A DNA stretch of 64,000 nt, from contig NZ_CP012332.1 of the NCBI RefSeq assembly GCF_001263175.1, forward strand, positions 1,733,501 through 1,797,500. Reading direction: 5' to 3'. The first letter of the stretch is position 1. The number at the start of each line of letters is the position of its first letter. Under the pieces are notes generated by a model. The model was not told the DNA's origin and did not search any database. It saw nothing but the letters and a program-made list of their open reading frames with translations. Origin of the DNA: Vulgatibacter incomptus. Its GTDB lineage: Bacteria; Myxococcota; Myxococcia; Myxococcales; Vulgatibacteraceae. This document shows, piece after piece, positions 1-64,000 of this stretch. The position numbers were made by a program, and so were the translations under genes.

Positions 1-2
1 GC

Positions 3-791
3 GCCGCCTTCGGTCTGGGCTTCGTCCTCGGACCGGCGGTCGGCGGACTCCTCGCCGGCATCTCCCACGCAGCCCCCGCCCTCGCCGCCGCCGGCCTCTC
101 GGCCCTCAACCTGGTCCTCGCCTTCTTCATCCTCCCCGAGTCGCTGAAGCCCGAGGCGCGGGAGGCGGCGAAGCTGCGCCGGGGCTCGCGCCTCCAGGCC
201 TTCCGCGAGTCCCTCTCGCACCCCTTCCTTCCCCTCCTCTTCCTCCTCTTCTTCCTCACGACCGTCGGCTTCGCCCAGCTCGAGACCACCTTCGCGCTCT
301 TCACCGCGAAGCGCTTCGGCTACGACGTCACCCAGAACGGCTACCTCTTCGCCTTCATCGGCGTGGTCCTCGCCCTGGTCCAGGGCGGCATCGTCCACCC
401 CTTGCGGCGGTGGGCCGGCGAGGCCGCCATGCTGCTCGTCGGCACCGTGGGCCTCATGATCGGCCTCCTGGTCATCGGCCAGGTCCACACCTCCTCGGGC
501 CTCGTGGCGGCCTGCGCCATCCTTGCCTTCGGCAACGGCCTGAGCTCCCCGGCACTCTCCAGCCTGGTCTCCAAGCAGGCGCCGTCCCACTCCCAGGGCC
601 GGATCCTCGGCGTGAACCAGAGCATGGGCAGCCTCGCCCGGGTCATCGGCCCGCTCGTCGGCGGCTTCACCTTCGACCATGGCGGCGAGGTCGCGCCCTT
701 CTTCGTGGCGGCCGGGATCCTCGGCGTGGCGGTGCTGATCTCCCTCCGGATCTTCCGCTCCAGGGAGCGGGCGCAGACCGCCGCCGCTTGA
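3..791 (+). CDS. MFS transporter, C-terminal part (5' end outside the window)
   Basis: The reading frame is open from the window edge, so the start and the first transmembrane helices are missing. The visible 262 residues hold alternating hydrophobic helices. The stretch RILGVNQSMGSLARVIGPL, about 60 residues before the end, is typical of the TetA/multidrug branch of the major facilitator superfamily. Such inner-membrane proteins use proton antiport to export small molecules. The substrate cannot be read from the sequence. The frame closes with TGA 78 bases before the carbonic anhydrase gene on the same strand. Confidence 0.85.
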   Translation, partial: AAFGLGFVLGPAVGGLLAGISHAAPALAAAGLSALNLVLAFFILPESLKPEAREAAKLRRGSRLQAFRESLSHPFLPLLFLLFFLTTVGFAQLETTFALFTAKRFGYDVTQNGYLFAFIGVVLALVQGGIVHPLRRWAGEAAMLLVGTVGLMIGLLVIGQVHTSSGLVAACAILAFGNGLSSPALSSLVSKQAPSHSQGRILGVNQSMGSLARVIGPLVGGFTFDHGGEVAPFFVAAGILGVAVLISLRIFRSRERAQTAAA

Positions 792-869
792 CCTGCGACG
801 CCCATTCCGTCAGGCCGAGGCGGAAATCCCGGGGCACGGACCTCGTTTCACTGTGGTAGGTACCCGCCC

Positions 870-1502
870 ATGAAGCTCCTCAACGAGTGCCTCGCCGCCA
901 ATCGGGAGTGGTCCGCGCGCATGCGGGCCAACGACCCGGAGTTCTTCTCGCGGCTGCGCAACCAGCAGAGGCCGCAGCTCCTCTGGATCGGATGCGCGGA
1001 CAGCCGCCTGCCTCCCGACCAGATCGTGGGCCGCCTGCCGGGCAGCCTCTTCGTCCACCGCAACGTCGGCAACGTCGTGGTCCACTCGGACCTCAACTGC
1101 CTGAGCGTGCTCCAGTACGGGATCGAGGTCCTCGGGATCCAGGACATCATCGTCTGCGGCCACTACGGCTGCGGCGGCGTCCGTGCCGCGATGGATCGGC
1201 GTGAGCTCGGCGGCGTGATCGACAGCTGGATCGAGCACATCTGCGACGTCCACGAGGACCACCGCGTCGAGCTCGACGCCATCGCCGACGTCGACGCCCG
1301 CGCCAACCGGCTCTGCGAGCTCAACGTGCTCGAGCAGGTGGCCAACGTCGCGCGCACCAGCATCGTCCGAAACGCGTGGAAGCGCGGCGAGCGGGTCAAG
1401 ATCCACGGCTGGGTCTACGACCTCGCCGACGGCCTCGTCCGCGACCTGGCGATCCACGTCGGCTGCCCCGAAGAGATCCCGAACGCCCAGACGATCGGCT
1501 GA
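870..1502 (+). CDS. can: Beta-class carbonic anhydrase
   Basis: The 210-residue product matches the usual length of bacterial beta-carbonic anhydrases, which interconvert CO2 and bicarbonate in the cytoplasm. The zinc site is complete: Cys42, with Asp44 and Arg46 in CADSR, then His98 and Cys101 in HYGCGG. The ATG follows GGTAGG at a normal distance. It supplies bicarbonate for carboxylations. It follows the MFS gene but nothing ties them functionally. The next gene is convergent and ends 15 bases beyond. The family call is firm; the symbol rests on similarity to E. coli Can. Confidence 0.95.
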   Translation: MKLLNECLAANREWSARMRANDPEFFSRLRNQQRPQLLWIGCADSRLPPDQIVGRLPGSLFVHRNVGNVVVHSDLNCLSVLQYGIEVLGIQDIIVCGHYGCGGVRAAMDRRELGGVIDSWIEHICDVHEDHRVELDAIADVDARANRLCELNVLEQVANVARTSIVRNAWKRGERVKIHGWVYDLADGLVRDLAIHVGCPEEIPNAQTIG

Positions 1503-1517
1503 AGATCGAACCTTCGG

Positions 1518-2531
1518 TCAGGCCGCGACCACCCGGAGCTTGGCTCCGGTCCCGCCCGGCGTGTGGAGAAAGCAGGCGACGCCGTGGCCGTCGTCAGCCT
1601 GCGACAGCTCGGGGCACTCGCGCGTACAGCGCTCGCCGGCGTCCGGGCAGCGGGGGTGGAAGGAGCAGCCCGGTGGCGGCGCGATGGGGCTGGGCACGTC
1701 GCCCTCGAGGACGACGCGGTCGCGCCGCTTCGACGGATCGATGGAGGGCACGGCGGAGAGCAGCGCCCGGGTGTAGGGGTGCCGGGGGTCGGCGTAGAGG
1801 GAGCGCGACGGGGCGAGCTCCACCAGGCGCCCCAGGTACATCACGGCGACCCGGTCGGCGATGAACTCCACCGCGTTCAGGTCGTGGCTGATGAAGACGT
1901 AGGTGAGGCCCCGCTCCTCCTGCAGGTCGAGGAGGAGGTTGAGGATCTGGGCCTGGATCGAGACGTCGAGCGCGGAGATCGGCTCGTCGGCGACGACCAG
2001 CTTCGGCTCCACCGCGAGGGCGCGGGCGATGCCGATCCGCTGCCGCTGCCCGCCGGAGAACTCGTGGGGGTAGCGGTCCGCCATGTCGGGACGCAGGCCG
2101 CAGCGCTCCATGAGGGCCGCGACCTGACGCTGCCGCTCGGCGCCGCTGGCGAGGCCGTGGATGGCGAAGGGCTCGCCGATGATCTCCCCCACCCTCATGC
2201 GCGGATTCAGCGAGGAGTAGGGATCCTGGAAGATCATCTGCATCTGCCGCCGCAGCGGTCGGAGCTCGCGCTGCGACAGCTCGGTGATGTTGCGGCCGTC
2301 GAAGCGGATGCTGCCGGAGGACGGGTCGACCAGGCGCAGGAGCGTGCGTCCCAGGGTGCTCTTCCCGCAGCCGGACTCGCCGACCAGGCCCAGGGTCTCC
2401 CCGGCTTTCACCTCGAAGGAGACGCCGTCCACGGCGCGGACCCTGGCGACCTCCCTGCCGAGGACGCCGCCGCGGACGGAGAACGAGGTGCGGAGCTCGC
2501 GGACCTCCAGGAGCGGGGTCTCGTGGATCAA
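1518..2531 (-). CDS. Dipeptide/oligopeptide ABC transporter, second ATPase (OppF/DppF type)
   Basis: This 337-residue cytoplasmic ATPase powers peptide import together with the preceding gene's product. It shows Walker A (GESGCGKST, near residue 55), signature FSGGQRQR, Walker B (LVVADEP) and the C-terminal oligopeptide-transporter extension with GCSFHPRCP, a Cys cluster that binds an Fe-S centre in some relatives. Its ATG overlaps the stop of the OppD-type gene as ATGA, implying translational coupling. It is the last gene of the operon. OppF versus DppF, and the exact peptide substrate, cannot be settled from the sequence. Confidence 0.93.
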
Positions 2532-3574
2532 GCCGCCTCCGGGACGGGGTTGAAGCAGGCTACTTCGCGCCCCTGCCCCAGCGCGACCAGCGGCGGAATC
2601 TCGCGGGCACAGGCGGGGACCGCGCGGTCGCAGCGGTCGCGGAAGCGGCAGCCAGCGGGCATTCGATCGGGCGCCGGGACGACGCCCGGGATCGCCTCGA
2701 GCCTCGTGCCCTTGCCGCGGCCCGCGGCGCCAGCGGCGCCTGGGAGGGAGCGGAGGAGGCCTGCGGTGTAGGGATGGCGCGGCGCCGCGAAGAGCGCGGC
2801 GGCGGAGGATCGCTCCACCACCTTGCCGGCGTACATCACCGCCACCTGCTCGCAGCTCTCGGCGACGACACCGAGGTCGTGGGTGATCAGCATCACGGCG
2901 AGGCCCCTCTCCCGCTGCAGCTTGCGGAGGAGCGCGAGGATCTGCGCCTGGATGGTGACGTCGAGGGCGGTGGTGGGCTCGTCCGCGATGAGGAGCTCGG
3001 GATCGCAGGCGAGCGCCATGGCGATCATCACCCGCTGCCTCATGCCGCCGGAGAGCTCGTGCGGATAGGCGTCCACCCGCGTCTCCGGCGAGGGGATCCC
3101 CACCAGCTTCAGGAGCTCGATCGCCCGCTCCCGGGCCTCGGCCCGGCTCTTCTTCTGGTGCAGCCGCACCGCCTCGCCGAGCTGGTCGCCCACGGTGAAC
3201 ACCGGGTTCAGCGAGGTCATGGGCTCCTGGAAGATCATCGCGATCCGGTTGCCCCGGATCCGCCGCAGCTCGCGCTCGCTCTTGGCGAGGAGATCCTCAC
3301 CGTCCAGGAGAATCCGCCCACCGGCGATCCGCCCCGGCGCCTGGACCAGGCCCATCACGGACAGGGCGGTGACGCTCTTGCCGCAGCCCGACTCGCCGAC
3401 GATCCCTAGGGTCTGGCCGTGCCCGATCGCGAGCGAGACGTCGTCGACGGCGGCGAAGGTGTGGCCGTCGGTGCGGAACTCGGTCCGGAGCCCCTCGATT
3501 GAGAGGAGCGGCCCGACTGCCTCGCCGTCCGGGCGCGCCTGCTCCTCGGATTCGTCCGGGGCGAAGCCGGTCAT
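2528..3574 (-). CDS. Dipeptide/oligopeptide ABC transporter, first ATPase (OppD/DppD type)
   Basis: The 348-residue product has Walker A (GESGCGKS), Q-loop region [10 protein letters not shown], signature LSGGMRQR and Walker B (LLIADEP), plus the C-terminal oligo/HPY extension with Cys residues (GCRFRDRCD). It should pair with the OppF-type subunit to energise the two permeases. It overlaps both neighbours by four bases, including the MshEN-domain gene upstream. That gene therefore sits inside the transcription unit rather than beside it. The family assignment is secure. Confidence 0.93.
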
Positions 3575-4377
3575 TCCTTTACGAGCTCGTCCAGGAAGGT
3601 GGCGTCTCGGATAATCCCCTGGCGAACCAGGAGCGAGACGAGCGAGGCGAAGAGCTTCCAGGGCGGGACCGGCTGGTCGCCATCCTCGGTGCGCCTCGCC
3701 AGCGCCTCGATCCGCTCGATGACCTCGAGCTGGAGATACGCGATCTGCTCCGCCTCGGAGCTCGACTGGCTGGGCGGAGGAGGCGACATGTCGAAGAGGT
3801 CGGAGAGCTCGACCACGACCATGTCAGGCCCCTTGTCCTCCTCGGCCTCGGTCCCGAACTCGAACTGAGGCGCGTCCCCGAACATCGGGGCGGCGTTGGT
3901 CACGATCTCCGGGGCCAGTTGCAGCGGAGCGCCGTGGAAATAGTGCCGGAGCGCGGCGTCGATCGCGGAGACGGGCGCCGCGGCGACCGCGATGCTCATG
4001 CCGGTGCGGAAGCGGAGATCGTCGATGGCCTCGAGGTTCGTCGGATCGCTCATGGCGACGAAGAGCCGTCCGGGGCCGCGCTCGGTCTTCTGGAGGTCGA
4101 ACGCCAGGAGGTTGTGCTTCTCGCAGAGGGCCTGCGGGATCAGGCCGATGATCTCGGCCGGGATCTCACGCGCGGTCACGTCCACCGCAGGGACGCCGAG
4201 CTGGCGGGCCAGCGCGCCGCTGATCCGGTCGTCGCCCGCGAAGCGCATGTCGACCACGATCTCGCCCAGCCTGCCGCCCCAGCGCCGCTGGTGGCCCAGC
4301 GCGGCCTCGAGCTGCAGCTTGTCGATCGCGCCGCTCGCGAGAAGCAGCTCTCCCAGCTTCACTCTCGTGGTTGTCAT
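3571..4377 (-). CDS. MshEN (GspE/PilB N-terminal) domain protein inside the peptide-transporter operon
   Basis: About 268 residues. Residues 5-130 have the pattern of the N-terminal domain of type II secretion/type IV pilus ATPases: a [13 protein letters not shown]-like start, then QLGVPAVDV, then an [11 protein letters not shown] stretch and the VAMSDPTN and [10 protein letters not shown] motifs. No Walker motifs follow, so it is a stand-alone regulatory or adaptor form. In other proteins MshEN domains bind c-di-GMP or ATP-motor partners. The remainder is charged and probably helical. Start chosen at [10 protein letters not shown]; an ATG at 4389, just after the permease stop, is also possible. 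It overlaps the oppD-type start as ATGA. Confidence 0.75.
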
Positions 4378-4390
4378 CTGCCGGACCATA

Positions 4391-5494
4391 CTAGGAGCGG
4401 AGCCTCGGGTCCATCGCATCACGGAGACCCTCCCCCACCAGGTTGTACGCGGTGACGGTGAGGAAGATCGCGAGGCCTGGAAAGACGGTGAGCCACCAGG
4501 CGCCGCTCGTGATCGCGTGCTCGTAGGCCTGGGTCAGGAGCTCGCCCCAGGAGGCGGTGGGCGGCGGCGTCCCGAAGCCCAGGAAGGAGAGCGAGCTCTC
4601 GGTGAGGATCGCCCCTGCGAGACCGAAGGTGGCCGCCACCAGCACTGGGCCCATCGCGTTCGGGATCACGTGGCGGAGGAGGATCCGGCCGTCCGAGCCG
4701 CCGAGGGCCCGGATGGCGGCCACGTAGTCGAGCTCGCGAACCCGCAGGATCTCGCCTCGGATCAGCCGCGCCACGCCGGGCCAGCCGGTTAGGCCGATCA
4801 CGAGCATCACGTGCCAGATCGACGGCCGCTCCACGATCCCCATGATCGTCAGGATCAGGAAGAAGGTGGGGAAGACCATCTTCACCTCGATCAGCCGGGA
4901 GACGAGCTGATCGATCCACCCGCCATAGAAGCCGGCGAGCGCGCCCAGCAGCACCCCGATGAGCACGTAGAGGCCCACTGCCACCACGCCCACGGAGAGG
5001 GAGATCCGAGTTCCGTGAACGATCCGCGCGAGGACGTCGCGGCCCAGGGCGTCCGTGCCGAGCCAGTGTTCGGCGGAAGGTCCCTTGAGGCGGGCGAGGA
5101 GATCGACGTCGGTGGGGCCGCGGCCGACCGGCGTGAAGATCGCCCAGTCGTCCGGGCCCATCGCCTCCCACAGACCCTCGGGATCGAGGCGGCGGAGCTC
5201 GGGCGTGCGGCTCGCCGGCGAGGAGAGGTTCGGGAGGATCCAGGTCTTGCCGTCGAGGTGGAGGACGATCGGCAGATCGGCGGCGATGAAGTCCGCGAAG
5301 ACCGCCACCAAGGCGAAGCCAGCGACCAGCACGAGCGCAGCGACGTTGAGCTTCGACTTCAGGAAGCGATCGCGGATCGATCGCGTTCGCTCTCGCGTCG
5401 CCTTCTGCGATCCGGCAGGCGCATCGGCGCGCGCCTCCTCGCGAGGCGTTTCACCGCCCGTCGAGCGGGCTCGTTCGGACAAGGAGTCTCTCAC
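4391..5494 (-). CDS. Dipeptide/oligopeptide ABC transporter permease (OppC/DppC type)
   Basis: The 367-residue inner-membrane permease starts with GTG at 5494, overlapping the previous stop as GTGA. A polar N-terminus of about 40 residues precedes the first helix. A soluble loop (residues about 70-140) separates it from the binding-protein-dependent transport domain, which has HWLGTDALGRDVLARIVHG and the EAA-like loop with RALGGSDGRILLRHVIPN. It forms the translocation pore with the OppB-type subunit. It is longer than the roughly 300 residues typical of OppC because of the tail and loop. Confidence 0.92.
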   Translation of the reverse strand: MRDSLSERARSTGGETPREEARADAPAGSQKATRERTRSIRDRFLKSKLNVAALVLVAGFALVAVFADFIAADLPIVLHLDGKTWILPNLSSPASRTPELRRLDPEGLWEAMGPDDWAIFTPVGRGPTDVDLLARLKGPSAEHWLGTDALGRDVLARIVHGTRISLSVGVVAVGLYVLIGVLLGALAGFYGGWIDQLVSRLIEVKMVFPTFFLILTIMGIVERPSIWHVMLVIGLTGWPGVARLIRGEILRVRELDYVAAIRALGGSDGRILLRHVIPNAMGPVLVAATFGLAGAILTESSLSFLGFGTPPPTASWGELLTQAYEHAITSGAWWLTVFPGLAIFLTVTAYNLVGEGLRDAMDPRLRS

Positions 5495-6483
5495 TTCTTT
5501 CCGTAGGAGATGCGGGGGTCCACCACCGCGTAGAGGAGGTCGGTGACGAGGATCGCCAGCATGGTGAGGAGGGCCGTCACCGTGGTGATCCCCATGATCA
5601 GCGAGTAGTCGCGGGCGAGGATCGCCTGGAACATGAGCTGGCCCATTCCGGGGATCCCGAAGAGGCGCTCCACGATCACCGTCCCGCCGAGGAGGAAGGG
5701 CACCATGGTCCCCAGGTGGGAGAGGATGGGGATCAGCGAGTTCCGCAGCGCGTGCTTGTAGATCACCACGCGCTCGGAGAGCCCCTTGGCCCGGGCCGTC
5801 CGCACGTAGTCCTGGCGCACCACGTCCAACATGCCGGTGCGCATGTAGCGCGAGACGCTGGCGAGGGAGGCGTAGCCCAGCATCACCACGGGTGTCACGC
5901 CGTGCCAAAGGACATCGCGGATCTGGCCCATCGCCGACATGGACTCGTAGTCCGGCGACCGGAGCCCCTGCACCGGGATCCAATCCCAATACCGCCCGCC
6001 GCCGAGGAGGAGGATCGCGAGAGTCCCGACCCAGAACGAGGGGAGGGAGTAGAGGACGAAGAGCACGAGGGTGGTCGCGCGGTCGCCCAGGCTCCCCCGC
6101 CTCACGGCGCTCATCACGCCGAGGGGGAGGCCGATCAGATACACAAGGAAGAGCGAGGCCCCGCCGAGGGCCATGGTCACCGGGAGGCGCTCGGCGAGCT
6201 GCTCGCCGACGCTCCGGCCCGTGCGCCAGGAGGTGCCGAGATCGAGGGTCGCGAGCCTGCCGATCCACCGCCCGTACTGGACGAGGAGCGGATCGTCGAG
6301 GTGCATCTCCTTGCGGAAGTGCTCGATTGCCTGGGAGCTCAGCGCGTCCGCCTGCATCTCGCCGCCCATCGCCGCCGAGACGGGATCGCCGGGGGCCAGG
6401 TGGATCACCACGAAGGTGACCAGGGTGACTCCGAGGAGCGCGGGGATCATCAGCAGGAGACGCCTGGTGAGATACGAGAGCAC
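5491..6483 (-). CDS. Dipeptide/oligopeptide ABC transporter permease (OppB/DppB type)
   Basis: A 330-residue inner-membrane protein with about six helices. It opens with LTRRLLLMIPALLGVTLVTFV and VIHLAPGDPV, the standard OppB/DppB N-terminus. The EAA loop reads VRTARAKGLSERVVIYKHALRN. It starts with GTG three bases after the stop of the substrate-binding protein gene and overlaps the OppC-type gene by four bases. With the OppC-type subunit it makes the membrane channel for peptides. Confidence 0.94.
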   Translation of the reverse strand: MLSYLTRRLLLMIPALLGVTLVTFVVIHLAPGDPVSAAMGGEMQADALSSQAIEHFRKEMHLDDPLLVQYGRWIGRLATLDLGTSWRTGRSVGEQLAERLPVTMALGGASLFLVYLIGLPLGVMSAVRRGSLGDRATTLVLFVLYSLPSFWVGTLAILLLGGGRYWDWIPVQGLRSPDYESMSAMGQIRDVLWHGVTPVVMLGYASLASVSRYMRTGMLDVVRQDYVRTARAKGLSERVVIYKHALRNSLIPILSHLGTMVPFLLGGTVIVERLFGIPGMGQLMFQAILARDYSLIMGITTVTALLTMLAILVTDLLYAVVDPRISYGKK

Positions 6484-6486
6484 GGT

Positions 6487-8235
6487 CTAGCGCGCTTCCT
6501 TTCGCAAGTCGGGCTTTCGCCAGTCGGGATCGATCCACATGTCCCGGAGCTGGAACGACTCGATCGGCGAGACGTAGACGCCGCTTAGGCGCCTGTGGAG
6601 CAGGATCATGCGCGGCGAGTGGAAGAGCAGCGTCTGCGGGTTGTCGGAGACCACGATCGAGTTGATCCTCCGCCCCAGCTCGGCGCGGGCCTCCGCGGAG
6701 AACTCGCCGCGGATCGCCTCGGCCAGGCGGTCCAGCTCGGGGTTCCGGTAGCCGGTGTAGTTCGACCCGCCCTGTATCTGCGAGGAGTGCCACGCGCTGT
6801 AGGGGTCGCCATCGATATCCATGATCCAGGCCATGATCCCCGCGTCGATCTCGTGGGCGCGGATCTTCGAGGAGAAGACCGACCACTCGAGCTTCTGTAC
6901 CTCCAGCTCGATCCCCGCGCGGAAGAGCGCCTGCTTGTAGGCGAGCAGCATCTGCTCCGTGGAGGGTGCGCTCGGCAAGGAGATGGAGAAGCGCAGCGGC
7001 ACGCCGTCCTTGTCGAGGATGCCGTCACCGTCGGTGTCGCTCCAGCCGGCGTCCGCGAGGAGCCGGATCGCCGCCAAAGGGTCGTAGGGCGCCTGCCTCG
7101 TGCCGGGATCGCACCAAGTCCCCTCGTGATAGAAGATGCAGTTCGCCTCGAGATCCACGCCCTGCCGAAGGGTGGTCCGGATGAGCTCGCGGTCCAGGAG
7201 CATCGTCAACGCCCTGCGGACCCGGGGATCCCGCAGCGCCGGACGCTCCACGTTCCACGAGATGAAGCTGTACTTCGCGTCGAAGGCCTTGAGGCGGTGG
7301 TAGGTCTCGAAGAGCCGGCGCTCCTGAGCGACCTGGACGTACTGCTCGGGGGTGAGGGCGAGGTCCAGGTCGAGCTCGCCCCGCATCATGAGCTGCTGGG
7401 CGACATTCGCCTCCTCCACCACACGGTAGACGACGCGATCCACGTGGGCCTTCGGACCCCAGTAGTCGTCGTTGCGCGCCAGGGTGATGGCCTTCTTCTC
7501 CTTCCACGACACGAAGCGGAACGGCCCGGTGCCGATGGGAGCCCGCATGAACGGCGCGGTGTTGAAGGCCGCGCCCTCGTAGCCCGCGAAGGCGTGCGCC
7601 GGGTACATCGGCAGCGAGGCCAGGTTCCGCAGAGCCCAGACATAGGGCTCGTTCCAGCGGAAGATCACGGTGTGGTCGTCCGGGGTCTCCACCCGCGCGA
7701 GGCCGGCGAAGCCGTTGCGATGGTGCGCCGCCCGAACCGTGGGATCGAGGATCCGGTCGATGGTGAACTTCACGTCACGCGAGGTGAACGGCGCCCCGTC
7801 GTGCCACCGCACGCCCTTGCGCAGATGGAAGGTCTGGGTGCGGTGATCCGCCGACTCCTCCCAGGACTCCGCGAGCTCGGGCACCAGGGGGTAGTCCGGG
7901 TGGCCGCGAGGATCCGGGCGGAGCAGCGCTTCGGTCACGTCGTGGAGGACGATCTTCTTCGCCCACCAGTCCGGATCGATCAGGTAGCCGAGGCTTCCCG
8001 GCTCGATGTTCAGACGGACCGTGATCGTCCCCCCCTGGACCGGCTCGCCCTCCTCCAGCCCCGGCGGGAGCACACCGTCGCGCCAGGGCTCGTCGATCCA
8101 CTCCGGGAGCGGCGCCGCGCTCGCGAGCCTCGCCGCCCGGGCCGCCTGCTTCTCCTCCGGCGTTCGTCCGCGGGTGCAGGCTGCAGATACCAAGAGCAAC
8201 AGGGCCAGCCCGACCCGGGAACCGCGCTTCGACAT
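6487..8235 (-). CDS. Peptide ABC transporter substrate-binding lipoprotein (SBP_bac_5 family)
   Basis: The 582-residue product begins with a lipoprotein signal peptide ending in SAAC, so Cys20 should be lipidated. The family-5 extracellular solute-binding fold follows, with LAESWEESADHRTQTFHLRK and VRWHDGAPFTSRDVKFTIDR. It captures peptides or related solutes in the periplasm and hands them to the permeases encoded immediately downstream. Its start overlaps the LolB-like gene's stop as TGATG. Family members also bind nickel, heme or sugars, so the ligand is open. The complete set of transporter parts follows in order. Confidence 0.93.
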   Translation of the reverse strand: MSKRGSRVGLALLLLVSAACTRGRTPEEKQAARAARLASAAPLPEWIDEPWRDGVLPPGLEEGEPVQGGTITVRLNIEPGSLGYLIDPDWWAKKIVLHDVTEALLRPDPRGHPDYPLVPELAESWEESADHRTQTFHLRKGVRWHDGAPFTSRDVKFTIDRILDPTVRAAHHRNGFAGLARVETPDDHTVIFRWNEPYVWALRNLASLPMYPAHAFAGYEGAAFNTAPFMRAPIGTGPFRFVSWKEKKAITLARNDDYWGPKAHVDRVVYRVVEEANVAQQLMMRGELDLDLALTPEQYVQVAQERRLFETYHRLKAFDAKYSFISWNVERPALRDPRVRRALTMLLDRELIRTTLRQGVDLEANCIFYHEGTWCDPGTRQAPYDPLAAIRLLADAGWSDTDGDGILDKDGVPLRFSISLPSAPSTEQMLLAYKQALFRAGIELEVQKLEWSVFSSKIRAHEIDAGIMAWIMDIDGDPYSAWHSSQIQGGSNYTGYRNPELDRLAEAIRGEFSAEARAELGRRINSIVVSDNPQTLLFHSPRMILLHRRLSGVYVSPIESFQLRDMWIDPDWRKPDLRKEAR

Positions 8236-9002
8236 CAGGAGCCCTCGATTCGCGCGCCCGCCGGTGCCTGGAGGACGAAGTCGGAAGGCCGGGTCTCCGG
8301 GTTCAGCCGGATCTTCGTGTAGCGGAGCGTCACCTCCGACTTCTGCCGCGGAAAGACCAGCTTCACGGTAGTCGCGAAGGGCAGGCCCGGGAGGAGCTCC
8401 TCGTGGTCGGAGAAGAAGGCGTCGATCCCCGGCTCGCCACGGGTCTCGATCGAGACGAGGCGGAGGTCGCGGGTCCCCACCCGGACCATCTGCGTCACCC
8501 TGCCCCGCCTCAGGCGGAGCAGGTAGGTGCCGGTCTTCTCCTCCAGCTCCATCCGGACGTCGTCCGTCTCGAGGAGGGGGATCTGGCCCAGCATGGCCGC
8601 CGTATACCTTTCGGGCGGGAGCTCCACCGGGAAGATCCCGCGGAGCATCTCCGTCGACGCAGGCCCGGTGTGGAAGACGTTCGCCTGGGGGTCGTAGAAG
8701 GACGCCGTCTCGCCGTCGGTGGCGAAGGTCCCCCTGGCGATCCCGAGGAAGTCGGCGGTCTCCACGTAGATGGAGGCGGGCTTCTCGACCTCCACCGCCA
8801 TCGAGAGGGTCCCGCTCCCGGCGGGGGCCTGGATCCCGAGCTTCCCCTGCCCCTCCAGGCCCGAGACCTCGGCGTAGCGGGCATCGATGGTGCGGAGCAC
8901 GACGTCGGGATCCTCGAGGCGGCCCCAGGGACCGAACTCGAGGCGGTGGGCACAGCCGAAGAGGAGGGATGCGGCGATCAGGACGGGGGCGAGGCGCTGC
9001 AT
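8235..9002 (-). CDS. LolB-like / DUF4292 outer-membrane lipoprotein
   Basis: A 255-residue predicted lipoprotein (lipobox LLFGC, Cys about residue 17). The rest has the alternating-strand pattern of the LolA/LolB half-barrel fold: GQGKLGIQAPAGSGTLSM, then IYVETADFLGIARGTFATDG, and a late VKLVFPRQ strand. Such proteins carry or insert lipoproteins in the outer membrane, but sequence conservation is low, so the exact job is inferred. ATG at 9002 is preferred over an in-frame GTG at 9020. It is the first gene of the peptide-transporter operon, overlapping the next by one base. Confidence 0.65.
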   Translation of the reverse strand: MQRLAPVLIAASLLFGCAHRLEFGPWGRLEDPDVVLRTIDARYAEVSGLEGQGKLGIQAPAGSGTLSMAVEVEKPASIYVETADFLGIARGTFATDGETASFYDPQANVFHTGPASTEMLRGIFPVELPPERYTAAMLGQIPLLETDDVRMELEEKTGTYLLRLRRGRVTQMVRVGTRDLRLVSIETRGEPGIDAFFSDHEELLPGLPFATTVKLVFPRQKSEVTLRYTKIRLNPETRPSDFVLQAPAGARIEGS

Positions 9003-9079
9003 GGGCCTGCGATGGTACACTGCCCGCGAGGTTCGCGCCCCCCGATCCGGGGAGGCCCGTCCCCTTAGAGGTTTCCGCC

Positions 9080-9478
9080 GTGTTCGTCCGCAGCCCCGCG
9101 CGGCTCGCCGTCCTCCCCGCCTTTCTGCTCTTCTTCGCGTTCCTCGCCGCCTGCGGCGAGGACCTGGGCTTCGGCGGCGATCGCCTCGACGCCGATCCGC
9201 TCTACTTCAGCGCCCAGCGCTTCTACTGCCCGCCCAGGGGCCCCTCCTGCCCGCCCTTCGCCTGCGACGTGGACCCGAGCGGCAGGGTGGGCAACTGCGA
9301 TCCCGGCTGCGCCGCCGACAACTCGACCGCCTTTCAGTACATGGGGCAGGACCGCTCCGCACTCTGCGTACCCGAGCGCTGCACCGTGCGTGCGCAAGGC
9401 GCCGCGCCGGTGTGCGACTTCGACCGCTGCGCCGACGATCACATCACGACCTACGTCTTCGAATTCAGCTGCCCGTAG
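9080..9478 (+). CDS. Small cysteine-rich lipoprotein of unknown function
   Basis: The 132-residue product starts with GTG preceded by AGAGG at a good distance. It has a short basic N-terminus, a hydrophobic stretch and the lipobox LAAC. The mature part contains about a dozen Cys residues in spaced pairs (for example CPPRGPSCPP and CDPGC), suggesting a small disulfide-bonded domain. No family is recognised. It is divergent from the LolB-like gene, with about 77 bases between the starts, so the two promoters must share that gap. Confidence 0.7.
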   Translation: MFVRSPARLAVLPAFLLFFAFLAACGEDLGFGGDRLDADPLYFSAQRFYCPPRGPSCPPFACDVDPSGRVGNCDPGCAADNSTAFQYMGQDRSALCVPERCTVRAQGAAPVCDFDRCADDHITTYVFEFSCP

Positions 9479-9701
9479 GGTGGGCTCCGACCCCCGAGGA
9501 CGCCGGATCCCTGCCGCCCTCGGACACGCCGCCGCGCGCGGGGCGTGAACTCTCGCTTCGCACCGGGCGTCGGCTTCCCTATCTTGGGGAGGATCGGACG
9601 CCCGCCCGGCCGCATGTGAGGGCCCAGGCGGGGGGAATCGGCCGCCATCGCCGCAGGTTGGCGCCAGCCCGAAGAACCGATCCACGCATCGGGAGGACCG
9701 T

Positions 9702-10388
9702 TTGGAGAACTTCTCGGAGATCCTGGCAGCGGCGAAGGGCGGCGGCGTCGCCATGGCCCTGATCGTGCTCTTCTCCCTCCTGGCGATCTTCGTCGCCATC
9801 GAGAGGGCGCTCGCCGTCTGGGGCCTCGCCGACTCCTCGCGCAAGCTCTCGGACACGGTGATCAAGTGCCTCTACCGGGGCGCCGTGGGCGACGCCCGGG
9901 CGGCCTGCGAGCGCTCGGGGACGCCCTTCGCGGACATCCTCCTCGCCGCCTTCGGCCGCCACGGCCGCTCGTCCCCGGAGAACGTGCTCGCCGCCGTCGA
10001 GCGCGAGCGGGCCCAGGTCGCGCTGCGCCTCCGCTCGCGCCTCTGGATCCTCGGCACCATCGGCGCGACCGCCCCCTTCGTCGGCCTCTTCGGCACCGTG
10101 GTCGGGATCATGCGGGCGTTCAAGGATATGGCGGCCCACCCCGGCGGAGGCTTCGCCGTGGTCGCCGGCGGGATCTCGGAGGCCCTGGTGGCCACCGCCG
10201 CCGGGATCGGCGTGGCCATCGAGGCCGTGGTGCTCTTCAACTACTTCACGGCCCGGATCGCGGCGCTCCTCATCTCCTTCAAGGTCTCTGCCGAGGAGGT
10301 GGTGGACCTGCTCTTCCACCCGCGCGCCGCCGATTCCGCCGAAGCGGCCCAGCCGCAGGCCCGCCTCGCGGCCGAGGCGAGGGAGTAA
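9702..10388 (+). CDS. MotA/TolQ/ExbB proton channel protein
   Basis: The 228-residue inner-membrane protein has one N-terminal helix, a cytoplasmic stretch, then two helices (RLWILGTIGATAPFVGLFGTVVGIM and GGISEALVATAAGIGVAIEAVVLFNYF), the TolQ/ExbB pattern. With ExbD/TolR it converts proton-motive force into work on TonB or Tol. The TTG start at 9702 follows GGGAGG by six bases. Its stop overlaps the next ATG (TAATG). No tonB, tolA or receptor lies beside it, so ExbB versus TolQ cannot be decided. Confidence 0.92.
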   Translation: MENFSEILAAAKGGGVAMALIVLFSLLAIFVAIERALAVWGLADSSRKLSDTVIKCLYRGAVGDARAACERSGTPFADILLAAFGRHGRSSPENVLAAVERERAQVALRLRSRLWILGTIGATAPFVGLFGTVVGIMRAFKDMAAHPGGGFAVVAGGISEALVATAAGIGVAIEAVVLFNYFTARIAALLISFKVSAEEVVDLLFHPRAADSAEAAQPQARLAAEARE

Positions 10389-10843
10389 TGGCGATGGGCC
10401 GAATGCCGGAGGACGGCGGGGACGAGCTCCAGTCGGTCTTCTCGGACATCAACATCACGCCGCTCACCGACATCTTCCTGGTGCTGCTGATCATCTTCAT
10501 GGTCGGCGCGTCCATGGCGGTGGACGCGGCGGGCAGCGCGGCCGGCGGCGACCGGGGCGCCATGAAGGTGGACCTGCCCAGCGGCGCCGCGCAGGATCTC
10601 GCGCCGGGGAGCAAGGACGTGATCGTGGTGATCCTGCCAGACGGGAGGGTCGTCCTCGCTGGCCAGGAGGTCGCCGACGATCGGCTCACGGACGAGCTGA
10701 AAACGGCCCTCGCCCACTCGAGCGACTCGACGCTGATCGTGCAGGCGGACGAGGGCGTCCACCACGGGCGCGTGGTGGCGGTGATGGAGAAGGCCCGCGA
10801 GGCAGGCTTCACCCGCCTCGCCGTCGCAACCCGGGGGGAGTAG
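10388..10843 (+). CDS. ExbD/TolR biopolymer transport protein
   Basis: The 151-residue product has the ExbD/TolR layout: a short cytoplasmic head with SDINITPLTDIFLVLLIIFM, in which the Asp in the helix is the conserved proton-carrying residue, then a periplasmic domain ending in VVAVMEKAREAGFTRLAVATR. Coupling to the ExbB-like gene (overlapping stop and start) supports a working channel pair. A Gly/Ala linker of about 20 residues follows the helix. Confidence 0.93.
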   Translation: MAMGRMPEDGGDELQSVFSDINITPLTDIFLVLLIIFMVGASMAVDAAGSAAGGDRGAMKVDLPSGAAQDLAPGSKDVIVVILPDGRVVLAGQEVADDRLTDELKTALAHSSDSTLIVQADEGVHHGRVVAVMEKAREAGFTRLAVATRGE

Positions 10844-10899
10844 CGACCTCCGCCCACTCGGAGCCGCAGGGCCGGGGGGCCTCGCGACTTCCTTTCGGT

Positions 10900-11541
10900 C
10901 TATTTCCGAGCCTTGGAGCCGCCCGCGCGGGACGCCCGCTTCGGCGCGACTCCGCCGTCCATCGGCTCCGCCTGCCGGCTCTTTCCCGCCTTGGTCTCGG
11001 GCTCCATCCGAGGCAGCTCGCGCTCGAAGAGCTCCACGAGCGAGGGCCGGACGAACTCCTCGACCTCCTCGGGCGGCATCCCCATCCGATGCCTCTCCTC
11101 GTCGCTCGCGCTGTTGAAGAGCCTCGCGCTCGCCGTCCCCTTCACGACCAGCTCGCCCTTCTGGTTCTCAACCCAGAGCTCGAGGTCGACGTAATGCTCG
11201 CCGGCTTCCCGGCGCTTGTCGACGATCCGGCCCCTGCAGACCAGAGAGTCCCCGGGCCAGATGATCTTCACGAAGCGGGCCGAGATCCTCTTCACGGGGC
11301 CGGGCCGCACCCAGTCCGCCGCGAGCTCCCCGAGGAAGCCCATGGCCATCATCCCGGGCGCGCAGACCGAGGGGAACCCGCTGCGCTTCGCGAAGTCCTC
11401 GTCGACGTAGAAGGGGTTGTAGTCGTCGGTCGCACCCGCGTAGCGGGCGATCGCGACGCGATCGATGGCGGGCTTCAGAAGCGGCGGAAGCTCCTCGCCG
11501 ATGCGGACGCTCTCGAAATACGGCTTCTTGGCTGCTCCCAC
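10900..11541 (-). CDS. MaoC-like hot-dog dehydratase subunit (HadB-like) with a Tyr in place of the catalytic His
   Basis: The 213-residue protein has a MaoC-type hydratase segment at residues 30-65 (YAGATDDYNPFYVDEDFA, then FPSVCAPGMMAMG). In active R-hydratases the motif is D-x-N-P-[IL]-H. Here Asp40-Tyr-Asn42-Pro43 is followed by Phe44-Tyr45, so the usual His is Tyr. The last 60 residues are basic and low-complexity. It sits two bases downstream of a second hot-dog gene. Together they resemble the split HadA/HadB dehydratase acting on 3-hydroxyacyl thioesters; the substrate is unknown. Confidence 0.75.
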   Translation of the reverse strand: MGAAKKPYFESVRIGEELPPLLKPAIDRVAIARYAGATDDYNPFYVDEDFAKRSGFPSVCAPGMMAMGFLGELAADWVRPGPVKRISARFVKIIWPGDSLVCRGRIVDKRREAGEHYVDLELWVENQKGELVVKGTASARLFNSASDEERHRMGMPPEEVEEFVRPSLVELFERELPRMEPETKAGKSRQAEPMDGGVAPKRASRAGGSKARK

Positions 11542-11543
11542 GA

Positions 11544-11999
11544 TCAGGCCTCCCGCAGCGGGGGACGGACGATCAACGTGCGCCGCGCCCGGTAGACCAG
11601 GTGGCCCTGATCGTCCCGCCCCTCATCCTCGACCACCACCACGTCCACCGGGCCGCCCGTACCGGGCCGCTCCGCCACGTCGGCGATCACCTCGATCACC
11701 TCGATCCGGTCGCCAGCGCAGATCGGCCGGAAGAGCTCGAGCGACTGATCTGCGTGGACGAGGCCCCGATCCTCGAGCCCGAGCGCGCGCTCGAGGTCGA
11801 GCGATCCGCGCAGCGTGATGGGAAACGTGGCCGGCGCCAGGAGCCCCCTGTGCCCCGCCGCCTTCGCGTGGTTTTCGTCGTGGTGAACCGGGTCTCCGAT
11901 TCCGAGAGCCGCGGCGAAGCGCCGGATGGCTCCGTTCTCGACCTCGTTCCATACGGGCTCGCTACGGCGTCCGATCAAACCCCTGTCGAGCATCGGCAC
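11544..11999 (-). CDS. FAS1-like / MaoC N-terminal hot-dog dehydratase subunit (HadA-like)
   Basis: The 151-residue product resembles the FAS1-like dehydratase domain: WNEVENGAIRRFAAALG, then GIGDPVHHDENHA and GLLAPATFP, the last being the classic APxTFP strand. A DPVHHD motif (Asp36, His39, His40) could supply the Asp/His dyad that the partner seems to lack. It precedes the HadB-like gene with a two-base gap, strongly suggesting a heterodimer. An ATG at codon 3 is an alternative start. Its own upstream neighbour, the DapB-like gene, ends five bases away. Confidence 0.75.
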   Translation of the reverse strand: MPMLDRGLIGRRSEPVWNEVENGAIRRFAAALGIGDPVHHDENHAKAAGHRGLLAPATFPITLRGSLDLERALGLEDRGLVHADQSLELFRPICAGDRIEVIEVIADVAERPGTGGPVDVVVVEDEGRDDQGHLVYRARRTLIVRPPLREA

Positions 12000-12003
12000 T
12001 CCC

Positions 12004-13056
12004 TCAACGTCCAGCAGGCAAGTCCAGCACCTCGATGATTCCAGCTTCGGCCGCCGCCACTCGCGGAGCCGCGTTCACAACCGCCCACGCCGTCGCCCGA
12101 TCGCCCTGGATCCCGCCCGGGATGGCGAGCTCGATCGGCGGATCGGCGTCGACTCGGATCCGATCCTCCGGATCGGTCACGCCGGCGGCGAGCTCGAGCG
12201 TGAGGCGGATCACCTCCCGCCCCTCGTCGAAGGCCCGCGCAATCTGGCGGAGGCCCCGGATCCGCCCGGCGGCGATGGTCTCGTCTCCCAGGGTGATCTC
12301 GCGCTCGGCGACGACCGGCTCGAGCTCCTCCTCGACCTCGTCCACGGTGAGCCCGAGGCCGTCGGCGACCAGGGCACACGACTCGGAGAGGCCCACGTGC
12401 CCGAGCTCTCCGGCCTCGCCGCGCTCCTCGAACTCTTCCAGGGAGAGGCCGAGGCCGATCTTCTTTCGCAGCGCACGGCGGCGGGTGCCCAGATCCACCC
12501 GGCGGGTCGCCTCGACCTTGCGGACGTCCCCGACCACCGCGCCGAGGGTCACCACCAGGCGATCCAGGACGAAGCCCGGATTGACCCCGGTGCCGAGGAT
12601 CGCGACGCCGCTCCGCTTCGCGGCCAGGTCGAGGGTGTCGGCGAGCTCGGGATCGACGAAGCGGGGAGCGGCGAGCTCCTCGCAGGTGCTCACCACGTGG
12701 AGTCCTGCACCGACCGCCGCTTCGATGGCAGGCGCCACCGCTTCGAGGGTCGAGCCGGTGCAGATCAACGCGACGCCGCCCCGCGCCTTCCGGTAGACGG
12801 CCGCAGGGTCCTTCTCGACCACCAGGTTGGGGGCCTCGGCGACCAGCTCCCGAAGCCGCGTCCCCGCCAGGGCCGGATCGACGACCCCGACGAGGCGCAG
12901 ATCCGGATGCCGGCTGGCGTGTCCGGCGACGAGGCGCCCGATCTCGCCAAGCCCCAGGACGACCACGTCCAGTGGTGCCCCCTCGGGGAGGTCCGTATGA
13001 CGGGAGGAGCCGCCGCCCTCCCCAGCCGCCGCTCTTCGTAGTCCGTCGTGTCGCAC
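12004..13056 (-). CDS. DapB-like / diaminopentanoate-dehydrogenase-like NAD(P)-binding reductase
   Basis: About 350 residues with a Rossmann start (VVVLGLGEIGRLVAGHA), then VGVVDPALAG and GVALICTGS, followed by CEELAAPRF and GTGVNPGFVLDRLV. This layout is known from 2,4-diaminopentanoate dehydrogenases and dihydrodipicolinate-reductase-like proteins, which act on amine or imine carbons. The true biosynthetic DapB is shorter, so this is probably not lysine synthesis. The first 30 residues look non-conserved. A start near 12966-12972 (GTG or CTG, after GAGGGG) is more typical. It probably forms a unit with the two hot-dog genes. Confidence 0.7.
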   Translation of the reverse strand: MRHDGLRRAAAGEGGGSSRHTDLPEGAPLDVVVLGLGEIGRLVAGHASRHPDLRLVGVVDPALAGTRLRELVAEAPNLVVEKDPAAVYRKARGGVALICTGSTLEAVAPAIEAAVGAGLHVVSTCEELAAPRFVDPELADTLDLAAKRSGVAILGTGVNPGFVLDRLVVTLGAVVGDVRKVEATRRVDLGTRRRALRKKIGLGLSLEEFEERGEAGELGHVGLSESCALVADGLGLTVDEVEEELEPVVAEREITLGDETIAAGRIRGLRQIARAFDEGREVIRLTLELAAGVTDPEDRIRVDADPPIELAIPGGIQGDRATAWAVVNAAPRVAAAEAGIIEVLDLPAGR

Positions 13057-13244
13057 GGCACATCGAGTACCGCACGGGGAGCACGCGGATCAAGCGGGTT
13101 TCGGCCCGCGCGACCCGTTCGGGACCGGCGTGACGACCGGCCGACAGTTGCGGCGTCGCGAGGCTCGGCGCAGTGTTTTCCAGTGGGCGACGGCGCTCTC
13201 GCCGAGCCGGCCGGCGGCCCCGGCGGCGCCCCCACGGAAGGAGC

Positions 13245-14402
13245 TCAGAGGCGGATCACGCCATCGCGGGCGAGGCGCACCACCAGCTCGAGGGCGTCGA
13301 TCTCGCGCATGGGCGCAACGCGCACGATCGCTCCGAGATCGCGACTCCCATCCATCCTCGCCACGAGATAGCGCGCGGGCGGCGTGAGCGGAAGGCTGCG
13401 GAGCTGCGATCGATCGATCGCCATCGTCGGGCGATGGCTCCCGGTGAGGAGCTCGTCGCGAAGGCGGGCGAGGAGCCTGGTCTCGGCCTCGCGGAGCAAG
13501 GCGAGAGCGGGGCCCTGCGCCCCGTCGTCGAGGGCCTTCCGGCAGAGCCGGACCGCGCGCTCGGCGTCGCCTCCCGCCAGCGCGGCACGCGCAGCCGACA
13601 CGAGCTCCGCCTCGGCGCTGGCGGAGGCCGGCTCGCCCGAGGTGGTCGCGTCCGCGTGTCCCGGAAACCAACCCTCGTCCGCGGCGCCCTTCGGCGGATC
13701 GATCTGCAGGAGGCCGTCTCGGTGGAGCGAGTGGAGCTTCGCGTAGAGCTGGAACTCCGTCGCGTGGAGGAAGAGCAGGAGCTCGTCGATGCTCCTCCCT
13801 TCCCGAAGGAGCTCGAAGAGCCGCGCGACGGCAGAGCCGCGCTCCTGGGGAGGCGGGGTCCGTCCGCGGGCCAGGGAGACCCGCGTCGCCCCCGAGGGAA
13901 AGGTCGCCCGAAGCCGGGTCCAGGCCTGCTTTCGCTCCTCGGCGGCGTCGACCAGCTCGCGGAGCGGGATCGCCCTCATCGACACGCCGGGATCCACTGG
14001 AGGTCCCCGCTCCACCGTGAACGAGAACGCGCCCTTCTCCCACGTGCAGAGCTCGATCCCGGTCTCGAGGACCTTGAACTCCAGGGCCCGGCGGACCGCC
14101 GCCTCGGGCACCTGGGCGGACGTGACCAGGATCCGCCCGAGGGGCGCCCGGCTCGCGAGCTGCTCCTGCAGAGCTCGTTCGAAGGCGTCCTCGCCCAGGT
14201 GACCGCCGGCGATCAGGATCTGCCCGACGTATTCGCGCGGGTCGCTGGACGTAGCGGAGACGGCGCAGCCCTCGTGGACCACGAGCCGCTTCTCCTGCGT
14301 TCCCCGGGACGCGACGACCGTCCCCGACGCGGCACGCGCGGCGAGGAACCGAAGGAGCTCGGAAGCAGGGAGGAAAGCCAGATCGCCGGACAGGTCGGCC
14401 AT
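13245..14402 (-). CDS. DUF4388 (PATAN-like) domain protein
   Basis: A 385-residue soluble protein. It begins with MADLSGDLAFLPASELLRFLAARAASGTV and later KRLVVHEGCAVSATS, the pattern of DUF4388 regions found in many myxobacterial signalling proteins. A central helical region (YVGQILIAGG... LGRILVTSAQV) repeats a similar motif. The C-terminus (PTMAIDRSQLRSLPLTPPARYLVARMDG) recalls winged-helix segments that follow DUF4388. No catalytic domain is visible, so it is likely a scaffold or response adaptor. The ATG at 14402 begins the conserved part. Confidence 0.7.
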   Translation of the reverse strand: MADLSGDLAFLPASELLRFLAARAASGTVVASRGTQEKRLVVHEGCAVSATSSDPREYVGQILIAGGHLGEDAFERALQEQLASRAPLGRILVTSAQVPEAAVRRALEFKVLETGIELCTWEKGAFSFTVERGPPVDPGVSMRAIPLRELVDAAEERKQAWTRLRATFPSGATRVSLARGRTPPPQERGSAVARLFELLREGRSIDELLLFLHATEFQLYAKLHSLHRDGLLQIDPPKGAADEGWFPGHADATTSGEPASASAEAELVSAARAALAGGDAERAVRLCRKALDDGAQGPALALLREAETRLLARLRDELLTGSHRPTMAIDRSQLRSLPLTPPARYLVARMDGSRDLGAIVRVAPMREIDALELVVRLARDGVIRL

Positions 14403-14690
14403 GGCGCGAGATTGCCCCCCAAAGGGGCGTCTCGGCAAGGACGGAGCGCACCCAAACCGAGCCAAACGGGCGGTTTGCGAGCGGCCGAGCCCCCTCGCAT
14501 TGCGAGCGCCGCTACGACCCGAGCGATCGATTGGACCTCGGACCTTTTCTATGGGGCGGCACCCGGCTACCATGCGCCCGCCCGCGAAACGTCATTGGCG
14601 TTCCAAAGGACTTTTTGTTGCCCGCTCGACGAGCCGCCGATCGCCCCGTGGCGATGGAGCTCGTACGAGCGCCCGGAGGATCGAGACAGC

Positions 14691-15518
14691 ATGAAGGTTC
14701 GACATCTTGCACTGACCGTGTCCCTGGCTCTCGCACCCACGGTCGCCACCGCCGCCACCGAGCTGAACGAGGAGGAGCTCAAGTTCCTCCACATCATCAA
14801 CGCCTACCGGGCCGCGAGCGGCGCTCCTTGCCTCTCGCCCAGCCCGACGATGAACGACGCCGCCGACTGGTTCAGCCAGGAGATGGGCGAGGTGGGGTTC
14901 TTCGACCACCTCGAGCCTCCCTGCGACGCCAACGGCGACAACTGTACGGGACGGGATCCCTTCGACCGGATCCGGTCGTTCGGCCACGACCGGTGGTCCA
15001 CGGCCGGCGAGAACATCGCCGCCGGCTACCCGACGGCCGAGGAGGTCTTCGAGGGCTGGAGGAACAGCCCCGGCCACAACAAGAACATGCTCGAGCCCAA
15101 GTTCACGGCGATCGGCATCGGTCGTGTAGAGGTGCCGGGCTCGAAGTACCGGATCTACTGGACCACGGACTTCTCGAACTGGGTCGACGGCCCGTGGGAC
15201 TGCGAGGGCAAGGTCGTCGGCGGCGAAGAGGGCACCGGCGGAACCGGCGGCTCCTCCGGCGGCACCGGCGGCTCGGTGAATCCGGGCACCGGCGGCACCG
15301 ACGGTGGCACGGATCCGGGCGCCGGCGGCACTGCCGGCGAGGGTTCGGGCACCGGTGGGACCGGCGGCCAGGATCCGGGAGCCGGCGGCCGCGGTGGTTC
15401 CACCTCTGGCAAGGACGACTCGAGCTCCAGCAGCGGTTGCAGCGCCGCGGGCTCTGCGCCGGCGCTCCTCGGGATCCTGGCGCCTCTCGCGCTCCTGCGT
15501 CGCCGCCGCGGCGCCTGA
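14691..15518 (+). CDS. CAP/SCP-domain secreted protein with Gly/Thr-rich linker and MYXO-CTERM-like tail
   Basis: The 275-residue product has a signal peptide (about residues 1-22). A CAP domain (residues 25-165) shows FLHIINAYRAASGAPCL, WFSQEM, ENIAAGYPTAEEVFEGW and SPGHNKNML, features of the SCP/PR-1 family. A linker of about 80 residues made of Gly-Thr-Gly repeats follows. It ends in a Cys motif, a hydrophobic helix and RRRR, as in MYXO-CTERM proteins anchored or processed at the myxobacterial surface. GGAGGA precedes the ATG by about 10 bases. A terminator follows the stop. Confidence 0.88.
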   Translation: MKVRHLALTVSLALAPTVATAATELNEEELKFLHIINAYRAASGAPCLSPSPTMNDAADWFSQEMGEVGFFDHLEPPCDANGDNCTGRDPFDRIRSFGHDRWSTAGENIAAGYPTAEEVFEGWRNSPGHNKNMLEPKFTAIGIGRVEVPGSKYRIYWTTDFSNWVDGPWDCEGKVVGGEEGTGGTGGSSGGTGGSVNPGTGGTDGGTDPGAGGTAGEGSGTGGTGGQDPGAGGRGGSTSGKDDSSSSSGCSAAGSAPALLGILAPLALLRRRRGA

Positions 15519-15550
15519 GAACTCACGAGCTCATAGGTTGATCGAAGAGA

Positions 15551-15580
15551 ACGGCCCCGCACACGCGGGGCCGTTTTCGT
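15551..15580 (+). terminator. Rho-independent terminator of the CAP-domain gene
   Basis: ACGGCCCCGC and GCGGGGCCGT form a perfect 10-bp stem around a four-base loop, followed by TTTCGTT. It lies about 30 bases after the CAP gene stop, and its reverse strand could also help terminate the convergent thiouridylase-like gene. Confidence 0.85.
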
Positions 15581-15641
15581 TCGGCCCTACGAGCCGAATC
15601 GAGGGCCGTCTCCACAAACGGCCTGTCAGCTTGGCGAACTC

Positions 15642-16694
15642 TCAGATCCGGAACGGCTCGAAGGCGGCGTCGTCGAGGAAGGGCTCCACGCGGAGCTCGT
15701 CCGCCCCGCCCTCGCTCTTCCACTCGACCAGCACCTCGGCCTCGCCCTTGCCCTTTCCGTAGCGGGCGACGATCCGCGACGCGAGGACCATCTCCTCCCA
15801 GGTCGGCTCGCCCTCCACCAGGGCCACGGGCCCCGCGTGGTCCCGCGCCGCCACCAGGTAGCGCCCCTCGGCGTGGCGCTCGAGCTGGAAGTTCTCCCCC
15901 TCCGTCCTCCCGACGATCAGCTTGGTCCGGGGCGACAGCCGGAAGTGCCGGCCCGAGGCGAGGAGCAGGATCTCCTCCTTCTCGATGCGGCGCTCCTCGC
16001 GGTGGTCGAGGATGTCGAAGAACTTCCGGGCGAAGGTCTCGTCCGTGAGGTAGCAGCAGCCGCCCGCCGGCTGGGGGAAGCTCCCGAGACGGAGCTCCTC
16101 GGCGAGCGCGATCTGGGGCTTTCGGCCCCGCCCCGAGAAGTCGAGGAGCTTCTCGCGGTCGATGAGCCCCTCCTCCTCCGCGCGGGTCGGGGGGAGGAGC
16201 TTCGCGGACAGCGGCCGGAGCAGCCTGCCCTCGAGGCCGGCGTTCTTCTCGATCAGCGCCATGGTGTGGCGGCGCTGGCTCTTCGGACGCTGCCCGAGGA
16301 CCTCGCCCGTGAAGATGAAGTCGCCGCCCCACTCGTCCAGGAGCTGGCGGGCCCTCTGGAACATGTCGATCCGGCAGTCCACGCAGGGGTTCGCGTTCGC
16401 GCCGTAGCCGTACTTCGGGTTCGCGATGACATCGAGGTAGCCCTTGTCCGAGATGTCGATGAGCTCGACCTCGGTATGGAGCTCCGCACCTGCCACCAGG
16501 GCCTCGTTCGGCTTAACCGTGCCGTCGGCCCGCGTGGTCCCCCGCCGGCGCTGGGTCTCGGTGATGCAGAAGCCCGTGTAGAAGTTGACGGCCCGGACCT
16601 CGCAGCCCAGCACGTCCCGCACGATCCTCAAGGCGAGCATCGAATCGAGGCCCCCCGAGATCAGCCCGAGGGCCTTCGCCTTTCGCTTCGTCAT
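15642..16694 (-). CDS. PP-loop ATPase, tRNA thiouridylase-like (MnmA/ThiI-related)
   Basis: The 350-residue product has the pyrophosphatase loop SGGLDS at residues 13-18, a NPCVDCR motif (Cys104, Cys107) and QPAGGCC (Cys213, Cys214). This is a sulfur-transfer layout like MnmA/ThiI but with a different C-terminal domain. Such enzymes adenylate a tRNA uridine and insert sulfur. A TusA/YedF-like sulfur carrier is encoded 88 bases upstream on the same strand, supporting sulfur relay. The exact tRNA position or other substrate is not known. Confidence 0.75.
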   Translation of the reverse strand: MTKRKAKALGLISGGLDSMLALRIVRDVLGCEVRAVNFYTGFCITETQRRRGTTRADGTVKPNEALVAGAELHTEVELIDISDKGYLDVIANPKYGYGANANPCVDCRIDMFQRARQLLDEWGGDFIFTGEVLGQRPKSQRRHTMALIEKNAGLEGRLLRPLSAKLLPPTRAEEEGLIDREKLLDFSGRGRKPQIALAEELRLGSFPQPAGGCCYLTDETFARKFFDILDHREERRIEKEEILLLASGRHFRLSPRTKLIVGRTEGENFQLERHAEGRYLVAARDHAGPVALVEGEPTWEEMVLASRIVARYGKGKGEAEVLVEWKSEGGADELRVEPFLDDAAFEPFRI

Positions 16695-16782
16695 CGTCGT
16701 TCCTCTGCCCTGGGCAGATGGGGAAATCGGTCTCGCGATTGCGGGCCCACCGTTCCCCTCTTCATTTGATCCGCGTCCGGCT

Positions 16783-17040
16783 TCACGACCTCTCCGGGCC
16801 GGGCTTCCGGATGCGGACCCAGCAGCGCCAGGTCCGACCGTCCCGCTCCGTGCCCAGGAGCTCGTGCCCCGTGCCCTTGCACCAGACCGGCATGTCGCTC
16901 GAGATCCCCGGATCCGTGGCGATCACCAGCAGGACCTGCGAATCCTCGAGCTCCTTCGCCGCCTTCGCCGTCTCGATGATCGGCACCGGGCAGAAGGAAC
17001 CGCTGGTATCGATGGTCCTGGCGGCCTCGAGTCGCTCCAT
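16783..17040 (-). CDS. TusA/YedF/SirA-family sulfur carrier protein
   Basis: The 85-residue protein has the family's signature near residues 11-22: IDTSGSFCPVPIIET, with Cys17 in the CPxP motif that carries persulfide sulfur. The later DPGISSDMPVWCKGTGHELL matches the family's second half and adds a second Cys. It is of normal length. The adjacent PP-loop enzyme is the natural recipient, by analogy with TusA feeding MnmA, though no relay intermediates (TusBCD/E) are seen here. Confidence 0.88.
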   Translation of the reverse strand: MERLEAARTIDTSGSFCPVPIIETAKAAKELEDSQVLLVIATDPGISSDMPVWCKGTGHELLGTERDGRTWRCWVRIRKPGPERS

Positions 17041-17414
17041 GCGCGCGTTCTATACCCGAAACCCTTTCGTGCGCATCCCCGGATTCTCAGCGTGCAGGCA
17101 GGCCCCGAGCCCTCCGTTCCCTCGTTGCGCACCCCCGGTGCATCTGTTACGAAGTCCAACCCGCGTCTCGCCGGTTCGATCGATCACGCCTTGGCGGATC
17201 GTTGGAATGGCGGCGGGAGAGCAGGCAGGCTCCCTCCTGCGCAGAGGGAGATCGGGTTCTCCCTCGCCGTTTGAGGGAACAAGCACAGGGGCCCGTGGGT
17301 TGGTGCGGGCACCATTTGCAGCGGGCGGAACGAAGCCGATTCGAAGGTCCTTCCGCCGGCTCGCCCGGGGCGATTGCGCCCCGCCGGGCATCCTTGAGCA
17401 GGAGAGATAGAGAC
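17041..17414. other. Intergenic region upstream of the tandem DsbA gene
   Basis: A 374-base stretch between divergent genes, so it must hold two promoters. No reading frame resembling a gene was found. A perfect 8-bp hairpin (GAGGGAGA, six-base loop, TCTCCCTC) lies at 17244-17265, and a looser GC-rich one is nearby, so the tandem DsbA mRNA may have a structured leader. No known riboswitch was recognised. Confidence 0.5.
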
Positions 17415-18800
17415 ATGGCGAAGCATTCTGGCTCGATTGCGGTGGCCCTCGTCGTAGGCGCCGCCATTGGTTTCGTCGGCGGGAGGGCCATGAGCCCGAA
17501 GGCCGAGGCGCCGTCCGCCCCCGCTGCTGCCGGCAAGGCCGCCGCACCGGTGGCCCAGCGCCCCGCGGCTGCCGGCGATCAGGCGATCTTCAACGTCCCC
17601 TTCGACGCCACCCAGCCGATGAAGGGCAGCAAGGACGCGAAGGTCACGATCATCGAGGTCTCGGACTTCCAGTGCCCGTTCTGCAACCGGGTCGGCCCGA
17701 CCGTGAAGCAGATCGAGGACGCCTACGGCAAGGACGTCCGGTTCGTGTGGGCGAACAACCCGCTCGGCTTCCACCCGAACGCCATGCCCGCCGCCGAGGC
17801 CGCCTACGCGGCCCACGAGCAGGGCAAGTTCTGGGAGATGCACGACAAGCTCTTCGCGAACCAGAGCGCGCTGACCCGTGAGAACTTCGAGAAGTTCGCG
17901 CAGGAGCTCGGCCTCGACATGGCCAAGTTCAAGGCCGCCATCGACTCGGGCAAGTTCAAGGGCCAGATCGAGAAGGAGCAGGCGCTCTACACCTCGCGCG
18001 GCGCCCGCGGCACCCCCGGCTTCTTCATCAACGGCCGCCTGGTCTCCGGCGCGCAGCCCTTCGACAACTTCAAGCGCGTGATCGACGAGGAGATCAAGCG
18101 CGCCGACGCGGAGCTCGCCAAGGGCACCAAGACGGCCGATCTCTACGCCGCCCTCATCGCCGGTGGCGCCACCGCTCCCGCCGCCGCTCCCGCTGCCGCC
18201 CCCGAGGCTCCCGCCAAGCCGGTCTTCGTGGAGATCCCCGCCGGTGCCCCGAGCAAGGGCTCGCCGGACGCCAAGGTCACCATCGTCGAGTTCTCGGACT
18301 TCGAGTGCCCCTTCTGCTCGCGCGTGAACCCCACGATGAAGCAGATCGAGGACACCTACGGCAAGGACGTGCGCGTGGTCTTCCGCCACCTCCCCCTGCC
18401 CTTCCACAAGAACGCCGGGCCTGCCGCTGAGGCCTCGATGGCGGCCCACGAGCAGGGCAAGTTCTGGGCGATGCACGACAAGCTCTTCGCCAACCAGCGC
18501 GACCTCACCTCCGAGAACTTCGAGAAGTGGGCCGGCGAGATCGGCCTCGACGTGAAGAAGTTCAAGGCCGCCCTCGACTCCGGCAAGTTCAAGGCCGCCG
18601 TCGACGCCGACAGCACCTACGCCGGTTCGGTTGGCGCCCGCGGCACCCCGGCCTTCTTCGTCAACGGGAAGCTGGTCTCCGGCGCGCAGCCCTTTGACGC
18701 CTTCAAGCGGGTGATCGACGAGGAGCTCAAGCGCGCCGACGCCGAGCTCGCCAAGGGCACCAAGCCCGCGCAGCTCTACCAGAAGCTCGCCGGCAACTAA
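17415..18800 (+). CDS. Tandem DsbA-like thioredoxin-fold protein (two CPFC domains)
   Basis: The 461-residue protein has an N-terminal hydrophobic anchor (residues 6-24), an Ala/Pro linker, then two homologous DsbA/thioredoxin_4 domains at about residues 60-240 and 275-455. Each has FSDFxCPFC or VSDFQCPFC and a cis-Pro loop (RGTPGFFING, RGTPAFFVNG). An Ala/Pro hinge joins them. They are probably periplasmic disulfide or vitamin-K-epoxide-reductase-linked redox domains. The halves are clearly duplicates. GGAGAGA precedes the ATG. A strong terminator follows. Confidence 0.9.
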   Translation: MAKHSGSIAVALVVGAAIGFVGGRAMSPKAEAPSAPAAAGKAAAPVAQRPAAAGDQAIFNVPFDATQPMKGSKDAKVTIIEVSDFQCPFCNRVGPTVKQIEDAYGKDVRFVWANNPLGFHPNAMPAAEAAYAAHEQGKFWEMHDKLFANQSALTRENFEKFAQELGLDMAKFKAAIDSGKFKGQIEKEQALYTSRGARGTPGFFINGRLVSGAQPFDNFKRVIDEEIKRADAELAKGTKTADLYAALIAGGATAPAAAPAAAPEAPAKPVFVEIPAGAPSKGSPDAKVTIVEFSDFECPFCSRVNPTMKQIEDTYGKDVRVVFRHLPLPFHKNAGPAAEASMAAHEQGKFWAMHDKLFANQRDLTSENFEKWAGEIGLDVKKFKAALDSGKFKAAVDADSTYAGSVGARGTPAFFVNGKLVSGAQPFDAFKRVIDEELKRADAELAKGTKPAQLYQKLAGN

Positions 18801-18828
18801 GCCGCAGGGCCCAAGGCCCCACGAAATC

Positions 18829-18866
18829 GAGCCTGCCTCGCGCCACGCGAGGCAGGCTCTTTTCGT
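18829..18866 (+). terminator. Rho-independent terminator of the tandem DsbA gene
   Basis: A 14-bp stem (GAGCCTGCCTCGCG with CGCGAGGCAGGCTC, three-base loop) is followed by a T-run (TTTTCGTTT). It begins 28 bases after the stop codon. Confidence 0.9.
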
Positions 18867-18913
18867 TTCGGGGGCGCCGCGCCCTGCCGCAACCGCGAGC
18901 GTCTCGAGGGCAC

Positions 18914-18950
18914 AAAAAAGCCTGCCTCGCAGCGTCGCGGGGCAGGCTCG
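18914..18950 (-). terminator. Rho-independent terminator of the convergent 204-residue secreted protein gene
   Basis: Read on the minus strand, GAGCCTGCCCCGCGA pairs with TCGCAGGCAGGC-type bases across a short loop and ends in TTTTTTG. The arm GCCTGCCTCGC is shared with the plus-strand terminator 75 bases away. Confidence 0.85.
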
Positions 18951-18975
18951 TTCCGGAAGCTCCGGGCGCTGCGGA

Positions 18976-19590
18976 TCAGTTCGCCAGGCGCTCGACCTCG
19001 AAGAGCTTCACGTAGCGGGTGGCGGCCCAGTCGGCGATGCGGTCCTCGCGGATGTTCCGCGTGCGGTCGGCGCCGATCTTGGCGCGCCAGAGGTCGGCGC
19101 CCTTCGCGTCGACGGCCCAGAGGTAGAAGGTCGAGGGGATCTCGGTGGCGCCGCCGGCCTTGAGAGCCACCAGGGCGGCCTCCTGATCGACCTTGTCGGG
19201 CGTGCAGGTCCACTTGATGTAGGAGACGACGTGGGGGCTGGAGGCGTCGATCCGGACCTCCTGGATGCGTCCCTTGAGGTCGGTCGAGGCCAGCGCCTCC
19301 TCGATGGACTTGCGCGCCTTGTCGGCGATCGCGCTCTCCCCGCCCTCCGCCTCGACCTTGTCCATGATCGCCTGGAGGGTCTCGGGCTTCATCTTGAAGT
19401 TCCGCTTGGCGATCTCGGGGATCCGCTTGGCCTCGGGCATCTTCAGGACGCGCTCGTCCTGGAGGGCTTCGCGGGTCTCGAGGTAGACCTTGAGGTCGTC
19501 CCGGCTGACCGGGGCGGCCGAAGCGAAGCGGGGAGCTGCCACGGCCAGGAGCAAGGCGCACGTCAGAATCGGGAGAAGGCGGTACTTCAC
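18976..19590 (-). CDS. Secreted protein of unknown function (204 residues)
   Basis: A signal peptide (residues 1-26, ending FASA) is followed by a charged, mostly helical region (residues 28-100) and a mixed region with SYIKWTC and FYLWAVDAKGADLWRAKIGAD. No family was recognised. The GTG start lies seven bases after GGAGG, which fixes it well. It is monocistronic, convergent with the tandem DsbA gene, and has its own terminator. Periplasmic location is inferred from the signal peptide. Confidence 0.75.
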   Translation of the reverse strand: MKYRLLPILTCALLLAVAAPRFASAAPVSRDDLKVYLETREALQDERVLKMPEAKRIPEIAKRNFKMKPETLQAIMDKVEAEGGESAIADKARKSIEEALASTDLKGRIQEVRIDASSPHVVSYIKWTCTPDKVDQEAALVALKAGGATEIPSTFYLWAVDAKGADLWRAKIGADRTRNIREDRIADWAATRYVKLFEVERLAN

Positions 19591-19767
19591 GTGGAATCCT
19601 CCAGGGAAAGGCGGGAAGTCTAGCGATCGGCAGAGCGCGGGGTCAATGGACGTTCCAAAGCGGATTCTTTCCCCTCCGGCTCCAAGACTAGGGACGTCGA
19701 GTGTTCACCCGGATTCACCCCGCCCCGAACGGGCGCGCTACTATTGAGCCGATTGCGGAGGACGGAC

Positions 19768-20049
19768 ATGGGCCAGTGTCATGCGTGCAGGTCGGAAGTG
19801 ATCGTCATCGGGCGGGTCGGCAGGCGGGACACCTGCGACCACTGCGGCGCGGACCTCCACTGTTGCCTGAGCTGCCGGCACCACGACTTCTTCGCCCAGA
19901 ACCAGTGCCGCGAGCCGGGGACGGAGCAGGTCCGCGACCGCTCGGCGGCGAATTTCTGCGACTTCTTCGACCTGGGGTCGGGCCGCGCCGCCGAGGAGGA
20001 TCCCGCGGCAGCGGCCAAGGCGAAGCTCGAGGCGCTCTTCCGCAAGTAG
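19768..20049 (+). CDS. Small Cys/His-rich (zinc-ribbon-like) protein
   Basis: The 93-residue product starts with GQCHACRSE and has CDHCGADLHCCLSCRHHD, then NQCREP and NFCDFF. These are at least four Cys pairs and several His, as in zinc-binding ribbons. The C-terminus is a short charged helix. GGAGG precedes the ATG at 19768. It could be a nucleic-acid or protein-binding factor. It is convergent with the GGDEF gene, 53 bases from its end. Confidence 0.75.
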   Translation: MGQCHACRSEVIVIGRVGRRDTCDHCGADLHCCLSCRHHDFFAQNQCREPGTEQVRDRSAANFCDFFDLGSGRAAEEDPAAAAKAKLEALFRK

Positions 20050-20086
20050 GCTGGCGCCCCCCAGGCTCCCGCCGGCTCAGCCTTCC

Positions 20087-20114
20087 GAGCGTGTGAAGAA
20101 CATCACGAGCTCTC
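20087..20114. repeat. Short (empty or deleted) copy of the dispersed repeat
   Basis: The 14 bases GAGCGTGTGAAGAA joined to the 14 bases CATCACGAGCTCTC match exactly the two outer ends of the 26.6 kb copy, with its 103-base interior absent. It overlaps the stop codon of the GGDEF gene. Confidence 0.6.
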
Positions 20115-22328
20115 CGCTGCCGCCTTCTTCCGGGCCTCGACGCTGAGCTCGTCGGCGGCGGTCGAGCGATTCCGGCCCATCCGCTTGCAGTGGTAGAGGC
20201 ACTGGTCGGCCGCCTCGAAGATCTCCTGCTTGACCGTCGAGGTGTCGGGATACGACGCGATCCCGAGGCTCAAGGTGCAGCGCAGCGGACCGAGCGCCGT
20301 CTGGAACTCGATCGCGCCGACCTCCTTGCGGATCCGCTCCGCGACCTCCTTGCCGCCTGCGAGATCGGTCTCGGGGAGCAGGAGCGCGAACTCCTCGCCG
20401 CCGTAGCGGGCCACGGTGTCCGTCGCGCGGGCGCACCGCTGGATGGCCTTGGCGATCCCCCGCAGCACCATGTCGCCGGTGGCGTGGCCGTAGGTGTCGT
20501 TGACCGCCTTGAAGTGATCGATGTCGGCGAGGATCAAGGTGAGCTTGCGGCCGGCGCGCTGGGACCTCACGACCTCGTCGTCGAACCGGCCCTGGAAGTG
20601 GCGGTGGTTCGCGAGGCCCGTGAGGCCGTCGGAGGTCGCCATCTTCTCGGTCTTCTCGAAGAGGCGTGCCCGCTCGAGGGACTGGGCCGCCTGCATCCCG
20701 ATCACCTCGAGCATCCGGGTCCACTCGAGATCGACGTTCTTCCGGCGCTTGGATCCGCAGACGATCGTGCCCAGCACGGAGTCCGCCGCGCGGAGCGGGA
20801 TCACCTTGAGCGACTGCAGCCCGCGGAACTGCGAGCCCTCGTCGAAGAGGTGGACGCGCTCGAGCAGCTTGGGGTTGCGCGGCGGGAGCACGGCGCTCAC
20901 GCGGACGGAGCTGGCGACGAGGTGGCCGTTGTCGGCGAACTGATAGCCGAGGAGGTCCTCCAGGCCCTTGCTGCTCCACTCCTTCTCGGCGTCGCCCCGC
21001 TCCGGCCGCTCGGCCCTCTCGATCCGCTCGACGCGGTGGAGGCGCTTGCCCGACTCGGAGTCGAAGTCGGAGGTGGTGAAGGCCACGAGGTCGAGGTCGA
21101 GCTCCCTGATCTCCTTGACCACCCGGAGCGAGGTGTCGATGACCTCCACGGGCTTGGAGGCGCCGTTCAGCTTCTCGATCGAGCCGTAGAAGCGATCGAT
21201 CTCCTCCCGCGAGCTCCGGATGTAGCCCATCACCCGCTCGGTCTCCATGGCGCGGAGGACCTCACGGGAGGTGGCGACGAGGAGGCGCTCGTCCTCCTGG
21301 GTGAACGGGATCGGCTCCAGCCGGTCGGCGATCACCAGCCCGCGGAGGTAGCCGTCGTCGCGGCCCGCGTCCTTGGCCCCCCGCCGGTCGATGAGCGGCG
21401 CGAAGAGCACGCTGTGTACCGGCGCCTTCCCCTCGTACCAGCCCACGCCCTTGAGGTCGCCGCAGAGGCGCATGGGGACCCGACGGCGCAGCGCGGCGCC
21501 CACCAGGCCCTCCCGGGCGTCGAAGGCCTCGAGGCGAAGGGGCGCGCCCGAGGCCCGGGCTTCGTGGAGCTTGAGGAGGTTGTCGTCGCCGTGGAGGAGG
21601 AAGACGGCGACCGAATGCGGGCGCAGGGCGCACTCCGCTACCTCGAGGGCGTTGTCCACCGCCTCGGAGACCTCGCTGACGGCGGCGGCGATCCACTCCT
21701 CCTCGTTGAGCTGGCCCTTCACGCCGGCGATGCGGAGGCGGTAGGCGCGGGCGCGATCGGCCTGCTCCTCCAGCGCCGCGTCGAGGGCGAGCCTGCCCGT
21801 GGCCCGGGCGCTCGCCACCTGGGAGCGGTTCACGAGGCGGGAGAGCATCGCGAAGAGCGCCAGGAAGAGGCCGTGCACCAGGAGTGATGCGAAGCTCGAC
21901 CGAAGCGCTCCGGCGGCGGCCAGCGCCGCGGCGTCGACCGCGATCGCGAAGACGGCGAGGCCGAGGGCCGGGCCGAACGGGAGGAACGCCGCCAGGAAGG
22001 CGATCAGCAGATAGATCACCGGGTAGAGCGGGCCGCCGAGCCCGCCGACCGGCTGGATCAAGGCGTGGGCCCCGATCACGAGGAGCGCGCCGAGCTCGGC
22101 CTCGTTCCACGCGGCGAGCGGGCGCTGCTCGGCGCCCTTGCGAAGCTTTCGGAAGCCCAGGGCGGAGATCCCGATCGCGAGGGCGACGAGGATCGCGGCG
22201 TGCCCCAAGGACAGGGCATCCAGCGACTCGAACGACCGGAGGATCACCGCTGCGAGGGCGACGGCGCCCACCGCGAGGGGCCAGCCGGCCGCGACGATTC
22301 GCGCCGCCTTACGGAGCCCGGTCTTCAT
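20103..22328 (-). CDS. Membrane GAF-GGDEF diguanylate cyclase
   Basis: About 741 residues. The first 180 or so hold several transmembrane helices. GAF-like sensory regions follow (for example FDAREGLVGAALRRRVPMR and a second around VIPLRAADSVLGTIVCG). The C-terminal GGDEF domain reads DGLTGLANHRHF and RYGGEEFALLLPE. RxxD lies five residues before GGEEF, so a c-di-GMP feedback I-site is intact and activity is expected. ATG at 22328, three bases after GGAGG, overlaps the ftsB-like gene by 20 bases; an ATG at 22352 is also in frame. Confidence 0.9.
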   Translation of the reverse strand: MKTGLRKAARIVAAGWPLAVGAVALAAVILRSFESLDALSLGHAAILVALAIGISALGFRKLRKGAEQRPLAAWNEAELGALLVIGAHALIQPVGGLGGPLYPVIYLLIAFLAAFLPFGPALGLAVFAIAVDAAALAAAGALRSSFASLLVHGLFLALFAMLSRLVNRSQVASARATGRLALDAALEEQADRARAYRLRIAGVKGQLNEEEWIAAAVSEVSEAVDNALEVAECALRPHSVAVFLLHGDDNLLKLHEARASGAPLRLEAFDAREGLVGAALRRRVPMRLCGDLKGVGWYEGKAPVHSVLFAPLIDRRGAKDAGRDDGYLRGLVIADRLEPIPFTQEDERLLVATSREVLRAMETERVMGYIRSSREEIDRFYGSIEKLNGASKPVEVIDTSLRVVKEIRELDLDLVAFTTSDFDSESGKRLHRVERIERAERPERGDAEKEWSSKGLEDLLGYQFADNGHLVASSVRVSAVLPPRNPKLLERVHLFDEGSQFRGLQSLKVIPLRAADSVLGTIVCGSKRRKNVDLEWTRMLEVIGMQAAQSLERARLFEKTEKMATSDGLTGLANHRHFQGRFDDEVVRSQRAGRKLTLILADIDHFKAVNDTYGHATGDMVLRGIAKAIQRCARATDTVARYGGEEFALLLPETDLAGGKEVAERIRKEVGAIEFQTALGPLRCTLSLGIASYPDTSTVKQEIFEAADQCLYHCKRMGRNRSTAADELSVEARKKAAAESS

Positions 22329-22605
22329 GATCCTCCAGGCGAAAGACGACATCGCCGGGCCGCACGAGGCCCAGCTCCTCGCGGGCGGCCCGCTCCAGCG
22401 CTGCCGGATCGTCCGCCAGCCTCCGCAGCTCCAGGCGCAGCTTCTCGTTGGCCTCGCGCAGTCGGGCGTTCTCTCCCTCGATCCGCGCGACGTCCTCCCG
22501 CAGGGTCCTCGCGTGGCGCAGGCCCTGGGGATCGACCGCGAGGCCGACTGCTGCCAGCGCGGCGACGACGGAGAGGAGGATGGCGCGGCTGCGGTTCATC
22601 GGCAT
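22309..22605 (-). CDS. ftsB: FtsB/DivIC-like septum formation initiator
   Basis: About 98 residues: one N-terminal helix in the membrane (AILLSVVAALAAVGLAV), then a coiled coil (RHARTLREDVARIEGENARLREANEKLRLELRRLADD cut here into heptads) and a C-terminal ALERAAREELGLVRPGDVVFRLED. This is the standard FtsB/DivIC layout. In E. coli FtsB joins FtsL and FtsQ at the division site. ATG at 22605 or 22599 gives a normal-sized protein. The next gene, a diguanylate cyclase, starts inside its end. Confidence 0.85.
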   Translation of the reverse strand: MPMNRSRAILLSVVAALAAVGLAVDPQGLRHARTLREDVARIEGENARLREANEKLRLELRRLADDPAALERAAREELGLVRPGDVVFRLEDHEDRAP

Positions 22606-22711
22606 CGTTCCGAGGCGGAAATCGGGCACTCTCTTCCTGCGTACGCGAAGAGGCGCACGGGTGGCAAGGGGACCGCTTGTGGAATCCCCAGATGGCAGCG
22701 GCGCCGAGGCC

Positions 22712-23299
22712 CTATCGCGACTTCACGTCCCGCGCGCGTTCAAGGAGGAGCTTGGAGCTCGCTGCGCCGGAGATCGACGCCGCCGGCCTCCCGTCTCGAT
22801 CGAGGAAGAGGGTCGCCGGGAGCTCGGGGATCCGGCCGAAGGGGCTCTGCCCCTCGGCCACGGAACCGCCGCCGACCACCACGGGGTACGGCGGCATGGT
22901 CGCGGCGACGTAGGGCGCCACGGTTCGCCTGCCCTCCCTGTCGAGGGCGACCCCCACCACCTCGATCCCCTCCCTCGCGCCGATCCGGGCCGCCTCCGCG
23001 ACGGATGGGTCCATCGCCTGACACGGGATGCACCAAGTGGTGAAGAAGTAGACGATCACCACGTCGCCCCTGCGGGACGCGAAGGAGAACGGCTGGCCGG
23101 TCTCCGCCCGCGGCAACACGAGGTCGACGGGCTCCGGGAGCGGCTTCGATCGGCAACCGCCGAGCGCCCCGAGCAGCACGACCAGCGCAGCCGGAATCAC
23201 GCAGCGGGCGATCGATCGACGTCGCCGCTCGAAGGCACGGGCGGGCGGCGACCGATCACGCCCTCCTCTTCTCTCGTTGGGATCGCCGCAGACGCTCAT
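22712..23299 (-). CDS. TlpA-like thioredoxin-fold lipoprotein
   Basis: About 195 residues with a long basic leader, a hydrophobic segment and lipobox LGGC, then a TlpA/ResA-type thioredoxin fold. FFTTWCIPCQAMDPSVAEAA holds the redox motif CIPC. EGIEVVGVALDREG and ELPATLFLDRDG hold the family's strands and the cis-Pro. It probably reduces disulfides in the periplasm. The start is uncertain: ATGs occur at 23299, 23308 and 23311, and the 50-residue leader is unusual. It may be co-transcribed with ftsB (107-base gap). Confidence 0.8.
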   Translation of the reverse strand: MSVCGDPNERRGGRDRSPPARAFERRRRSIARCVIPAALVVLLGALGGCRSKPLPEPVDLVLPRAETGQPFSFASRRGDVVIVYFFTTWCIPCQAMDPSVAEAARIGAREGIEVVGVALDREGRRTVAPYVAATMPPYPVVVGGGSVAEGQSPFGRIPELPATLFLDRDGRPAASISGAASSKLLLERARDVKSR

Positions 23300-23509
23300 C
23301 GAGCGCATCATCCGACACGCAGCCCGCCGTGTCATCGGCTTCGACGCTGGGACCGCGCCATCGAGTGTGACCGGGCGTGCACTCACCCAGGCCCCGAGCC
23401 GCTCCTGAAAGTGCTACCGACGTCATGGAACGGCGCTCGCACCGTTTCGATACGAGCGCCTGCGGTCTGCCAAAAGGAGCGAGCGTCGCGGCGACCTCGG
23501 AGGCCTTCC

Positions 23510-24172
23510 TCAGAGTTCCTGGTAGGTACAATCAACCTTGGACACGGCCAGCTCGAACGGCTTCTCGCCCCTGGGCACTGCGACATACGCGACCGGCTCC
23601 GTCATCGCGTCTCCACCGATACAGTAGCTCACGAGAACGGCTCGAACCTCCACGCGCTCCGCCGTTTCATCGACATCGACGATGCGAAGCTCTACGCCTG
23701 TATGAGGCTGAACCCCAGGGCTGACGCGAAGGACCACGAATCGAGAGAAATCAACCTCGATCTCTTCGCTCGGTCCATAGACTTCGTCCAACGACGCCTG
23801 AAGCGCCGCTTCGGTTTCGAGCACCTGGAGTGCGGGCTCCCTCGACAGGTCGCGCCAGTCGACCATTTTTCGAAGCACGGTCGCACGAGCATTGCCGGTC
23901 ATCTCGGACGGGATGTCACCGCAGGTGCAGTCGATTCCGGGGAACCCAGGGTAGTCAGGGTAGTAATCCCCAGGGAGATCGTCAGGGCATTCCCCAGGGC
24001 CATCCCCAGGATCTCCCGCGCCCGGCTCATCGCCAGAGCCTGACTTGATCTGCCCCGGCGAGCCGACCTTCTCATCAGGCTTGCCTTGCCCAGTCCCACA
24101 GGCAAGCCCAAGGGTCGTCGCCAGAAGCGGCGCCAACCATCGCTTCGCCATGTCTCGCAGAATCCAACGCAT
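23510..24172 (-). CDS. Lipoprotein of unknown function in a lower-GC stretch
   Basis: The 220-residue protein has a signal peptide ending TTLGLAC (Cys25). A Gly/Asp/Pro-rich tract of about 55 residues follows, with CPDD and CTCGD, then a globular part with AALQASLDEVYG, FSRFVVLRVSPG and AVPRGEKPFELAVSKVDCTY. No family was recognised. The start is fixed by AAGGAGG eight bases upstream. Base composition is lower in GC than its neighbours, which may indicate gene transfer. Confidence 0.75.
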   Translation of the reverse strand: MRWILRDMAKRWLAPLLATTLGLACGTGQGKPDEKVGSPGQIKSGSGDEPGAGDPGDGPGECPDDLPGDYYPDYPGFPGIDCTCGDIPSEMTGNARATVLRKMVDWRDLSREPALQVLETEAALQASLDEVYGPSEEIEVDFSRFVVLRVSPGVQPHTGVELRIVDVDETAERVEVRAVLVSYCIGGDAMTEPVAYVAVPRGEKPFELAVSKVDCTYQEL

Positions 24173-24497
24173 CGCAGTCCCTCCTTCGTCGTGCCTCAGC
24201 GCCGATCGTCGAATGACCAGCGCCTTGGCCGCCCGGTCTCGGTTCGAGGACCGGGAGATTCACATACGACGCAACCGGACACTTCAGGCCTGACTCGACC
24301 CGTACAATCCGTTTTACCAACAAGCAAAACAGGTGACAAGGCGCCCACCCGGGGCTGAGACGGACCTATCGAGGTCGCGACCGTGCGGATCTTTGATATG
24401 CGCCTTTCCTTTGGAAAAATCCCAGGTTCGGCGCTGCATGGAGCTTGTCTGGTCTGTCGGGTAGCGAACCAATCGTCCCGCCCGATCGATACGCGGC
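24173..24497. other. Intergenic region, lower GC
   Basis: 325 bases between the lipoprotein's start and the end of the oxidoreductase gene. A-rich and T-rich runs (for example CAAGCAAAACAGG and CCTTTGGAAAAATCCC) set it apart from its surroundings. It must include the lipoprotein promoter. No gene, RNA or clear hairpin was recognised. Confidence 0.5.
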
Positions 24498-25850
24498 TCA
24501 GTCCTCGATGCGGGCGTGGAGGAAGGGAGCCTGCTCGGAACGCCACTCCCGCGCGCTCTTGCGGACGGCGGCGGAGCGGCCGGCGGCGAGGCCCGCCTCG
24601 CACGCGTGGTGCACGTTGTCGTGGACGAAGAGCGCGTGCCGGCCCACCGGATAGAGACCGTCCACCGACGAGAGCGCGTCGAGGGCGCGGTCGCGGTGGG
24701 CCGCGTAGCCCTTGCGGTAGATCGGATAGGCCTTCGCCACGCGATGAACCGCGGCGCTCGCGATCGGAGCCCGGTCGAGGCCGGCGCGATCGAGGGCCGG
24801 ACGCATCTTCTCCACGAGCTCGTCGGGAGACGCGGTCCATACGGAGTCGCCCTCCGTGCACGGGATGTCGAAGCCGATCAGTGTGCGGCCGGCGGGGCCT
24901 TCGCCACCGGTGAAGCCCTTCATCTCGAAGAGGCGGTTTGCCGGGATCCGAGCGTCGGTGAAGTAATGGACGTCGTGTGCGGAGGCCCGATCCTGCTCGA
25001 GCACGAGGTAGAGCAAGGTCAGCGCACGATAGGTGAGACCATCGGACGTTTCCGGGACGCCCGCCCAGCTGCAGAGCGACGTGAGGGGCGCCGTCGCGAT
25101 CACCCGATCGGTCTCGATCGGGGCGCCGTCGACCACGACCGCCCGGACCACCCCACCCTCGATCACGAGGCCATCGACACGGGCATTGCGCCGAAGCTCG
25201 CCTCCGGCCGCCTCGATCCGGGCGGCCAGTCCCTCCGCGAGAGCGCCGCAGCCCTGCTCCGGGTAGAAGAAGCGCCGGGCGCCGCGATCCTTCCGCTCGA
25301 GGGCGGCGCGAAGCACCGCCACGGGCCCGGACTTCTGCACCCGGGCTGCGGCGAGGGCCGCGTCGAGGGCCTCGGGCTCGACGCCCCAGACCTTCCGTGC
25401 GGCAGGCTCATAGACGAGCGCGGCGGCGTGGCGGCCGAGGCGGCGGGCGGCTTCACCGGCGTAATCGTCCCCGGCGGGGGGCCGGAAGCGCGCAGCCAGC
25501 GCCGAGAGCCCGTGACGGAGGGCACCAGTGAACCCGAGGCCTCGAACGAGGCCGCCGAGCGAGAGCGGGAACGGGAGCCTTCGCTCCCCCACGTGGACCA
25601 GGCCGCTGCGATCGCGCTCGCGCAGGGAATCTCCGAGCGCGAGCGCGTAGAGCTCCTTCACCTCGGGTGACGCGACCCGATGGAGCCGGTGGGGACCGTA
25701 GTCGGCGCGGAAGCCGTCGAGGTCGAAGGAGCCCGCCAGGCCACCCAGGCGATCCGAGGCCTCGAGGACCAGGGGCCGCTGGCCGGCGCGAGCGAGGGCC
25801 CACGCAGCCGCGAGGCCGGCGGGGCCCGCGCCGATCACGACGGGGCGCAT
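24498..25850 (-). CDS. FAD-dependent amine oxidase / protoporphyrinogen-oxidase-like oxidoreductase
   Basis: The 450-residue product begins directly with the dinucleotide-binding motif VVIGAGPAGLAAAWALARAG. LEASDRLGGLAGSFDLDGF follows, then GCGALAEGLAARIEAAGGELRRNARVDGL, as in the protoporphyrinogen oxidase/phytoene desaturase superfamily. Near the end LYPVGRHALFVHDNVHHACEAGLAAG is the second FAD-contact segment. It overlaps the glycosyltransferase stop as TGATG. Such proteins are common beside GT2 genes in sugar or polyisoprenoid clusters. The substrate is unknown. Confidence 0.85.
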   Translation of the reverse strand: MRPVVIGAGPAGLAAAWALARAGQRPLVLEASDRLGGLAGSFDLDGFRADYGPHRLHRVASPEVKELYALALGDSLRERDRSGLVHVGERRLPFPLSLGGLVRGLGFTGALRHGLSALAARFRPPAGDDYAGEAARRLGRHAAALVYEPAARKVWGVEPEALDAALAAARVQKSGPVAVLRAALERKDRGARRFFYPEQGCGALAEGLAARIEAAGGELRRNARVDGLVIEGGVVRAVVVDGAPIETDRVIATAPLTSLCSWAGVPETSDGLTYRALTLLYLVLEQDRASAHDVHYFTDARIPANRLFEMKGFTGGEGPAGRTLIGFDIPCTEGDSVWTASPDELVEKMRPALDRAGLDRAPIASAAVHRVAKAYPIYRKGYAAHRDRALDALSSVDGLYPVGRHALFVHDNVHHACEAGLAAGRSAAVRKSAREWRSEQAPFLHARIED

Positions 25851-26707
25851 CAGCCGGCGACCTCGACGGCGGGGAGCGCCTTGGGCGCGTGGCCGTGGCG
25901 GAGCCAGCCGATCCCCCGCAGCACCGTGCGGCCCATGAGCCAGGTGTCGCGGACCGTCCGCCACTTGGAGCGCCCGGCCCGAGGCCGGTAGTCGATGGGG
26001 ATGAAGACGGGGGGATCGCCCTCTGCCGCGAGGGCGAGGGTGAGCGTGGTGGTGAGGGAGAAGCGATCAGGGAGAATCGACGAGAGGGCCAGGAGGTCAC
26101 GGGTGCGCAGCGCCCGCATCCCGGAGTTGAGGTCCGGGACGGCGAGCCCTCCGAACCAGAGGACGGCTCCGCGGAACGCCGTCTTGATCGCGCTCCGGGC
26201 CAGGGACTCCGACCCGCTCGACGCGGGCCTCGCGCCGATGGCCTGGCGGGCGCCGCCCCGCAGCGCGCGGACGAGCTTCGGGAGATCGGCCTCCGGATAG
26301 GTGCCGTCGGCGTCGAGGATCGCAAGGAAGGCGCCCCGCGCCTCCGCGGCCCCCGCCTTGATCGCGGCGCCGTAGCCCAGGCCCTCGCGCCGGATCACCC
26401 GCGCGCCTGCCGCCCTCGCCCGCTCGCCCGTGCCGTCGACGGAGCCGTCGTCCACCACGAGGATCTCGTGGGCCTCCCCGGCGAGCGCCCGGGCCACGGC
26501 CTCGACGACGCCTCCGACCGACTCCGCTTCGTCCCGCGCAGGGATCACGACGGTGATGTCGGGCGAACGGCTCAGAGCGTGTGAAGAAATCGGTCCCGCA
26601 GAAGCGGGCCCGATCTCTTCAGCCGCGCTCCGCGCGGAAACGCTCTTCTTTGCGTCTGCTCCGCCTTCGGCTCCGCGAGAGCTCGTGATTTCATCACGAG
26701 CTCTCAC
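25850..26707 (-). CDS. Family 2 glycosyltransferase (dolichyl-phosphate-mannose-synthase-like) with repeat-encoded N-terminus
   Basis: The conserved part begins ITVVIPARDEAESVGGVV, then ILVVDDGSVDGTGERA, ILDADGT (the DxD metal site) and LNSGMRALRTRD, as in GT2 enzymes that transfer sugars to polyprenyl phosphate. No ATG lies near it. The best start is GTG at 26707, which overlaps the upstream stop as GTGA. That gives 285 residues with a leader of about 45 residues encoded entirely by the dispersed repeat at 26575-26705. Activity is likely, because the domain itself is intact. Confidence 0.82.
   Translation of the reverse strand: MRARDEITSSRGAEGGADAKKSVSARSAAEEIGPASAGPISSHALSRSPDITVVIPARDEAESVGGVVEAVARALAGEAHEILVVDDGSVDGTGERARAAGARVIRREGLGYGAAIKAGAAEARGAFLAILDADGTYPEADLPKLVRALRGGARQAIGARPASSGSESLARSAIKTAFRGAVLWFGGLAVPDLNSGMRALRTRDLLALSSILPDRFSLTTTLTLALAAEGDPPVFIPIDYRPRAGRSKWRTVRDTWLMGRTVLRGIGWLRHGHAPKALPAVEVAG
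26575..26705 (-). repeat. Dispersed hairpin repeat, copy A
   Basis: A 102-bp core (26575-26676) is about 92% identical (7 mismatches, 1 gap) to 29861-29961. It contains a long hairpin near its end and CCGCGC-GGA-GCGCGG. Beside the core lies a perfect 13-bp inverted repeat (26677-26689 with 26693-26705, three-base loop). It lies between the 4-TM protein's stop and the conserved part of the glycosyltransferase. Confidence 0.85.
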
Positions 26708-27321
26708 GACAGCGCGGACTCCACCTTCTTCTCCGGGAGGCGGCGCCACATCTCCCACAGCGGCCAGAGCACCATGGGCAGCCAACCGAGGGCGGCGACG
26801 ACCACCGAGGCGGGCACAAGCGGGCCGAAGCCTGCGCCGACGAAGCGGACGAGAAGCGGCGAGAGGAGGTGGACGAAGGTGGCCACCGACGCCACCGCGA
26901 TCACCGCGATCTTCAGCCGCACCGAGAGCGCGGTGAGCATGAAGAGGTGACCGACGATGAGCAGCACCACCGGCACGGTGAAGAGGTGGAAGTGGAAGGT
27001 CTCCATCACCTGCCGCCCGGACTGGCCCAGGCGCATGCCGGAGCCCGACAGGCCCGCCGGCACGGGATCCGCGGCGCCGCCGAGATCGTCGGGCAGGTCC
27101 AGATCCGGGCCTCCCGCGTCCGCGGGCTGGACGGGCGGCGGCGCCTCCGAGCCGAGGTAGTAGGTGGCGGCGGCGTCGCCGGCGAGGCCGCCGAACGAGC
27201 TGGCGTAGAGCCAGATCGACGAGCCGATCCCGGCTGCCAGGAAGACGAGGAACGCCGTGTAGAGCACGCGCGCCTCGAGGGAGAGCCTCTCGAGGGGGAA
27301 GGGCCTGGCGAACTGACGCAT
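26704..27321 (-). CDS. Four-helix membrane protein with His-rich helices, unknown function
   Basis: The 205-residue product has a first helix at about 21-42, an acidic/proline extracytoplasmic loop (residues 50-100) and three more helices. Helices 2 and 3 are His-containing: METFHFHLFTVPVVLLIVGHLF and FVHLLSPLLVRF. Such His might bind heme or metal, but that is inference. It starts four bases before the FMN-binding gene's stop, within the same transcription unit, so a redox role is plausible. No family recognised. Confidence 0.75.
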   Translation of the reverse strand: MRQFARPFPLERLSLEARVLYTAFLVFLAAGIGSSIWLYASSFGGLAGDAAATYYLGSEAPPPVQPADAGGPDLDLPDDLGGAADPVPAGLSGSGMRLGQSGRQVMETFHFHLFTVPVVLLIVGHLFMLTALSVRLKIAVIAVASVATFVHLLSPLLVRFVGAGFGPLVPASVVVAALGWLPMVLWPLWEMWRRLPEKKVESALS

Positions 27322-27324
27322 CCC

Positions 27325-27894
27325 TCAGCCCTCCGCCGGCTTGGCGGGATGGAGCACGAGCTCATCCACCAGCGCGACGGCGCGGCGGACGCCCACCGCC
27401 ATCGAGCGGGAGGAGATCGTGGCGCCGGAGATCACGTCGACGTCGCGGCCAGCCCGGATCGGATCCTTCGGCCCCTTGCCGACGAACTGCGCGCGGAAGC
27501 GCGGATCGGTGATCTCCTCGCCGTACTTCTCGCGGTAGACCATCACCTCCTGCCGCTCCACCTTCCCCTCCGGCGAGAGCTTGACGCCAAAGGTGATCGG
27601 CTCGTGCTGCCCCCGCTCGTCATCGATCACGGCGTAGCCGTCCACCTTCTCGCCGGTCATGGCCACGAAGATCACGTACTCGCTCTTGGCCGGCTTGTAG
27701 CCGAGGCGGGCGCGGAGCGACTCGGCCTGCGCCGGCGTCAGCTGCACCTTGCGGTAGGTGACCTTCTCGCTCGACGGGAAGAACTCCCGGAGGATCTGCG
27801 CCGTGGTGAAGTAGGTGGCGGAGGCCGAGGCCACGCTCGGCAGCGTGGTCAGCAGGCCGACGGCAAGGAGCAGGAAGAGAAGGGATCGGCGCAT
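27325..27894 (-). CDS. FMN-binding domain protein (RnfG/NqrC-like)
   Basis: The 189-residue product has a signal peptide (about residues 1-24) and an FMN-binding domain. GYAVIDDERGQHEPITFGVKL and the C-terminal DVISGATISSRSM are visible. The SGATIS motif is where RnfG/NqrC and related proteins carry FMN on Thr by a phosphoester bond. It should face the periplasm. ATG at 27894 follows GAGGAG by nine bases. It lies between a His-rich membrane protein and a lipoprotein, suggesting electron transfer across the envelope. Confidence 0.88.
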   Translation of the reverse strand: MRRSLLFLLLAVGLLTTLPSVASASATYFTTAQILREFFPSSEKVTYRKVQLTPAQAESLRARLGYKPAKSEYVIFVAMTGEKVDGYAVIDDERGQHEPITFGVKLSPEGKVERQEVMVYREKYGEEITDPRFRAQFVGKGPKDPIRAGRDVDVISGATISSRSMAVGVRRAVALVDELVLHPAKPAEG

Positions 27895-27917
27895 GGGCGT
27901 GCGCTCCTCTATCACGG

Positions 27918-28472
27918 TCACGGCAGCTCCCCAAGGAGCTGCCCCAGGGCCATCCGGAGGTGGGCCGACCAGTCGGCCTGGGCCCTGTAGGTCTGCGGCA
28001 ACGTGGGGCCTCGCCTCGAGCGGCTCCAGAGGATCGCGCCCTTCGCGTCCACGAGGCTCGCCTCGAGGTCGATCTCCGCCTGGCCGATCGCTTTGAGCGC
28101 GCTCACGTCCATCCTCTCGAGGCGGATCACAAGGGCGGCGTCCGCGCGGGTCTCCCGAATCCAGGCTTCCGCCGACGGCACGCCATGTTCCGGGTCGGGG
28201 ATGGCGTCGACCACCCGGTACCCCCGCCCGCGAAGGGCCCGGATCGCCTCGCGGGCGACAAGGCTCTCGGGGCGCTGGCCGCCGAGGAAATCCTCGAGGA
28301 GGCCCCCGGCCTGCGGCCTCTCGGCCTCGTTCCGGACGAGGACGGCCACCGTCCGCGGACGCTCCCCCGCGAGCTGGCCTCGCGTCTGGGCGCACGAGGC
28401 GGCCAGTACGAGGCAGAGCGCGAGGAGCGCGGCGGGACGGAGCGTCTTCATGTCCGGAACGGCGAGGCGCAT
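27918..28472 (-). CDS. Lipoprotein of unknown function (CsgG/GNA1162-like pattern)
   Basis: The 184-residue protein has a lipoprotein signal ending LAASC. The mature part reads RTVAVLVRNEAERP and later ADAALVIRLERMDV and AEIDLEASLVDAKGAILWSRS. That strand order recalls CsgG-like or DUF799 lipoproteins, which build outer-membrane assemblies; the resemblance is weak. ATG at 28472 follows AGGAG and the porin gene's stop by a few bases. An ATG at 28451 is an alternative. Confidence 0.7.
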   Translation of the reverse strand: MRLAVPDMKTLRPAALLALCLVLAASCAQTRGQLAGERPRTVAVLVRNEAERPQAGGLLEDFLGGQRPESLVAREAIRALRGRGYRVVDAIPDPEHGVPSAEAWIRETRADAALVIRLERMDVSALKAIGQAEIDLEASLVDAKGAILWSRSRRGPTLPQTYRAQADWSAHLRMALGQLLGELP

Positions 28473-28479
28473 GTGGCTC

Positions 28480-29832
28480 CTAGAAGAGATAGGCGACGCT
28501 GGCGATGTACTGCCAATTCGAATCGGGGAAGAAGCGGGAGCTCCAGAGGTGCGGCTGCACGCCGCTCGCGCCGTTCTGCTCGAGGCTGAAGGCCTGCTTG
28601 AGCGCGTAGGCGGGAACGGGGCGGATGTTGAGGCCCACCGTCAGCTTCGCGGCGTCGCCTGCGGCGGTCACGAACTCCATGTCCGTGTCCTTCTCCTCGT
28701 AGCGCACGGACGCGGTGAAGTAGCCGTCGTGCCACTCCTCCGGGAGGAGCTCGAAGAAGGGCTCGATCCGGAAGTGGTAGTCCGCCTGGCCGTAGTAGCC
28801 GCGCATCCGGGTCGGGACCCGATCGCGGGTGTTGGCGGGGGAGCCGTCGCGGAAGCCCTGGACGAAGCCGGGGTCGATGAACGCCCAGACCGCCTCGCCG
28901 TGGAGATCCAGCGACCCGAGCCGCCAGAACATGTCGCCGTTCACCATGTTCACGCGGTTGTTGATGCGGTCGTAGGCGCCCGTGTACCCGGAGAAGCCGA
29001 GCTCGAGGCCCAGCCAAGGCGAGTAGGCCACCCGGCCGACGATGGCCTTGTCGTTGTTGTTGTCCTCGAGGTTGCTGCCCCGCGCCGCCCGGAAGCCCTG
29101 ACCGTCGAGGATCTTCGCGTCCAGGCCGTTGATGGCGTAGATCTCGTAGGTGAGCCGGGAGTGCTCGCCCAGGCCGAACTGCCCAAGGAAGCCGGCGCCG
29201 GACTCGAACCACGTGGTCGGCACGACGGTCGTGTAGGCGATGGGCCGCTCGGGCAGCTCCTGCGCCGGCGCGTCGTGCCGGAGGTTGTAGGCGCCAAAGG
29301 GCACCAGGATCACGCCGGCGCGGAAGGTCATCCAGTCGGTGAGCATCACGTCCACCACGGAGAACTCGAGGAGGACCTCGCCGAAGCTGAGCACGCCGTC
29401 CCGCTTGAGGGGGCTGCCCGCGAACTCGAACTCGACCTCCGTGGCGGTGGATATCCGCTCGGAGATCCGGCTGTAGATGAAGACCACGTAGCGGTGGGCC
29501 ACGAAGGTGGTCGTGCCCTGCTGCGGCACCACGAAGTCGTGCTCGCCGTAGCCGCCGATGGTGGTGCGATCGATGATCGCGGCCGCCCGATCCGAGAGCG
29601 TGATGCCGGGATCGAGGCGGACGGAGAACGACTCGGCGGGAGCGTGCAGCGGCGCGGCGGCCGTGGCGGGAGCGGCCTCCTCGAGGCCGTCGAGCTCCAG
29701 CCGGGGGCCCTCATCCGAGGTCCTGGCTGCGACACCGCCCTCCCCGCCCGCTTCGGCGGGATTCTGGGCCAGGGCCGGAGCGGGCGCGAAGGAGAGGATC
29801 AAACCCAGCGTGATGAGCGAGCGAAGAAGCAA
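28480..29832 (-). CDS. Outer-membrane beta-barrel (porin-like) protein
   Basis: About 450 residues: a signal peptide (ending APALA) followed by a Pro/Ala spacer, then alternating amphipathic strands with aromatic ends. It finishes WQYIASVAYLF, the terminal-Phe beta-strand typical of BAM substrates. It resembles phosphate/porin-like OMPs but no exact family was identified. The TTG at 29832, five bases after GGAG, is the best start. A longer frame would read into the repeat at 29861-29961. It is the outer-membrane member of the redox/metal block. Confidence 0.82.
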   Translation of the reverse strand: MLLRSLITLGLILSFAPAPALAQNPAEAGGEGGVAARTSDEGPRLELDGLEEAAPATAAAPLHAPAESFSVRLDPGITLSDRAAAIIDRTTIGGYGEHDFVVPQQGTTTFVAHRYVVFIYSRISERISTATEVEFEFAGSPLKRDGVLSFGEVLLEFSVVDVMLTDWMTFRAGVILVPFGAYNLRHDAPAQELPERPIAYTTVVPTTWFESGAGFLGQFGLGEHSRLTYEIYAINGLDAKILDGQGFRAARGSNLEDNNNDKAIVGRVAYSPWLGLELGFSGYTGAYDRINNRVNMVNGDMFWRLGSLDLHGEAVWAFIDPGFVQGFRDGSPANTRDRVPTRMRGYYGQADYHFRIEPFFELLPEEWHDGYFTASVRYEEKDTDMEFVTAAGDAAKLTVGLNIRPVPAYALKQAFSLEQNGASGVQPHLWSSRFFPDSNWQYIASVAYLF

Positions 29833-29860
29833 GATTACTCCAGGTACCACCACATTCCGG

Positions 29861-29961
29861 GCGGAGCCGGAGGCGGAGCAGACGAAAGAAGAGCGTTCCC
29901 GCGCGGAGCGCGGCTGAAGAAGTCGGGCCCGCTGCTGCGGGGCCGACTTCTTCACACGCTC
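29861..29961 (+). repeat. Dispersed hairpin repeat, copy B
   Basis: 101 bases, about 92% identical to the copy at 26575-26676 but in the opposite orientation. It contains a 17-bp stem with one mismatch (GAAGAAGTCGGGCCCGC, loop TGCT, GCGGGGCCGACTTCTTC) and the small hairpin CCGCGC-GGA-GCGCGG. It sits just upstream of the porin-like gene's TTG start. Confidence 0.85.
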
Positions 29962-30106
29962 AGCGCCCTCCGGCGGTGCTTGAGGCGTTGCGGGGGCGCG
30001 GGCCCCCTGCGTGCGGCGCCCGCCGCCGAAGCGGCGACGGGCAAAAACGTCGTTGCGGAGGCGGGCCCTCGCTTTCGGGCGCCCGTCTCCGAAACTCGGG
30101 CGGGTA

Positions 30107-31135
30107 TCAGCCCTTGACCTTGATCCCGTAGGCGGCCTCGAGGGCGCTCAGGAGGCCGTCGGCATCGAAGTCGGCGATCCACGCCGCATCCACGGCGCCG
30201 AGAGCCTCGTCGAGGGCCGCGCGGAGCGACGTGGCGAAGGCCTTCTGCGAATCGTTCCCCGCGAGGAGGAGATCCTCCACCGCGACGAAGTAGCCGTCGG
30301 CCTCGAATACCTTCAGGAGGGCGGTCTCGGGGCTCGTGCGGTTGCGGCCGATCTCCACCAGCTCGTGGCCGATCGAGTACGCGAAGACGAGCTGCAGCTT
30401 GCGGTCGATGCCGTCGACCACTCGGTCGTAATCGGCGTCCTCGCCGAGCTCCATCGAGTCGGCGCCCTTGGCGTTCAGGGCCTTCTCGATGGCGCAGGAC
30501 CCCTCGCGGATCAGCTCGAAGAGCTCCTCCGCCAGCGTGGTGCCGTTGGTGCCGTCGCGGCGGGTCGCCACCGCGGCGAGGCCCTTGCGGCCGCCGGGGA
30601 CGTTGGTCGCGCCGGTGCCAAGGTAGCCGAAGGCCTCGTCGTAGTGCTGCTTGGTCGGAGCGTAGAGCTCCTCGAGCACGGAGAGGTAGAGGAAGCGATA
30701 CACGCCGGCCTTCTCGAACTGCTGCTTGGCCAGCGACACCTCGTGGGCGCTGGTGGCAGCGGCGAGCATGTCGATCCCGCCCCGGAACGCCGCGTCGAGC
30801 TCGGCGCCGGCCTGGGCGTCCGGGAAGTGCACGTCGATCCGGCCCGCGGCCTTGGCGGCGAGCTTGGTGGACGGATCCTCGTAGCGGGCGAGGACGGACG
30901 CCGCCTCCGCGGCAGCCGTCGCCGGAGCGTCGGCCGCCCGGTCGAAGGCGGCGAGCATCTGGTCGAACGCGAGAAGGCGCTGATCCTGGGGCGCGTGGTT
31001 CACGGGATCGAAGGCGAGGTACTCGGTTCCCTCGCAGCGGCCGGTTTCGGTTTCGGTCACCGGGTCCGGCGTGGTGCTGTCACAACCTGCGAGCACGAGA
31101 CAGAGGGAGGCGAGAATCGAGAGCTTGGTCTTCAC
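30107..31135 (-). CDS. Imelysin-like (M75) lipoprotein
   Basis: The 342-residue product starts with GTG after AAGGA and has lipobox LAGC. Its helical body contains YSIGHELVEIGRNR, matching the imelysin GxHxxE metal-binding motif. Imelysin/EfeO-type proteins act in iron capture at the cell surface or periplasm. It is at the start of the redox/metal block. The rest of the sequence does not closely match a known subfamily, so iron as ligand is inference. Confidence 0.78.
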   Translation of the reverse strand: MKTKLSILASLCLVLAGCDSTTPDPVTETETGRCEGTEYLAFDPVNHAPQDQRLLAFDQMLAAFDRAADAPATAAAEAASVLARYEDPSTKLAAKAAGRIDVHFPDAQAGAELDAAFRGGIDMLAAATSAHEVSLAKQQFEKAGVYRFLYLSVLEELYAPTKQHYDEAFGYLGTGATNVPGGRKGLAAVATRRDGTNGTTLAEELFELIREGSCAIEKALNAKGADSMELGEDADYDRVVDGIDRKLQLVFAYSIGHELVEIGRNRTSPETALLKVFEADGYFVAVEDLLLAGNDSQKAFATSLRAALDEALGAVDAAWIADFDADGLLSALEAAYGIKVKG

Positions 31136-31154
31136 GGATGGTTCCTTCGAAAAA

Positions 31155-31859
31155 TCAATCGAGGTTGGCGGGATCGACGCAGCGGCCCCGGTGACAAGAC
31201 ATTCCACTGGCGCACTGCTCGTCCACGTCGCAGCAGACGCCCACGCACTTGCAGCAATTCGTTCCCGGCGCCGCCTTGCCGTTCAGGCAGTCGAGGGACG
31301 CGACACAGCCCGGCTCGTCCACGCAGACCACGCCGGTGGGCGCGGTGGTCTCGCCCACGTAGCTGGTGGTGCCGTAATAGGAGTCGACGATGGGCCGCCC
31401 CGGCGACCCCGAGTTGGTGTCGAAGAACTCGTACGCACCGGCGAGAGGGAAGGTGAACCGCCAGAAGGAGAAGGTCTCAGTGTTCTCGGTGGCGATGTTG
31501 AAGGGCCTCACGAGGTTCGGGCTGAAGAGCGTGGCCGGCCCGCTCAGCGAGGTGACGTTCGTGGGCACCTCGGGGAGGAAGTTCCGGAACTCCGCCGTGT
31601 CACCGGGCCGGATCGGCAGGCCGCCGGCAGGCGTGACGGCGCCGGGACCCTGGCTGGAGGGCAGCTCGATCAGGAAGCGCTGGCCCACGCAGAGGGGCGC
31701 GACCACCCGGAATCGGCCCATGATCACCCGGTTCAGCGAGATCACGAGGCCGCCCCGCGGCTTGGCGTTCGCCGAGGGCTGCACCAGCGGCTGCTCCTGG
31801 GGAGGGCCGTCACAGGCGGAGGCCGCGAGCACGAGCAGGGCGACGAGAAACAGACGCAT
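31155..31859 (-). CDS. Lipoprotein with cupredoxin-like domain and Cys-rich tail
   Basis: The 234-residue protein has lipobox ASAC, then a beta-rich part (GDTAEFRNFLPE, FTFPLAGAYEFFDTN) with the spacing of a cupredoxin fold. The usual copper-ligand Cys and Met near the last loop are not seen. The last 55 residues hold about a dozen Cys (for example CVGVCCDVDEQCASGMSCHRGRC), like small disulfide domains of myxobacterial surface proteins. Its ATG overlaps the GT39-like gene's stop as TGATG. Role inferred from context only. Confidence 0.65.
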   Translation of the reverse strand: MRLFLVALLVLAASACDGPPQEQPLVQPSANAKPRGGLVISLNRVIMGRFRVVAPLCVGQRFLIELPSSQGPGAVTPAGGLPIRPGDTAEFRNFLPEVPTNVTSLSGPATLFSPNLVRPFNIATENTETFSFWRFTFPLAGAYEFFDTNSGSPGRPIVDSYYGTTSYVGETTAPTGVVCVDEPGCVASLDCLNGKAAPGTNCCKCVGVCCDVDEQCASGMSCHRGRCVDPANLD

Positions 31860-33430
31860 CAAAACGTTCCCTTCGAGGACGAGGCAGGACGGAAGCGGAA
31901 GAGGCGGAGGTCGTGGGACCACGACCGGATCAGGCGATCGCAACGGAACTCGGCGACGGGCTCGAGCTCCGTGCGGAGGCTCGACATGCCCGGCGCCGCC
32001 GAGGTCACGTAGACGGCGACCCCTGCCGCCGCGAGGCGCTGGGCGGAGGCCGCGAGGTCGGCGGGATCGCCGACACGTGCGGCGCGACGCTCCGGGGCGT
32101 ACCTCTCGAAGAGGCGGGCCTCCTCACCGGTGAAAATCATCGCATTCTCGGCGGGGAGCGCGCTCGACACCCAGTCCACGAGGCGGATCGCCGGCGACGC
32201 CTCGCGGCCCTGGGCCTTGGCGAGGGGCGCGCTCACGAGGAGCAGCGTCGCAGGCGCGAGGGCCGCCGCCGTGGCGGAGAGGCGCCCCGGCAGCAGCTCT
32301 CGAAGCGCCGCGAGTCCCGCGGCGAGGAGGATCGCGGCCCCCACCGCGAGCGGGAGGAGGTGCCGCGCCTTCTCGAGGTTCTGCCCGAGGAAGGCCCAAG
32401 CGGCGTAGGGACCACACGAGAGGATCGCGAGGCCCGCGGCGGAAGCGGCGCCGCGCGGGAGGAGCCCGCGGCGCCAGGCGACCACCAGGGCGGCGCCTGC
32501 GGCGAATACCAAGAGTGCGAGGCCGAACCGCGCAGGGTGGACGGCGCCCGCCCAAGGGAGGCCGAGGTTCGCTGCGGCGAGGTCGAAGCCGAAGTCGGAG
32601 AGGCGGTCGCCGAGGGCCGGCCTGGCAACGATGGTGCCGCCCCAGCGCGAGCCGTGGCCGGCGAGGAAGGAGGTGGCGATCCGGAGGAGCTCGGCGGGGC
32701 CAGAAATGGCCACCATCGGCAGGAGCCAGGCGCCGACACCGGCGGCGGCGCCCAAGAGCCAGCGGAGCCGCGAGCCGGACAGGAGCAGTGGGAGGAACGC
32801 CATCGCCGGAAGGAACGACGGGCGGATCCCCACGCAGAGGCCGGCGGCTGCGCCGAGGAGGAGGGCTCCGTAGCGCGAGAACCCATCCACCGAACGACGG
32901 ATCTCGTCCTGCGCGGAGCCTTCCCGGCGGTCCCCTTCCCCTTCGTGCGACTCCCCGCGCCGAGCGGCCATCGGGAGGACGCGCGCTGCCGAGAGGTGCG
33001 CCGCCAGGACCAGGGCCAGGGCGCCGAGGCCGGCGCCATCGGACGACGGCGCGCCGCCGAAGAGGACCGCCAGCGGCGCGAGGGCGAAGATGGCCGCCCC
33101 CGTGAGCGCGGGGATCTCGCCGACGAGGGGCCTGAGGGCCAGGCCCAGCGCCGGGATGGCGAGACCGCCGAGGGCGACGCCGGGGAGCGCGAGGGCGAGG
33201 ATCTCGCCGGCGCCCAGGAAGCGGAACGCCCGGGCCATCAGCACGTAGATCGGATAGCCGGGGAAGTGGGGGGCCTGGGCGGCGAGGTCGAAGGCCGTCA
33301 GCGAGCGGGCAAAGTTCACCGCGTCGAGATCGGGGAGGGCGGGCGGCACGGCGGCCAGCCGCAACCCCACCGCCAGCGCCGCGAGCGCCGTCAGGGTAGC
33401 CGAGAAACCGAATATGCGAATCGTTCTCAA
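31859..33430 (-). CDS. GT39/PMT-like polytopic membrane glycosyltransferase
   Basis: About 523 residues with roughly ten helices. The early extracytoplasmic loop DAVNFARSLTAFDLAAQAPH, then FPGYPIYVLM, matches the DUF2723/PMT-type motif (acidic residue, PHxPGYP). The C-terminal soluble domain is short. Such enzymes move mannose or related sugars from polyprenyl phosphate, which fits the GT2 enzyme of the same strand. The TTG at 33430 is a tentative start; no ATG lies nearby. A 14-bp palindrome lies just upstream. Confidence 0.75.
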   Translation of the reverse strand: MRTIRIFGFSATLTALAALAVGLRLAAVPPALPDLDAVNFARSLTAFDLAAQAPHFPGYPIYVLMARAFRFLGAGEILALALPGVALGGLAIPALGLALRPLVGEIPALTGAAIFALAPLAVLFGGAPSSDGAGLGALALVLAAHLSAARVLPMAARRGESHEGEGDRREGSAQDEIRRSVDGFSRYGALLLGAAAGLCVGIRPSFLPAMAFLPLLLSGSRLRWLLGAAAGVGAWLLPMVAISGPAELLRIATSFLAGHGSRWGGTIVARPALGDRLSDFGFDLAAANLGLPWAGAVHPARFGLALLVFAAGAALVVAWRRGLLPRGAASAAGLAILSCGPYAAWAFLGQNLEKARHLLPLAVGAAILLAAGLAALRELLPGRLSATAAALAPATLLLVSAPLAKAQGREASPAIRLVDWVSSALPAENAMIFTGEEARLFERYAPERRAARVGDPADLAASAQRLAAAGVAVYVTSAAPGMSSLRTELEPVAEFRCDRLIRSWSHDLRLFRFRPASSSKGTF

Positions 33431-33443
33431 CTTGGACCCAAAA

Positions 33444-33457
33444 AAACAGGCCTGTTT
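33444..33457. promoter_or_regulatory. Perfect 14-bp palindrome upstream of the GT39-like gene
   Basis: AAACAGGCCTGTTT is a perfect palindrome, 14 bases upstream of the proposed TTG and followed on the minus strand by a T-run. It could be an operator for the metal/redox block or a compact terminator. Nothing in the sequence decides. Confidence 0.4.
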
Positions 33458-33619
33458 CCAGGCGTCCCGCCCACCGCCTTCCGGTGGACCGCGGCTACGT
33501 AGCATGCCCGCCCGTCCGCTCGCAAGAGGTGGTCGATACCGGACAGTTCTCGTAGATCGGTTCTGGACCCACGCGCTCGCCGCCTCCGCGGCGGCAGCAG
33601 AAGCCAAGGAAGAAGAGCG

Positions 33620-34096
33620 ATGAACCAGCCCTCCCCCGCCCATGAGCTCCTCGTCCGCAAGAACATCACCGTCGCCGCGTCCCCCGAGCGCGCGTTCGAG
33701 GTCTTCGCCCGGGAGATGGGGAGCTGGTGGCCGCTCCCGACCCATCACATCGGCGCCGCCGAGGCGGTCGACGTCGTCGTCGAGCCCTTCGCCGGCGGCC
33801 GCTGGTTCGAGCGCGGCGCCGACGGCATCGAGTGCGACTGGGGCGGCGTGATCGCCTGGGAGCCTCCTCACCGGCTGCTGCTCGCGTGGGAGCTCGACGC
33901 CGAATGGAAGCACGATCCGTCGGTCCGTTCCGAGGTCGAGGTGCGCTTCGTTCCCGAGGGAGGAGGCACCCGCGTCGAGCTCGAGCATCGAAAGCTGTCG
34001 GTCTTCGGCGAGCGCGCCGCGGAGCTGCGCGGGATCCTCGACTCGCCGGGGGGCTGGGGCGGCATGCTCCAGGAGTTCGCCGCGAAGGCGCGATAG
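33620..34096 (+). CDS. SRPBCC (AHSA1-like) family protein
   Basis: The 158-residue protein shows the AHSA1/START-like pattern: ITVAASPERAFEVFAREMGSWWP, then VVEPFAGGRWFERGADG, WGGVIAWEPPHRLLLAWEL and a C-terminal helix WGGMLQEFA. These small soluble proteins bind hydrophobic ligands or modify ones bound. No further function can be read. AAGGAAG lies upstream of the ATG. It is convergent with the Fur gene, 13 bases away. Confidence 0.85.
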   Translation: MNQPSPAHELLVRKNITVAASPERAFEVFAREMGSWWPLPTHHIGAAEAVDVVVEPFAGGRWFERGADGIECDWGGVIAWEPPHRLLLAWELDAEWKHDPSVRSEVEVRFVPEGGGTRVELEHRKLSVFGERAAELRGILDSPGGWGGMLQEFAAKAR

Positions 34097-34109
34097 ACCG
34101 CGCGGGGGC

Positions 34110-34565
34110 CTACCGCGCGCAGTCCGAGCAGACGCCGTAGAGCTCCATCTTGTGATTGGCGAGCGTGAAGCCGTGGGCCCTGGCGATCTCCGCCTGGCGC
34201 GCTTCGATGCCCTCGTCCTCGAACTCCACGATCCGTCCGCACGTCGTGCAGATGAGGTGGTCGTGGTGCTCGCCAGCGATCTCGAAGCGGGTCTGGCCGT
34301 CGCCGAAGTTCCGAGCGTTCGCGATGCCCGACTCGGTGAGGAGCTTCATGGTCCGGTAGACCGTCGCGGCGGAGACGCGGGAATCCTCCTCGCGAACCTT
34401 GGCGAGGAGCTCCTCCACGTTCAAGTGGCCGCCCGCGTTAAAGAAGGTCTCGAGGATCAGGCTGCGCTGGCGGGTGGACTTCAACCCGCGGTCGGCCATG
34501 TACCGAGCGAGGATTCGCTCGGGCTTTTCGGCCCGAACGTGTCGGGATCGGAGCTCGTCGTTCAT
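34110..34565 (-). CDS. Fur-family transcriptional regulator
   Basis: The 151-residue product has a winged helix with RGLKSTRQRSLILETFF and ATVYRTMKLLTESGIAN, then the metal-binding dimer domain with HHDHLICTTCGRIVEFED and CSDCAR (the Cys4 zinc site). It may be Fur, Zur or PerR; the sensory site cannot be distinguished by eye. ATG at 34565 follows GGAGG by about seven bases. It is divergent from the repeat-protein gene and sits beside the metal/redox block, so either could be a target. Confidence 0.92.
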   Translation of the reverse strand: MNDELRSRHVRAEKPERILARYMADRGLKSTRQRSLILETFFNAGGHLNVEELLAKVREEDSRVSAATVYRTMKLLTESGIANARNFGDGQTRFEIAGEHHDHLICTTCGRIVEFEDEGIEARQAEIARAHGFTLANHKMELYGVCSDCAR

Positions 34566-34598
34566 TGGGGCCCTCCGGTCGGGTCGTGTAAGGAACAG

Positions 34599-34614
34599 GG
34601 ATATCGTTCTATCC
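34599..34614 (-). promoter_or_regulatory. Dyad GGATA-N6-TATCC upstream of the Fur-family gene
   Basis: GGATATCGTTCTATCC shows a 5-bp dyad, about 35 bases upstream of the Fur gene's ATG. It could be an autoregulatory site. It is not a close match to the classical 19-bp Fur box, so confidence is low. Confidence 0.3.
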
Positions 34615-34787
34615 GAGCAACTGCAAACCGATCTCAATTCGTCCGGCATTTCGGATCGCCGATCCTCCGCGCGCGGCCCCGGACGCTCCCACGGCGCCCG
34701 CACGTCCGCGGAAGGCTTCGCACCTCGAAAAAGGTTCCACTCGAGAGCCCACGAAGAGGTCGTGGTATGACTCATTTTTTCCCGTCC

Positions 34788-34816
34788 TTGACACCAATGG
34801 CCTTGGGCCCGATGGT
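34788..34816 (+). promoter_or_regulatory. Sigma-70-like promoter for the repeat-protein gene
   Basis: TTGACA, 17-base spacer, GATGGT (A2, T3 and T6 of the -10 box match). The predicted RNA start would be only a few bases before the ATG at 34826, and no Shine-Dalgarno sequence is visible, so the message may be leaderless. Confidence 0.45.
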
Positions 34817-34825
34817 GCGCGCCCC

Positions 34826-37444
34826 ATGAGCCCCCACCGCTTCCCGCTCGATCCTTCTCTCGTCCCCCAGTTCGCCGAGGACATCCTCCCCGGCGACGAG
34901 TTCCTCGAAGACGAGACCGTTGCCCCAGCGATCGAGGAGCCGAAGCCGGAGGCCCCTCGCAAACCGCGCCGAAAGAAGGCCGCGCCCACCGGCCCGACGA
35001 GGCGGACCCGAGCCGAGGTCGAGCTTCGCCGCGAAACCCAGACGGCGGAGGCGGAAGCGAAGGCCGAGGCGGATGACGCGGATTCCGAGCCGGAGGCTCC
35101 GGCGCCCCGCCCCGGGCGGACGCCAGGCGTTCCGCAGTTCGGCCGCTTCGTCAGCGGTCCCGTGGCGAAGAGGCCGCTCCGCGAGCTCTCGCGCGACGTG
35201 CTGTCGGAGCTGATCGACGAGCTCCGCGCCAACCGTCACGCCCTGCAGTCGCGGATCGACTCGCTCTACGGCCGAGAGGACGGCAGGCCCTTCGGCCCCT
35301 CCGATCTGGGGCGCCTCCTTGCCACCCACGGCCTCGAGGAGCGCTTCACGCACGTGGAGCGCGAAGGCCTCCGGGCATTGCTCCGGCAGCAGCGCGGCTT
35401 CGAGCCCCCGATCCGCCGGGCCCTCGGCCTCGCGCCCGCGGAGCTCCGCAACCTGATCGCCAAGTACGACCTGGGCGCCGAGGCGGCGGAGCTCAAGGAG
35501 AGGACCCGCGAGGAGGCCCGCGCCGACTCGGCCCTCGCCGAGCGTCTCCTGCTGGCCTGCTCCCGCACCGAGCAGCTCCGCGACGCCGGGGTCCTCGAGG
35601 AGCTCGACGAGCGGAACCTCGACGAGCTCGACGAGGCCCTCGAGGCCGCCTCGGAGACCCCGACGACGGAGCCGTCCGTGCTCACGGAGCTCGCACGTCG
35701 TTCGCTCGGGATCGAGCCGAAGCTCTGGCGCAAGGCCCAGACCCACTACCGGCTGCTGTTCGTCGCCGCAGAGCGCCTGGGCGTTCCGCCTCCGGAAATG
35801 CCCGCGCCGACCCCGCGGTCCGGCCCCGAGGGCCGTCCGGGTTCGTTCGTCCGAGGCGATCGACGCTCCGGAGGTTCCCGGTCGGAGGGCTTCGGCCCCC
35901 CGCGCATCGGCGACCGGCCCCGTCCGGACGGCGCCCACGGCGACGGCGAGCGGCCGCGTGCCAGTGGTTTCGGGTTCAAGCGTGAGGGCGAGCGGCCGCG
36001 GACCGGCGGCTTCGGCCCCAGGCGTGACGGCATCAGGCCGCGTTCGGGCGGCTTCGGACCGCCGCGCGACGGCGACCGTCCGCGATCGAACAGCTTCGGC
36101 CCCCGGCGCGACGGCGACAGGCCGCGCTCGAACAGCTTCGGCCCCAGGCGCGACGGCGATCGGCCGCGGTCTGGCGGCTTCGGGCCTCCGCGCGACGGCG
36201 ATCGGCCCCGCTCTGGCGGCTTCGGTCCGCCGCGCGACGGCGACAGGCCGCGCTCGAACAGCTTTGGCCCGCCGCGCGACGGCGATCGGCCGCGCTCGAA
36301 CAGCTTTGGCCCGCCGCGCGACGGCGATCGGCCGCGCTCGAACAGCTTTGGCCCGCCGCGCGACGGCGATCGGCCGCGGTCCGGCGGATTCGGACCTCCG
36401 CGTGACGGCGATCGACCGCGCTCTGGCGGCTTCGGACCGCCCCGCGGCGGCGATCGACCGCGGTCCGGCGGTTTCGGACCCCCGCGCGACGGCGATCGGC
36501 CGCGCTCTGGCGGCTTCGGACCTCCGCGCGACGGCGATCGGCCGCGCTCTGGCGGCTTCGGACCTCCGCGCGTCGGCGATCGGCCGCGCTCGAACAGCTT
36601 GGGCCCGCCGCGCGACGGCGATCGGCCGCGCTCTGGCGGCTTCGGACCTCCGCGCGACGGCGATCGGCCGCGCTCCGGCGGCTTTGGACCTCCGCGCGAT
36701 GGCGATCGGCCGCGCTCGAACAGCTTCGGCCCGCCGCGCGATGGCGATCGGCCTCGCTCGAACAGCTTCGGCCCGCCGCGCGATGGCGATCGGCCGCGCT
36801 CGAACAGCTTCGGCCCGCCGCGCGATGGCGATCGGCCTCGCTCGAACAGCTTCGGCCCGCCGCGCGACGGCGATCGGCCGCGCTCGAACAGCTTCGGCCC
36901 GCCGCGCGATGGCGATCGGCCGCGCTCGAACCGCTTTGGCCCGCCGCGCGACGGCGATCGGCCGCGCTCGAGCAGCTTCGGCCCCCCGCGCGACGGCGAT
37001 CGGCCGCGCTCCAACAGCTTCGGCCCCCCGCGCGATGGCGATCGGCCGCGCTCGAACAGCTTCGGCCCGCCGCGCGATGGCGATCGGCCGCGCCCGAACC
37101 GCTTTGGTCCGCCGCGCGACGGCGATCGGCCGCGCTCGAGCAGCTTCGGTCCGCCGCGCGATGGCGATCGGCCGCGCTCGAGCAGCTTCGGTCCGCCGCG
37201 CGATGGCGATCGGCCGCGCTCGAGCAACTTCGGCCCGCCGCGCGATGGCGATCGTCCGCGCCCGAACAGCTTCGGCCCGCCGCGCGACGGCGATCGGCCG
37301 CGCTCGAACAGCTTCGGCCCCCGACGCGACGGCGACCGCCCCAATCGCGGCTTCGATCGGCCGTCTCGTCCCCGCCCGTCCGGCGATGCCCCGAGGGGGC
37401 CTGCGCGCGGCACCGATCGGCGTCCGCCGCCCCGGGGCCGCTGA
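34826..37444 (+). CDS. Protein with about 34 tandem Arg/Phe 14-residue repeats, unknown function
   Basis: The 872-residue product has an acidic/Pro/Lys leader (1-100) and a helical domain (about 110-330: SRDVLSELIDELRANRHALQ, LDERNLDELDEALEAAS). From about 346 to 850 runs a tandem array of the 14-mer SNSFGPPRDGDRPR or SGGFGPPRDGDRPR. Each unit carries one Phe, three Arg and two Asp, in the style of RNA-binding or phase-separating low-complexity tails. The C-terminus is Arg/Pro-rich. No family recognised. It lies divergent from Fur, and FmdB follows 61 bases later. Confidence 0.85.
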   Translation: MSPHRFPLDPSLVPQFAEDILPGDEFLEDETVAPAIEEPKPEAPRKPRRKKAAPTGPTRRTRAEVELRRETQTAEAEAKAEADDADSEPEAPAPRPGRTPGVPQFGRFVSGPVAKRPLRELSRDVLSELIDELRANRHALQSRIDSLYGREDGRPFGPSDLGRLLATHGLEERFTHVEREGLRALLRQQRGFEPPIRRALGLAPAELRNLIAKYDLGAEAAELKERTREEARADSALAERLLLACSRTEQLRDAGVLEELDERNLDELDEALEAASETPTTEPSVLTELARRSLGIEPKLWRKAQTHYRLLFVAAERLGVPPPEMPAPTPRSGPEGRPGSFVRGDRRSGGSRSEGFGPPRIGDRPRPDGAHGDGERPRASGFGFKREGERPRTGGFGPRRDGIRPRSGGFGPPRDGDRPRSNSFGPRRDGDRPRSNSFGPRRDGDRPRSGGFGPPRDGDRPRSGGFGPPRDGDRPRSNSFGPPRDGDRPRSNSFGPPRDGDRPRSNSFGPPRDGDRPRSGGFGPPRDGDRPRSGGFGPPRGGDRPRSGGFGPPRDGDRPRSGGFGPPRDGDRPRSGGFGPPRVGDRPRSNSLGPPRDGDRPRSGGFGPPRDGDRPRSGGFGPPRDGDRPRSNSFGPPRDGDRPRSNSFGPPRDGDRPRSNSFGPPRDGDRPRSNSFGPPRDGDRPRSNSFGPPRDGDRPRSNRFGPPRDGDRPRSSSFGPPRDGDRPRSNSFGPPRDGDRPRSNSFGPPRDGDRPRPNRFGPPRDGDRPRSSSFGPPRDGDRPRSSSFGPPRDGDRPRSSNFGPPRDGDRPRPNSFGPPRDGDRPRSNSFGPRRDGDRPNRGFDRPSRPRPSGDAPRGPARGTDRRPPPRGR
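35866..37340 (+). repeat. 42-bp tandem repeat array inside the coding region
   Basis: About 34 units of 42 bp, in two main protein forms (SGGF and SNSF) with rarer SSSF, PNRF, SNRF and SSNF variants. The first three or four units are diverged; later ones are near-identical apart from silent C/T and GAC/GAT changes. The unit is a multiple of three, so copy number can change without frameshift. No spacers separate units, so it is not CRISPR. Confidence 0.95.
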
Positions 37445-37504
37445 GGCCACCATCGGCCGTGTCGCTTGAACGACGAAGGCCTCTCGATTAGATCAGCCCA
37501 CGAC

Positions 37505-37840
37505 ATGCCCATCTACGAATACCAGTGTGCGACGTGCGGGGGCCTCACCGAGGTCCTCCAGAAGGTCTCGGACCCTGCCCCCGAGAGCTGCCCCGCCTGT
37601 GGCGGCGCCTCCACCCTCGAGAAGGTCGTGAGCCGCTCCAGCTTCCAGCTCAAGGGCGGCGGCTGGTACGCCGACCTCTACAGCTCCACCTCGAAGGGCG
37701 ACGCGTCCAAGTCGAGCGGCGGCTCGTCCGCCTCGGCGAGCGGCGGCTCGTCCGCTCCAGCGAGCGGCAGCTCGTCCGCCTCGTCGAGCGGATCATCCTC
37801 CTCCACGAGCACGCCCACCACGTCGACCGCCACCAAGTAG
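37505..37840 (+). CDS. FmdB-family zinc-ribbon protein with Ser-rich tail
   Basis: The 111-residue protein begins MPIYEYQCATCGGLTEVLQK and has CPACGG, two CxxC pairs that would bind zinc, exactly the FmdB layout. From about residue 70 the sequence is almost only Ser, Ala, Gly and Thr, a long disordered tail. FmdB proteins are often linked to transcription or formamidase regulation, but no target is known here. The ATG at 37505 matches the family start. Confidence 0.9.
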   Translation: MPIYEYQCATCGGLTEVLQKVSDPAPESCPACGGASTLEKVVSRSSFQLKGGGWYADLYSSTSKGDASKSSGGSSASASGGSSAPASGSSSASSSGSSSSTSTPTTSTATK

Positions 37841-37966
37841 CCGTCGCCGGAATGCGCGCGGCGCGGATCTGTTGCCCGATCGACGGGGTCCTTCCCCCCG
37901 TCGACCGCGACCTTGTCCGACGCCGCACTGCTCCCTGCCCCTGTCGAAATCGATGAACCTGCTCGG

Positions 37967-39328
37967 ATGGAGGATCGGCTCGCCGACCCCATCCCCGCCG
38001 CTCCCCCGATCGCGCCCGGCGACCCTCCCACGGAGGATTCCGCGGGCGGCGACACCGACCGGACGAAGCGCTCTCTCGCGTACTGCACCGCCGAGGGAAT
38101 GACCGCCGAGGTCGTCACCGCGTGCGCGGGCGGAGCCACGCTCATCGCGTGGGCGCTCTACCTGCAGTGCAGCCCGGTCCTCGTCGCGATCCTGGGCTCC
38201 CTCCCCTTCCTGGCACAGATCGTCCAGCTCCCATCGGCCCTGCTGACCTCGAGGCTGGGCGGGCGCCGGGTCGCGATCGTCGCGTTCACCGCCTCGCGAC
38301 TCTCGCTGCTCCCGCTGGTGGTGATCCCCTTCCTCGGCGCCGAGCTGGATACCAAGCGCGACCTCCTCTTCGCCGTGGCCGCGGCCAACACGCTGCTGGC
38401 CGTGGTCGGCACGAACGCCTGGACCTCGTGGGTCGGCGAGCTCGTGCCGGCGACGATGCGATGCCGCTACTTCGGCATGCGAAGCGCCCTGACCACCCTG
38501 AGCGGCGCGAGCGTCGCCCTCCTCGCCGGGATCGTCATCCAGCGCTCCGAGCTCCTCGGCCTCGAGCCGATCGCGCTCTCGGGCCTGGCGGCGGTCGCGA
38601 TCGTGGCCGGCCTCGCCACCGCGCCGATGCTGCGGCGCCAGCACGAGCCCGAAGGCGCGCGCCCCGACGAGAATGGATGCCTGCGGCTCGCCGCTGCCGC
38701 CTCCTGCGTGCTCCGCGATCCGGCCTCGAAGCGGCTGCTGGCGTACCAGGTGGCCTGGAACGCCGCGATCGGGATCTCGTCCAGCTTCTTCGCCTTGCAC
38801 CTGCTCACCAACCTGCGCATGGGATTCGCCCTGGTGGCGGCCCAGGCCGCCGCCACCGCGCTGGTGCGGACGATGGCGACGCCGGTCTGGGGACGGGCGC
38901 TGGATCGCCTCGGGCCCAAGCGGGTCCTGGTGTTCTGCTCCTTCGGCCTCTTCGTCACCCCTCTCGTGTGGCTGTCCCCTTCACCCTCCGTGCTGCTCTG
39001 GGTGATCGCCCTCGACGCCCTGACCGCGGGCACCCTCTGGGCGGGTCACTCGCTCTCGGCGTTCGAGCTCCCGCTCGCGATCGCCCCCCGCGAGAAGCGC
39101 CCCTACTATCTCGCGACCTTCGCGGCGGCGGGCGGACTCGCCTTCGCGGCGGCGGCGCTCTTCGGCGGAGTGCTCGCGCAGCTCCTTCCCGACACGCTCT
39201 TCCTCCTGGGAAAGCCCGTCCAGAACCTCCAGGTGCTCTTCGTGCTCTCGGCCATCGGTCGGCTGATGTCTGCGCCGCTCGCACTCCGGGTGCTCGACCC
39301 CAGGAAGCCGGCCGGGGCCATCGCCTAG
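37967..39328 (+). CDS. MFS transporter of unknown substrate
   Basis: About 453 residues with a polar leader of some 40 residues and twelve likely helices. YLQCSPVLVAILGSLPFLAQIVQLPSALL, then TRLGG-like SRLGGRRVAI (the MFS A-motif) and LDRLGPKRVLVF (its second-half copy). Substrate unknown. No clear ribosome site; TTG at 37913 would add 18 residues. It ends one base before the convergent AI-2E family gene. Confidence 0.83.
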   Translation: MEDRLADPIPAAPPIAPGDPPTEDSAGGDTDRTKRSLAYCTAEGMTAEVVTACAGGATLIAWALYLQCSPVLVAILGSLPFLAQIVQLPSALLTSRLGGRRVAIVAFTASRLSLLPLVVIPFLGAELDTKRDLLFAVAAANTLLAVVGTNAWTSWVGELVPATMRCRYFGMRSALTTLSGASVALLAGIVIQRSELLGLEPIALSGLAAVAIVAGLATAPMLRRQHEPEGARPDENGCLRLAAAASCVLRDPASKRLLAYQVAWNAAIGISSSFFALHLLTNLRMGFALVAAQAAATALVRTMATPVWGRALDRLGPKRVLVFCSFGLFVTPLVWLSPSPSVLLWVIALDALTAGTLWAGHSLSAFELPLAIAPREKRPYYLATFAAAGGLAFAAAALFGGVLAQLLPDTLFLLGKPVQNLQVLFVLSAIGRLMSAPLALRVLDPRKPAGAIA

Positions 39329-39329
39329 G

Positions 39330-40391
39330 TCATCGCGAGGCCAGCCGCGGCGCGAAGTCCCGCTTCCAGATCCGCACCATCGCCGTGAACAGCGAGCCGA
39401 TCAGCGGACCGATGATCACGCCGACCGCCCCGAAGACGATCAGGCCTCCGAAGATCGTGAGGAAGACCAAGAGCGGGTGCAGGCGGATGTGACCCTTCGC
39501 CAGGATCGGCCGGAGCACGTTGTCGACCGTCCCGACGATGAGGAGACCCCACGCCAGCAGGAAGATCCCGGCCACCGTGCGGCCCGTGAGGATCAGGATG
39601 ACCCCGGCCGGCGCCCACACCAGGCCCGTGCCGAGGATCGGGACCAGCGAGAGGAACGACATGAGCACCGCCCACACCAGCGGGGTGGGCACCTCTACGA
39701 TCAGGAAGCCGATCCCCCCCACGAGGCCCTGGACCACGGCGGTGACGATGTTCACGAAGACCATCGTCTGGGACACGTCCCGGAACTCCTCGACGAGCTC
39801 CGCCTCGTAGGTGGGGTCGAGGGGCGTCGCTTTCGAGACCTGGACTAGGTACCGCTTCCCGTCGAGGAAGAAGTAGTACATCGAGACGATCGCCAGGATG
39901 GTTTCGACGAGGAGGCGCGTGGTCGCCCCCAACGCCGCCCCGAGCCACTTGGTGAAGAAGCTTCCCAGGGAGCTGAGCATCGTCTGCACCTGCTGGCCCG
40001 CGCCGATCTCCTGGAGCCGCGCCACCAGGGGTTGCAAGGCGGCAGGGACGCGCCCGCCGAGGAGCTCCTCGAGCCCGCCGGGACCGAGGTACTCCTTCAG
40101 CTTGCCCACCAGCTCGATCGCCTGCTCGACCAGCACGAAGACCACGGTGGCCAGCGGCACGAAGACGAGGAGCGTGACGGCGAGGGTCGAGGTGCCTGCG
40201 GCCAGCCCGCGCCGCCCCTTGAACTTCTTGACCAGGGCCTCGTGGGGCGCGTCGAAGAGGACGGCCGCGAAGGCGCCCACCAGGACGGGGATGAGGTACG
40301 TCCAGATGACGACGACGAACGCGATCAGCGTCGCCACGAAGGCGACGATGAAGGCCACCGTGGACCAGCGGATCGTCCGGTCCCATCCCAC
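39330..40391 (-). CDS. AI-2E family (PerM/YdiK-type) transporter
   Basis: The 353-residue inner-membrane protein has seven to eight helices with the family's C-terminal signature: DNVLRPILAKGHIRLHPLLVFL, then FGGLIVFGAVGVIIGPLIG. Despite the name, most members have no proven autoinducer role; some are ion antiporters or peptide exporters. It follows the SDR gene on the same strand by 61 bases. The start at ATG 40391 is natural. Confidence 0.93.
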   Translation of the reverse strand: MGWDRTIRWSTVAFIVAFVATLIAFVVVIWTYLIPVLVGAFAAVLFDAPHEALVKKFKGRRGLAAGTSTLAVTLLVFVPLATVVFVLVEQAIELVGKLKEYLGPGGLEELLGGRVPAALQPLVARLQEIGAGQQVQTMLSSLGSFFTKWLGAALGATTRLLVETILAIVSMYYFFLDGKRYLVQVSKATPLDPTYEAELVEEFRDVSQTMVFVNIVTAVVQGLVGGIGFLIVEVPTPLVWAVLMSFLSLVPILGTGLVWAPAGVILILTGRTVAGIFLLAWGLLIVGTVDNVLRPILAKGHIRLHPLLVFLTIFGGLIVFGAVGVIIGPLIGSLFTAMVRIWKRDFAPRLASR

Positions 40392-40452
40392 GAGCGAAGC
40401 CCCATCACCGAATCGCCCGCGAACGGGCGGTGCCCCAGCGCAGCCAGGCGGG

Positions 40453-41169
40453 TCAGCCGAGCCGCGCTCCGCCGTCGACGTGGACCAGGGAGCCGGTCGT
40501 GAACCGGTTCTGCATCACGAAGAGCGCCGCCTCGGCGAGATCGGTCGGCGCGCCGATGCAGCGCGCGGGGAGCGACTGCGCCGTGGCGGAGAAGAAGCGC
40601 TTCCGCTGCTCCTCCGGCATGCCGCTCCAAGCGGGCGTCTCGACCACGCCCGGACAGACGACGTTCACCCGCAGCGGGGCGAGCTCGACCGCCAGGGCAC
40701 GGCCAAGCGCCTCCACCGCGCCGTTCACGGTGGCGACCATCGCGGCCCCCACGGTCGGCTTGTGGGCGGCGAGGCCCGAAAAGAGCGTGATCGATCCGTC
40801 CCTGCGGAGGTGCGGAGCCCCATGGCGCGCGGCGCAGAGGTAGCCCCAGACCTTGGTGTCGATGGTGCGGCGGGCGGCAGCGAGGTCGAGCTGGAGAAGA
40901 GGCCCGTAGGCCAGATCCGCGGCGGTGAGCACCAGGTGATCGAAGGCCCCGATCCCCTGGAAGAGCGTGCGGACGGAGGCCTCGTCCGAGAGATCGACCT
41001 GCGCCGCCTGCGCGCGCTCGCCGAGATCCGCTACCGCCGCCGAGAGCCTTCGGGCCGAGCGGCTCGCGACGACCGCGCTGGCGCCCTGGGCGATCGCCTG
41101 CCGCGCGATCTCCAAGCCGATCCCCGACGATCCACCGACTACGACGACCTTTTTCCCTGCGAGCGACAT
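40453..41169 (-). CDS. Short-chain dehydrogenase/reductase lacking the catalytic Tyr and Lys
   Basis: The 238-residue product has the classical SDR cofactor motif VVVVGGSSGIGLEIARQ and a Ser at 131 (ITLFSGLAAHKP). The YxxxK pair is not present: positions 145 and 149 are Val and Asn in AAMVATVNGAVEALG. The C-terminal PGVVETPAWSGM is normal. It probably binds NAD(P) but may use other chemistry or be regulatory. It lies between the ATP-grasp gene and the AI-2E gene. Confidence 0.85.
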   Translation of the reverse strand: MSLAGKKVVVVGGSSGIGLEIARQAIAQGASAVVASRSARRLSAAVADLGERAQAAQVDLSDEASVRTLFQGIGAFDHLVLTAADLAYGPLLQLDLAAARRTIDTKVWGYLCAARHGAPHLRRDGSITLFSGLAAHKPTVGAAMVATVNGAVEALGRALAVELAPLRVNVVCPGVVETPAWSGMPEEQRKRFFSATAQSLPARCIGAPTDLAEAALFVMQNRFTTGSLVHVDGGARLG

Positions 41170-41287
41170 TTCCGCATCCCCTCGGGCCCTCGGCGCTCCA
41201 TGCACCTCGAGGAAATCTAGCGCCGCACCCGAGAGACTGCCGCCACCGGCCGAGCCGAAAAGCCAACCGGTGGACGGAGAGGACTCG

Positions 41288-43576
41288 CTACCGCGGATCG
41301 CTCCCGGTGGGCGACTCCCCTTCCCCCTGGCCTTCCCCCGGGCCTTCCCCCGGGGCTTCCCCCGGGGCTTCGGCAAGCGCTCCTTCGATGCGATCGACGA
41401 CGTCCATCGCCGAGGCCCACTCGGAGCCGGACGCCGCCGAGAACGCCGCCGCCTCCGGTTCGGCGAAGGCGGGCTCCAGGAGCCGGGCCGCGACCTTGTC
41501 CTGCTCGACCTTGCGGTGCATGCGCGGGCCGTCCGCCGTGATCATCGCCCGGCGCTCGCGGACCCGCTCCTTGTACCGACGGATGGCGCCCGAGAGGATC
41601 TCGCCGATCAGCGTCCGGTAATCCATGCCCGCCGCCTGCGAGATCAGCACCAGATCGCTCCACCCCGGCGTCAGCCCCGGCAGCGGGTTGCACTCCAGGA
41701 AGTAGATCCGCCCGTGGTCGTCCATGCGGAAGTCGATCCGCGCCACGTCGCGGCAGCCCAGCGCCACGAACGCGTCCCGGGCGCACTCCTCGAGCTTGCG
41801 GCGGGTCTTGTCGTCCACCTGCGCCGGCGTGTCGTAGCGGATCCGGGCGTCCCAATCCTGCTTCATCTCGAAGCTGTAGATCGGGTTCTTCATCGATTTG
41901 TCGAGGAAGACGATCTCCATCGGCGGCAGGGCCCGGGGCCGCCGCTCGCCGAGCAGGCCCACCGTGAACTCACGGCCCAGGATGTACTCCTCCACGAGGA
42001 CGTGCTGGCGGTACTTGGCCGCCAGCTCCCGCGCCACCTCGCGCAGCTCCGCCTCGGTGTCGCAGACGCTCTTGGAGATCACGCCCTTGGAGGAGCCCTC
42101 GGCCACCGGCTTGACCATCAGGGGCCAGCGCAGATCCCGCGGCAGCTTCTCCTTCCCCGTCTGCATCAGGAAGTACTGGGGCGTGAGGATCCCGTGGGTG
42201 CGGACCATCCGCTTGGCGAGGCCCTTGTCGAGGGTGATCGAGAGGGCGGCGGGATCGCTGCCGGTGTAGGGGATGTCGAGGAGCTCGAGGAGCGCGGGGA
42301 CCTGCGACTCCCGGTTCCGGCCCTTCAGGCCCTCGGCGATGTTGAAGACGACGTCCACCTGGGAGCTCGCGAGGATCGTCGGGAGCTCCGACGTGGCCTC
42401 GAGATCCACCACCTCGTGCCCATAGGAGGCGATGGCCTCGCGGATCGCCTGGAGGGTCTTGGGCGAGTCGTACTCGGCCTCGGAGTCGCTCTGCCCGTCC
42501 AGCGTGGGCGTGACCCGCTTCACGTTGAAGGCGAAGCCGACCTTGAGGGGCCCGACCTTGCGCGGCTTCGCCTTGGGCCTGCCGGAGTCCTTGATGGCGT
42601 AGCGCTTCGTGGCGCTCTTGATCACCGCGTCGAGCACGCCGTCGAAGTGCAGGCCCTCGAGGGCCGCCGCCGCGAAGAGCGACGAGCCGGGCTCCAGCGA
42701 AGGGAGCAGGTTGATCTCGAGGAGGTGGACCGCCCCGTCCGGCGTGACCCGGAAGTCGACGCTGCCCAGGTCGCGGCAGTCGAGGATCTCGAAGGCGCGC
42801 CGGGCCGCGAGGCGGACGGCCTCCGCCACCGATCGCCCGAGCTCCGCCGGCCGCCGCGTGAGCGCGCTCCGCCGATTCCCGGACTTGGTCTCGTAGTCGA
42901 AGATCGGGTAGCGGCGATCCGCCTCGGCGCCGACGACGTACTCGATCGGCGTGAGGATCCCCTTGCCCGGCCCGTCGGCCAGGGCGCCGAGGTAGGGGAC
43001 GGAGATGTCCCTCCCCGGGACGTACTGCTCCACGATCAGGCCCGCCGGGTAGCGCCGGAGCTGCTCGGCCACGAAGGCGGGCAGCCGCGCGGGGTCCTCG
43101 ATCACGGAGTCCTGGCCGATCCCCTTGGAGGAGCCCTCGAAGTTCGGCTTCACGATCACCGGGAACGGGAGCGAGCGGACGTCGAGGCGCTCGAGCCTGT
43201 CGACGAACTGCCAGCGGGGCGTCACGAGGCCCTGCTGCGCGAAGATCATCTTCGCGAGCTGCTTGTCCTGGCTGACGGTGAGCGCGTAGGAGTCGCTGCC
43301 CGTGTAGGGCATGCCGAGCTCCTCGAAGAGCGCCGGGAAGAACGCCTCCCGGAACCGGCCACGCCTCCCTTCGGCGGCGTTGAAGATCAGGTCCGGCGAG
43401 TACGCCTCGAGGCGGGCGACGGTCCGGCTGGCAGGCCCCGAGACCTCGATCCGCTCCACGCGGTGTCCCAGCCGTTCGAGGGCGCCCGCGAGGGCGTCCA
43501 CCGTGTCCTTCGAGTCAAACTCCGCCTCGTCCTCCGAGTCCGAGAGGCGGAGGTTGTGCGTCAGCGCGATGCGCAT
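41288..43576 (-). CDS. Double ATP-grasp (D-Ala-D-Ala-ligase-like) fusion protein
   Basis: The 762-residue protein holds two homologous ATP-grasp units: residues 1-330 and 345-690. Each starts with a DSE(D)EAE(F/Y)DS motif. Each contains PYTGSD and KPxxEGSSKG, and ends in LLEINLLPSLEPGSS or LECNPLPGLTPGWSD. A basic linker (PKAKPRK) joins them. The tail of about 80 residues ends in acidic Gly/Pro/Glu repeats. Such enzymes join amino-acid carboxylates to amines; the product is unknown. Start: ATG 43576. Confidence 0.88.
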   Translation of the reverse strand: MRIALTHNLRLSDSEDEAEFDSKDTVDALAGALERLGHRVERIEVSGPASRTVARLEAYSPDLIFNAAEGRRGRFREAFFPALFEELGMPYTGSDSYALTVSQDKQLAKMIFAQQGLVTPRWQFVDRLERLDVRSLPFPVIVKPNFEGSSKGIGQDSVIEDPARLPAFVAEQLRRYPAGLIVEQYVPGRDISVPYLGALADGPGKGILTPIEYVVGAEADRRYPIFDYETKSGNRRSALTRRPAELGRSVAEAVRLAARRAFEILDCRDLGSVDFRVTPDGAVHLLEINLLPSLEPGSSLFAAAALEGLHFDGVLDAVIKSATKRYAIKDSGRPKAKPRKVGPLKVGFAFNVKRVTPTLDGQSDSEAEYDSPKTLQAIREAIASYGHEVVDLEATSELPTILASSQVDVVFNIAEGLKGRNRESQVPALLELLDIPYTGSDPAALSITLDKGLAKRMVRTHGILTPQYFLMQTGKEKLPRDLRWPLMVKPVAEGSSKGVISKSVCDTEAELREVARELAAKYRQHVLVEEYILGREFTVGLLGERRPRALPPMEIVFLDKSMKNPIYSFEMKQDWDARIRYDTPAQVDDKTRRKLEECARDAFVALGCRDVARIDFRMDDHGRIYFLECNPLPGLTPGWSDLVLISQAAGMDYRTLIGEILSGAIRRYKERVRERRAMITADGPRMHRKVEQDKVAARLLEPAFAEPEAAAFSAASGSEWASAMDVVDRIEGALAEAPGEAPGEGPGEGQGEGESPTGSDPR

Positions 43577-43682
43577 CTGATGGGCTCTCCCGGCGCCGGA
43601 TCGATGCCGTCGCTTGGGCGTAGAGCATGCCGCGATCCCGCTTCATTCCGCCATCGGGAAGAAGCGTGTCGGCTTTCGGACA

Positions 43683-44234
43683 TCAGGGAGCGGCGTCGCG
43701 GGTCTGGACCTCCGCGGGGCCTCCCACGTCCCGCCCCAGCGCGTGGGCCCGCCGCAGCAAGTCCTCCGTCGAGGCGCGCACGTCGAGGGGGACCTTGCCG
43801 TCGATCACCTGGGTATCGGCGAAGATGTCGCCGATCCGGACACCGAGGGCGTCGCTCGACGCCATGTAGAGCTCGAAGAGCGCGATCGGGATCGCGACCA
43901 TCGCGAGGAAGACGTTCGTGAGGAACGCGAAGCCGATCGCGATCGGCAGGTTCCGCACGAGCGACTGGGCCGGTGTGCAGGAGCGACGCGTGGGAACGTG
44001 AACCGCCTTCACGCCCAGGAGCCGCTTGCCCGGGGACTGCCCGTTGGGGAGGCCGTCGGCGAAGAGCAGATAGGCGAGCGCCATCGCCACGCCGACGGAG
44101 GGGATGAACCAGGCGAAGAGGCCCGCGACGAAGAGGTCAACCGCCTTCGCCAGGAGCCTGGGAGCCAGCTCCGCCTTCGGATAGGGCGAGCCTTGCCGGC
44201 GGGCGCTGCCCTTGGTCTGCGTGCTCTGGCTCAT
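43683..44234 (-). CDS. RDD family membrane protein
   Basis: The 183-residue product has the RDD pattern. An [13 protein letters not shown] helix carries Arg and Asp residues, then [19 protein letters not shown], the family's most conserved motif, and further helices. Function is unknown; some RDD proteins are ion antiporters. The ATG at 44234 overlaps the hemB stop (ATGA), so expression is coupled to heme synthesis. The C-terminal 40 residues are polar. Confidence 0.88.
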
Positions 44235-45190
44235 CGGAGGGCCTGGGCCGCCTCCAGCGCGTGGTACGTGATGATCAGGTCGGCGCCGGCGCGCTTGATC
44301 GAGGTCAGGGTCTCGAGGATCGCCCTGGGGCCATCGATCCACCCGTTCCGGGCGGCGGCCTGGAGCATCGCGTACTCGCCGGACACGTTGTACGCGGCCA
44401 CCGGCACGTCCACCTCGTCGCGCACCCGGCGGATCACGTCCAGGTAGGCGAGGGCCGGCTTCACCATCACGATGTCGGCGCCCTCCTCCACGTCCCGCTT
44501 CACCATGCGCAGCGCCTCCCGCGCATTCGCGGGATCCATCTGGTAGCCGCGGCGGTCCCCCTCGCTCGGCGCGCTCTGGGCCGCGTCGCGGAAGGGCCCG
44601 TAGAAGGCCGAGGCGTACTTGGCCGCGTAGCTCATGATCGGGAGCTGGCTGAAGCCGCTCTCGTCGAGGGTCTGCCGGATCGCGTGGACCCTGCCGTCCA
44701 TCATATCGGCAGGCGCGACGATGTCGGCACCGGCCCTCGCGTAGGCCAGCGCCGTGCGCGCCAGGAGCGGGAGCGTCTCGTCGTTCTGCACCTCACCGTG
44801 GCGGAGGACGCCGCAGTGGCCGTGGACCGTGTACTCGCAGAGGCAGACGTCCGTGATGACCAGCAGGCCAGGGGCGGCCTCCTTCAGCGCCCGCACGGCC
44901 GTGGGGACGATCCCGTCGTCCTCGTAGCCCGAGGTGCCCAGCTCGTCCTTGTGGTCCGGCACGCCGAAGAGGAGGACGGCCGGGATCCCGAGGTCGTGGG
45001 CCCGCTTCGCCTCCTCCACGAGGGTGTCGACCGAGTGGTTGAAGACGCCGGGCATCGAGGCGATGGGCCGGCGGATGCCCTTCCCCGGCTCGACGAAGAG
45101 CGGAAGGATCAGATCGGAGACCGAGAGCTCGGTCTCCCGGACCAGGGAGCGAAGGGCCTCGCCTCGGCGGAGTCGGCGGCCACGGATCAT
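44231..45190 (-). CDS. hemB: Delta-aminolevulinic acid dehydratase (porphobilinogen synthase)
   Basis: The 319-residue enzyme condenses two aminolevulinate molecules to porphobilinogen in heme biosynthesis. Zinc-ligand segment [13 protein letters not shown] is present. So are [18 protein letters not shown] (substrate lysine) and [15 protein letters not shown] (Schiff-base lysine). [11 protein letters not shown] completes the family fingerprint. ATG at 45190 gives the usual length. Heme supply would serve any heme protein in the redox block. The RDD gene is translationally coupled. Confidence 0.97.
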
Positions 45191-45881
45191 GGAAGCGCGC
45201 AAGCGTGTCCTCCCCGCGCCTCGGGCCTTCGGTCTGGGTCGAGGCCGGGCGCGAATGGGCCGCACTGTACCGGCGGATCCCCCACCCGTAAAGGCGACCC
45301 GTTCATCTCCTTCGGACGAAACAGCCCGGATTCCCGGAGCATTCGTCGTGGAGTCGTATGGGAGGAGGGAAGCTCGCTGCGCACCGTCCGGCGTGGCGGG
45401 GTGCTCGCCGCAGCGGCTAGCAGGCTGGCATTCCAGCGAGGGGGCACGGGCGAACGTGCACCTCGGCCGGTGCGGGATGTACCGCCGCGAGCCCGAGGGT
45501 TCGCGAGGGGAGAGCCCCGGCTCGGCCGGCGTGGTCGCCAGGGCCTGGGAGCAGCAGAGCGCTCGACCTTCCACGTTGCGAATATCGGGCCAACGCCCGT
45601 GGAGACCCAGCCAGCCGTCCAAGTGCCGGAAAGCACGCCCGTCGATGGATCTCCATGCTCCGCGAGCGGTTCGCGGGCGCGAAAGTCTTACCGGTTTCGA
45701 CCCCTTCGAGCGTGAATCGTTCGGCGGCCGCGGCAGGAATGTCGCAACTCGGACAGCCGCGCCGCGGCGAAAGGGCACACGTCCACCCCGCTCCGAGCCT
45801 CAACGAAAGAGACCCTGGAGCCTTGCGAGCACCCGCCACGCCGAACGAAGGAGCGAAAGCCTAGCACGGTCGCCGCAGGGA
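45191..45881. other. 691-base region without a recognised gene
   Basis: Located between the hemB start and the WecG stop. Several short frames are open on both strands, but none shows a ribosome site plus a recognisable domain, and their composition is Arg/Pro/Ala-rich in the manner of chance frames in GC-rich DNA. It must contain the hemB promoter. It may hold a decayed gene or an RNA not recognised by eye. Confidence 0.4.
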
Positions 45882-46637
45882 TCAATCCCCCCTGCGGCGA
45901 AGCGCCCGCCAAGCGATCGGCAGGAAGGCGACGTCCTCCACCAGGTAGCGGCGAAAGAGGCGGCGCGGTTCTCGGGAGAGGCGCCAGAGCCATTCGAAGC
46001 CGCTCCGCTGCACCCACGGCGGCGCCCGCCGCACCCGGCCCGCGAGCATGTCGAGGCTGCCGCCGATCCCCAGGATCACCTTCGCGCCAAGGGCATGGGC
46101 GTGCTCGGCGATGAACCGCTCCTGGCGAGGCGCGCCCATCGCCACGAAGAGCACGTCGGGGGCCGCGCGCTTCACCGCGTCCAGCGTTTCGCCCAGGCGA
46201 TCGCCGTCCTTCTCGAAGCCCATGGGGGGCGAGAGCACGCCCGCCACGGCCAGGTTCGGATGCTTGCGACGGAGCACTTCGGCGGCGCCGTCGGCGACCC
46301 CGGGCGCGGCGCCGAAGAGGAAGATCCGCCGACCGGCAGCGGCGCAGGCCTCCGCCAGGAGCGGCACGAGCTCGGAGCCGGCCACCCGCTCCGGAACCCG
46401 GGCGCCCATGCGGCGGCCGAGCCAGACGATGGGCATGCCGTCGGCGGTGACGATGCCGCCGCTCGCGAGGGCCCTGGCGAAGCCCGGATCGCGAGACGCC
46501 TTCACCACCATGTCCACGTTGCAGGAGAGGATCGTCAGCGGGGGCGAGTCCGCCCCCTCGCAGTGGGCCATCGCCCGGGCGACGACCTCCTGGGCCGTGA
46601 GGCAATCGACCGGAATCCCCGCGATCTCCACCCTCAT
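45882..46637 (-). CDS. WecG/TagA/CpsF family glycosyltransferase
   Basis: The 251-residue product matches the family start to end: VEIAGIPVDCLTAQEVV, then LSCNVDMVVKA, GIVTADGMPIVWLGRRMG and FVAMGAPRQERFI. These enzymes add N-acetyl-mannosamine-type sugars to lipid-linked intermediates of surface polysaccharide. It overlaps the O-antigen-ligase-like gene's stop as ATGA. Start ATG 46637. It supports an envelope-polysaccharide role for the unit. Confidence 0.93.
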   Translation of the reverse strand: MRVEIAGIPVDCLTAQEVVARAMAHCEGADSPPLTILSCNVDMVVKASRDPGFARALASGGIVTADGMPIVWLGRRMGARVPERVAGSELVPLLAEACAAAGRRIFLFGAAPGVADGAAEVLRRKHPNLAVAGVLSPPMGFEKDGDRLGETLDAVKRAAPDVLFVAMGAPRQERFIAEHAHALGAKVILGIGGSLDMLAGRVRRAPPWVQRSGFEWLWRLSREPRRLFRRYLVEDVAFLPIAWRALRRRGD

Positions 46638-48433
46638 CGGAGCCCCGCCATCGCGACCGCCGCGAGGCCCACCGCCACCGCCGCCGCCGGGAGGCGGGCC
46701 AGGTGCCGGGCCCGCCCCTGGAGATCGGCCTCCCCGAAGGAGAGCGGTCCCGACCACGCCACGAAGAGCATCGAGACCAGGCAGGCCGCCACGGCGAAGT
46801 TGTAGGAGAGCAGCGGCTCGAAGCCTGCCGCGAAGTCACGGACGACCCCGTAGTCCAGCGATCCCACGAAGCCCAGGACGCCGAGGCAGCAGAGCGCCCC
46901 CGCCACCGGAGCCGGGCCGATCCGCCCCGGACGCCGGATCGCGTGGCCGGCGCCCGCGATCGCGGCGCCCAATCCGCAGAGGGCCGCGCCTGCGGAGGCG
47001 GACCTCCACCACTCGGCCGAGCCCGGCGCCAGCGCTGCAGTGAACGGCCTCGTCGCCAGGATCGCGGCGCCGACGAAGACGATGAGCCCGCGGAGGGAGC
47101 GCGCCAGGGATCCGCCGAACCAGGGGAGGTGGAGCGCGACGAGCGCGGCCAGGAGCCAGAGCGACGCCCGGGCGAGGGCGGGCGTCACCAGTCCGAGCGA
47201 GGCGGTCCCCCCGAGAGCTGCGCCGGCGATCGCGAGGGCGGCGCCAGCGGCGGCCTTCCTCGCCCGCTCCTCGGGCGCGGACCCTCCGTCATAGAGCAGG
47301 CCTTCCTCGGCGGACGGGAGCGCCGCCTCCCCCGCCGCCGCGAGGCCCAGCGAGAGGAGGAAGCCGAGGGCGAAGCCGATCAGCGGCTCGCTGAGGGGTT
47401 CGTGGTCGAAGGACCACGCCAGCAGAAGGCCCACGGCGCCAGCGGCGCCCAGCACGATGGAGCGGGCGGCGGAGTCGGCCTCCGGGAGGCCCTTCCAGCC
47501 CCGCCTCAGGGCGGCGAAGCTCGCGCAGTAGAGCCAGAACGCCGCCACCAGGCCCAGCGGGCCGTGCTCGGTCCACACCGCGAGGAGGCTGTTCCTGGGG
47601 TGGTCCTGCGGCTCGAGGCCCTGGGCGGCGAGGGCCTCGCCGGTCCGCGCCGCGAAGTTCCCCGCCCCGATGCCGATCGGCTCCCGGGCCAGCGCCTCGA
47701 GGGTCCGGGACCAGAGGAAGCCCAGCCCCTGACCCGAATCACCGGGAGTCGAAGGAGCAAAAACGACCGCGGAGGCCCACGAGAGACCGAGGGCGGCGAG
47801 GAGGATCGGGGCCGCCCGCAGCGGCCGGCGTCCGAGGATCGCCATCGTCGCGACGGCTCCCGCCAGGGCGAGCCAGGCCGTCGGCGACCCTGCCCTCCAC
47901 GTGACGAGGGCGACCGGCAGCGCCGCTACCGCGCCGACGATCCGGGCGCGGCCCCCACCGGCGCCGACGAGCCACGAGGCGGCGAGGAGCACCAGCGCCG
48001 CCGTGGAGAGGAAGGTGATCGGGAACGACTCCGGGCGGGACCCGACGAGCTCGACGATCGCCCTGAGACCCACTGCGAAGACGAAGAGCACCGCCAGTCG
48101 AAACGCCCGGGAGCCGTCGCGCACCGCTCCCGTCAGCGGAATCGCGACACCAGGCCGGCCCATCGCCCATGCGTGTGCAGCGGTCAGGCTCGCCCCGGGG
48201 GCGATCAGCGTGCCCACGCCGAATGCCAGGCCGAAGAGCGCGTAGGGCTTGCCGAGGGCGGTCGGGCGGTAGGGCCGCGCCGCCAGCGCGAACAGCGCTG
48301 CGGGGACCACGACCGCCCACGCAAAGGGGAGGCCGCCGCCGATCGCGAGCGCACAGGACGCCAGCGAGGCGTCGAGCGCGAGGCGGAGGCGAGGGCCTAC
48401 CGTGATCTTTGAAGCGTTGGCGAGGATCTCCAC
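46634..48433 (-). CDS. O-antigen ligase-like polytopic membrane protein
   Basis: The 599-residue protein has a dozen or more helices. The loop LGFLWSRTLEALAREPIGIGAGN, then QDHPRNSLLAVWTEHGPLGLVAAF, matches the periplasmic loop of the O-antigen ligase/WaaL superfamily (HNxxL-like HPRNSLL). The C-terminal third is an extra hydrophobic segment. It starts with GTG. It would join polysaccharide to lipid A core or polymerise it; which cannot be told. It is coupled to WecG. Confidence 0.8.
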   Translation of the reverse strand: MEILANASKITVGPRLRLALDASLASCALAIGGGLPFAWAVVVPAALFALAARPYRPTALGKPYALFGLAFGVGTLIAPGASLTAAHAWAMGRPGVAIPLTGAVRDGSRAFRLAVLFVFAVGLRAIVELVGSRPESFPITFLSTAALVLLAASWLVGAGGGRARIVGAVAALPVALVTWRAGSPTAWLALAGAVATMAILGRRPLRAAPILLAALGLSWASAVVFAPSTPGDSGQGLGFLWSRTLEALAREPIGIGAGNFAARTGEALAAQGLEPQDHPRNSLLAVWTEHGPLGLVAAFWLYCASFAALRRGWKGLPEADSAARSIVLGAAGAVGLLLAWSFDHEPLSEPLIGFALGFLLSLGLAAAGEAALPSAEEGLLYDGGSAPEERARKAAAGAALAIAGAALGGTASLGLVTPALARASLWLLAALVALHLPWFGGSLARSLRGLIVFVGAAILATRPFTAALAPGSAEWWRSASAGAALCGLGAAIAGAGHAIRRPGRIGPAPVAGALCCLGVLGFVGSLDYGVVRDFAAGFEPLLSYNFAVAACLVSMLFVAWSGPLSFGEADLQGRARHLARLPAAAVAVGLAAVAMAGLR

Positions 48434-48484
48434 CCGCGACCCACCCGAGTTGGACCTCCGTTGTAGAGGCTGCGGCCGACGCGG

Positions 48485-49600
48485 TCAAACCAGGGTCGTG
48501 GGCACTCGTCGACGGGTGAGCAGGAACTCGGGGATCCCGGCCACCGAGCCCACCGCGATCAGGATGACGAGGGGCGCCATCGCCGCCGGTGCCGGCGGAA
48601 GCCCTCCCGAAATCCCGATGGCCCGGAACGCCGTCCACAAGGAGAACATCACCAGCGTGACCCCCAGCGCCTCCGCGATCGAGATCGCCACATGTCCGCT
48701 GCGGTTCTTCCGGAGCGCCAGGCGGATCGCGATCAGCGCCCCAGGCACCGACGCGAAGGGATACGACAGCCGGTTGTAGAGCTCGTGCCGAAACTCGAGG
48801 TCGGCCAGGCCCAGCCGTTGCCGGAGCAAGATCTGGTGGTAGAGCTGCACGAGGCTCATCTGCCGCGGCTTGCCCGTCTTGATCCGGAGGTCGCCGAGGC
48901 CCTCGGGGAGCTCCAGCTCGAGGGTCGGGAGCCGCTCCGCGTGGGACCGCTCCCCCTGGTCGAAGTCGGAGACCGTCACGTCGGAGAGCCGCCAGCGACC
49001 GGCGGGATCCCACTCCATGGTCCCGGCGTCGATCCGCTGAACCAGACGAAAGTCCGGATCCAGGCGATAGAGGCTCACCCCCTCGAAACCCGAGTCGGAC
49101 GCCTGGCGGAGGTTGTAGACCCACGACCCGCTGCGGAACCACCGCTGCTGCTCGAGGTAGGCGCGGAAATCGCCAGGCTTTCGGCCGAAGTTGCGCTTCA
49201 TCTCCTCCGCGCGGCTGGCGGCGCCCACGACCACCCACTCGTTGACGAGGACGATGCCGGTGACGATCAGCGCGCAGCTCGTGAGGATGGACGCGATCAT
49301 CCGTCCGGGCCGGTTTCCCAGCGAGTAGTAGGCGGTGAGCTCACCCTGCACGCGGACCGCGCTGGTGGTGAGCCCGGCGGCGAGGACGAGGGCGCCCGGC
49401 GTCACCTGGTAGCCGAAGTCCGCGGCCAGATTCACGTAGAGGCGAATGACGTTCAGCAGCCAGCCCTCGCCCGTGAACGAGTAGGCCCTGTCGGCAAAGT
49501 CCACCACCAGCACCACGGCGAGCACGCCGGAGAGGGTGGCCACCGCCGTCTTCGCGAAGGTGCTCCCGAAATACCAGTCGAAGATCGACGGCTTCCTCAA
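48485..49600 (-). CDS. lptG: LPS export permease (LptG-type)
   Basis: About 371 residues: three N-terminal helices, a periplasmic beta-jellyroll (residues about 170-260) and three more helices. DFADRAYSFTG and LNVIRLYVNLAADFGYQ are in the usual place. The TTG at 49600 follows GGGGAGG and overlaps the LptF stop as TTGA. The Lpt bridge moves lipopolysaccharide from the inner to the outer membrane. LptF and LptG are paralogues; order and sequence suggest this is LptG. Confidence 0.88.
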   Translation of the reverse strand: MRKPSIFDWYFGSTFAKTAVATLSGVLAVVLVVDFADRAYSFTGEGWLLNVIRLYVNLAADFGYQVTPGALVLAAGLTTSAVRVQGELTAYYSLGNRPGRMIASILTSCALIVTGIVLVNEWVVVGAASRAEEMKRNFGRKPGDFRAYLEQQRWFRSGSWVYNLRQASDSGFEGVSLYRLDPDFRLVQRIDAGTMEWDPAGRWRLSDVTVSDFDQGERSHAERLPTLELELPEGLGDLRIKTGKPRQMSLVQLYHQILLRQRLGLADLEFRHELYNRLSYPFASVPGALIAIRLALRKNRSGHVAISIAEALGVTLVMFSLWTAFRAIGISGGLPPAPAAMAPLVILIAVGSVAGIPEFLLTRRRVPTTLV

Positions 49601-50721
49601 GCCGCACCTCCCCGCTGACGCCGCCAGACGAGCATCCCCACCCCCATCGCGCCCATCAGCAGGACCGGCGCCCACGCGGCCAGCCACGCCGGCATATCGC
49701 CCCGGTTGCCGAAGGTGGCGGTGATCTTGCCGATCACGAAGTATCCGACCAGGAACGCGACGGTCCAGGAGATGGCCAGGGCCTTGCCGCTCTTGCGCTT
49801 TCCGGTCGCCGAACCGGCGACGGCAACGCCGACCAGCGAGAGCGAGAGCATCACGAAGGGATGGGCGAAGCGCCGATGGAACTCGACGAGGTAGTCCAGC
49901 TCCGGCTCGCCCTTCTCCATGTAGTAGTCGTAGTTCGCCTTCAGATCCGCCGGCGTCTGGTTCTCCATCCGGCGATCGAGGCTGTTCTTCCGCCAGATCT
50001 CGCGGTCCATGTTCACCGCGACCTCGGCCTTGGCGAAGGTGCCCACGGCGTAACCGCCGCCCTTGGGCTGTCCCCGGTGGAGATCGCCGTCCTCGAGGTG
50101 CAGCACCATCGCCCCGGACGGGTCCTTGGCCTGGATCCGCCCCTTGCGCGCCAGCACCAGGATCGGCGAGCCCGACTCCCGGGCGTCCTCCACCAGCACG
50201 TTCCCCAGGGCGCCGGTCTTCTTGTCCACGTCGGCGGCGAAGACCGTGAGGTTCGAGAGGTCCTCGTAGAAGACCCCGGGCTGCACGCCGTTGGCGAGGT
50301 TCCGCCGGATGAGGTCGGCCATCAGCCCCTGGGCGCGCTTCAGGCTCACCGGCGACGCCCAGGTCGTGATCACGAGCATGACGGCGGTGAGGAACACCCC
50401 CAGAGCGACCGGCGTGACCAGGAGCATCCCGTTCCCGTGACCGGTCGCCTCGAGGGCGACGAGCTCGCGGTCGTCGGCGAGCCTCCCGAGCCCGATGAGG
50501 ACCCCGAGGAGGAAGGCGACCGGCATCGCGAAGCTGAGCAGCGAGGGCACCAGGTAGACCAGCACCCCGACGACGTCGCCCAGGTCGACGGCCGAGCCAA
50601 AGATCGCATCGGCCGCCGAGATCATCCGGGCGACGAAGAAGAGCTGCGTGAAGAAGAGGAGCGCGCCGAAGAACGGCGGCACCACCTCACGCAGCAGATA
50701 GAGATGGAGGATCCGTCTCAG
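49597..50721 (-). CDS. lptF: LPS export permease (LptF-type)
   Basis: About 374 residues: LHLYLLREVVPPFFGALLFFTQLFF is the standard LptF/YjgP start, followed by FAMPVAFLLGVLIGLGRLADDRELVALEATG, a periplasmic domain, and C-terminal helices with HRRFAHPFVMLSLSLVGVA. No ATG or GTG lies at the expected start. CTG at 50721, just after the purE stop and preceded by GGAG, is the best candidate. It overlaps LptG by four bases. It works with LptG, LptB and LptC, none of which is here besides LptG. Confidence 0.87.
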   Translation of the reverse strand: MRRILHLYLLREVVPPFFGALLFFTQLFFVARMISAADAIFGSAVDLGDVVGVLVYLVPSLLSFAMPVAFLLGVLIGLGRLADDRELVALEATGHGNGMLLVTPVALGVFLTAVMLVITTWASPVSLKRAQGLMADLIRRNLANGVQPGVFYEDLSNLTVFAADVDKKTGALGNVLVEDARESGSPILVLARKGRIQAKDPSGAMVLHLEDGDLHRGQPKGGGYAVGTFAKAEVAVNMDREIWRKNSLDRRMENQTPADLKANYDYYMEKGEPELDYLVEFHRRFAHPFVMLSLSLVGVAVAGSATGKRKSGKALAISWTVAFLVGYFVIGKITATFGNRGDMPAWLAAWAPVLLMGAMGVGMLVWRRQRGGAA

Positions 50722-50722
50722 G

Positions 50723-51232
50723 CTAGAGCTTCTCCTGGAGCTTCCTGTCCTTCTCCTCGACGGCGGCCGCCATACCGGCGACGAAGTCCTCGAGCCTCCG
50801 CGCAAGCTCCTTGTCGTGGAGGGCCATGATCCTGGCGGCCAGGTAACCCGCATTCTTGGCGCCCGCCTTGCCGATCGCAACCGTCGCGACGGGGACGCCG
50901 CCCGGCATCTGGGCGGTCGCGAGCAGCGCGTCCATGCCGGAGAGCGTCGAGCCGCCGGCCAGGGGCACGCCGATCACGGGGAGGATCGTCGACGCGGCGA
51001 CCACGCCGGCGAGGTGCGCCGCGGCGCCGGCGCCACAGATGATCACCTCGATCCCGCGGCCGGGGGCCTCGTGGACGAGCTTGTGGGTGCGCTCCGGGGT
51101 CCGGTGGGCCGACGAGACCCGCACGTCGCAGGCGATCCCGAGCTCGGCAAGCGCGTCGCGCGCCCCGGACATCTCGGTCCAGTCGGAGTCCGAGCCCATC
51201 AGGATCAACACGCGGGGATTCTTCTCGCTCAT
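50723..51232 (-). CDS. purE: N5-carboxyaminoimidazole ribonucleotide mutase
   Basis: The product of about 169 residues has the class I PurE motifs: [43 protein letters not shown] and [20 protein letters not shown]. It converts N5-CAIR to CAIR in purine synthesis. ATG at 51232 (codon four of the longest frame) follows GGAG by eight bases; 51241 is also possible. It follows purD and precedes lptF by one base. PurK is not in the window. Confidence 0.96.
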
Positions 51233-51279
51233 TTCATCCACTCCACTTCAAGGCCGAGCCGCGCCGGCCGCTGTTGTTC

Positions 51280-52551
51280 TTAGCGCCCCAGGGCCCGCTT
51301 CCCGATGTCCCGCCGGAACTGGGCTCCGGCGAAGTCGATCTTCGAGCAGGCTTCGTACACCCGCGCACGGGCTTCTGCGACAGACGGGGCCTTGGCCGTC
51401 ACCCCGAGGACCCTGCCCCCGGCCGTGACGATCTCGCCGCCCTTCGCCGTGGTGCCGGCGTGGAAGACGAACGCCCCCTCCCCTGCCTCCTCGAGGCCCG
51501 AGATGGGATCGCCGGTGCGGACCGTGCCGGGATAGCCCGCCGCCGCCATCACCACGGTGAGGGCGATCTCCGGCGAGAAGCGAAGCTCGATCCCGCTCAG
51601 ATCGCCCTTCGCCGCAGCGAGGAGGACCTCGAGGAGATCGCTCTCCAGGCGAAACAGGATCGGCTGGGTCTCGGGATCGCCGAGGCGGGCGTTGAACTCG
51701 ATGACCTTCGGGCCCTTCGCGGTGAGCATCAGCCCGGCGTAGAGCGCGCCGCGGAACGGACGCCCTTCCTTCGCGAGCTGCCGCACGGCCGGGCCGATGA
51801 CCTCCTCCCGAACCCGGGCGAGGATCGCGTCGTCCACGGCAGGCGTCGGCGAGTACGCGCCCATCCCGCCGGTGTTCGGCCCCTGGTCCCCGTCGAAGAT
51901 CCGCTTGTGATCCTGGGCCGCGTCGAGGAGCACATAGCGCTCGCCGTCCACCAGGGCGATGAGGCTCGCCTCCTCGCCTTCGAGCTTCTCCTCGATCACC
52001 ACCCGGGCGCCGGCGGCGCCGAAGGCCCGGTCGACCATCATCTCGTCGATGGCCGCGGCGGACTCCTCGGGGGAGTCGCAGACCACCACGCCCTTGCCGG
52101 CGGCGAGGCCGTCCGCCTTCACCGCCACCTTGCCGCCCATCCCGGCGGCGAAGACCTTGGCGGCATCGGGGTCCTCGAATACGCCGAACGCGGCGGTGGG
52201 GATCCCCGCCCGCTCCATCAGCCCCTTCGCGAAGGCCTTGGACGCCTCGACCTCCGCGGCGGCCTTCGACGGGCCGAAGCAGGGGATCCCTTCGAGCGCG
52301 AGGGCGTCTGCGAGGCCGAGCGAGAGCGGCTTCTCCGGTCCGACCACCACCAGGTCGACGCCCTCGCTCCGGGCCAGGGCGACGAGGCCCGCCACGTCCT
52401 CTGCGGCGACTGCGGCGAGCTCCGTCTTCGGGAGCCCCGCGATCCCGGGGTTCCCGGGCGCGGCGATCAGCCTCGAGAGCGCCGGGCTCTGTACCAGCTT
52501 CCAACACAGCGCGTGCTCGCGCCCGCCGCCTCCGACGACCAGGACCTTCAT
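51280..52551 (-). CDS. purD: Phosphoribosylamine-glycine ligase
   Basis: The 423-residue ATP-grasp enzyme joins glycine to phosphoribosylamine, the second step of purine synthesis. It starts [19 protein letters not shown] and has [45 protein letters not shown] and [23 protein letters not shown], all PurD signatures. It follows purH by 12 bases on the same strand. Normal length, complete. Confidence 0.97.
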
Positions 52552-52563
52552 GCTCGAAACCTC

Positions 52564-54138
52564 TTAGTGGCGGAAGTGGCGCATGCCGGTGAGCAGCATC
52601 GAGATGCCCCGCTCGTCGGCGGCCGCGATGATCTCCGCGTCCTTCACCGAGCCACCGGGCTGGATCACGCAGGTCGCGCCTGCGTCGGCGATCTCGTCGA
52701 GGCCGTCGCGGAACGGGAAGAAGGCGTCCGACGCGACCGAGCTGCCCTGGAGGGGGAAGCGGCTCTTCATCCGGGCGATCTTCACGGAGTCCACGCGGGA
52801 GGTCTGGCCGGCACCCGCGGTGAGCATCCGATCCGGCGCGCCGAAGACGATGGCGTTGCTCTTCACGTGCTTGCAGACCTTCCAAGCGAAGAGCGCGGCC
52901 CGGACCTCGTCCGCAGTCGGCGCGCGCTTGGTGACGAGCTTCAGGCCCGCCTCGGAGACCTCGCCGAGGTCGCGATCCTGCACGAGGAGCCCGCCGACCA
53001 TCGAGCGGAGCTCCTTGCCGGAGCGGATCCAGGAGGAGCGCGGCTGGCCCAGGAGGGGATCCGCGAGGAGGCGGAGGTTCTTCTTCTCCGCGAGGACGGC
53101 CCGCGCCTCGTCGTCGTACGACGGCGCGATCACGCACTCGAGGAAGATCGCCTTGAGCGCCTCGGCGGCCTTGCGATCCACCGGGCGGTTCAGCGCCACG
53201 ATGCCGCCGAAGGCGGAGACCGGATCGATCTCTCGGGCGCGATCGAAGGCCTCGGCCGGGTCGGCGGCGGTGGCCACGCCGCAGGGATTATTGTGCTTGA
53301 TGATCACACAAGCCGGCTCGTCGAACTCCTTCACACAGGCGAGGGCCGACTCGAGATCGAGCAGGTTGTTGTAGGAGAGCTCCTTGCCGCCGAGGACCTC
53401 GGCCCAGGCGATCGAGGGCTCCTTCGGCGCGGGCTCCACACGGTAGAAGGCGCCGCCCTGGTGCGGGTTCTCGCCGTAGCGCAGCACCCGGCCCCCGACG
53501 CCGATCGCCCCCACGAAGGAGGAGAAGGCCGGCGCGGGCGCGTCTTCCTCGGCCGGCAGGCCGCCGAGGTACTCGGAGATCGCCGCGTCGTACGCCGCCG
53601 TATGGGCGAAGGCCTTTCGCATCAGCGACCGCCGGGTGTTGGGCGAGAGCTTGCCCTCGTCCTGGAGCTCACCGAGCACGCCGTCGTAGTCGGAGGGATC
53701 CACGACCACGCCCACGTGGGCGGAGTTCTTCGCCGACGCCCGGATCATCGCGGGTCCGCCGATGTCGATCTCCTCCACGCACGCGGCGAAGGGAGCGCCC
53801 TTCGCCACCGTCTCGCGGAAGGGATAGAGGTTCACCACCACGAGCTCGATCGGCGTGATCCCCTGTGCCTCGAGCTCCGCCCGGTCACTCTCGAGCTCGA
53901 GCCGAGCGAGGATTCCGCCGTGGATCTTCGGGTGGAGCGTCTTCACCCGGCCGCCCAGGATCTCGGGGGCGCCCGTCACCTCGGCCACCGGGATCACCGG
54001 GAGGCCCGCGTCCTTCAGCGCCTTGGCCGTTCCGCCGGTCGAGATCAGCTCGAAGCCGAGGGAGGAGAGGCCCTTCGCGAAGGGAACGAGGTTCGACTTG
54101 TCGGAAACGGAGAGGAGCGCTCGCCTCGAGCCGGCCAT
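52564..54138 (-). CDS. purH: Bifunctional AICAR transformylase/IMP cyclohydrolase
   Basis: The 524-residue enzyme catalyses the last two steps of IMP synthesis. The N-terminal cyclohydrolase ([36 protein letters not shown]) and C-terminal transformylase ([43 protein letters not shown]) domains are complete. ATG at 54138 follows GGAGG by seven bases. It opens the pur-lpt-polysaccharide string, all in the minus direction. Confidence 0.97.
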
Positions 54139-54269
54139 GGGGATGCCTCCAAGGAAATTCGCGCCAGCCCTTACCAGCAATCGCCGGCAGGCCGCAACGG
54201 CGGATCCCTGGAAATCTCCCCGCCCCCGCGTAGGCCAGCGAAGGGCGCGTCAAAGTCAGAGGAGGTGGG

Positions 54270-54734
54270 TCAGTCGAAGTCGTCGCCGGCGACGACGCGG
54301 AGCTTGTGGAGGCCCCGGCTCTCCACCTGGCGGATCCGCTCCCGGGTCAGGTTCATGATCACCCCGACCTCCTCGAGCGTGATCCCGCCCCGATCGGCCA
54401 CGTCGAGGGCGCAAGTCTCCTCGAGTTCCCAGACCTCCTTGTCCGGGAAGTTCAGCTTCACGGAACCGGTCTCGGGGTTGACGTCCAGATAGAGGTGGTG
54501 CTTGCACGAGACGAAGAGGCAGGGCCTCGGGGCGTCCGCGCAGTCCGCGCGGGAGCGCGGGCGATCGTCGTCGAGGGCCGACTCCTCGGGATCGAGGAGG
54601 CCGGCTTCGCGCCGCTTTCGCAGGTCCCGGGCCATCTCCTTACGGGACATCGTCTTCGAGCGACTTCGGACCGCCGATTCTACGGCGACCCCCGGGCCGG
54701 CCTCTGCCGGGATCTTCTCTTCTAGCTTGCTCAT
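54270..54734 (-). CDS. Sigma-region-4-like DNA-binding protein
   Basis: The 154-residue product has a charged N-terminus ([20 protein letters not shown]), a Cys-containing middle ([25 protein letters not shown]) and a C-terminal sigma-70 region 4-type helix-turn-helix: [27 protein letters not shown]. The latter matches RNA polymerase sigma factor recognition helices. No region 2 is present, so it is not a full sigma factor. It overlaps the MerR-like gene's stop as ATGA, a probable regulatory pair. Confidence 0.78.
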
Positions 54735-55270
54735 CTTCCCACCCCGTTTCGTTTCGATTCCCGACCTGCGTTTCGCGCCGTGACGATCCGGCTCGCGAGC
54801 CGCTCGAGTCGGGTGGTGAGGCGAGTCGAGGCTTTCGTCACGTCCTTCAGCTCCTGTTCGAGTCGCGTCCGCTGGGCCTCGGAGACGGCCGCGCCCGAGA
54901 GCGCGCGCGCCAGCTCCTGCCCGAGTGCGCCGAGGCTCTCCTCGGCGACGTCCAGTTCGCCGCGGAGGAAAAGGAAGCTGCCGCGGATCTCTTCGAGGGT
55001 CATGCCCTCCGCCATCATGGCCTTGATCGCGTTCAGGCGTCGGACAATCGACGCGGGATAGACGCCGCGGCTCCCCCGGTTCTTTCCCTTTCGCCCGACG
55101 CGACGGCTCCGCGGCAGCAGCCCGGCCTGCACGTACTTGCGAAACGTGCCCTCGCTCAGCTGCGCCCCACGGGACTGGAAGAGCTCCACCACCTGACGGG
55201 CGGACACGCCGGCCGCATCGAACTCCCGCTCGATCTCGCTCAGCTCTTCGTTCGTCAGGAGAGGGGTCAT
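54731..55270 (-). CDS. MerR-like HTH regulator
   Basis: The 179-residue protein has a MerR-type winged helix near residues 24-80: [32 protein letters not shown], then [20 protein letters not shown], as in MerR (motif ending in YP). A long coiled helix ([37 protein letters not shown]) follows for dimerisation. There is no obvious Cys pair for metal sensing. Upstream lies an inverted repeat around a -35-like TTGACG, a likely operator. It is coupled to the sigma-4-like gene. Confidence 0.8.
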
Positions 55271-55299
55271 GAGTTTGGCCTTCTCTTGAATGTCCCCTT

Positions 55300-55332
55300 T
55301 TCAGTGGAGTAGCGTCAATGGAAACCACTGAA
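55300..55332 (-). promoter_or_regulatory. Candidate MerR operator/promoter
   Basis: TTCAGTGG and CCACTGAA form a perfect 8-bp inverted repeat with a 17-base spacer, about 30 bases upstream of the MerR-like ATG. The spacer holds TTGACG on the minus strand; a weak GACATT lies 18 bases further. It fits MerR-type autoregulation but is not proven. Confidence 0.45.
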
Positions 55333-55504
55333 TGGAGACTAGGAGCCTGTGGGAAAGCCCTTCCGCCCCGCGGATGCGGTGCGGGCGATCGGCGCGACCA
55401 ACGGGGATCGCTCGAGCGCGAAGCTGAGGGGGGAGTGCCGGACGCCTTCGGCAGAGGAAGGGTGGAAGCCTGGGGTGTTGCGGTCGGCTACTCTCGGTAG
55501 CGCC

Positions 55505-57469
55505 CTAGCGGCCGCCGACGCACGGGAGCGGATTCCTCGTCGCGCCCACCAGCTCGAAGACTCCCGAGGCGTCGAAGAGCAGCGCGCGGCGGGATCCCGA
55601 CTCGATCTTCAGCCGCACCGTGCAACCTCCCGGCCGATCGGCGCGGGCGAAGGTCACGGTGCGGAGGCCGGGCTCCACCGAGACGGTCGTGGGCGCGAAG
55701 ACGCGGAGCTCGAGCCGGCCTCGTCCCTCGACCGAGGCGCTGGCCCCGTCGAGCCCGCGGGCCGAGAGCAGGAGCTCGCCCGGAGCGGCAGGCTTTGGAC
55801 GTGCTGCAGGCGGAGCCGGCGACTTCAACGGGTGGACCGATGCACGGTTTGCAGCGAGGGGTGCGTGTGCCTCCGCGGGGGCCTTGGAGGGCTCGGTTGC
55901 GACGGCCTCCGCCACGAGGGCGGGTTCGGGCGGGGAAACAGCGTCCGCCTGGAGGGCTGGCTCGGGCGCGTGGGCCACGCCCGCCTCTGCCGCAGGGGCT
56001 GGCTCGGTCCCGAGAACGCCGTCCGCGGCCATTTTCGCCGAATCGGGAGCGCTCGGCTCCGGGGAAACCTCCTCCGCGGATCCCTCGACGCGCTCGCTCT
56101 CCTTGTCGATCGCCGGATCGAGCGGAGGCGGGTCGCGCAGGACGAGTCCGAGGACCGCGGCGACCGCAAGGGCCGTCACCGCTCCCGCCGCCAGCACTGG
56201 CCATCGGCGCCTGGTGACCGGGCGCTCGGGCGCGGCTTCGGCGCGGGCAGGCGGCGGCGTTTCCGTTGCACGGGCCTTCAGCGCCTTGGTCTGCACGTCG
56301 GCGGACGGCTTCCGGCGGCGCTCGGGAACCACCGTCTCCGCCCCTGAGTCGACGGCAGGGGCAGGCGCGGCCTCCGCCGGTTCCGCCGGTTCCGCAGGCG
56401 GCGAGAGGCCGTCGAGCGCGATGTCCGTGCCCTCCCCTTCCCCCGCCCCCGCCCCCGCGAGCTCGGCGACGAGGCCCAGCTGCCGCGGGCCCACGGCGGG
56501 CGTCTCGAACACCGAGGTGCCCGAGGCGAGCCGGCGCTGGAGCTCGGCGAGGTCGATCTCGGACTGCGAGCGCACCAGGCGGAAGGTGAGATCCGCAAGC
56601 TCCCGCGCCGCCCGGCTGCTGTCGGGCCTGTCGGCCGGCTCGCGGGCGAGGAGGCGCATCACGAGCTCGTCCACGCTCGAGGGCACCTCCGGCGCGAACC
56701 AGGAAGGCGGGAGGATCTCCTTCTCGAGGACCTGCATCAGCACCGCGCCGTCCGACTGCCCGTCGAAGAGCGGCGCGCAGGTGAGGCACTCCCAGAGGAC
56801 GACGCCGAGGGCAAAGACGTCCGCGCGCCCGTCCACCTCCTGGCCGCGGATCTGCTCCGGCGCCATGTAGGCGCACTTCCCCCGCACCCGCCCCGGCTGC
56901 GTCACGTGGGAGCGCATCGCCGCCTTCGCAATCCCGAAGTCCGCGAGCTTGACCTCGCCCTCCCGGGACACGAGGACGTTCTGGGGAGACACGTCCCGAT
57001 GGACGATGCCGAGGGCCTTGCCGTCCGGGCCGGCGAGCCGATGGGCGTAGCCGAGGGCCTTGCCGAGCTCCGCGGCGACCTGGAGGCTCGGGGCCAGGCC
57101 CAGGCGCTCGCCCTTCGCCCGGACGATCTTCAGGAGCGCCGCGAGGGTCCTCCCCCTCACCAGCTCCATGGCGATGAAGTGGGTCCCCTCTTCTTGGCCG
57201 AAATCAAAGGTCTGGACGATGTTGGCGTGGTTGAGCCGGGCGGAGAGCCTCGCCTCGTCGAGGAACATCGCGGTGAACTGCGGGTCCTCCGCCAGCTCCT
57301 GGCGGATCACCTTGACCGCGACCTCCTTCTCGAACCCTCCGGCGACCGAGAGCGACGCGCGATACACGCTCGCCATGCCGCCGCCGCCCACCCTCTCGAG
57401 GAGGGTGTAGCGTCCAAACGCGGCAGGCAGCGACGCCCCGAAGGCGACGGCGATCGAGTCGGGTCGCAA
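55505..57469 (-). CDS. Membrane-anchored Ser/Thr protein kinase with C-terminal PEGA-like domain
   Basis: The 654-residue protein has an N-terminal eukaryotic-type kinase: glycine loop GGGGMASVYRA, Lys53 (VAVKV), HRDVSPQNVLV (157 onward), DFGIAK (177) and APE (203), so it should be active. A disordered region leads to one helix (about 430-450), then Ala/Pro/Glu-rich linkers and a beta-rich end (GELLLSARGLDGASA...) like PEGA. The TTG start follows AAGGA by four bases. It is divergent from dnaK and may sense envelope state. Confidence 0.92.
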   Translation of the reverse strand: MRPDSIAVAFGASLPAAFGRYTLLERVGGGGMASVYRASLSVAGGFEKEVAVKVIRQELAEDPQFTAMFLDEARLSARLNHANIVQTFDFGQEEGTHFIAMELVRGRTLAALLKIVRAKGERLGLAPSLQVAAELGKALGYAHRLAGPDGKALGIVHRDVSPQNVLVSREGEVKLADFGIAKAAMRSHVTQPGRVRGKCAYMAPEQIRGQEVDGRADVFALGVVLWECLTCAPLFDGQSDGAVLMQVLEKEILPPSWFAPEVPSSVDELVMRLLAREPADRPDSSRAARELADLTFRLVRSQSEIDLAELQRRLASGTSVFETPAVGPRQLGLVAELAGAGAGEGEGTDIALDGLSPPAEPAEPAEAAPAPAVDSGAETVVPERRRKPSADVQTKALKARATETPPPARAEAAPERPVTRRRWPVLAAGAVTALAVAAVLGLVLRDPPPLDPAIDKESERVEGSAEEVSPEPSAPDSAKMAADGVLGTEPAPAAEAGVAHAPEPALQADAVSPPEPALVAEAVATEPSKAPAEAHAPLAANRASVHPLKSPAPPAARPKPAAPGELLLSARGLDGASASVEGRGRLELRVFAPTTVSVEPGLRTVTFARADRPGGCTVRLKIESGSRRALLFDASGVFELVGATRNPLPCVGGR

Positions 57470-57590
57470 GGATCCTTCTCTCCCCGTGGAGACTGACTTC
57501 GCTTTGCGTGACCGACGACCTTAGCACACCGTCGCCTGGTCGCCAGTTTGCCGCCCCTGCCCTCCGATCCGGCCAATCAGCTCCAGCGCG

Positions 57591-57618
57591 TTGACAAGTC
57601 CTCCGCCGCTCTTAAGGT
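57591..57618 (+). promoter_or_regulatory. Sigma-70 promoter for dnaK
   Basis: TTGACA at 57591, 16-base spacer, TAAGGT at 57613. It lies 44 bases before the dnaK ATG. No CIRCE element and no sigma-32-type motif was seen. Confidence 0.6.
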
Positions 57619-57661
57619 AGCCCGCGAAACGGCCTACGAGGCTCCAAACCTGCGAGGAACA

Positions 57662-59572
<1,911 letters not shown>

Positions 59573-60211
59573 TCAGCCCCTCGCCGCCACACGAGGCGGC
59601 GAGTCTTTCGCCGGGCGGCCCGACGAGGGTTGCCCGGTGAATGGCGAGGCCGGATCGGAGCTTGGCTCCGTTTCGGCCTCGTCGCGTTTCGGCGTGCGGG
59701 TCGGCTCCTGCTCCCGCAGCTCACGAAGCCTTCGACGACGGGCGACCGCCAGGATCCCCGCGGCGGCAGCGAGGCCGGCGAGTACACCGGGGACCGAGAT
59801 CGGGTTCGGCTCCGATTCCGGAACGCTTGCAGGAACGACGGCGGCGGACGGAACGACGCCCACGCCCGCCTCGAGGCTCGCGACGCGACCCGCCACGGAG
59901 ACGAACCGTGCCCCGGAGGTGCTTCGCCTCGCGAGGAAGAACGCGGACCGGTCCCCCACCTGCCAGGCGTCCGCTGCGTCGGGATTCCAGAAGGTGAGCG
60001 CGCCGGCGCGCTCGAGCCCCTGGAGCTGCCGATCGATGGCGATGGTGGTGAGCGCCCCGCCCCCGTCGTCCGCCTCGCCCACCTGGATCACCTGGCCGAG
60101 GAGCACCAGGTCCGCCTGCGACGAGAGACGCTCGAAGGGCGTCGCCGAGGCACCGGCGGCGCCGCCGAAAACGAGCATCAGCAGGGAAAGGAAGAGACCC
60201 GGGAATCGCAT
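59573..60211 (-). CDS. Secreted protein with C-terminal membrane helix, unknown function
   Basis: The 212-residue product has a signal peptide (ending GASA). A short domain follows with SSQADLVLLGQVIQVGEA and GDRSAFFLARRS, then a hydrophobic helix (GVLAGLAAAAGILAVA) followed by RRRR. An acidic/Pro tail of about 50 residues extends beyond. The pattern 'S.aDlVl.G.V' is shared with the secreted protein at 63.0-63.6 kb. It may be anchored by the helix. No family recognised. Confidence 0.7.
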   Translation of the reverse strand: MRFPGLFLSLLMLVFGGAAGASATPFERLSSQADLVLLGQVIQVGEADDGGGALTTIAIDRQLQGLERAGALTFWNPDAADAWQVGDRSAFFLARRSTSGARFVSVAGRVASLEAGVGVVPSAAVVPASVPESEPNPISVPGVLAGLAAAAGILAVARRRRLRELREQEPTRTPKRDEAETEPSSDPASPFTGQPSSGRPAKDSPPRVAARG

Positions 60212-60230
60212 CGGGCCCTCCAGGCTCGCG

Positions 60231-61070
60231 CTACTTCGCGGCGAGCTCGCCCTTCGCCGTACCGACCGCTCCAGTGAGCTTGGCCTCGAGGGTCCCCACC
60301 GGCGCCGCAGCGCTCAGCTTCACCGGGATCCTGCGGGCGTCCGTGGTCAACCAGACGGTCGCCGCCACGGTCGCGTCGGCCTCCTGCTGCTCCAGGATGT
60401 CGAGCTTCACCGGCGAGGCCTCGAAGGTCCCGGCGGGCGTGGTCACGGTCTCGGGCACGCCGGTGACGGCGCGCACCGTGATCGGCTTGCCCTTGCGCAT
60501 GGAGCGGAACTCGACGGTCTGGCCGGGCTCGTTCGAAAGCTTCGAGCGCAGCAGGTAGAGGCCCGAGAGAGCGTCCTGCACGTCGCCGAGGCCGTCGTCG
60601 AAGTGGACTTCCTTCTCCTCGCGCTTCCCCTCCTCGAGGGTGCGCTCGCGGACGTTGCCCGACGCCGCGTCGAACTTCAGCTCGCGGCGACGCATGCCGC
60701 CCCGCTTCTCGGAGGTGAATCGGCAGAGCGACGGGGCGAGCCCGCCATCCACCGAGCACATCGCCTCCTGCCGCATCCCCAGGAGCGAATCCGAGGCGCC
60801 CACCGTCCGGCCATCGGCGGAGAACCGGAACCCGCCATCCGTTCCAGCATCCACCTTCAGCTTCGCCTCGGCCGTACGGATCCCGAGGAGACTCACGTCG
60901 TAGGAGAGCTGCTCACCGGCGACGAACGGGAAACTCCCCGCCGCCGGTGCCGACTTCGCGGTCGCGCCGGGCGACGTGGTCCTCCCCCCGGAAGCCACGC
61001 TGGCCGAAGCCAGCCCCGAAGCCGCGAGAGGTCCCGCCGCAACCGCCATCACAAAAACCCATTTCCTCAC
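60231..61070 (-). CDS. DUF3108 secreted protein
   Basis: About 279 residues starting with GTG. It has a signal peptide (VFVMAVAAGPLAASGLASA), a Ser/Thr/Ala linker and a DUF3108 domain: FVAGEQLSYDVSLLGIRTAEAKLKV near its start, SLLGMRQEAMCSVD, and WLTTDARRIPVKLSAAAPVGTLEAKLTG at its end. DUF3108 proteins are periplasmic beta proteins of unknown function. It lies in a row of secreted-protein genes on the minus strand. Confidence 0.85.
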   Translation of the reverse strand: MRKWVFVMAVAAGPLAASGLASASVASGGRTTSPGATAKSAPAAGSFPFVAGEQLSYDVSLLGIRTAEAKLKVDAGTDGGFRFSADGRTVGASDSLLGMRQEAMCSVDGGLAPSLCRFTSEKRGGMRRRELKFDAASGNVRERTLEEGKREEKEVHFDDGLGDVQDALSGLYLLRSKLSNEPGQTVEFRSMRKGKPITVRAVTGVPETVTTPAGTFEASPVKLDILEQQEADATVAATVWLTTDARRIPVKLSAAAPVGTLEAKLTGAVGTAKGELAAK

Positions 61071-61148
61071 GACGCCCTGGCCTTCCCCACTCCCCGATGA
61101 ATGGAACGCCAACCTGCCATCCAGCATCCACCATTCCCCAAGCTCCGT

Positions 61149-62126
61149 TCAACCCGCCCCCGGTTCCAGGCCCCCGCAGGGGCGGCGGTCGCCCCTTCTC
61201 CGTCGGGGCGGCGGTCGCCGGGGCCAGAGGCGGATCGCAGCGGCCAGGGCAAGGAGCCCGATCAGCGAGGCCCCGCCCTGGCCTCCGCAGGAGCAGCCAT
61301 CCTGCGCACCGACGGGCCGGGTCCCGGAGGCCGAATTGCAGACCGAGGTAGGGCCACCCCTCGGATAAATCGCGCAGATCGCCTCGTTCTCGTCGTCCGA
61401 CAGGCTCCGCTTGGCCGTCTCGCCGCGCCCCGCGGACGCGTACATCGTGGCGTGCGGATCGGGGGAGTGGTCGAGCCCGATGAAGTGGCCGATCTCGTGG
61501 GTGGCGGTGTTCTGCACGTCGGTGGACACACACGGGGGCCGCTGAATCGCGGTGCAGATCGGGGAGTCCACGTCGGTGAAGTCGAAATCGCCGGCGTTGA
61601 ACTCGATGTCGGCGTGGAGGATCTCGCCGGTCTTGTCCCGAAAGGTCGTGGTCGTGACCGCGATCACCGCCGAGTCATAGCTCCAGCAGCCGAGCGCCGC
61701 GCAGCCTCCAGTGGTCCAGCAGGGATCGTCCGCGGGGACCTTCTGACCACAGGCCGCCGGCCGGAACACCAGGAGGTTGTGGTTCGGCCCCTTGCGCTCG
61801 TAGCCGGTGGCGCCGGACGCGATGCGGCCCTGGTCATGGAAGACGACGTCGGTGCACGCGACCTCCTGCCAGGTGGCGAACGACCGGGCGAGGGCCACGT
61901 GGGTTCGCTCGGGCCCGATGGAGGGCGCGCCCTCTGCCTGCATGCTCCAGTCGAGGTCCCGGACGTTCCAGAAGAGACAGAGATCCGTCCCTGGAACCAC
62001 GCTGCGTACGAATGCGTGGGCGGGGCTCAACCAGAAGCACGCGATCAACGCCGGGAGCCAGACCCCACTCCGTACCGCCGTGCCCCCGCCCCCCGAACGC
62101 GGAGACCCGCCCCCCCGATCCCCCAT
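61149..62126 (-). CDS. Matrixin-like secreted metalloprotease with MYXO-CTERM-like tail (copy 1)
   Basis: The 325-residue product has a signal peptide, then a zinc-protease domain with HEIGHFIGLDH (HExxHxxGxxH, all three ligands present) followed by the Met-turn region ATMYAS. Cys pairs suggest an extracellular location. It ends in GCSCGG, a hydrophobic helix and Arg/Pro-rich bases, a MYXO-CTERM-like sorting tail. It is a paralogue of the next gene upstream (62142-63050). Confidence 0.87.
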   Translation of the reverse strand: MGDRGGGSPRSGGGGTAVRSGVWLPALIACFWLSPAHAFVRSVVPGTDLCLFWNVRDLDWSMQAEGAPSIGPERTHVALARSFATWQEVACTDVVFHDQGRIASGATGYERKGPNHNLLVFRPAACGQKVPADDPCWTTGGCAALGCWSYDSAVIAVTTTTFRDKTGEILHADIEFNAGDFDFTDVDSPICTAIQRPPCVSTDVQNTATHEIGHFIGLDHSPDPHATMYASAGRGETAKRSLSDDENEAICAIYPRGGPTSVCNSASGTRPVGAQDGCSCGGQGGASLIGLLALAAAIRLWPRRPPPRRRRGDRRPCGGLEPGAG

Positions 62127-62141
62127 CCCGCCCTCCCCGAC

Positions 62142-63050
62142 CTACACCCTTCGAGCCTCCTTCCCGCGCGCGAGGCGGATGATCGCCGCCGCCGCGAAGA
62201 GGAGCCCGAAGAGATCCGTCGCGCCGCCCGCCGACGAGCACCCGACGGTGCTCGCGTTGCTGCGCGATCGGCCGGTGCCGCACTCGGCGTCGTCGCGGTG
62301 CGTGCCGCAGGTGCGCGTCGCCCGCCCCGAGGGATAGATGGCGCAGAGCGCGTCGAGGTCGTCCTTGCCGAGCACGCGCTTGCTCGTCTCCCCGATGGCC
62401 GCGCTCGGATACATGGAGGCGTCGGCGAATCGGCTGTGATCCAGGCCGATGAAGTGGCCGATCTCGTGAACGAGCGTGTTCTGCAGATCCATCGAGACGC
62501 AGCCGCGCTCGTCCGTCTTCTTGCAGGCCGGCCCGTCGACCGCCGTGAAGCGGAACGAGGCCGCGTTGAACTCGACGTCCGCGTCTTTGATCTCGCCCGT
62601 GCAGCTCGAGTAGGTGACGGTCGTCACGGCGATGAGCGCGTCGTCGAAGTCCCAGCAGTCGTGCTGGGCCGCGCAGCTCCCCTTCTTGAGGCAAGGGTCG
62701 CCCGGGGAGACGACGTCGGCGCAGCGCGCGTCGCGGAAGAGGATCGTGTTCGAGTTCGATCCACCCTGCGAATAGCCCACCGACCGCGGGACCGACGACT
62801 GCTCGGAGAACGAGAGGTCCGTGCAGCCCTGGCTCTCCCACGCCCGGAACGACGCGCGGAAGGCCGCGAGGCTCTCATTGGTGGAGAGGGGCCCACCCAG
62901 GGGCGAGGCGGGTGCCCAGGAGAGGCGGCGCTCCGGCCAGGAGAGGCAGATGCCGTAGCCGGGGACCGTGGACTGCTGCCATGCCGCAGCCGGCAGCGCG
63001 ATGCCGCCCGCGACGAGCGCCACCAGGAAGGCGAGAAGGGATCGGGTCAT
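62142..63050 (-). CDS. Matrixin-like secreted metalloprotease with MYXO-CTERM-like tail (copy 2)
   Basis: The 302-residue protein has a signal peptide (ending PAAA), the zinc site HEIGHFIGLDH, the Met-turn DASMYPS and the same Cys framework as copy 1 (CDxDD, CWDFDDALIAVTTV). It ends GCSSAGGATDLFGLLFAAAAIIRLARG, then basic residues, like MYXO-CTERM. The pair is a tandem duplication. ATG at 63050 overlaps the upstream gene's stop as ATGA. Confidence 0.88.
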   Translation of the reverse strand: MTRSLLAFLVALVAGGIALPAAAWQQSTVPGYGICLSWPERRLSWAPASPLGGPLSTNESLAAFRASFRAWESQGCTDLSFSEQSSVPRSVGYSQGGSNSNTILFRDARCADVVSPGDPCLKKGSCAAQHDCWDFDDALIAVTTVTYSSCTGEIKDADVEFNAASFRFTAVDGPACKKTDERGCVSMDLQNTLVHEIGHFIGLDHSRFADASMYPSAAIGETSKRVLGKDDLDALCAIYPSGRATRTCGTHRDDAECGTGRSRSNASTVGCSSAGGATDLFGLLFAAAAIIRLARGKEARRV

Positions 63051-63598
63051 GGTCTGACCGCCCTTACCTTTGCCTGGAGCTTGCCCACGGGCACGGGCTC
63101 GCGGAGCGGCGACTCCACGGGCTTCAGCGTCCCCGGCTCGACGAGCTCGAGGCCCGAGAGCTGCTGGACCGCGAGCTCGTTCCCCGCCGAATCCACCTGC
63201 ACCGAGAGCTTGCCCTGGGCCATGCCCACGATGCTCGAGACCTTTCGGGACGTGCCGAGGCGGCGAAGGAAGACGACCGCGTCCTCCCCGACCTCGAAGC
63301 TGGGCGCGCCCATCACCTTCTGGTCGATCCCGTCGAGGGAGCCGCCGGGCACCTGAATCTCCAGGGTGGACCCCGGGTTTCCCTTCCACGCCTCCGAGAC
63401 CTCGAGGGTCACCACCGTGTAGACCCGCTTCCCGTCCGGGGTGAACCTCGACTCGGTGGCCTTCACCTTCCCGCGGACGACGGTGTCCGAACGCTGCGTG
63501 AGCGCGTCCACCGAGAGGGGAAGCATCAGCGACGCGCCGGCCGGAACAGCGGCGAGAAGGAGCCCGAGAAGGACCAGTTGCAGGAGTCGTCGTGCCAA
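63047..63598 (-). CDS. Secreted protein of unknown function (paralogue-like of 59.6-60.2 kb)
   Basis: About 183 residues. The TTG at 63598 follows GGAGG by five bases, so it is preferred over the ATG at 63646. A signal peptide (LLQLVLLGLLLAAVPAGA) leads to LTQRSDTVVRGKVKATES, then VEDAVVFLRRLG-like GEDAVVFLRRLGTSR and LEVSEAWKGNPG. The 'R/S-D-x-V-x-G-x-V' motif also occurs in the secreted protein at the other end of this cluster. It is coupled to metalloprotease copy 2. Confidence 0.75.
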   Translation of the reverse strand: MARRLLQLVLLGLLLAAVPAGASLMLPLSVDALTQRSDTVVRGKVKATESRFTPDGKRVYTVVTLEVSEAWKGNPGSTLEIQVPGGSLDGIDQKVMGAPSFEVGEDAVVFLRRLGTSRKVSSIVGMAQGKLSVQVDSAGNELAVQQLSGLELVEPGTLKPVESPLREPVPVGKLQAKVRAVRP

Positions 63599-63735
63599 TC
63601 GGGCCTCCGAGGGAGCCGTCCTTGGGCCGGTCGATGCGGGAACCATGCCGGGCTCTCCGGCACCTCGTCGATCGAGCCGAACCGGGGCGGACGATAGCAC
63701 GGGAAAGGCGTGCGCGGCCGCAGGCGACCTGCTAA

Positions 63736-64000
<265 letters not shown>

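What the first reader, a model, noticed from the sequence alone, without database searches (positions are those of the whole stretch)
34826..37444. A protein with about 34 Arg/Phe tandem 14-mers, possibly an RNA-binding or condensate-forming tail
A helical N-terminal domain of no known family carries a tail in which each 14-residue unit has one Phe, three Arg and two Asp (net +1). This evenly spaced sticker pattern is that of RGG/RF-type low-complexity regions. The array alternates two forms (SGGF, SNSF) in runs, suggesting recent local duplication. It lies between Fur and an FmdB zinc ribbon. Function is unknown.
Basis: partly seen in the sequence, partly recalled or inferred. Interest (0 to 1): 0.62.

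Follow-up and report, generated by a model that had tools for sequence, protein, structure and literature searches.

The report
Myxobacterial HTH protein with arginine-repeat tail
This gene makes a member of an unstudied but conserved family of myxobacterial proteins with a probable DNA-binding fold, and here it carries an unusually long floppy tail of 33-34 near-identical arginine-rich units that probably grips DNA or RNA; related species carry different, independently multiplied arginine repeats at the same place.

Summary
The repeat is real. ORF 34826-37444 (+, 872 aa) carries 34 copies of the motif, 33 in strict 14-residue register, consensus FGPPRDGDRPRSNS. Selection has kept the amino acids: pN/pS is 0.26, the lowest of six frames, and 21 distinct variants are synonymous against 10.5 expected. 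The "domain of no known family" belongs to a conserved, usually single-copy myxobacterial family: an all-helical ~205-residue core (pLDDT 96, no convincing PDB fold match) holding a Fis/NtrC-type helix-turn-helix. Its neighbourhood, Fur <- -> X -> FmdB, is conserved across most of the order. The tail is predicted disordered. All 18 examined members from two families have Arg/Gly/Pro tails, but the repeat unit is lineage-specific (period 14, 6, 5 or 10) while one Arg every 2.7-5 residues is kept. Tail length changes fast (275 against 189 aa with 94% identical cores). Other families lack the tail, so the core can work without it. Most likely: a nucleic-acid-binding protein whose Arg-rich tail is an evolvable multivalent binding arm. 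DNA versus RNA, and condensation, are untested. New variant of a known kind.

The parts
34826..37444 (+). whole gene, 872 aa, called X below
34826..35158 (+). residues 1-111, charged Pro/Ala/Glu-rich linker-like stretch with a basic patch (KPRRKKAAP); the ~90-residue N-terminal domain (DFCRRA...) of relatives is missing
35159..35791 (+). residues 112-322, conserved all-helical core (13 helices, pLDDT 96)
35342..35485 (+). residues 173-220, Fis/NtrC-type helix-turn-helix inside the core
35792..35968 (+). junction and irregular proto-repeats (GFGPPRIGDRPRPDGAHGDGERPRASG)
35969..37354 (+). array of 33 units of 14 residues (42 bp) in register, consensus FGPPRDGDRPRSNS
37355..37444 (+). Arg/Pro/Gly-rich C-terminal end
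37505..37840 (+). FmdB-type zinc ribbon (PF09723) with Ser/Gly-rich tail, 61 nt downstream; conserved partner gene
34110..34568 (-). Fur-family regulator (PF01475), divergent; conserved neighbour

Best explanation
X is a nucleic-acid-binding accessory protein of myxobacteria. Its conserved helical core with a Fis-type HTH contacts DNA (inferred from homology) or a nucleoprotein partner. Its C-terminal tail is a disordered polycation, net about +52 over 550 residues, in which an Arg every 4-5 residues and a Phe every 14 give many weak contacts to nucleic-acid phosphates and bases. The tail raises affinity and bridges or clusters nucleic acid, possibly forming condensates. It grows and shrinks by in-frame duplication of whole units while selection keeps the residues of each unit. 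SHOWN (sequence and computation): repeat, constraint, HTH homology, predicted disorder, conserved neighbours, lineage-specific repeats. INFERRED: nucleic-acid binding, DNA versus RNA, bridging. SPECULATIVE: phase separation, and a functional link to FmdB or Fur.
For: HTH: the family profile positions 62-114 hit the C-terminal HTH of NtrC-like regulators at E about 1e-7 to 1e-6 (one such hit read as an FHA/sigma-54 activator); Pfam HTH_8 hits 4 of 23 members, best 1.2e-4, and hits G017 at 0.0027; solved NtrC-type DNA-binding domains 2m8g and 1ntc are top sequence matches at the same positions, though weak, E 0.05. Core is a confident fold, pLDDT 96. Tail disordered in the model, pLDDT about 45, no secondary structure. 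Protein-level constraint: pN/pS 0.26, 21 synonymous distinct variants against 10.5 under a spectrum-matched null, no such value in 5000 draws. Property kept while sequence changes: 18 of 18 members of families f1 and f3 have Arg 20-37% tails almost without Lys, mean Arg spacing 2.7-5.0, with different periods. Precedent: Arg-containing REER repeats of P. aeruginosa RNase E vary in number between species and contribute to RNA binding and foci (PMC11964227); an IDR of B. thetaiotaomicron Rho condenses with RNA (PMC13269538).
Against: No binding data. The core itself is slightly acidic overall (net -5), and single-sequence Pfam scans of the window protein find no HTH. Myxococcaceae-like and other homologues lack the tail. 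A 70% GC genome favours Arg/Gly/Pro/Ala codons, so basic low-complexity tails can arise easily. No other locus of this genome carries this repeat.
Confidence: 0.55

Rival explanations
1. RNA-first: X works in RNA metabolism or translation; the Arg/Phe tail binds RNA and scaffolds an RNP body, and the core is a protein-protein or RNA-binding helical domain that only descends from an HTH.
For: Arg-rich variable repeats in bacterial RNase E bind RNA and drive foci (PMC11964227); the tail resembles such regions in composition; a zinc ribbon protein is the conserved partner gene.
Against: No RNA-binding domain found; core shows DNA-binding HTH homology; neighbours are not RNA-metabolism genes.
Confidence: 0.25
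2. The tail is a nearly neutral by-product of slippage in GC-rich DNA, tolerated at the C-terminus of a protein whose core does the work.
For: Family members without a tail exist in most lineages; tail length varies fast between near relatives; neighbouring units are the most alike.
Against: Non-synonymous changes are depleted among units; 33 units kept in frame; Arg spacing kept in all 18 tailed members. Concerted duplication of a conserved unit could explain part of the depletion.
Confidence: 0.17
3. The tail is a protein-binding or assembly module (for example recruiting the FmdB partner or self-associating), not a nucleic-acid binder.
For: FmdB follows X at 2-97 nt in all f7 loci with sequence, in 12 of 15 testable f3 loci, and in the window; mixed-charge Arg/Asp units can self-associate (general knowledge).
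Against: FmdB pairing is equally strict in tail-less families, so the tail is not needed for it.
Confidence: 0.1

Closest known systems
Fis/NtrC C-terminal HTH (Pfam HTH_8, PF02954)
   Same: Residues 173-220 align with it through the family profile
   Different: Here it is buried in a ~205-residue helical core with further helices on both sides; no receiver, AAA+ or FHA domain; the sub-threshold Pfam score means it is a divergent relative
P. aeruginosa RNase E REER-repeats (PMC11964227)
   Same: Arg-containing tandem repeats in a disordered region, copy number varies between species
   Different: Not homologous; different host protein; unit REER, not FGPPRDGDRPRSNS; RNA binding shown there, untested here
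B. thetaiotaomicron Rho IDR (PMC13269538)
   Same: A disordered extension added to a conserved nucleic-acid protein in some lineages only
   Different: An internal K/E-rich IDR on an RNA helicase, not a C-terminal Arg/Phe repeat
RGG/RG-motif regions of eukaryotic RNA-binding proteins
   Same: Arg with Gly and aromatic residues at regular spacing in a disordered chain
   Different: No RGG in the unit; two Asp per unit; Pro-rich; no known arginine methylation context (from general knowledge)

Membership tests
Conserved myxobacterial core family (named here; X of the Fur-X-FmdB locus) | ~205-residue helical core found by profile | tested here: met
   E 8e-55 in the window genome, 7e-54 in G144, single strong copy per genome
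Conserved myxobacterial core family (named here; X of the Fur-X-FmdB locus) | Fur divergent upstream and FmdB downstream | tested here: met
   holds in the window, absent in f11 and f5
Conserved myxobacterial core family (named here; X of the Fur-X-FmdB locus) | N-terminal DFCRRA domain | tested here: not met
   Missing in the window protein, present in G144 and in most f7 and f3 members; also missing in G127, so treated as optional
Fis/NtrC HTH (PF02954) | Pfam gathering score | tested here: not met
   No hit in the window protein; best family members stay below or near the cut-off (G017: 17.8 bits against 22)
Fis/NtrC HTH (PF02954) | Profile-level homology to the HTH | tested here: met
Fis/NtrC HTH (PF02954) | DNA binding | not testable with these tools
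   needs EMSA or ChIP
RGG/RG-motif proteins | Clustered RGG or RG repeats | tested here: not met
   Unit is FGPPRDGDRPRSNS; no RGG in the consensus
Condensate-forming bacterial IDR proteins | Disordered multivalent region | tested here: met
   pLDDT about 45, no secondary structure over the 201 tail residues modelled; 33 units
Condensate-forming bacterial IDR proteins | Condensation in vitro or in cells | not testable with these tools
   experiment needed
Any solved fold (core) | Fold match in the PDB | tested here: inconclusive
   Foldseek best E 1.7; best Z 5.1 over 91 residues

The most novel reading that the evidence does not exclude
A previously undescribed family of myxobacterial chromatin or RNP proteins in which condensation or DNA bridging is set by an Arg-repeat tail that each lineage has amplified on its own from different units, so that repeat number acts as an evolvable dial on a conserved HTH core.
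Probability: 0.25. Interest if true: 0.72.

Novelty: new variant of a known kind. Interest (0 to 1): 0.5.

Why it matters
Bacterial examples of natural, countable, near-identical Arg/Phe repeats on a conserved folded core are few. This family gives tail-less, short-tailed and 33-unit members at the same locus with the same neighbours, plus several unrelated repeat units at the same position. That is a ready comparison for asking which property of an arginine-rich disordered tail selection keeps (spacing, charge, aromatic content or length). It also puts a function question on a conserved but unannotated Fur-X-FmdB locus of myxobacteria.

Tried and rejected
Pfam, NCBIfam and PADLOC on the window protein: nothing (the only NCBIfam row, FlhF at E 0.11, is noise). 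Foldseek and VIA-align against the PDB: no convincing match; RecX at Z 4.1 and 14-3-3 or proteasome rows are within what helical bundles give by chance. Search for the repeat unit elsewhere in this genome: only this gene; low-identity hits in other genomes are compositional. Coding in another frame: several long alternative ORFs exist (for example 893 aa on the minus strand) because a 42-bp period keeps frames open, but codon-position GC and pN/pS favour the + frame. One origin of the tail at the base of f1+f3 against two origins cannot be decided: the tree needs two changes, but one clade is not rejected (p-AU 0.53). No Rfam hit in the window; no sigma-70-type promoter or intrinsic terminator near the gene, which says little in a 70% GC genome. 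Literature: nothing found on this family; one hit only for FmdB with zinc ribbon.

Full report
OBSERVATION. The ORF at 34826-37444 (+) encodes 872 residues. From residue ~330 to the end the protein is Arg 125, Pro 111, Gly 107, Asp 68, Ser 59, Phe 36 of 543. The motif recurs 34 times; after the first 26-residue interval every interval is 14. TRF gives a 42-bp unit at 36009-37335 with no indels. The 32 units compared comprise 29 different DNA sequences, and neighbours are more alike than chance, so the array grew by local duplication and then diverged.

CODING AND CONSTRAINT. Among units pN/pS is 0.26 in the annotated frame against 0.38-3.0 in the other five. Placing the same substitution spectrum at random on the consensus gives 10.5 synonymous distinct variants on average; 21 are seen, and none of 5000 draws reached that. 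This is what selection on the amino-acid sequence of the tail would leave. Caveat: units are not independent lineages, and codon usage in a GC-rich genome may add to third-position change.

THE FOLDED PART. Residues 1-111 are a charged linker-like stretch. Residues 112-322 are a conserved core: a profile of 23 members finds it in nearly all genomes of the order with complete assemblies, as one strong copy per genome (E 1e-78 to 1e-13), and in a second group of the phylum, f11 (E about 1e-34 to 1e-44). The tally of 142 of 145 genomes includes weak hits that are only the HTH of other regulators, so it overstates the family. AlphaFold gives mean pLDDT 96 and 13 helices. No solved structure matches well.

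HTH. The secondary hits of the profile fall on positions 62-114 only; the one read out (G043) is the extreme C-terminus of an FHA/sigma-54 activator of the NtrC type...LLALLREHQGNVSQIAQALGTSRAQVHRLFKRHGL. Pfam HTH_8 is the family most often hit by members (4 of 23, best 1.2e-4), and NtrC-type domains 2m8g and 1ntc are weak sequence matches at the same place. So the core descends from or contains a Fis-type HTH; DNA binding is an inference.

NEIGHBOURHOOD. Fur lies divergent upstream in the window, G144, G138, the f7, f3 and f2 loci with enough sequence; FmdB follows on the same strand at 2-97 nt in the f7 loci, at 7-54 nt in 12 of 15 testable f3 loci, and at 61 nt in the window; in G144 it is convergent at 348 nt. 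Fur, FmdB (PF09723), MFS and AI-2E-type transporter identities come from Pfam. Outside the order (f11) the locus differs: no FmdB or Fur beside it, but the proteins carry a small zinc-knuckle-like motif C-x4-C-x7-C-x2-H before the core.

ARCHITECTURE AND TAIL EVOLUTION. Typical members are N-domain, linker, core. The window protein has lost the ~90-residue N-domain. Tails: all 16 f3 members and both f1 members examined have a basic tail, none of the f7, f8, f5, f2 and f11 members does. In G144, the nearest relative (37-38% identity), the tail is 33 residues ending DDDRPRRFGRPRSWRDRTGRSR, which looks like a single precursor of the unit (interpretation). In f3 the units differ: GRPGGF and GPGPRT types with period 6, GGRPS with period 5, PRPGA with period 5/10, and several aperiodic tails. 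Common to all is Arg spacing of 2.7-5.0 residues and near absence of Lys. Two species with 94% identical cores have tails of 275 and 189 residues. So composition and Arg spacing persist while the sequence and length of the repeat turn over.

TREE. On the core tree f1 and f3 are each one clade; the tail label needs two changes, but a joint f1+f3 clade is not rejected (p-AU 0.53), so one origin followed by separate amplification is as good as two origins.

MECHANISM. The tail is modelled as disordered (pLDDT about 45) and carries about +52 net charge. Arg-rich variable repeats in P. aeruginosa RNase E contribute to RNA binding and focus formation (PMC11964227), and a lineage-specific IDR of Bacteroides Rho drives RNA-dependent condensation (PMC13269538). 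By analogy I take X to be a nucleic-acid-binding protein whose core gives placement and whose tail gives multivalent, length-tunable attachment. That the ligand is DNA follows only from the HTH; RNA remains open. Condensation is a possibility, not a finding.

ORGANISM. The genome is one contig of 4,350,553 bases with no other genome of its genus held. I believe it is Vulgatibacter incomptus (size and order fit, and it is described as a small-genome exception among myxobacteria, PMC12093494), f3 Anaeromyxobacteraceae and f7 Myxococcaceae; these names are from memory and were not verified by a sequence match. No second strain was available, so polymorphism in this species is untested, and the copy number rests on one assembly.

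Noticed in passing
L101-L109 (f11 homologues): The same core is fused to a small zinc-knuckle-like motif C-x4-C-x7-C-x2-H (CSEPGCDRPARSRGLCSLHYQR; Pfam Zf_WRKY19 sub-threshold, E 0.0007) where FmdB is not a neighbour; possibly an analogous zinc partner in cis.
   Followed up: partly
window 34772-37453 (-), 35746-37512 (-), 35958-37469 (+): Long overlapping ORFs of 893, 588 and 503 aa in other frames, kept open by the 42-bp period; a risk of misannotation, not evidence of genes.
   Followed up: yes
window 41288-43576 (-): A 762-aa protein that looks like two fused D-Ala-D-Ala-ligase/ATP-grasp-like halves (by eye) ends in a Gly/Glu/Pro repeat (APGEAPGEGPGEGQGEGE), coded by the 12-bp array at 41319-41371.
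   Followed up: no
window 15235-15389: Imperfect Gly/Ser/Thr-type tandem repeat DNA (period 21-33) found by TRF.
   Followed up: no
L047 (G138) and L052, L055, L060 (G038, G010, G012): Some relatives carry an additional Fis-like HTH segment before the core (for example LERTAKKLGLSTEALEQRLKRLSL), suggesting HTH duplication within the family.
   Followed up: no
window 37713-37810: The FmdB protein itself ends in a Ser/Gly/Ala tandem repeat (24-bp unit).
   Followed up: no
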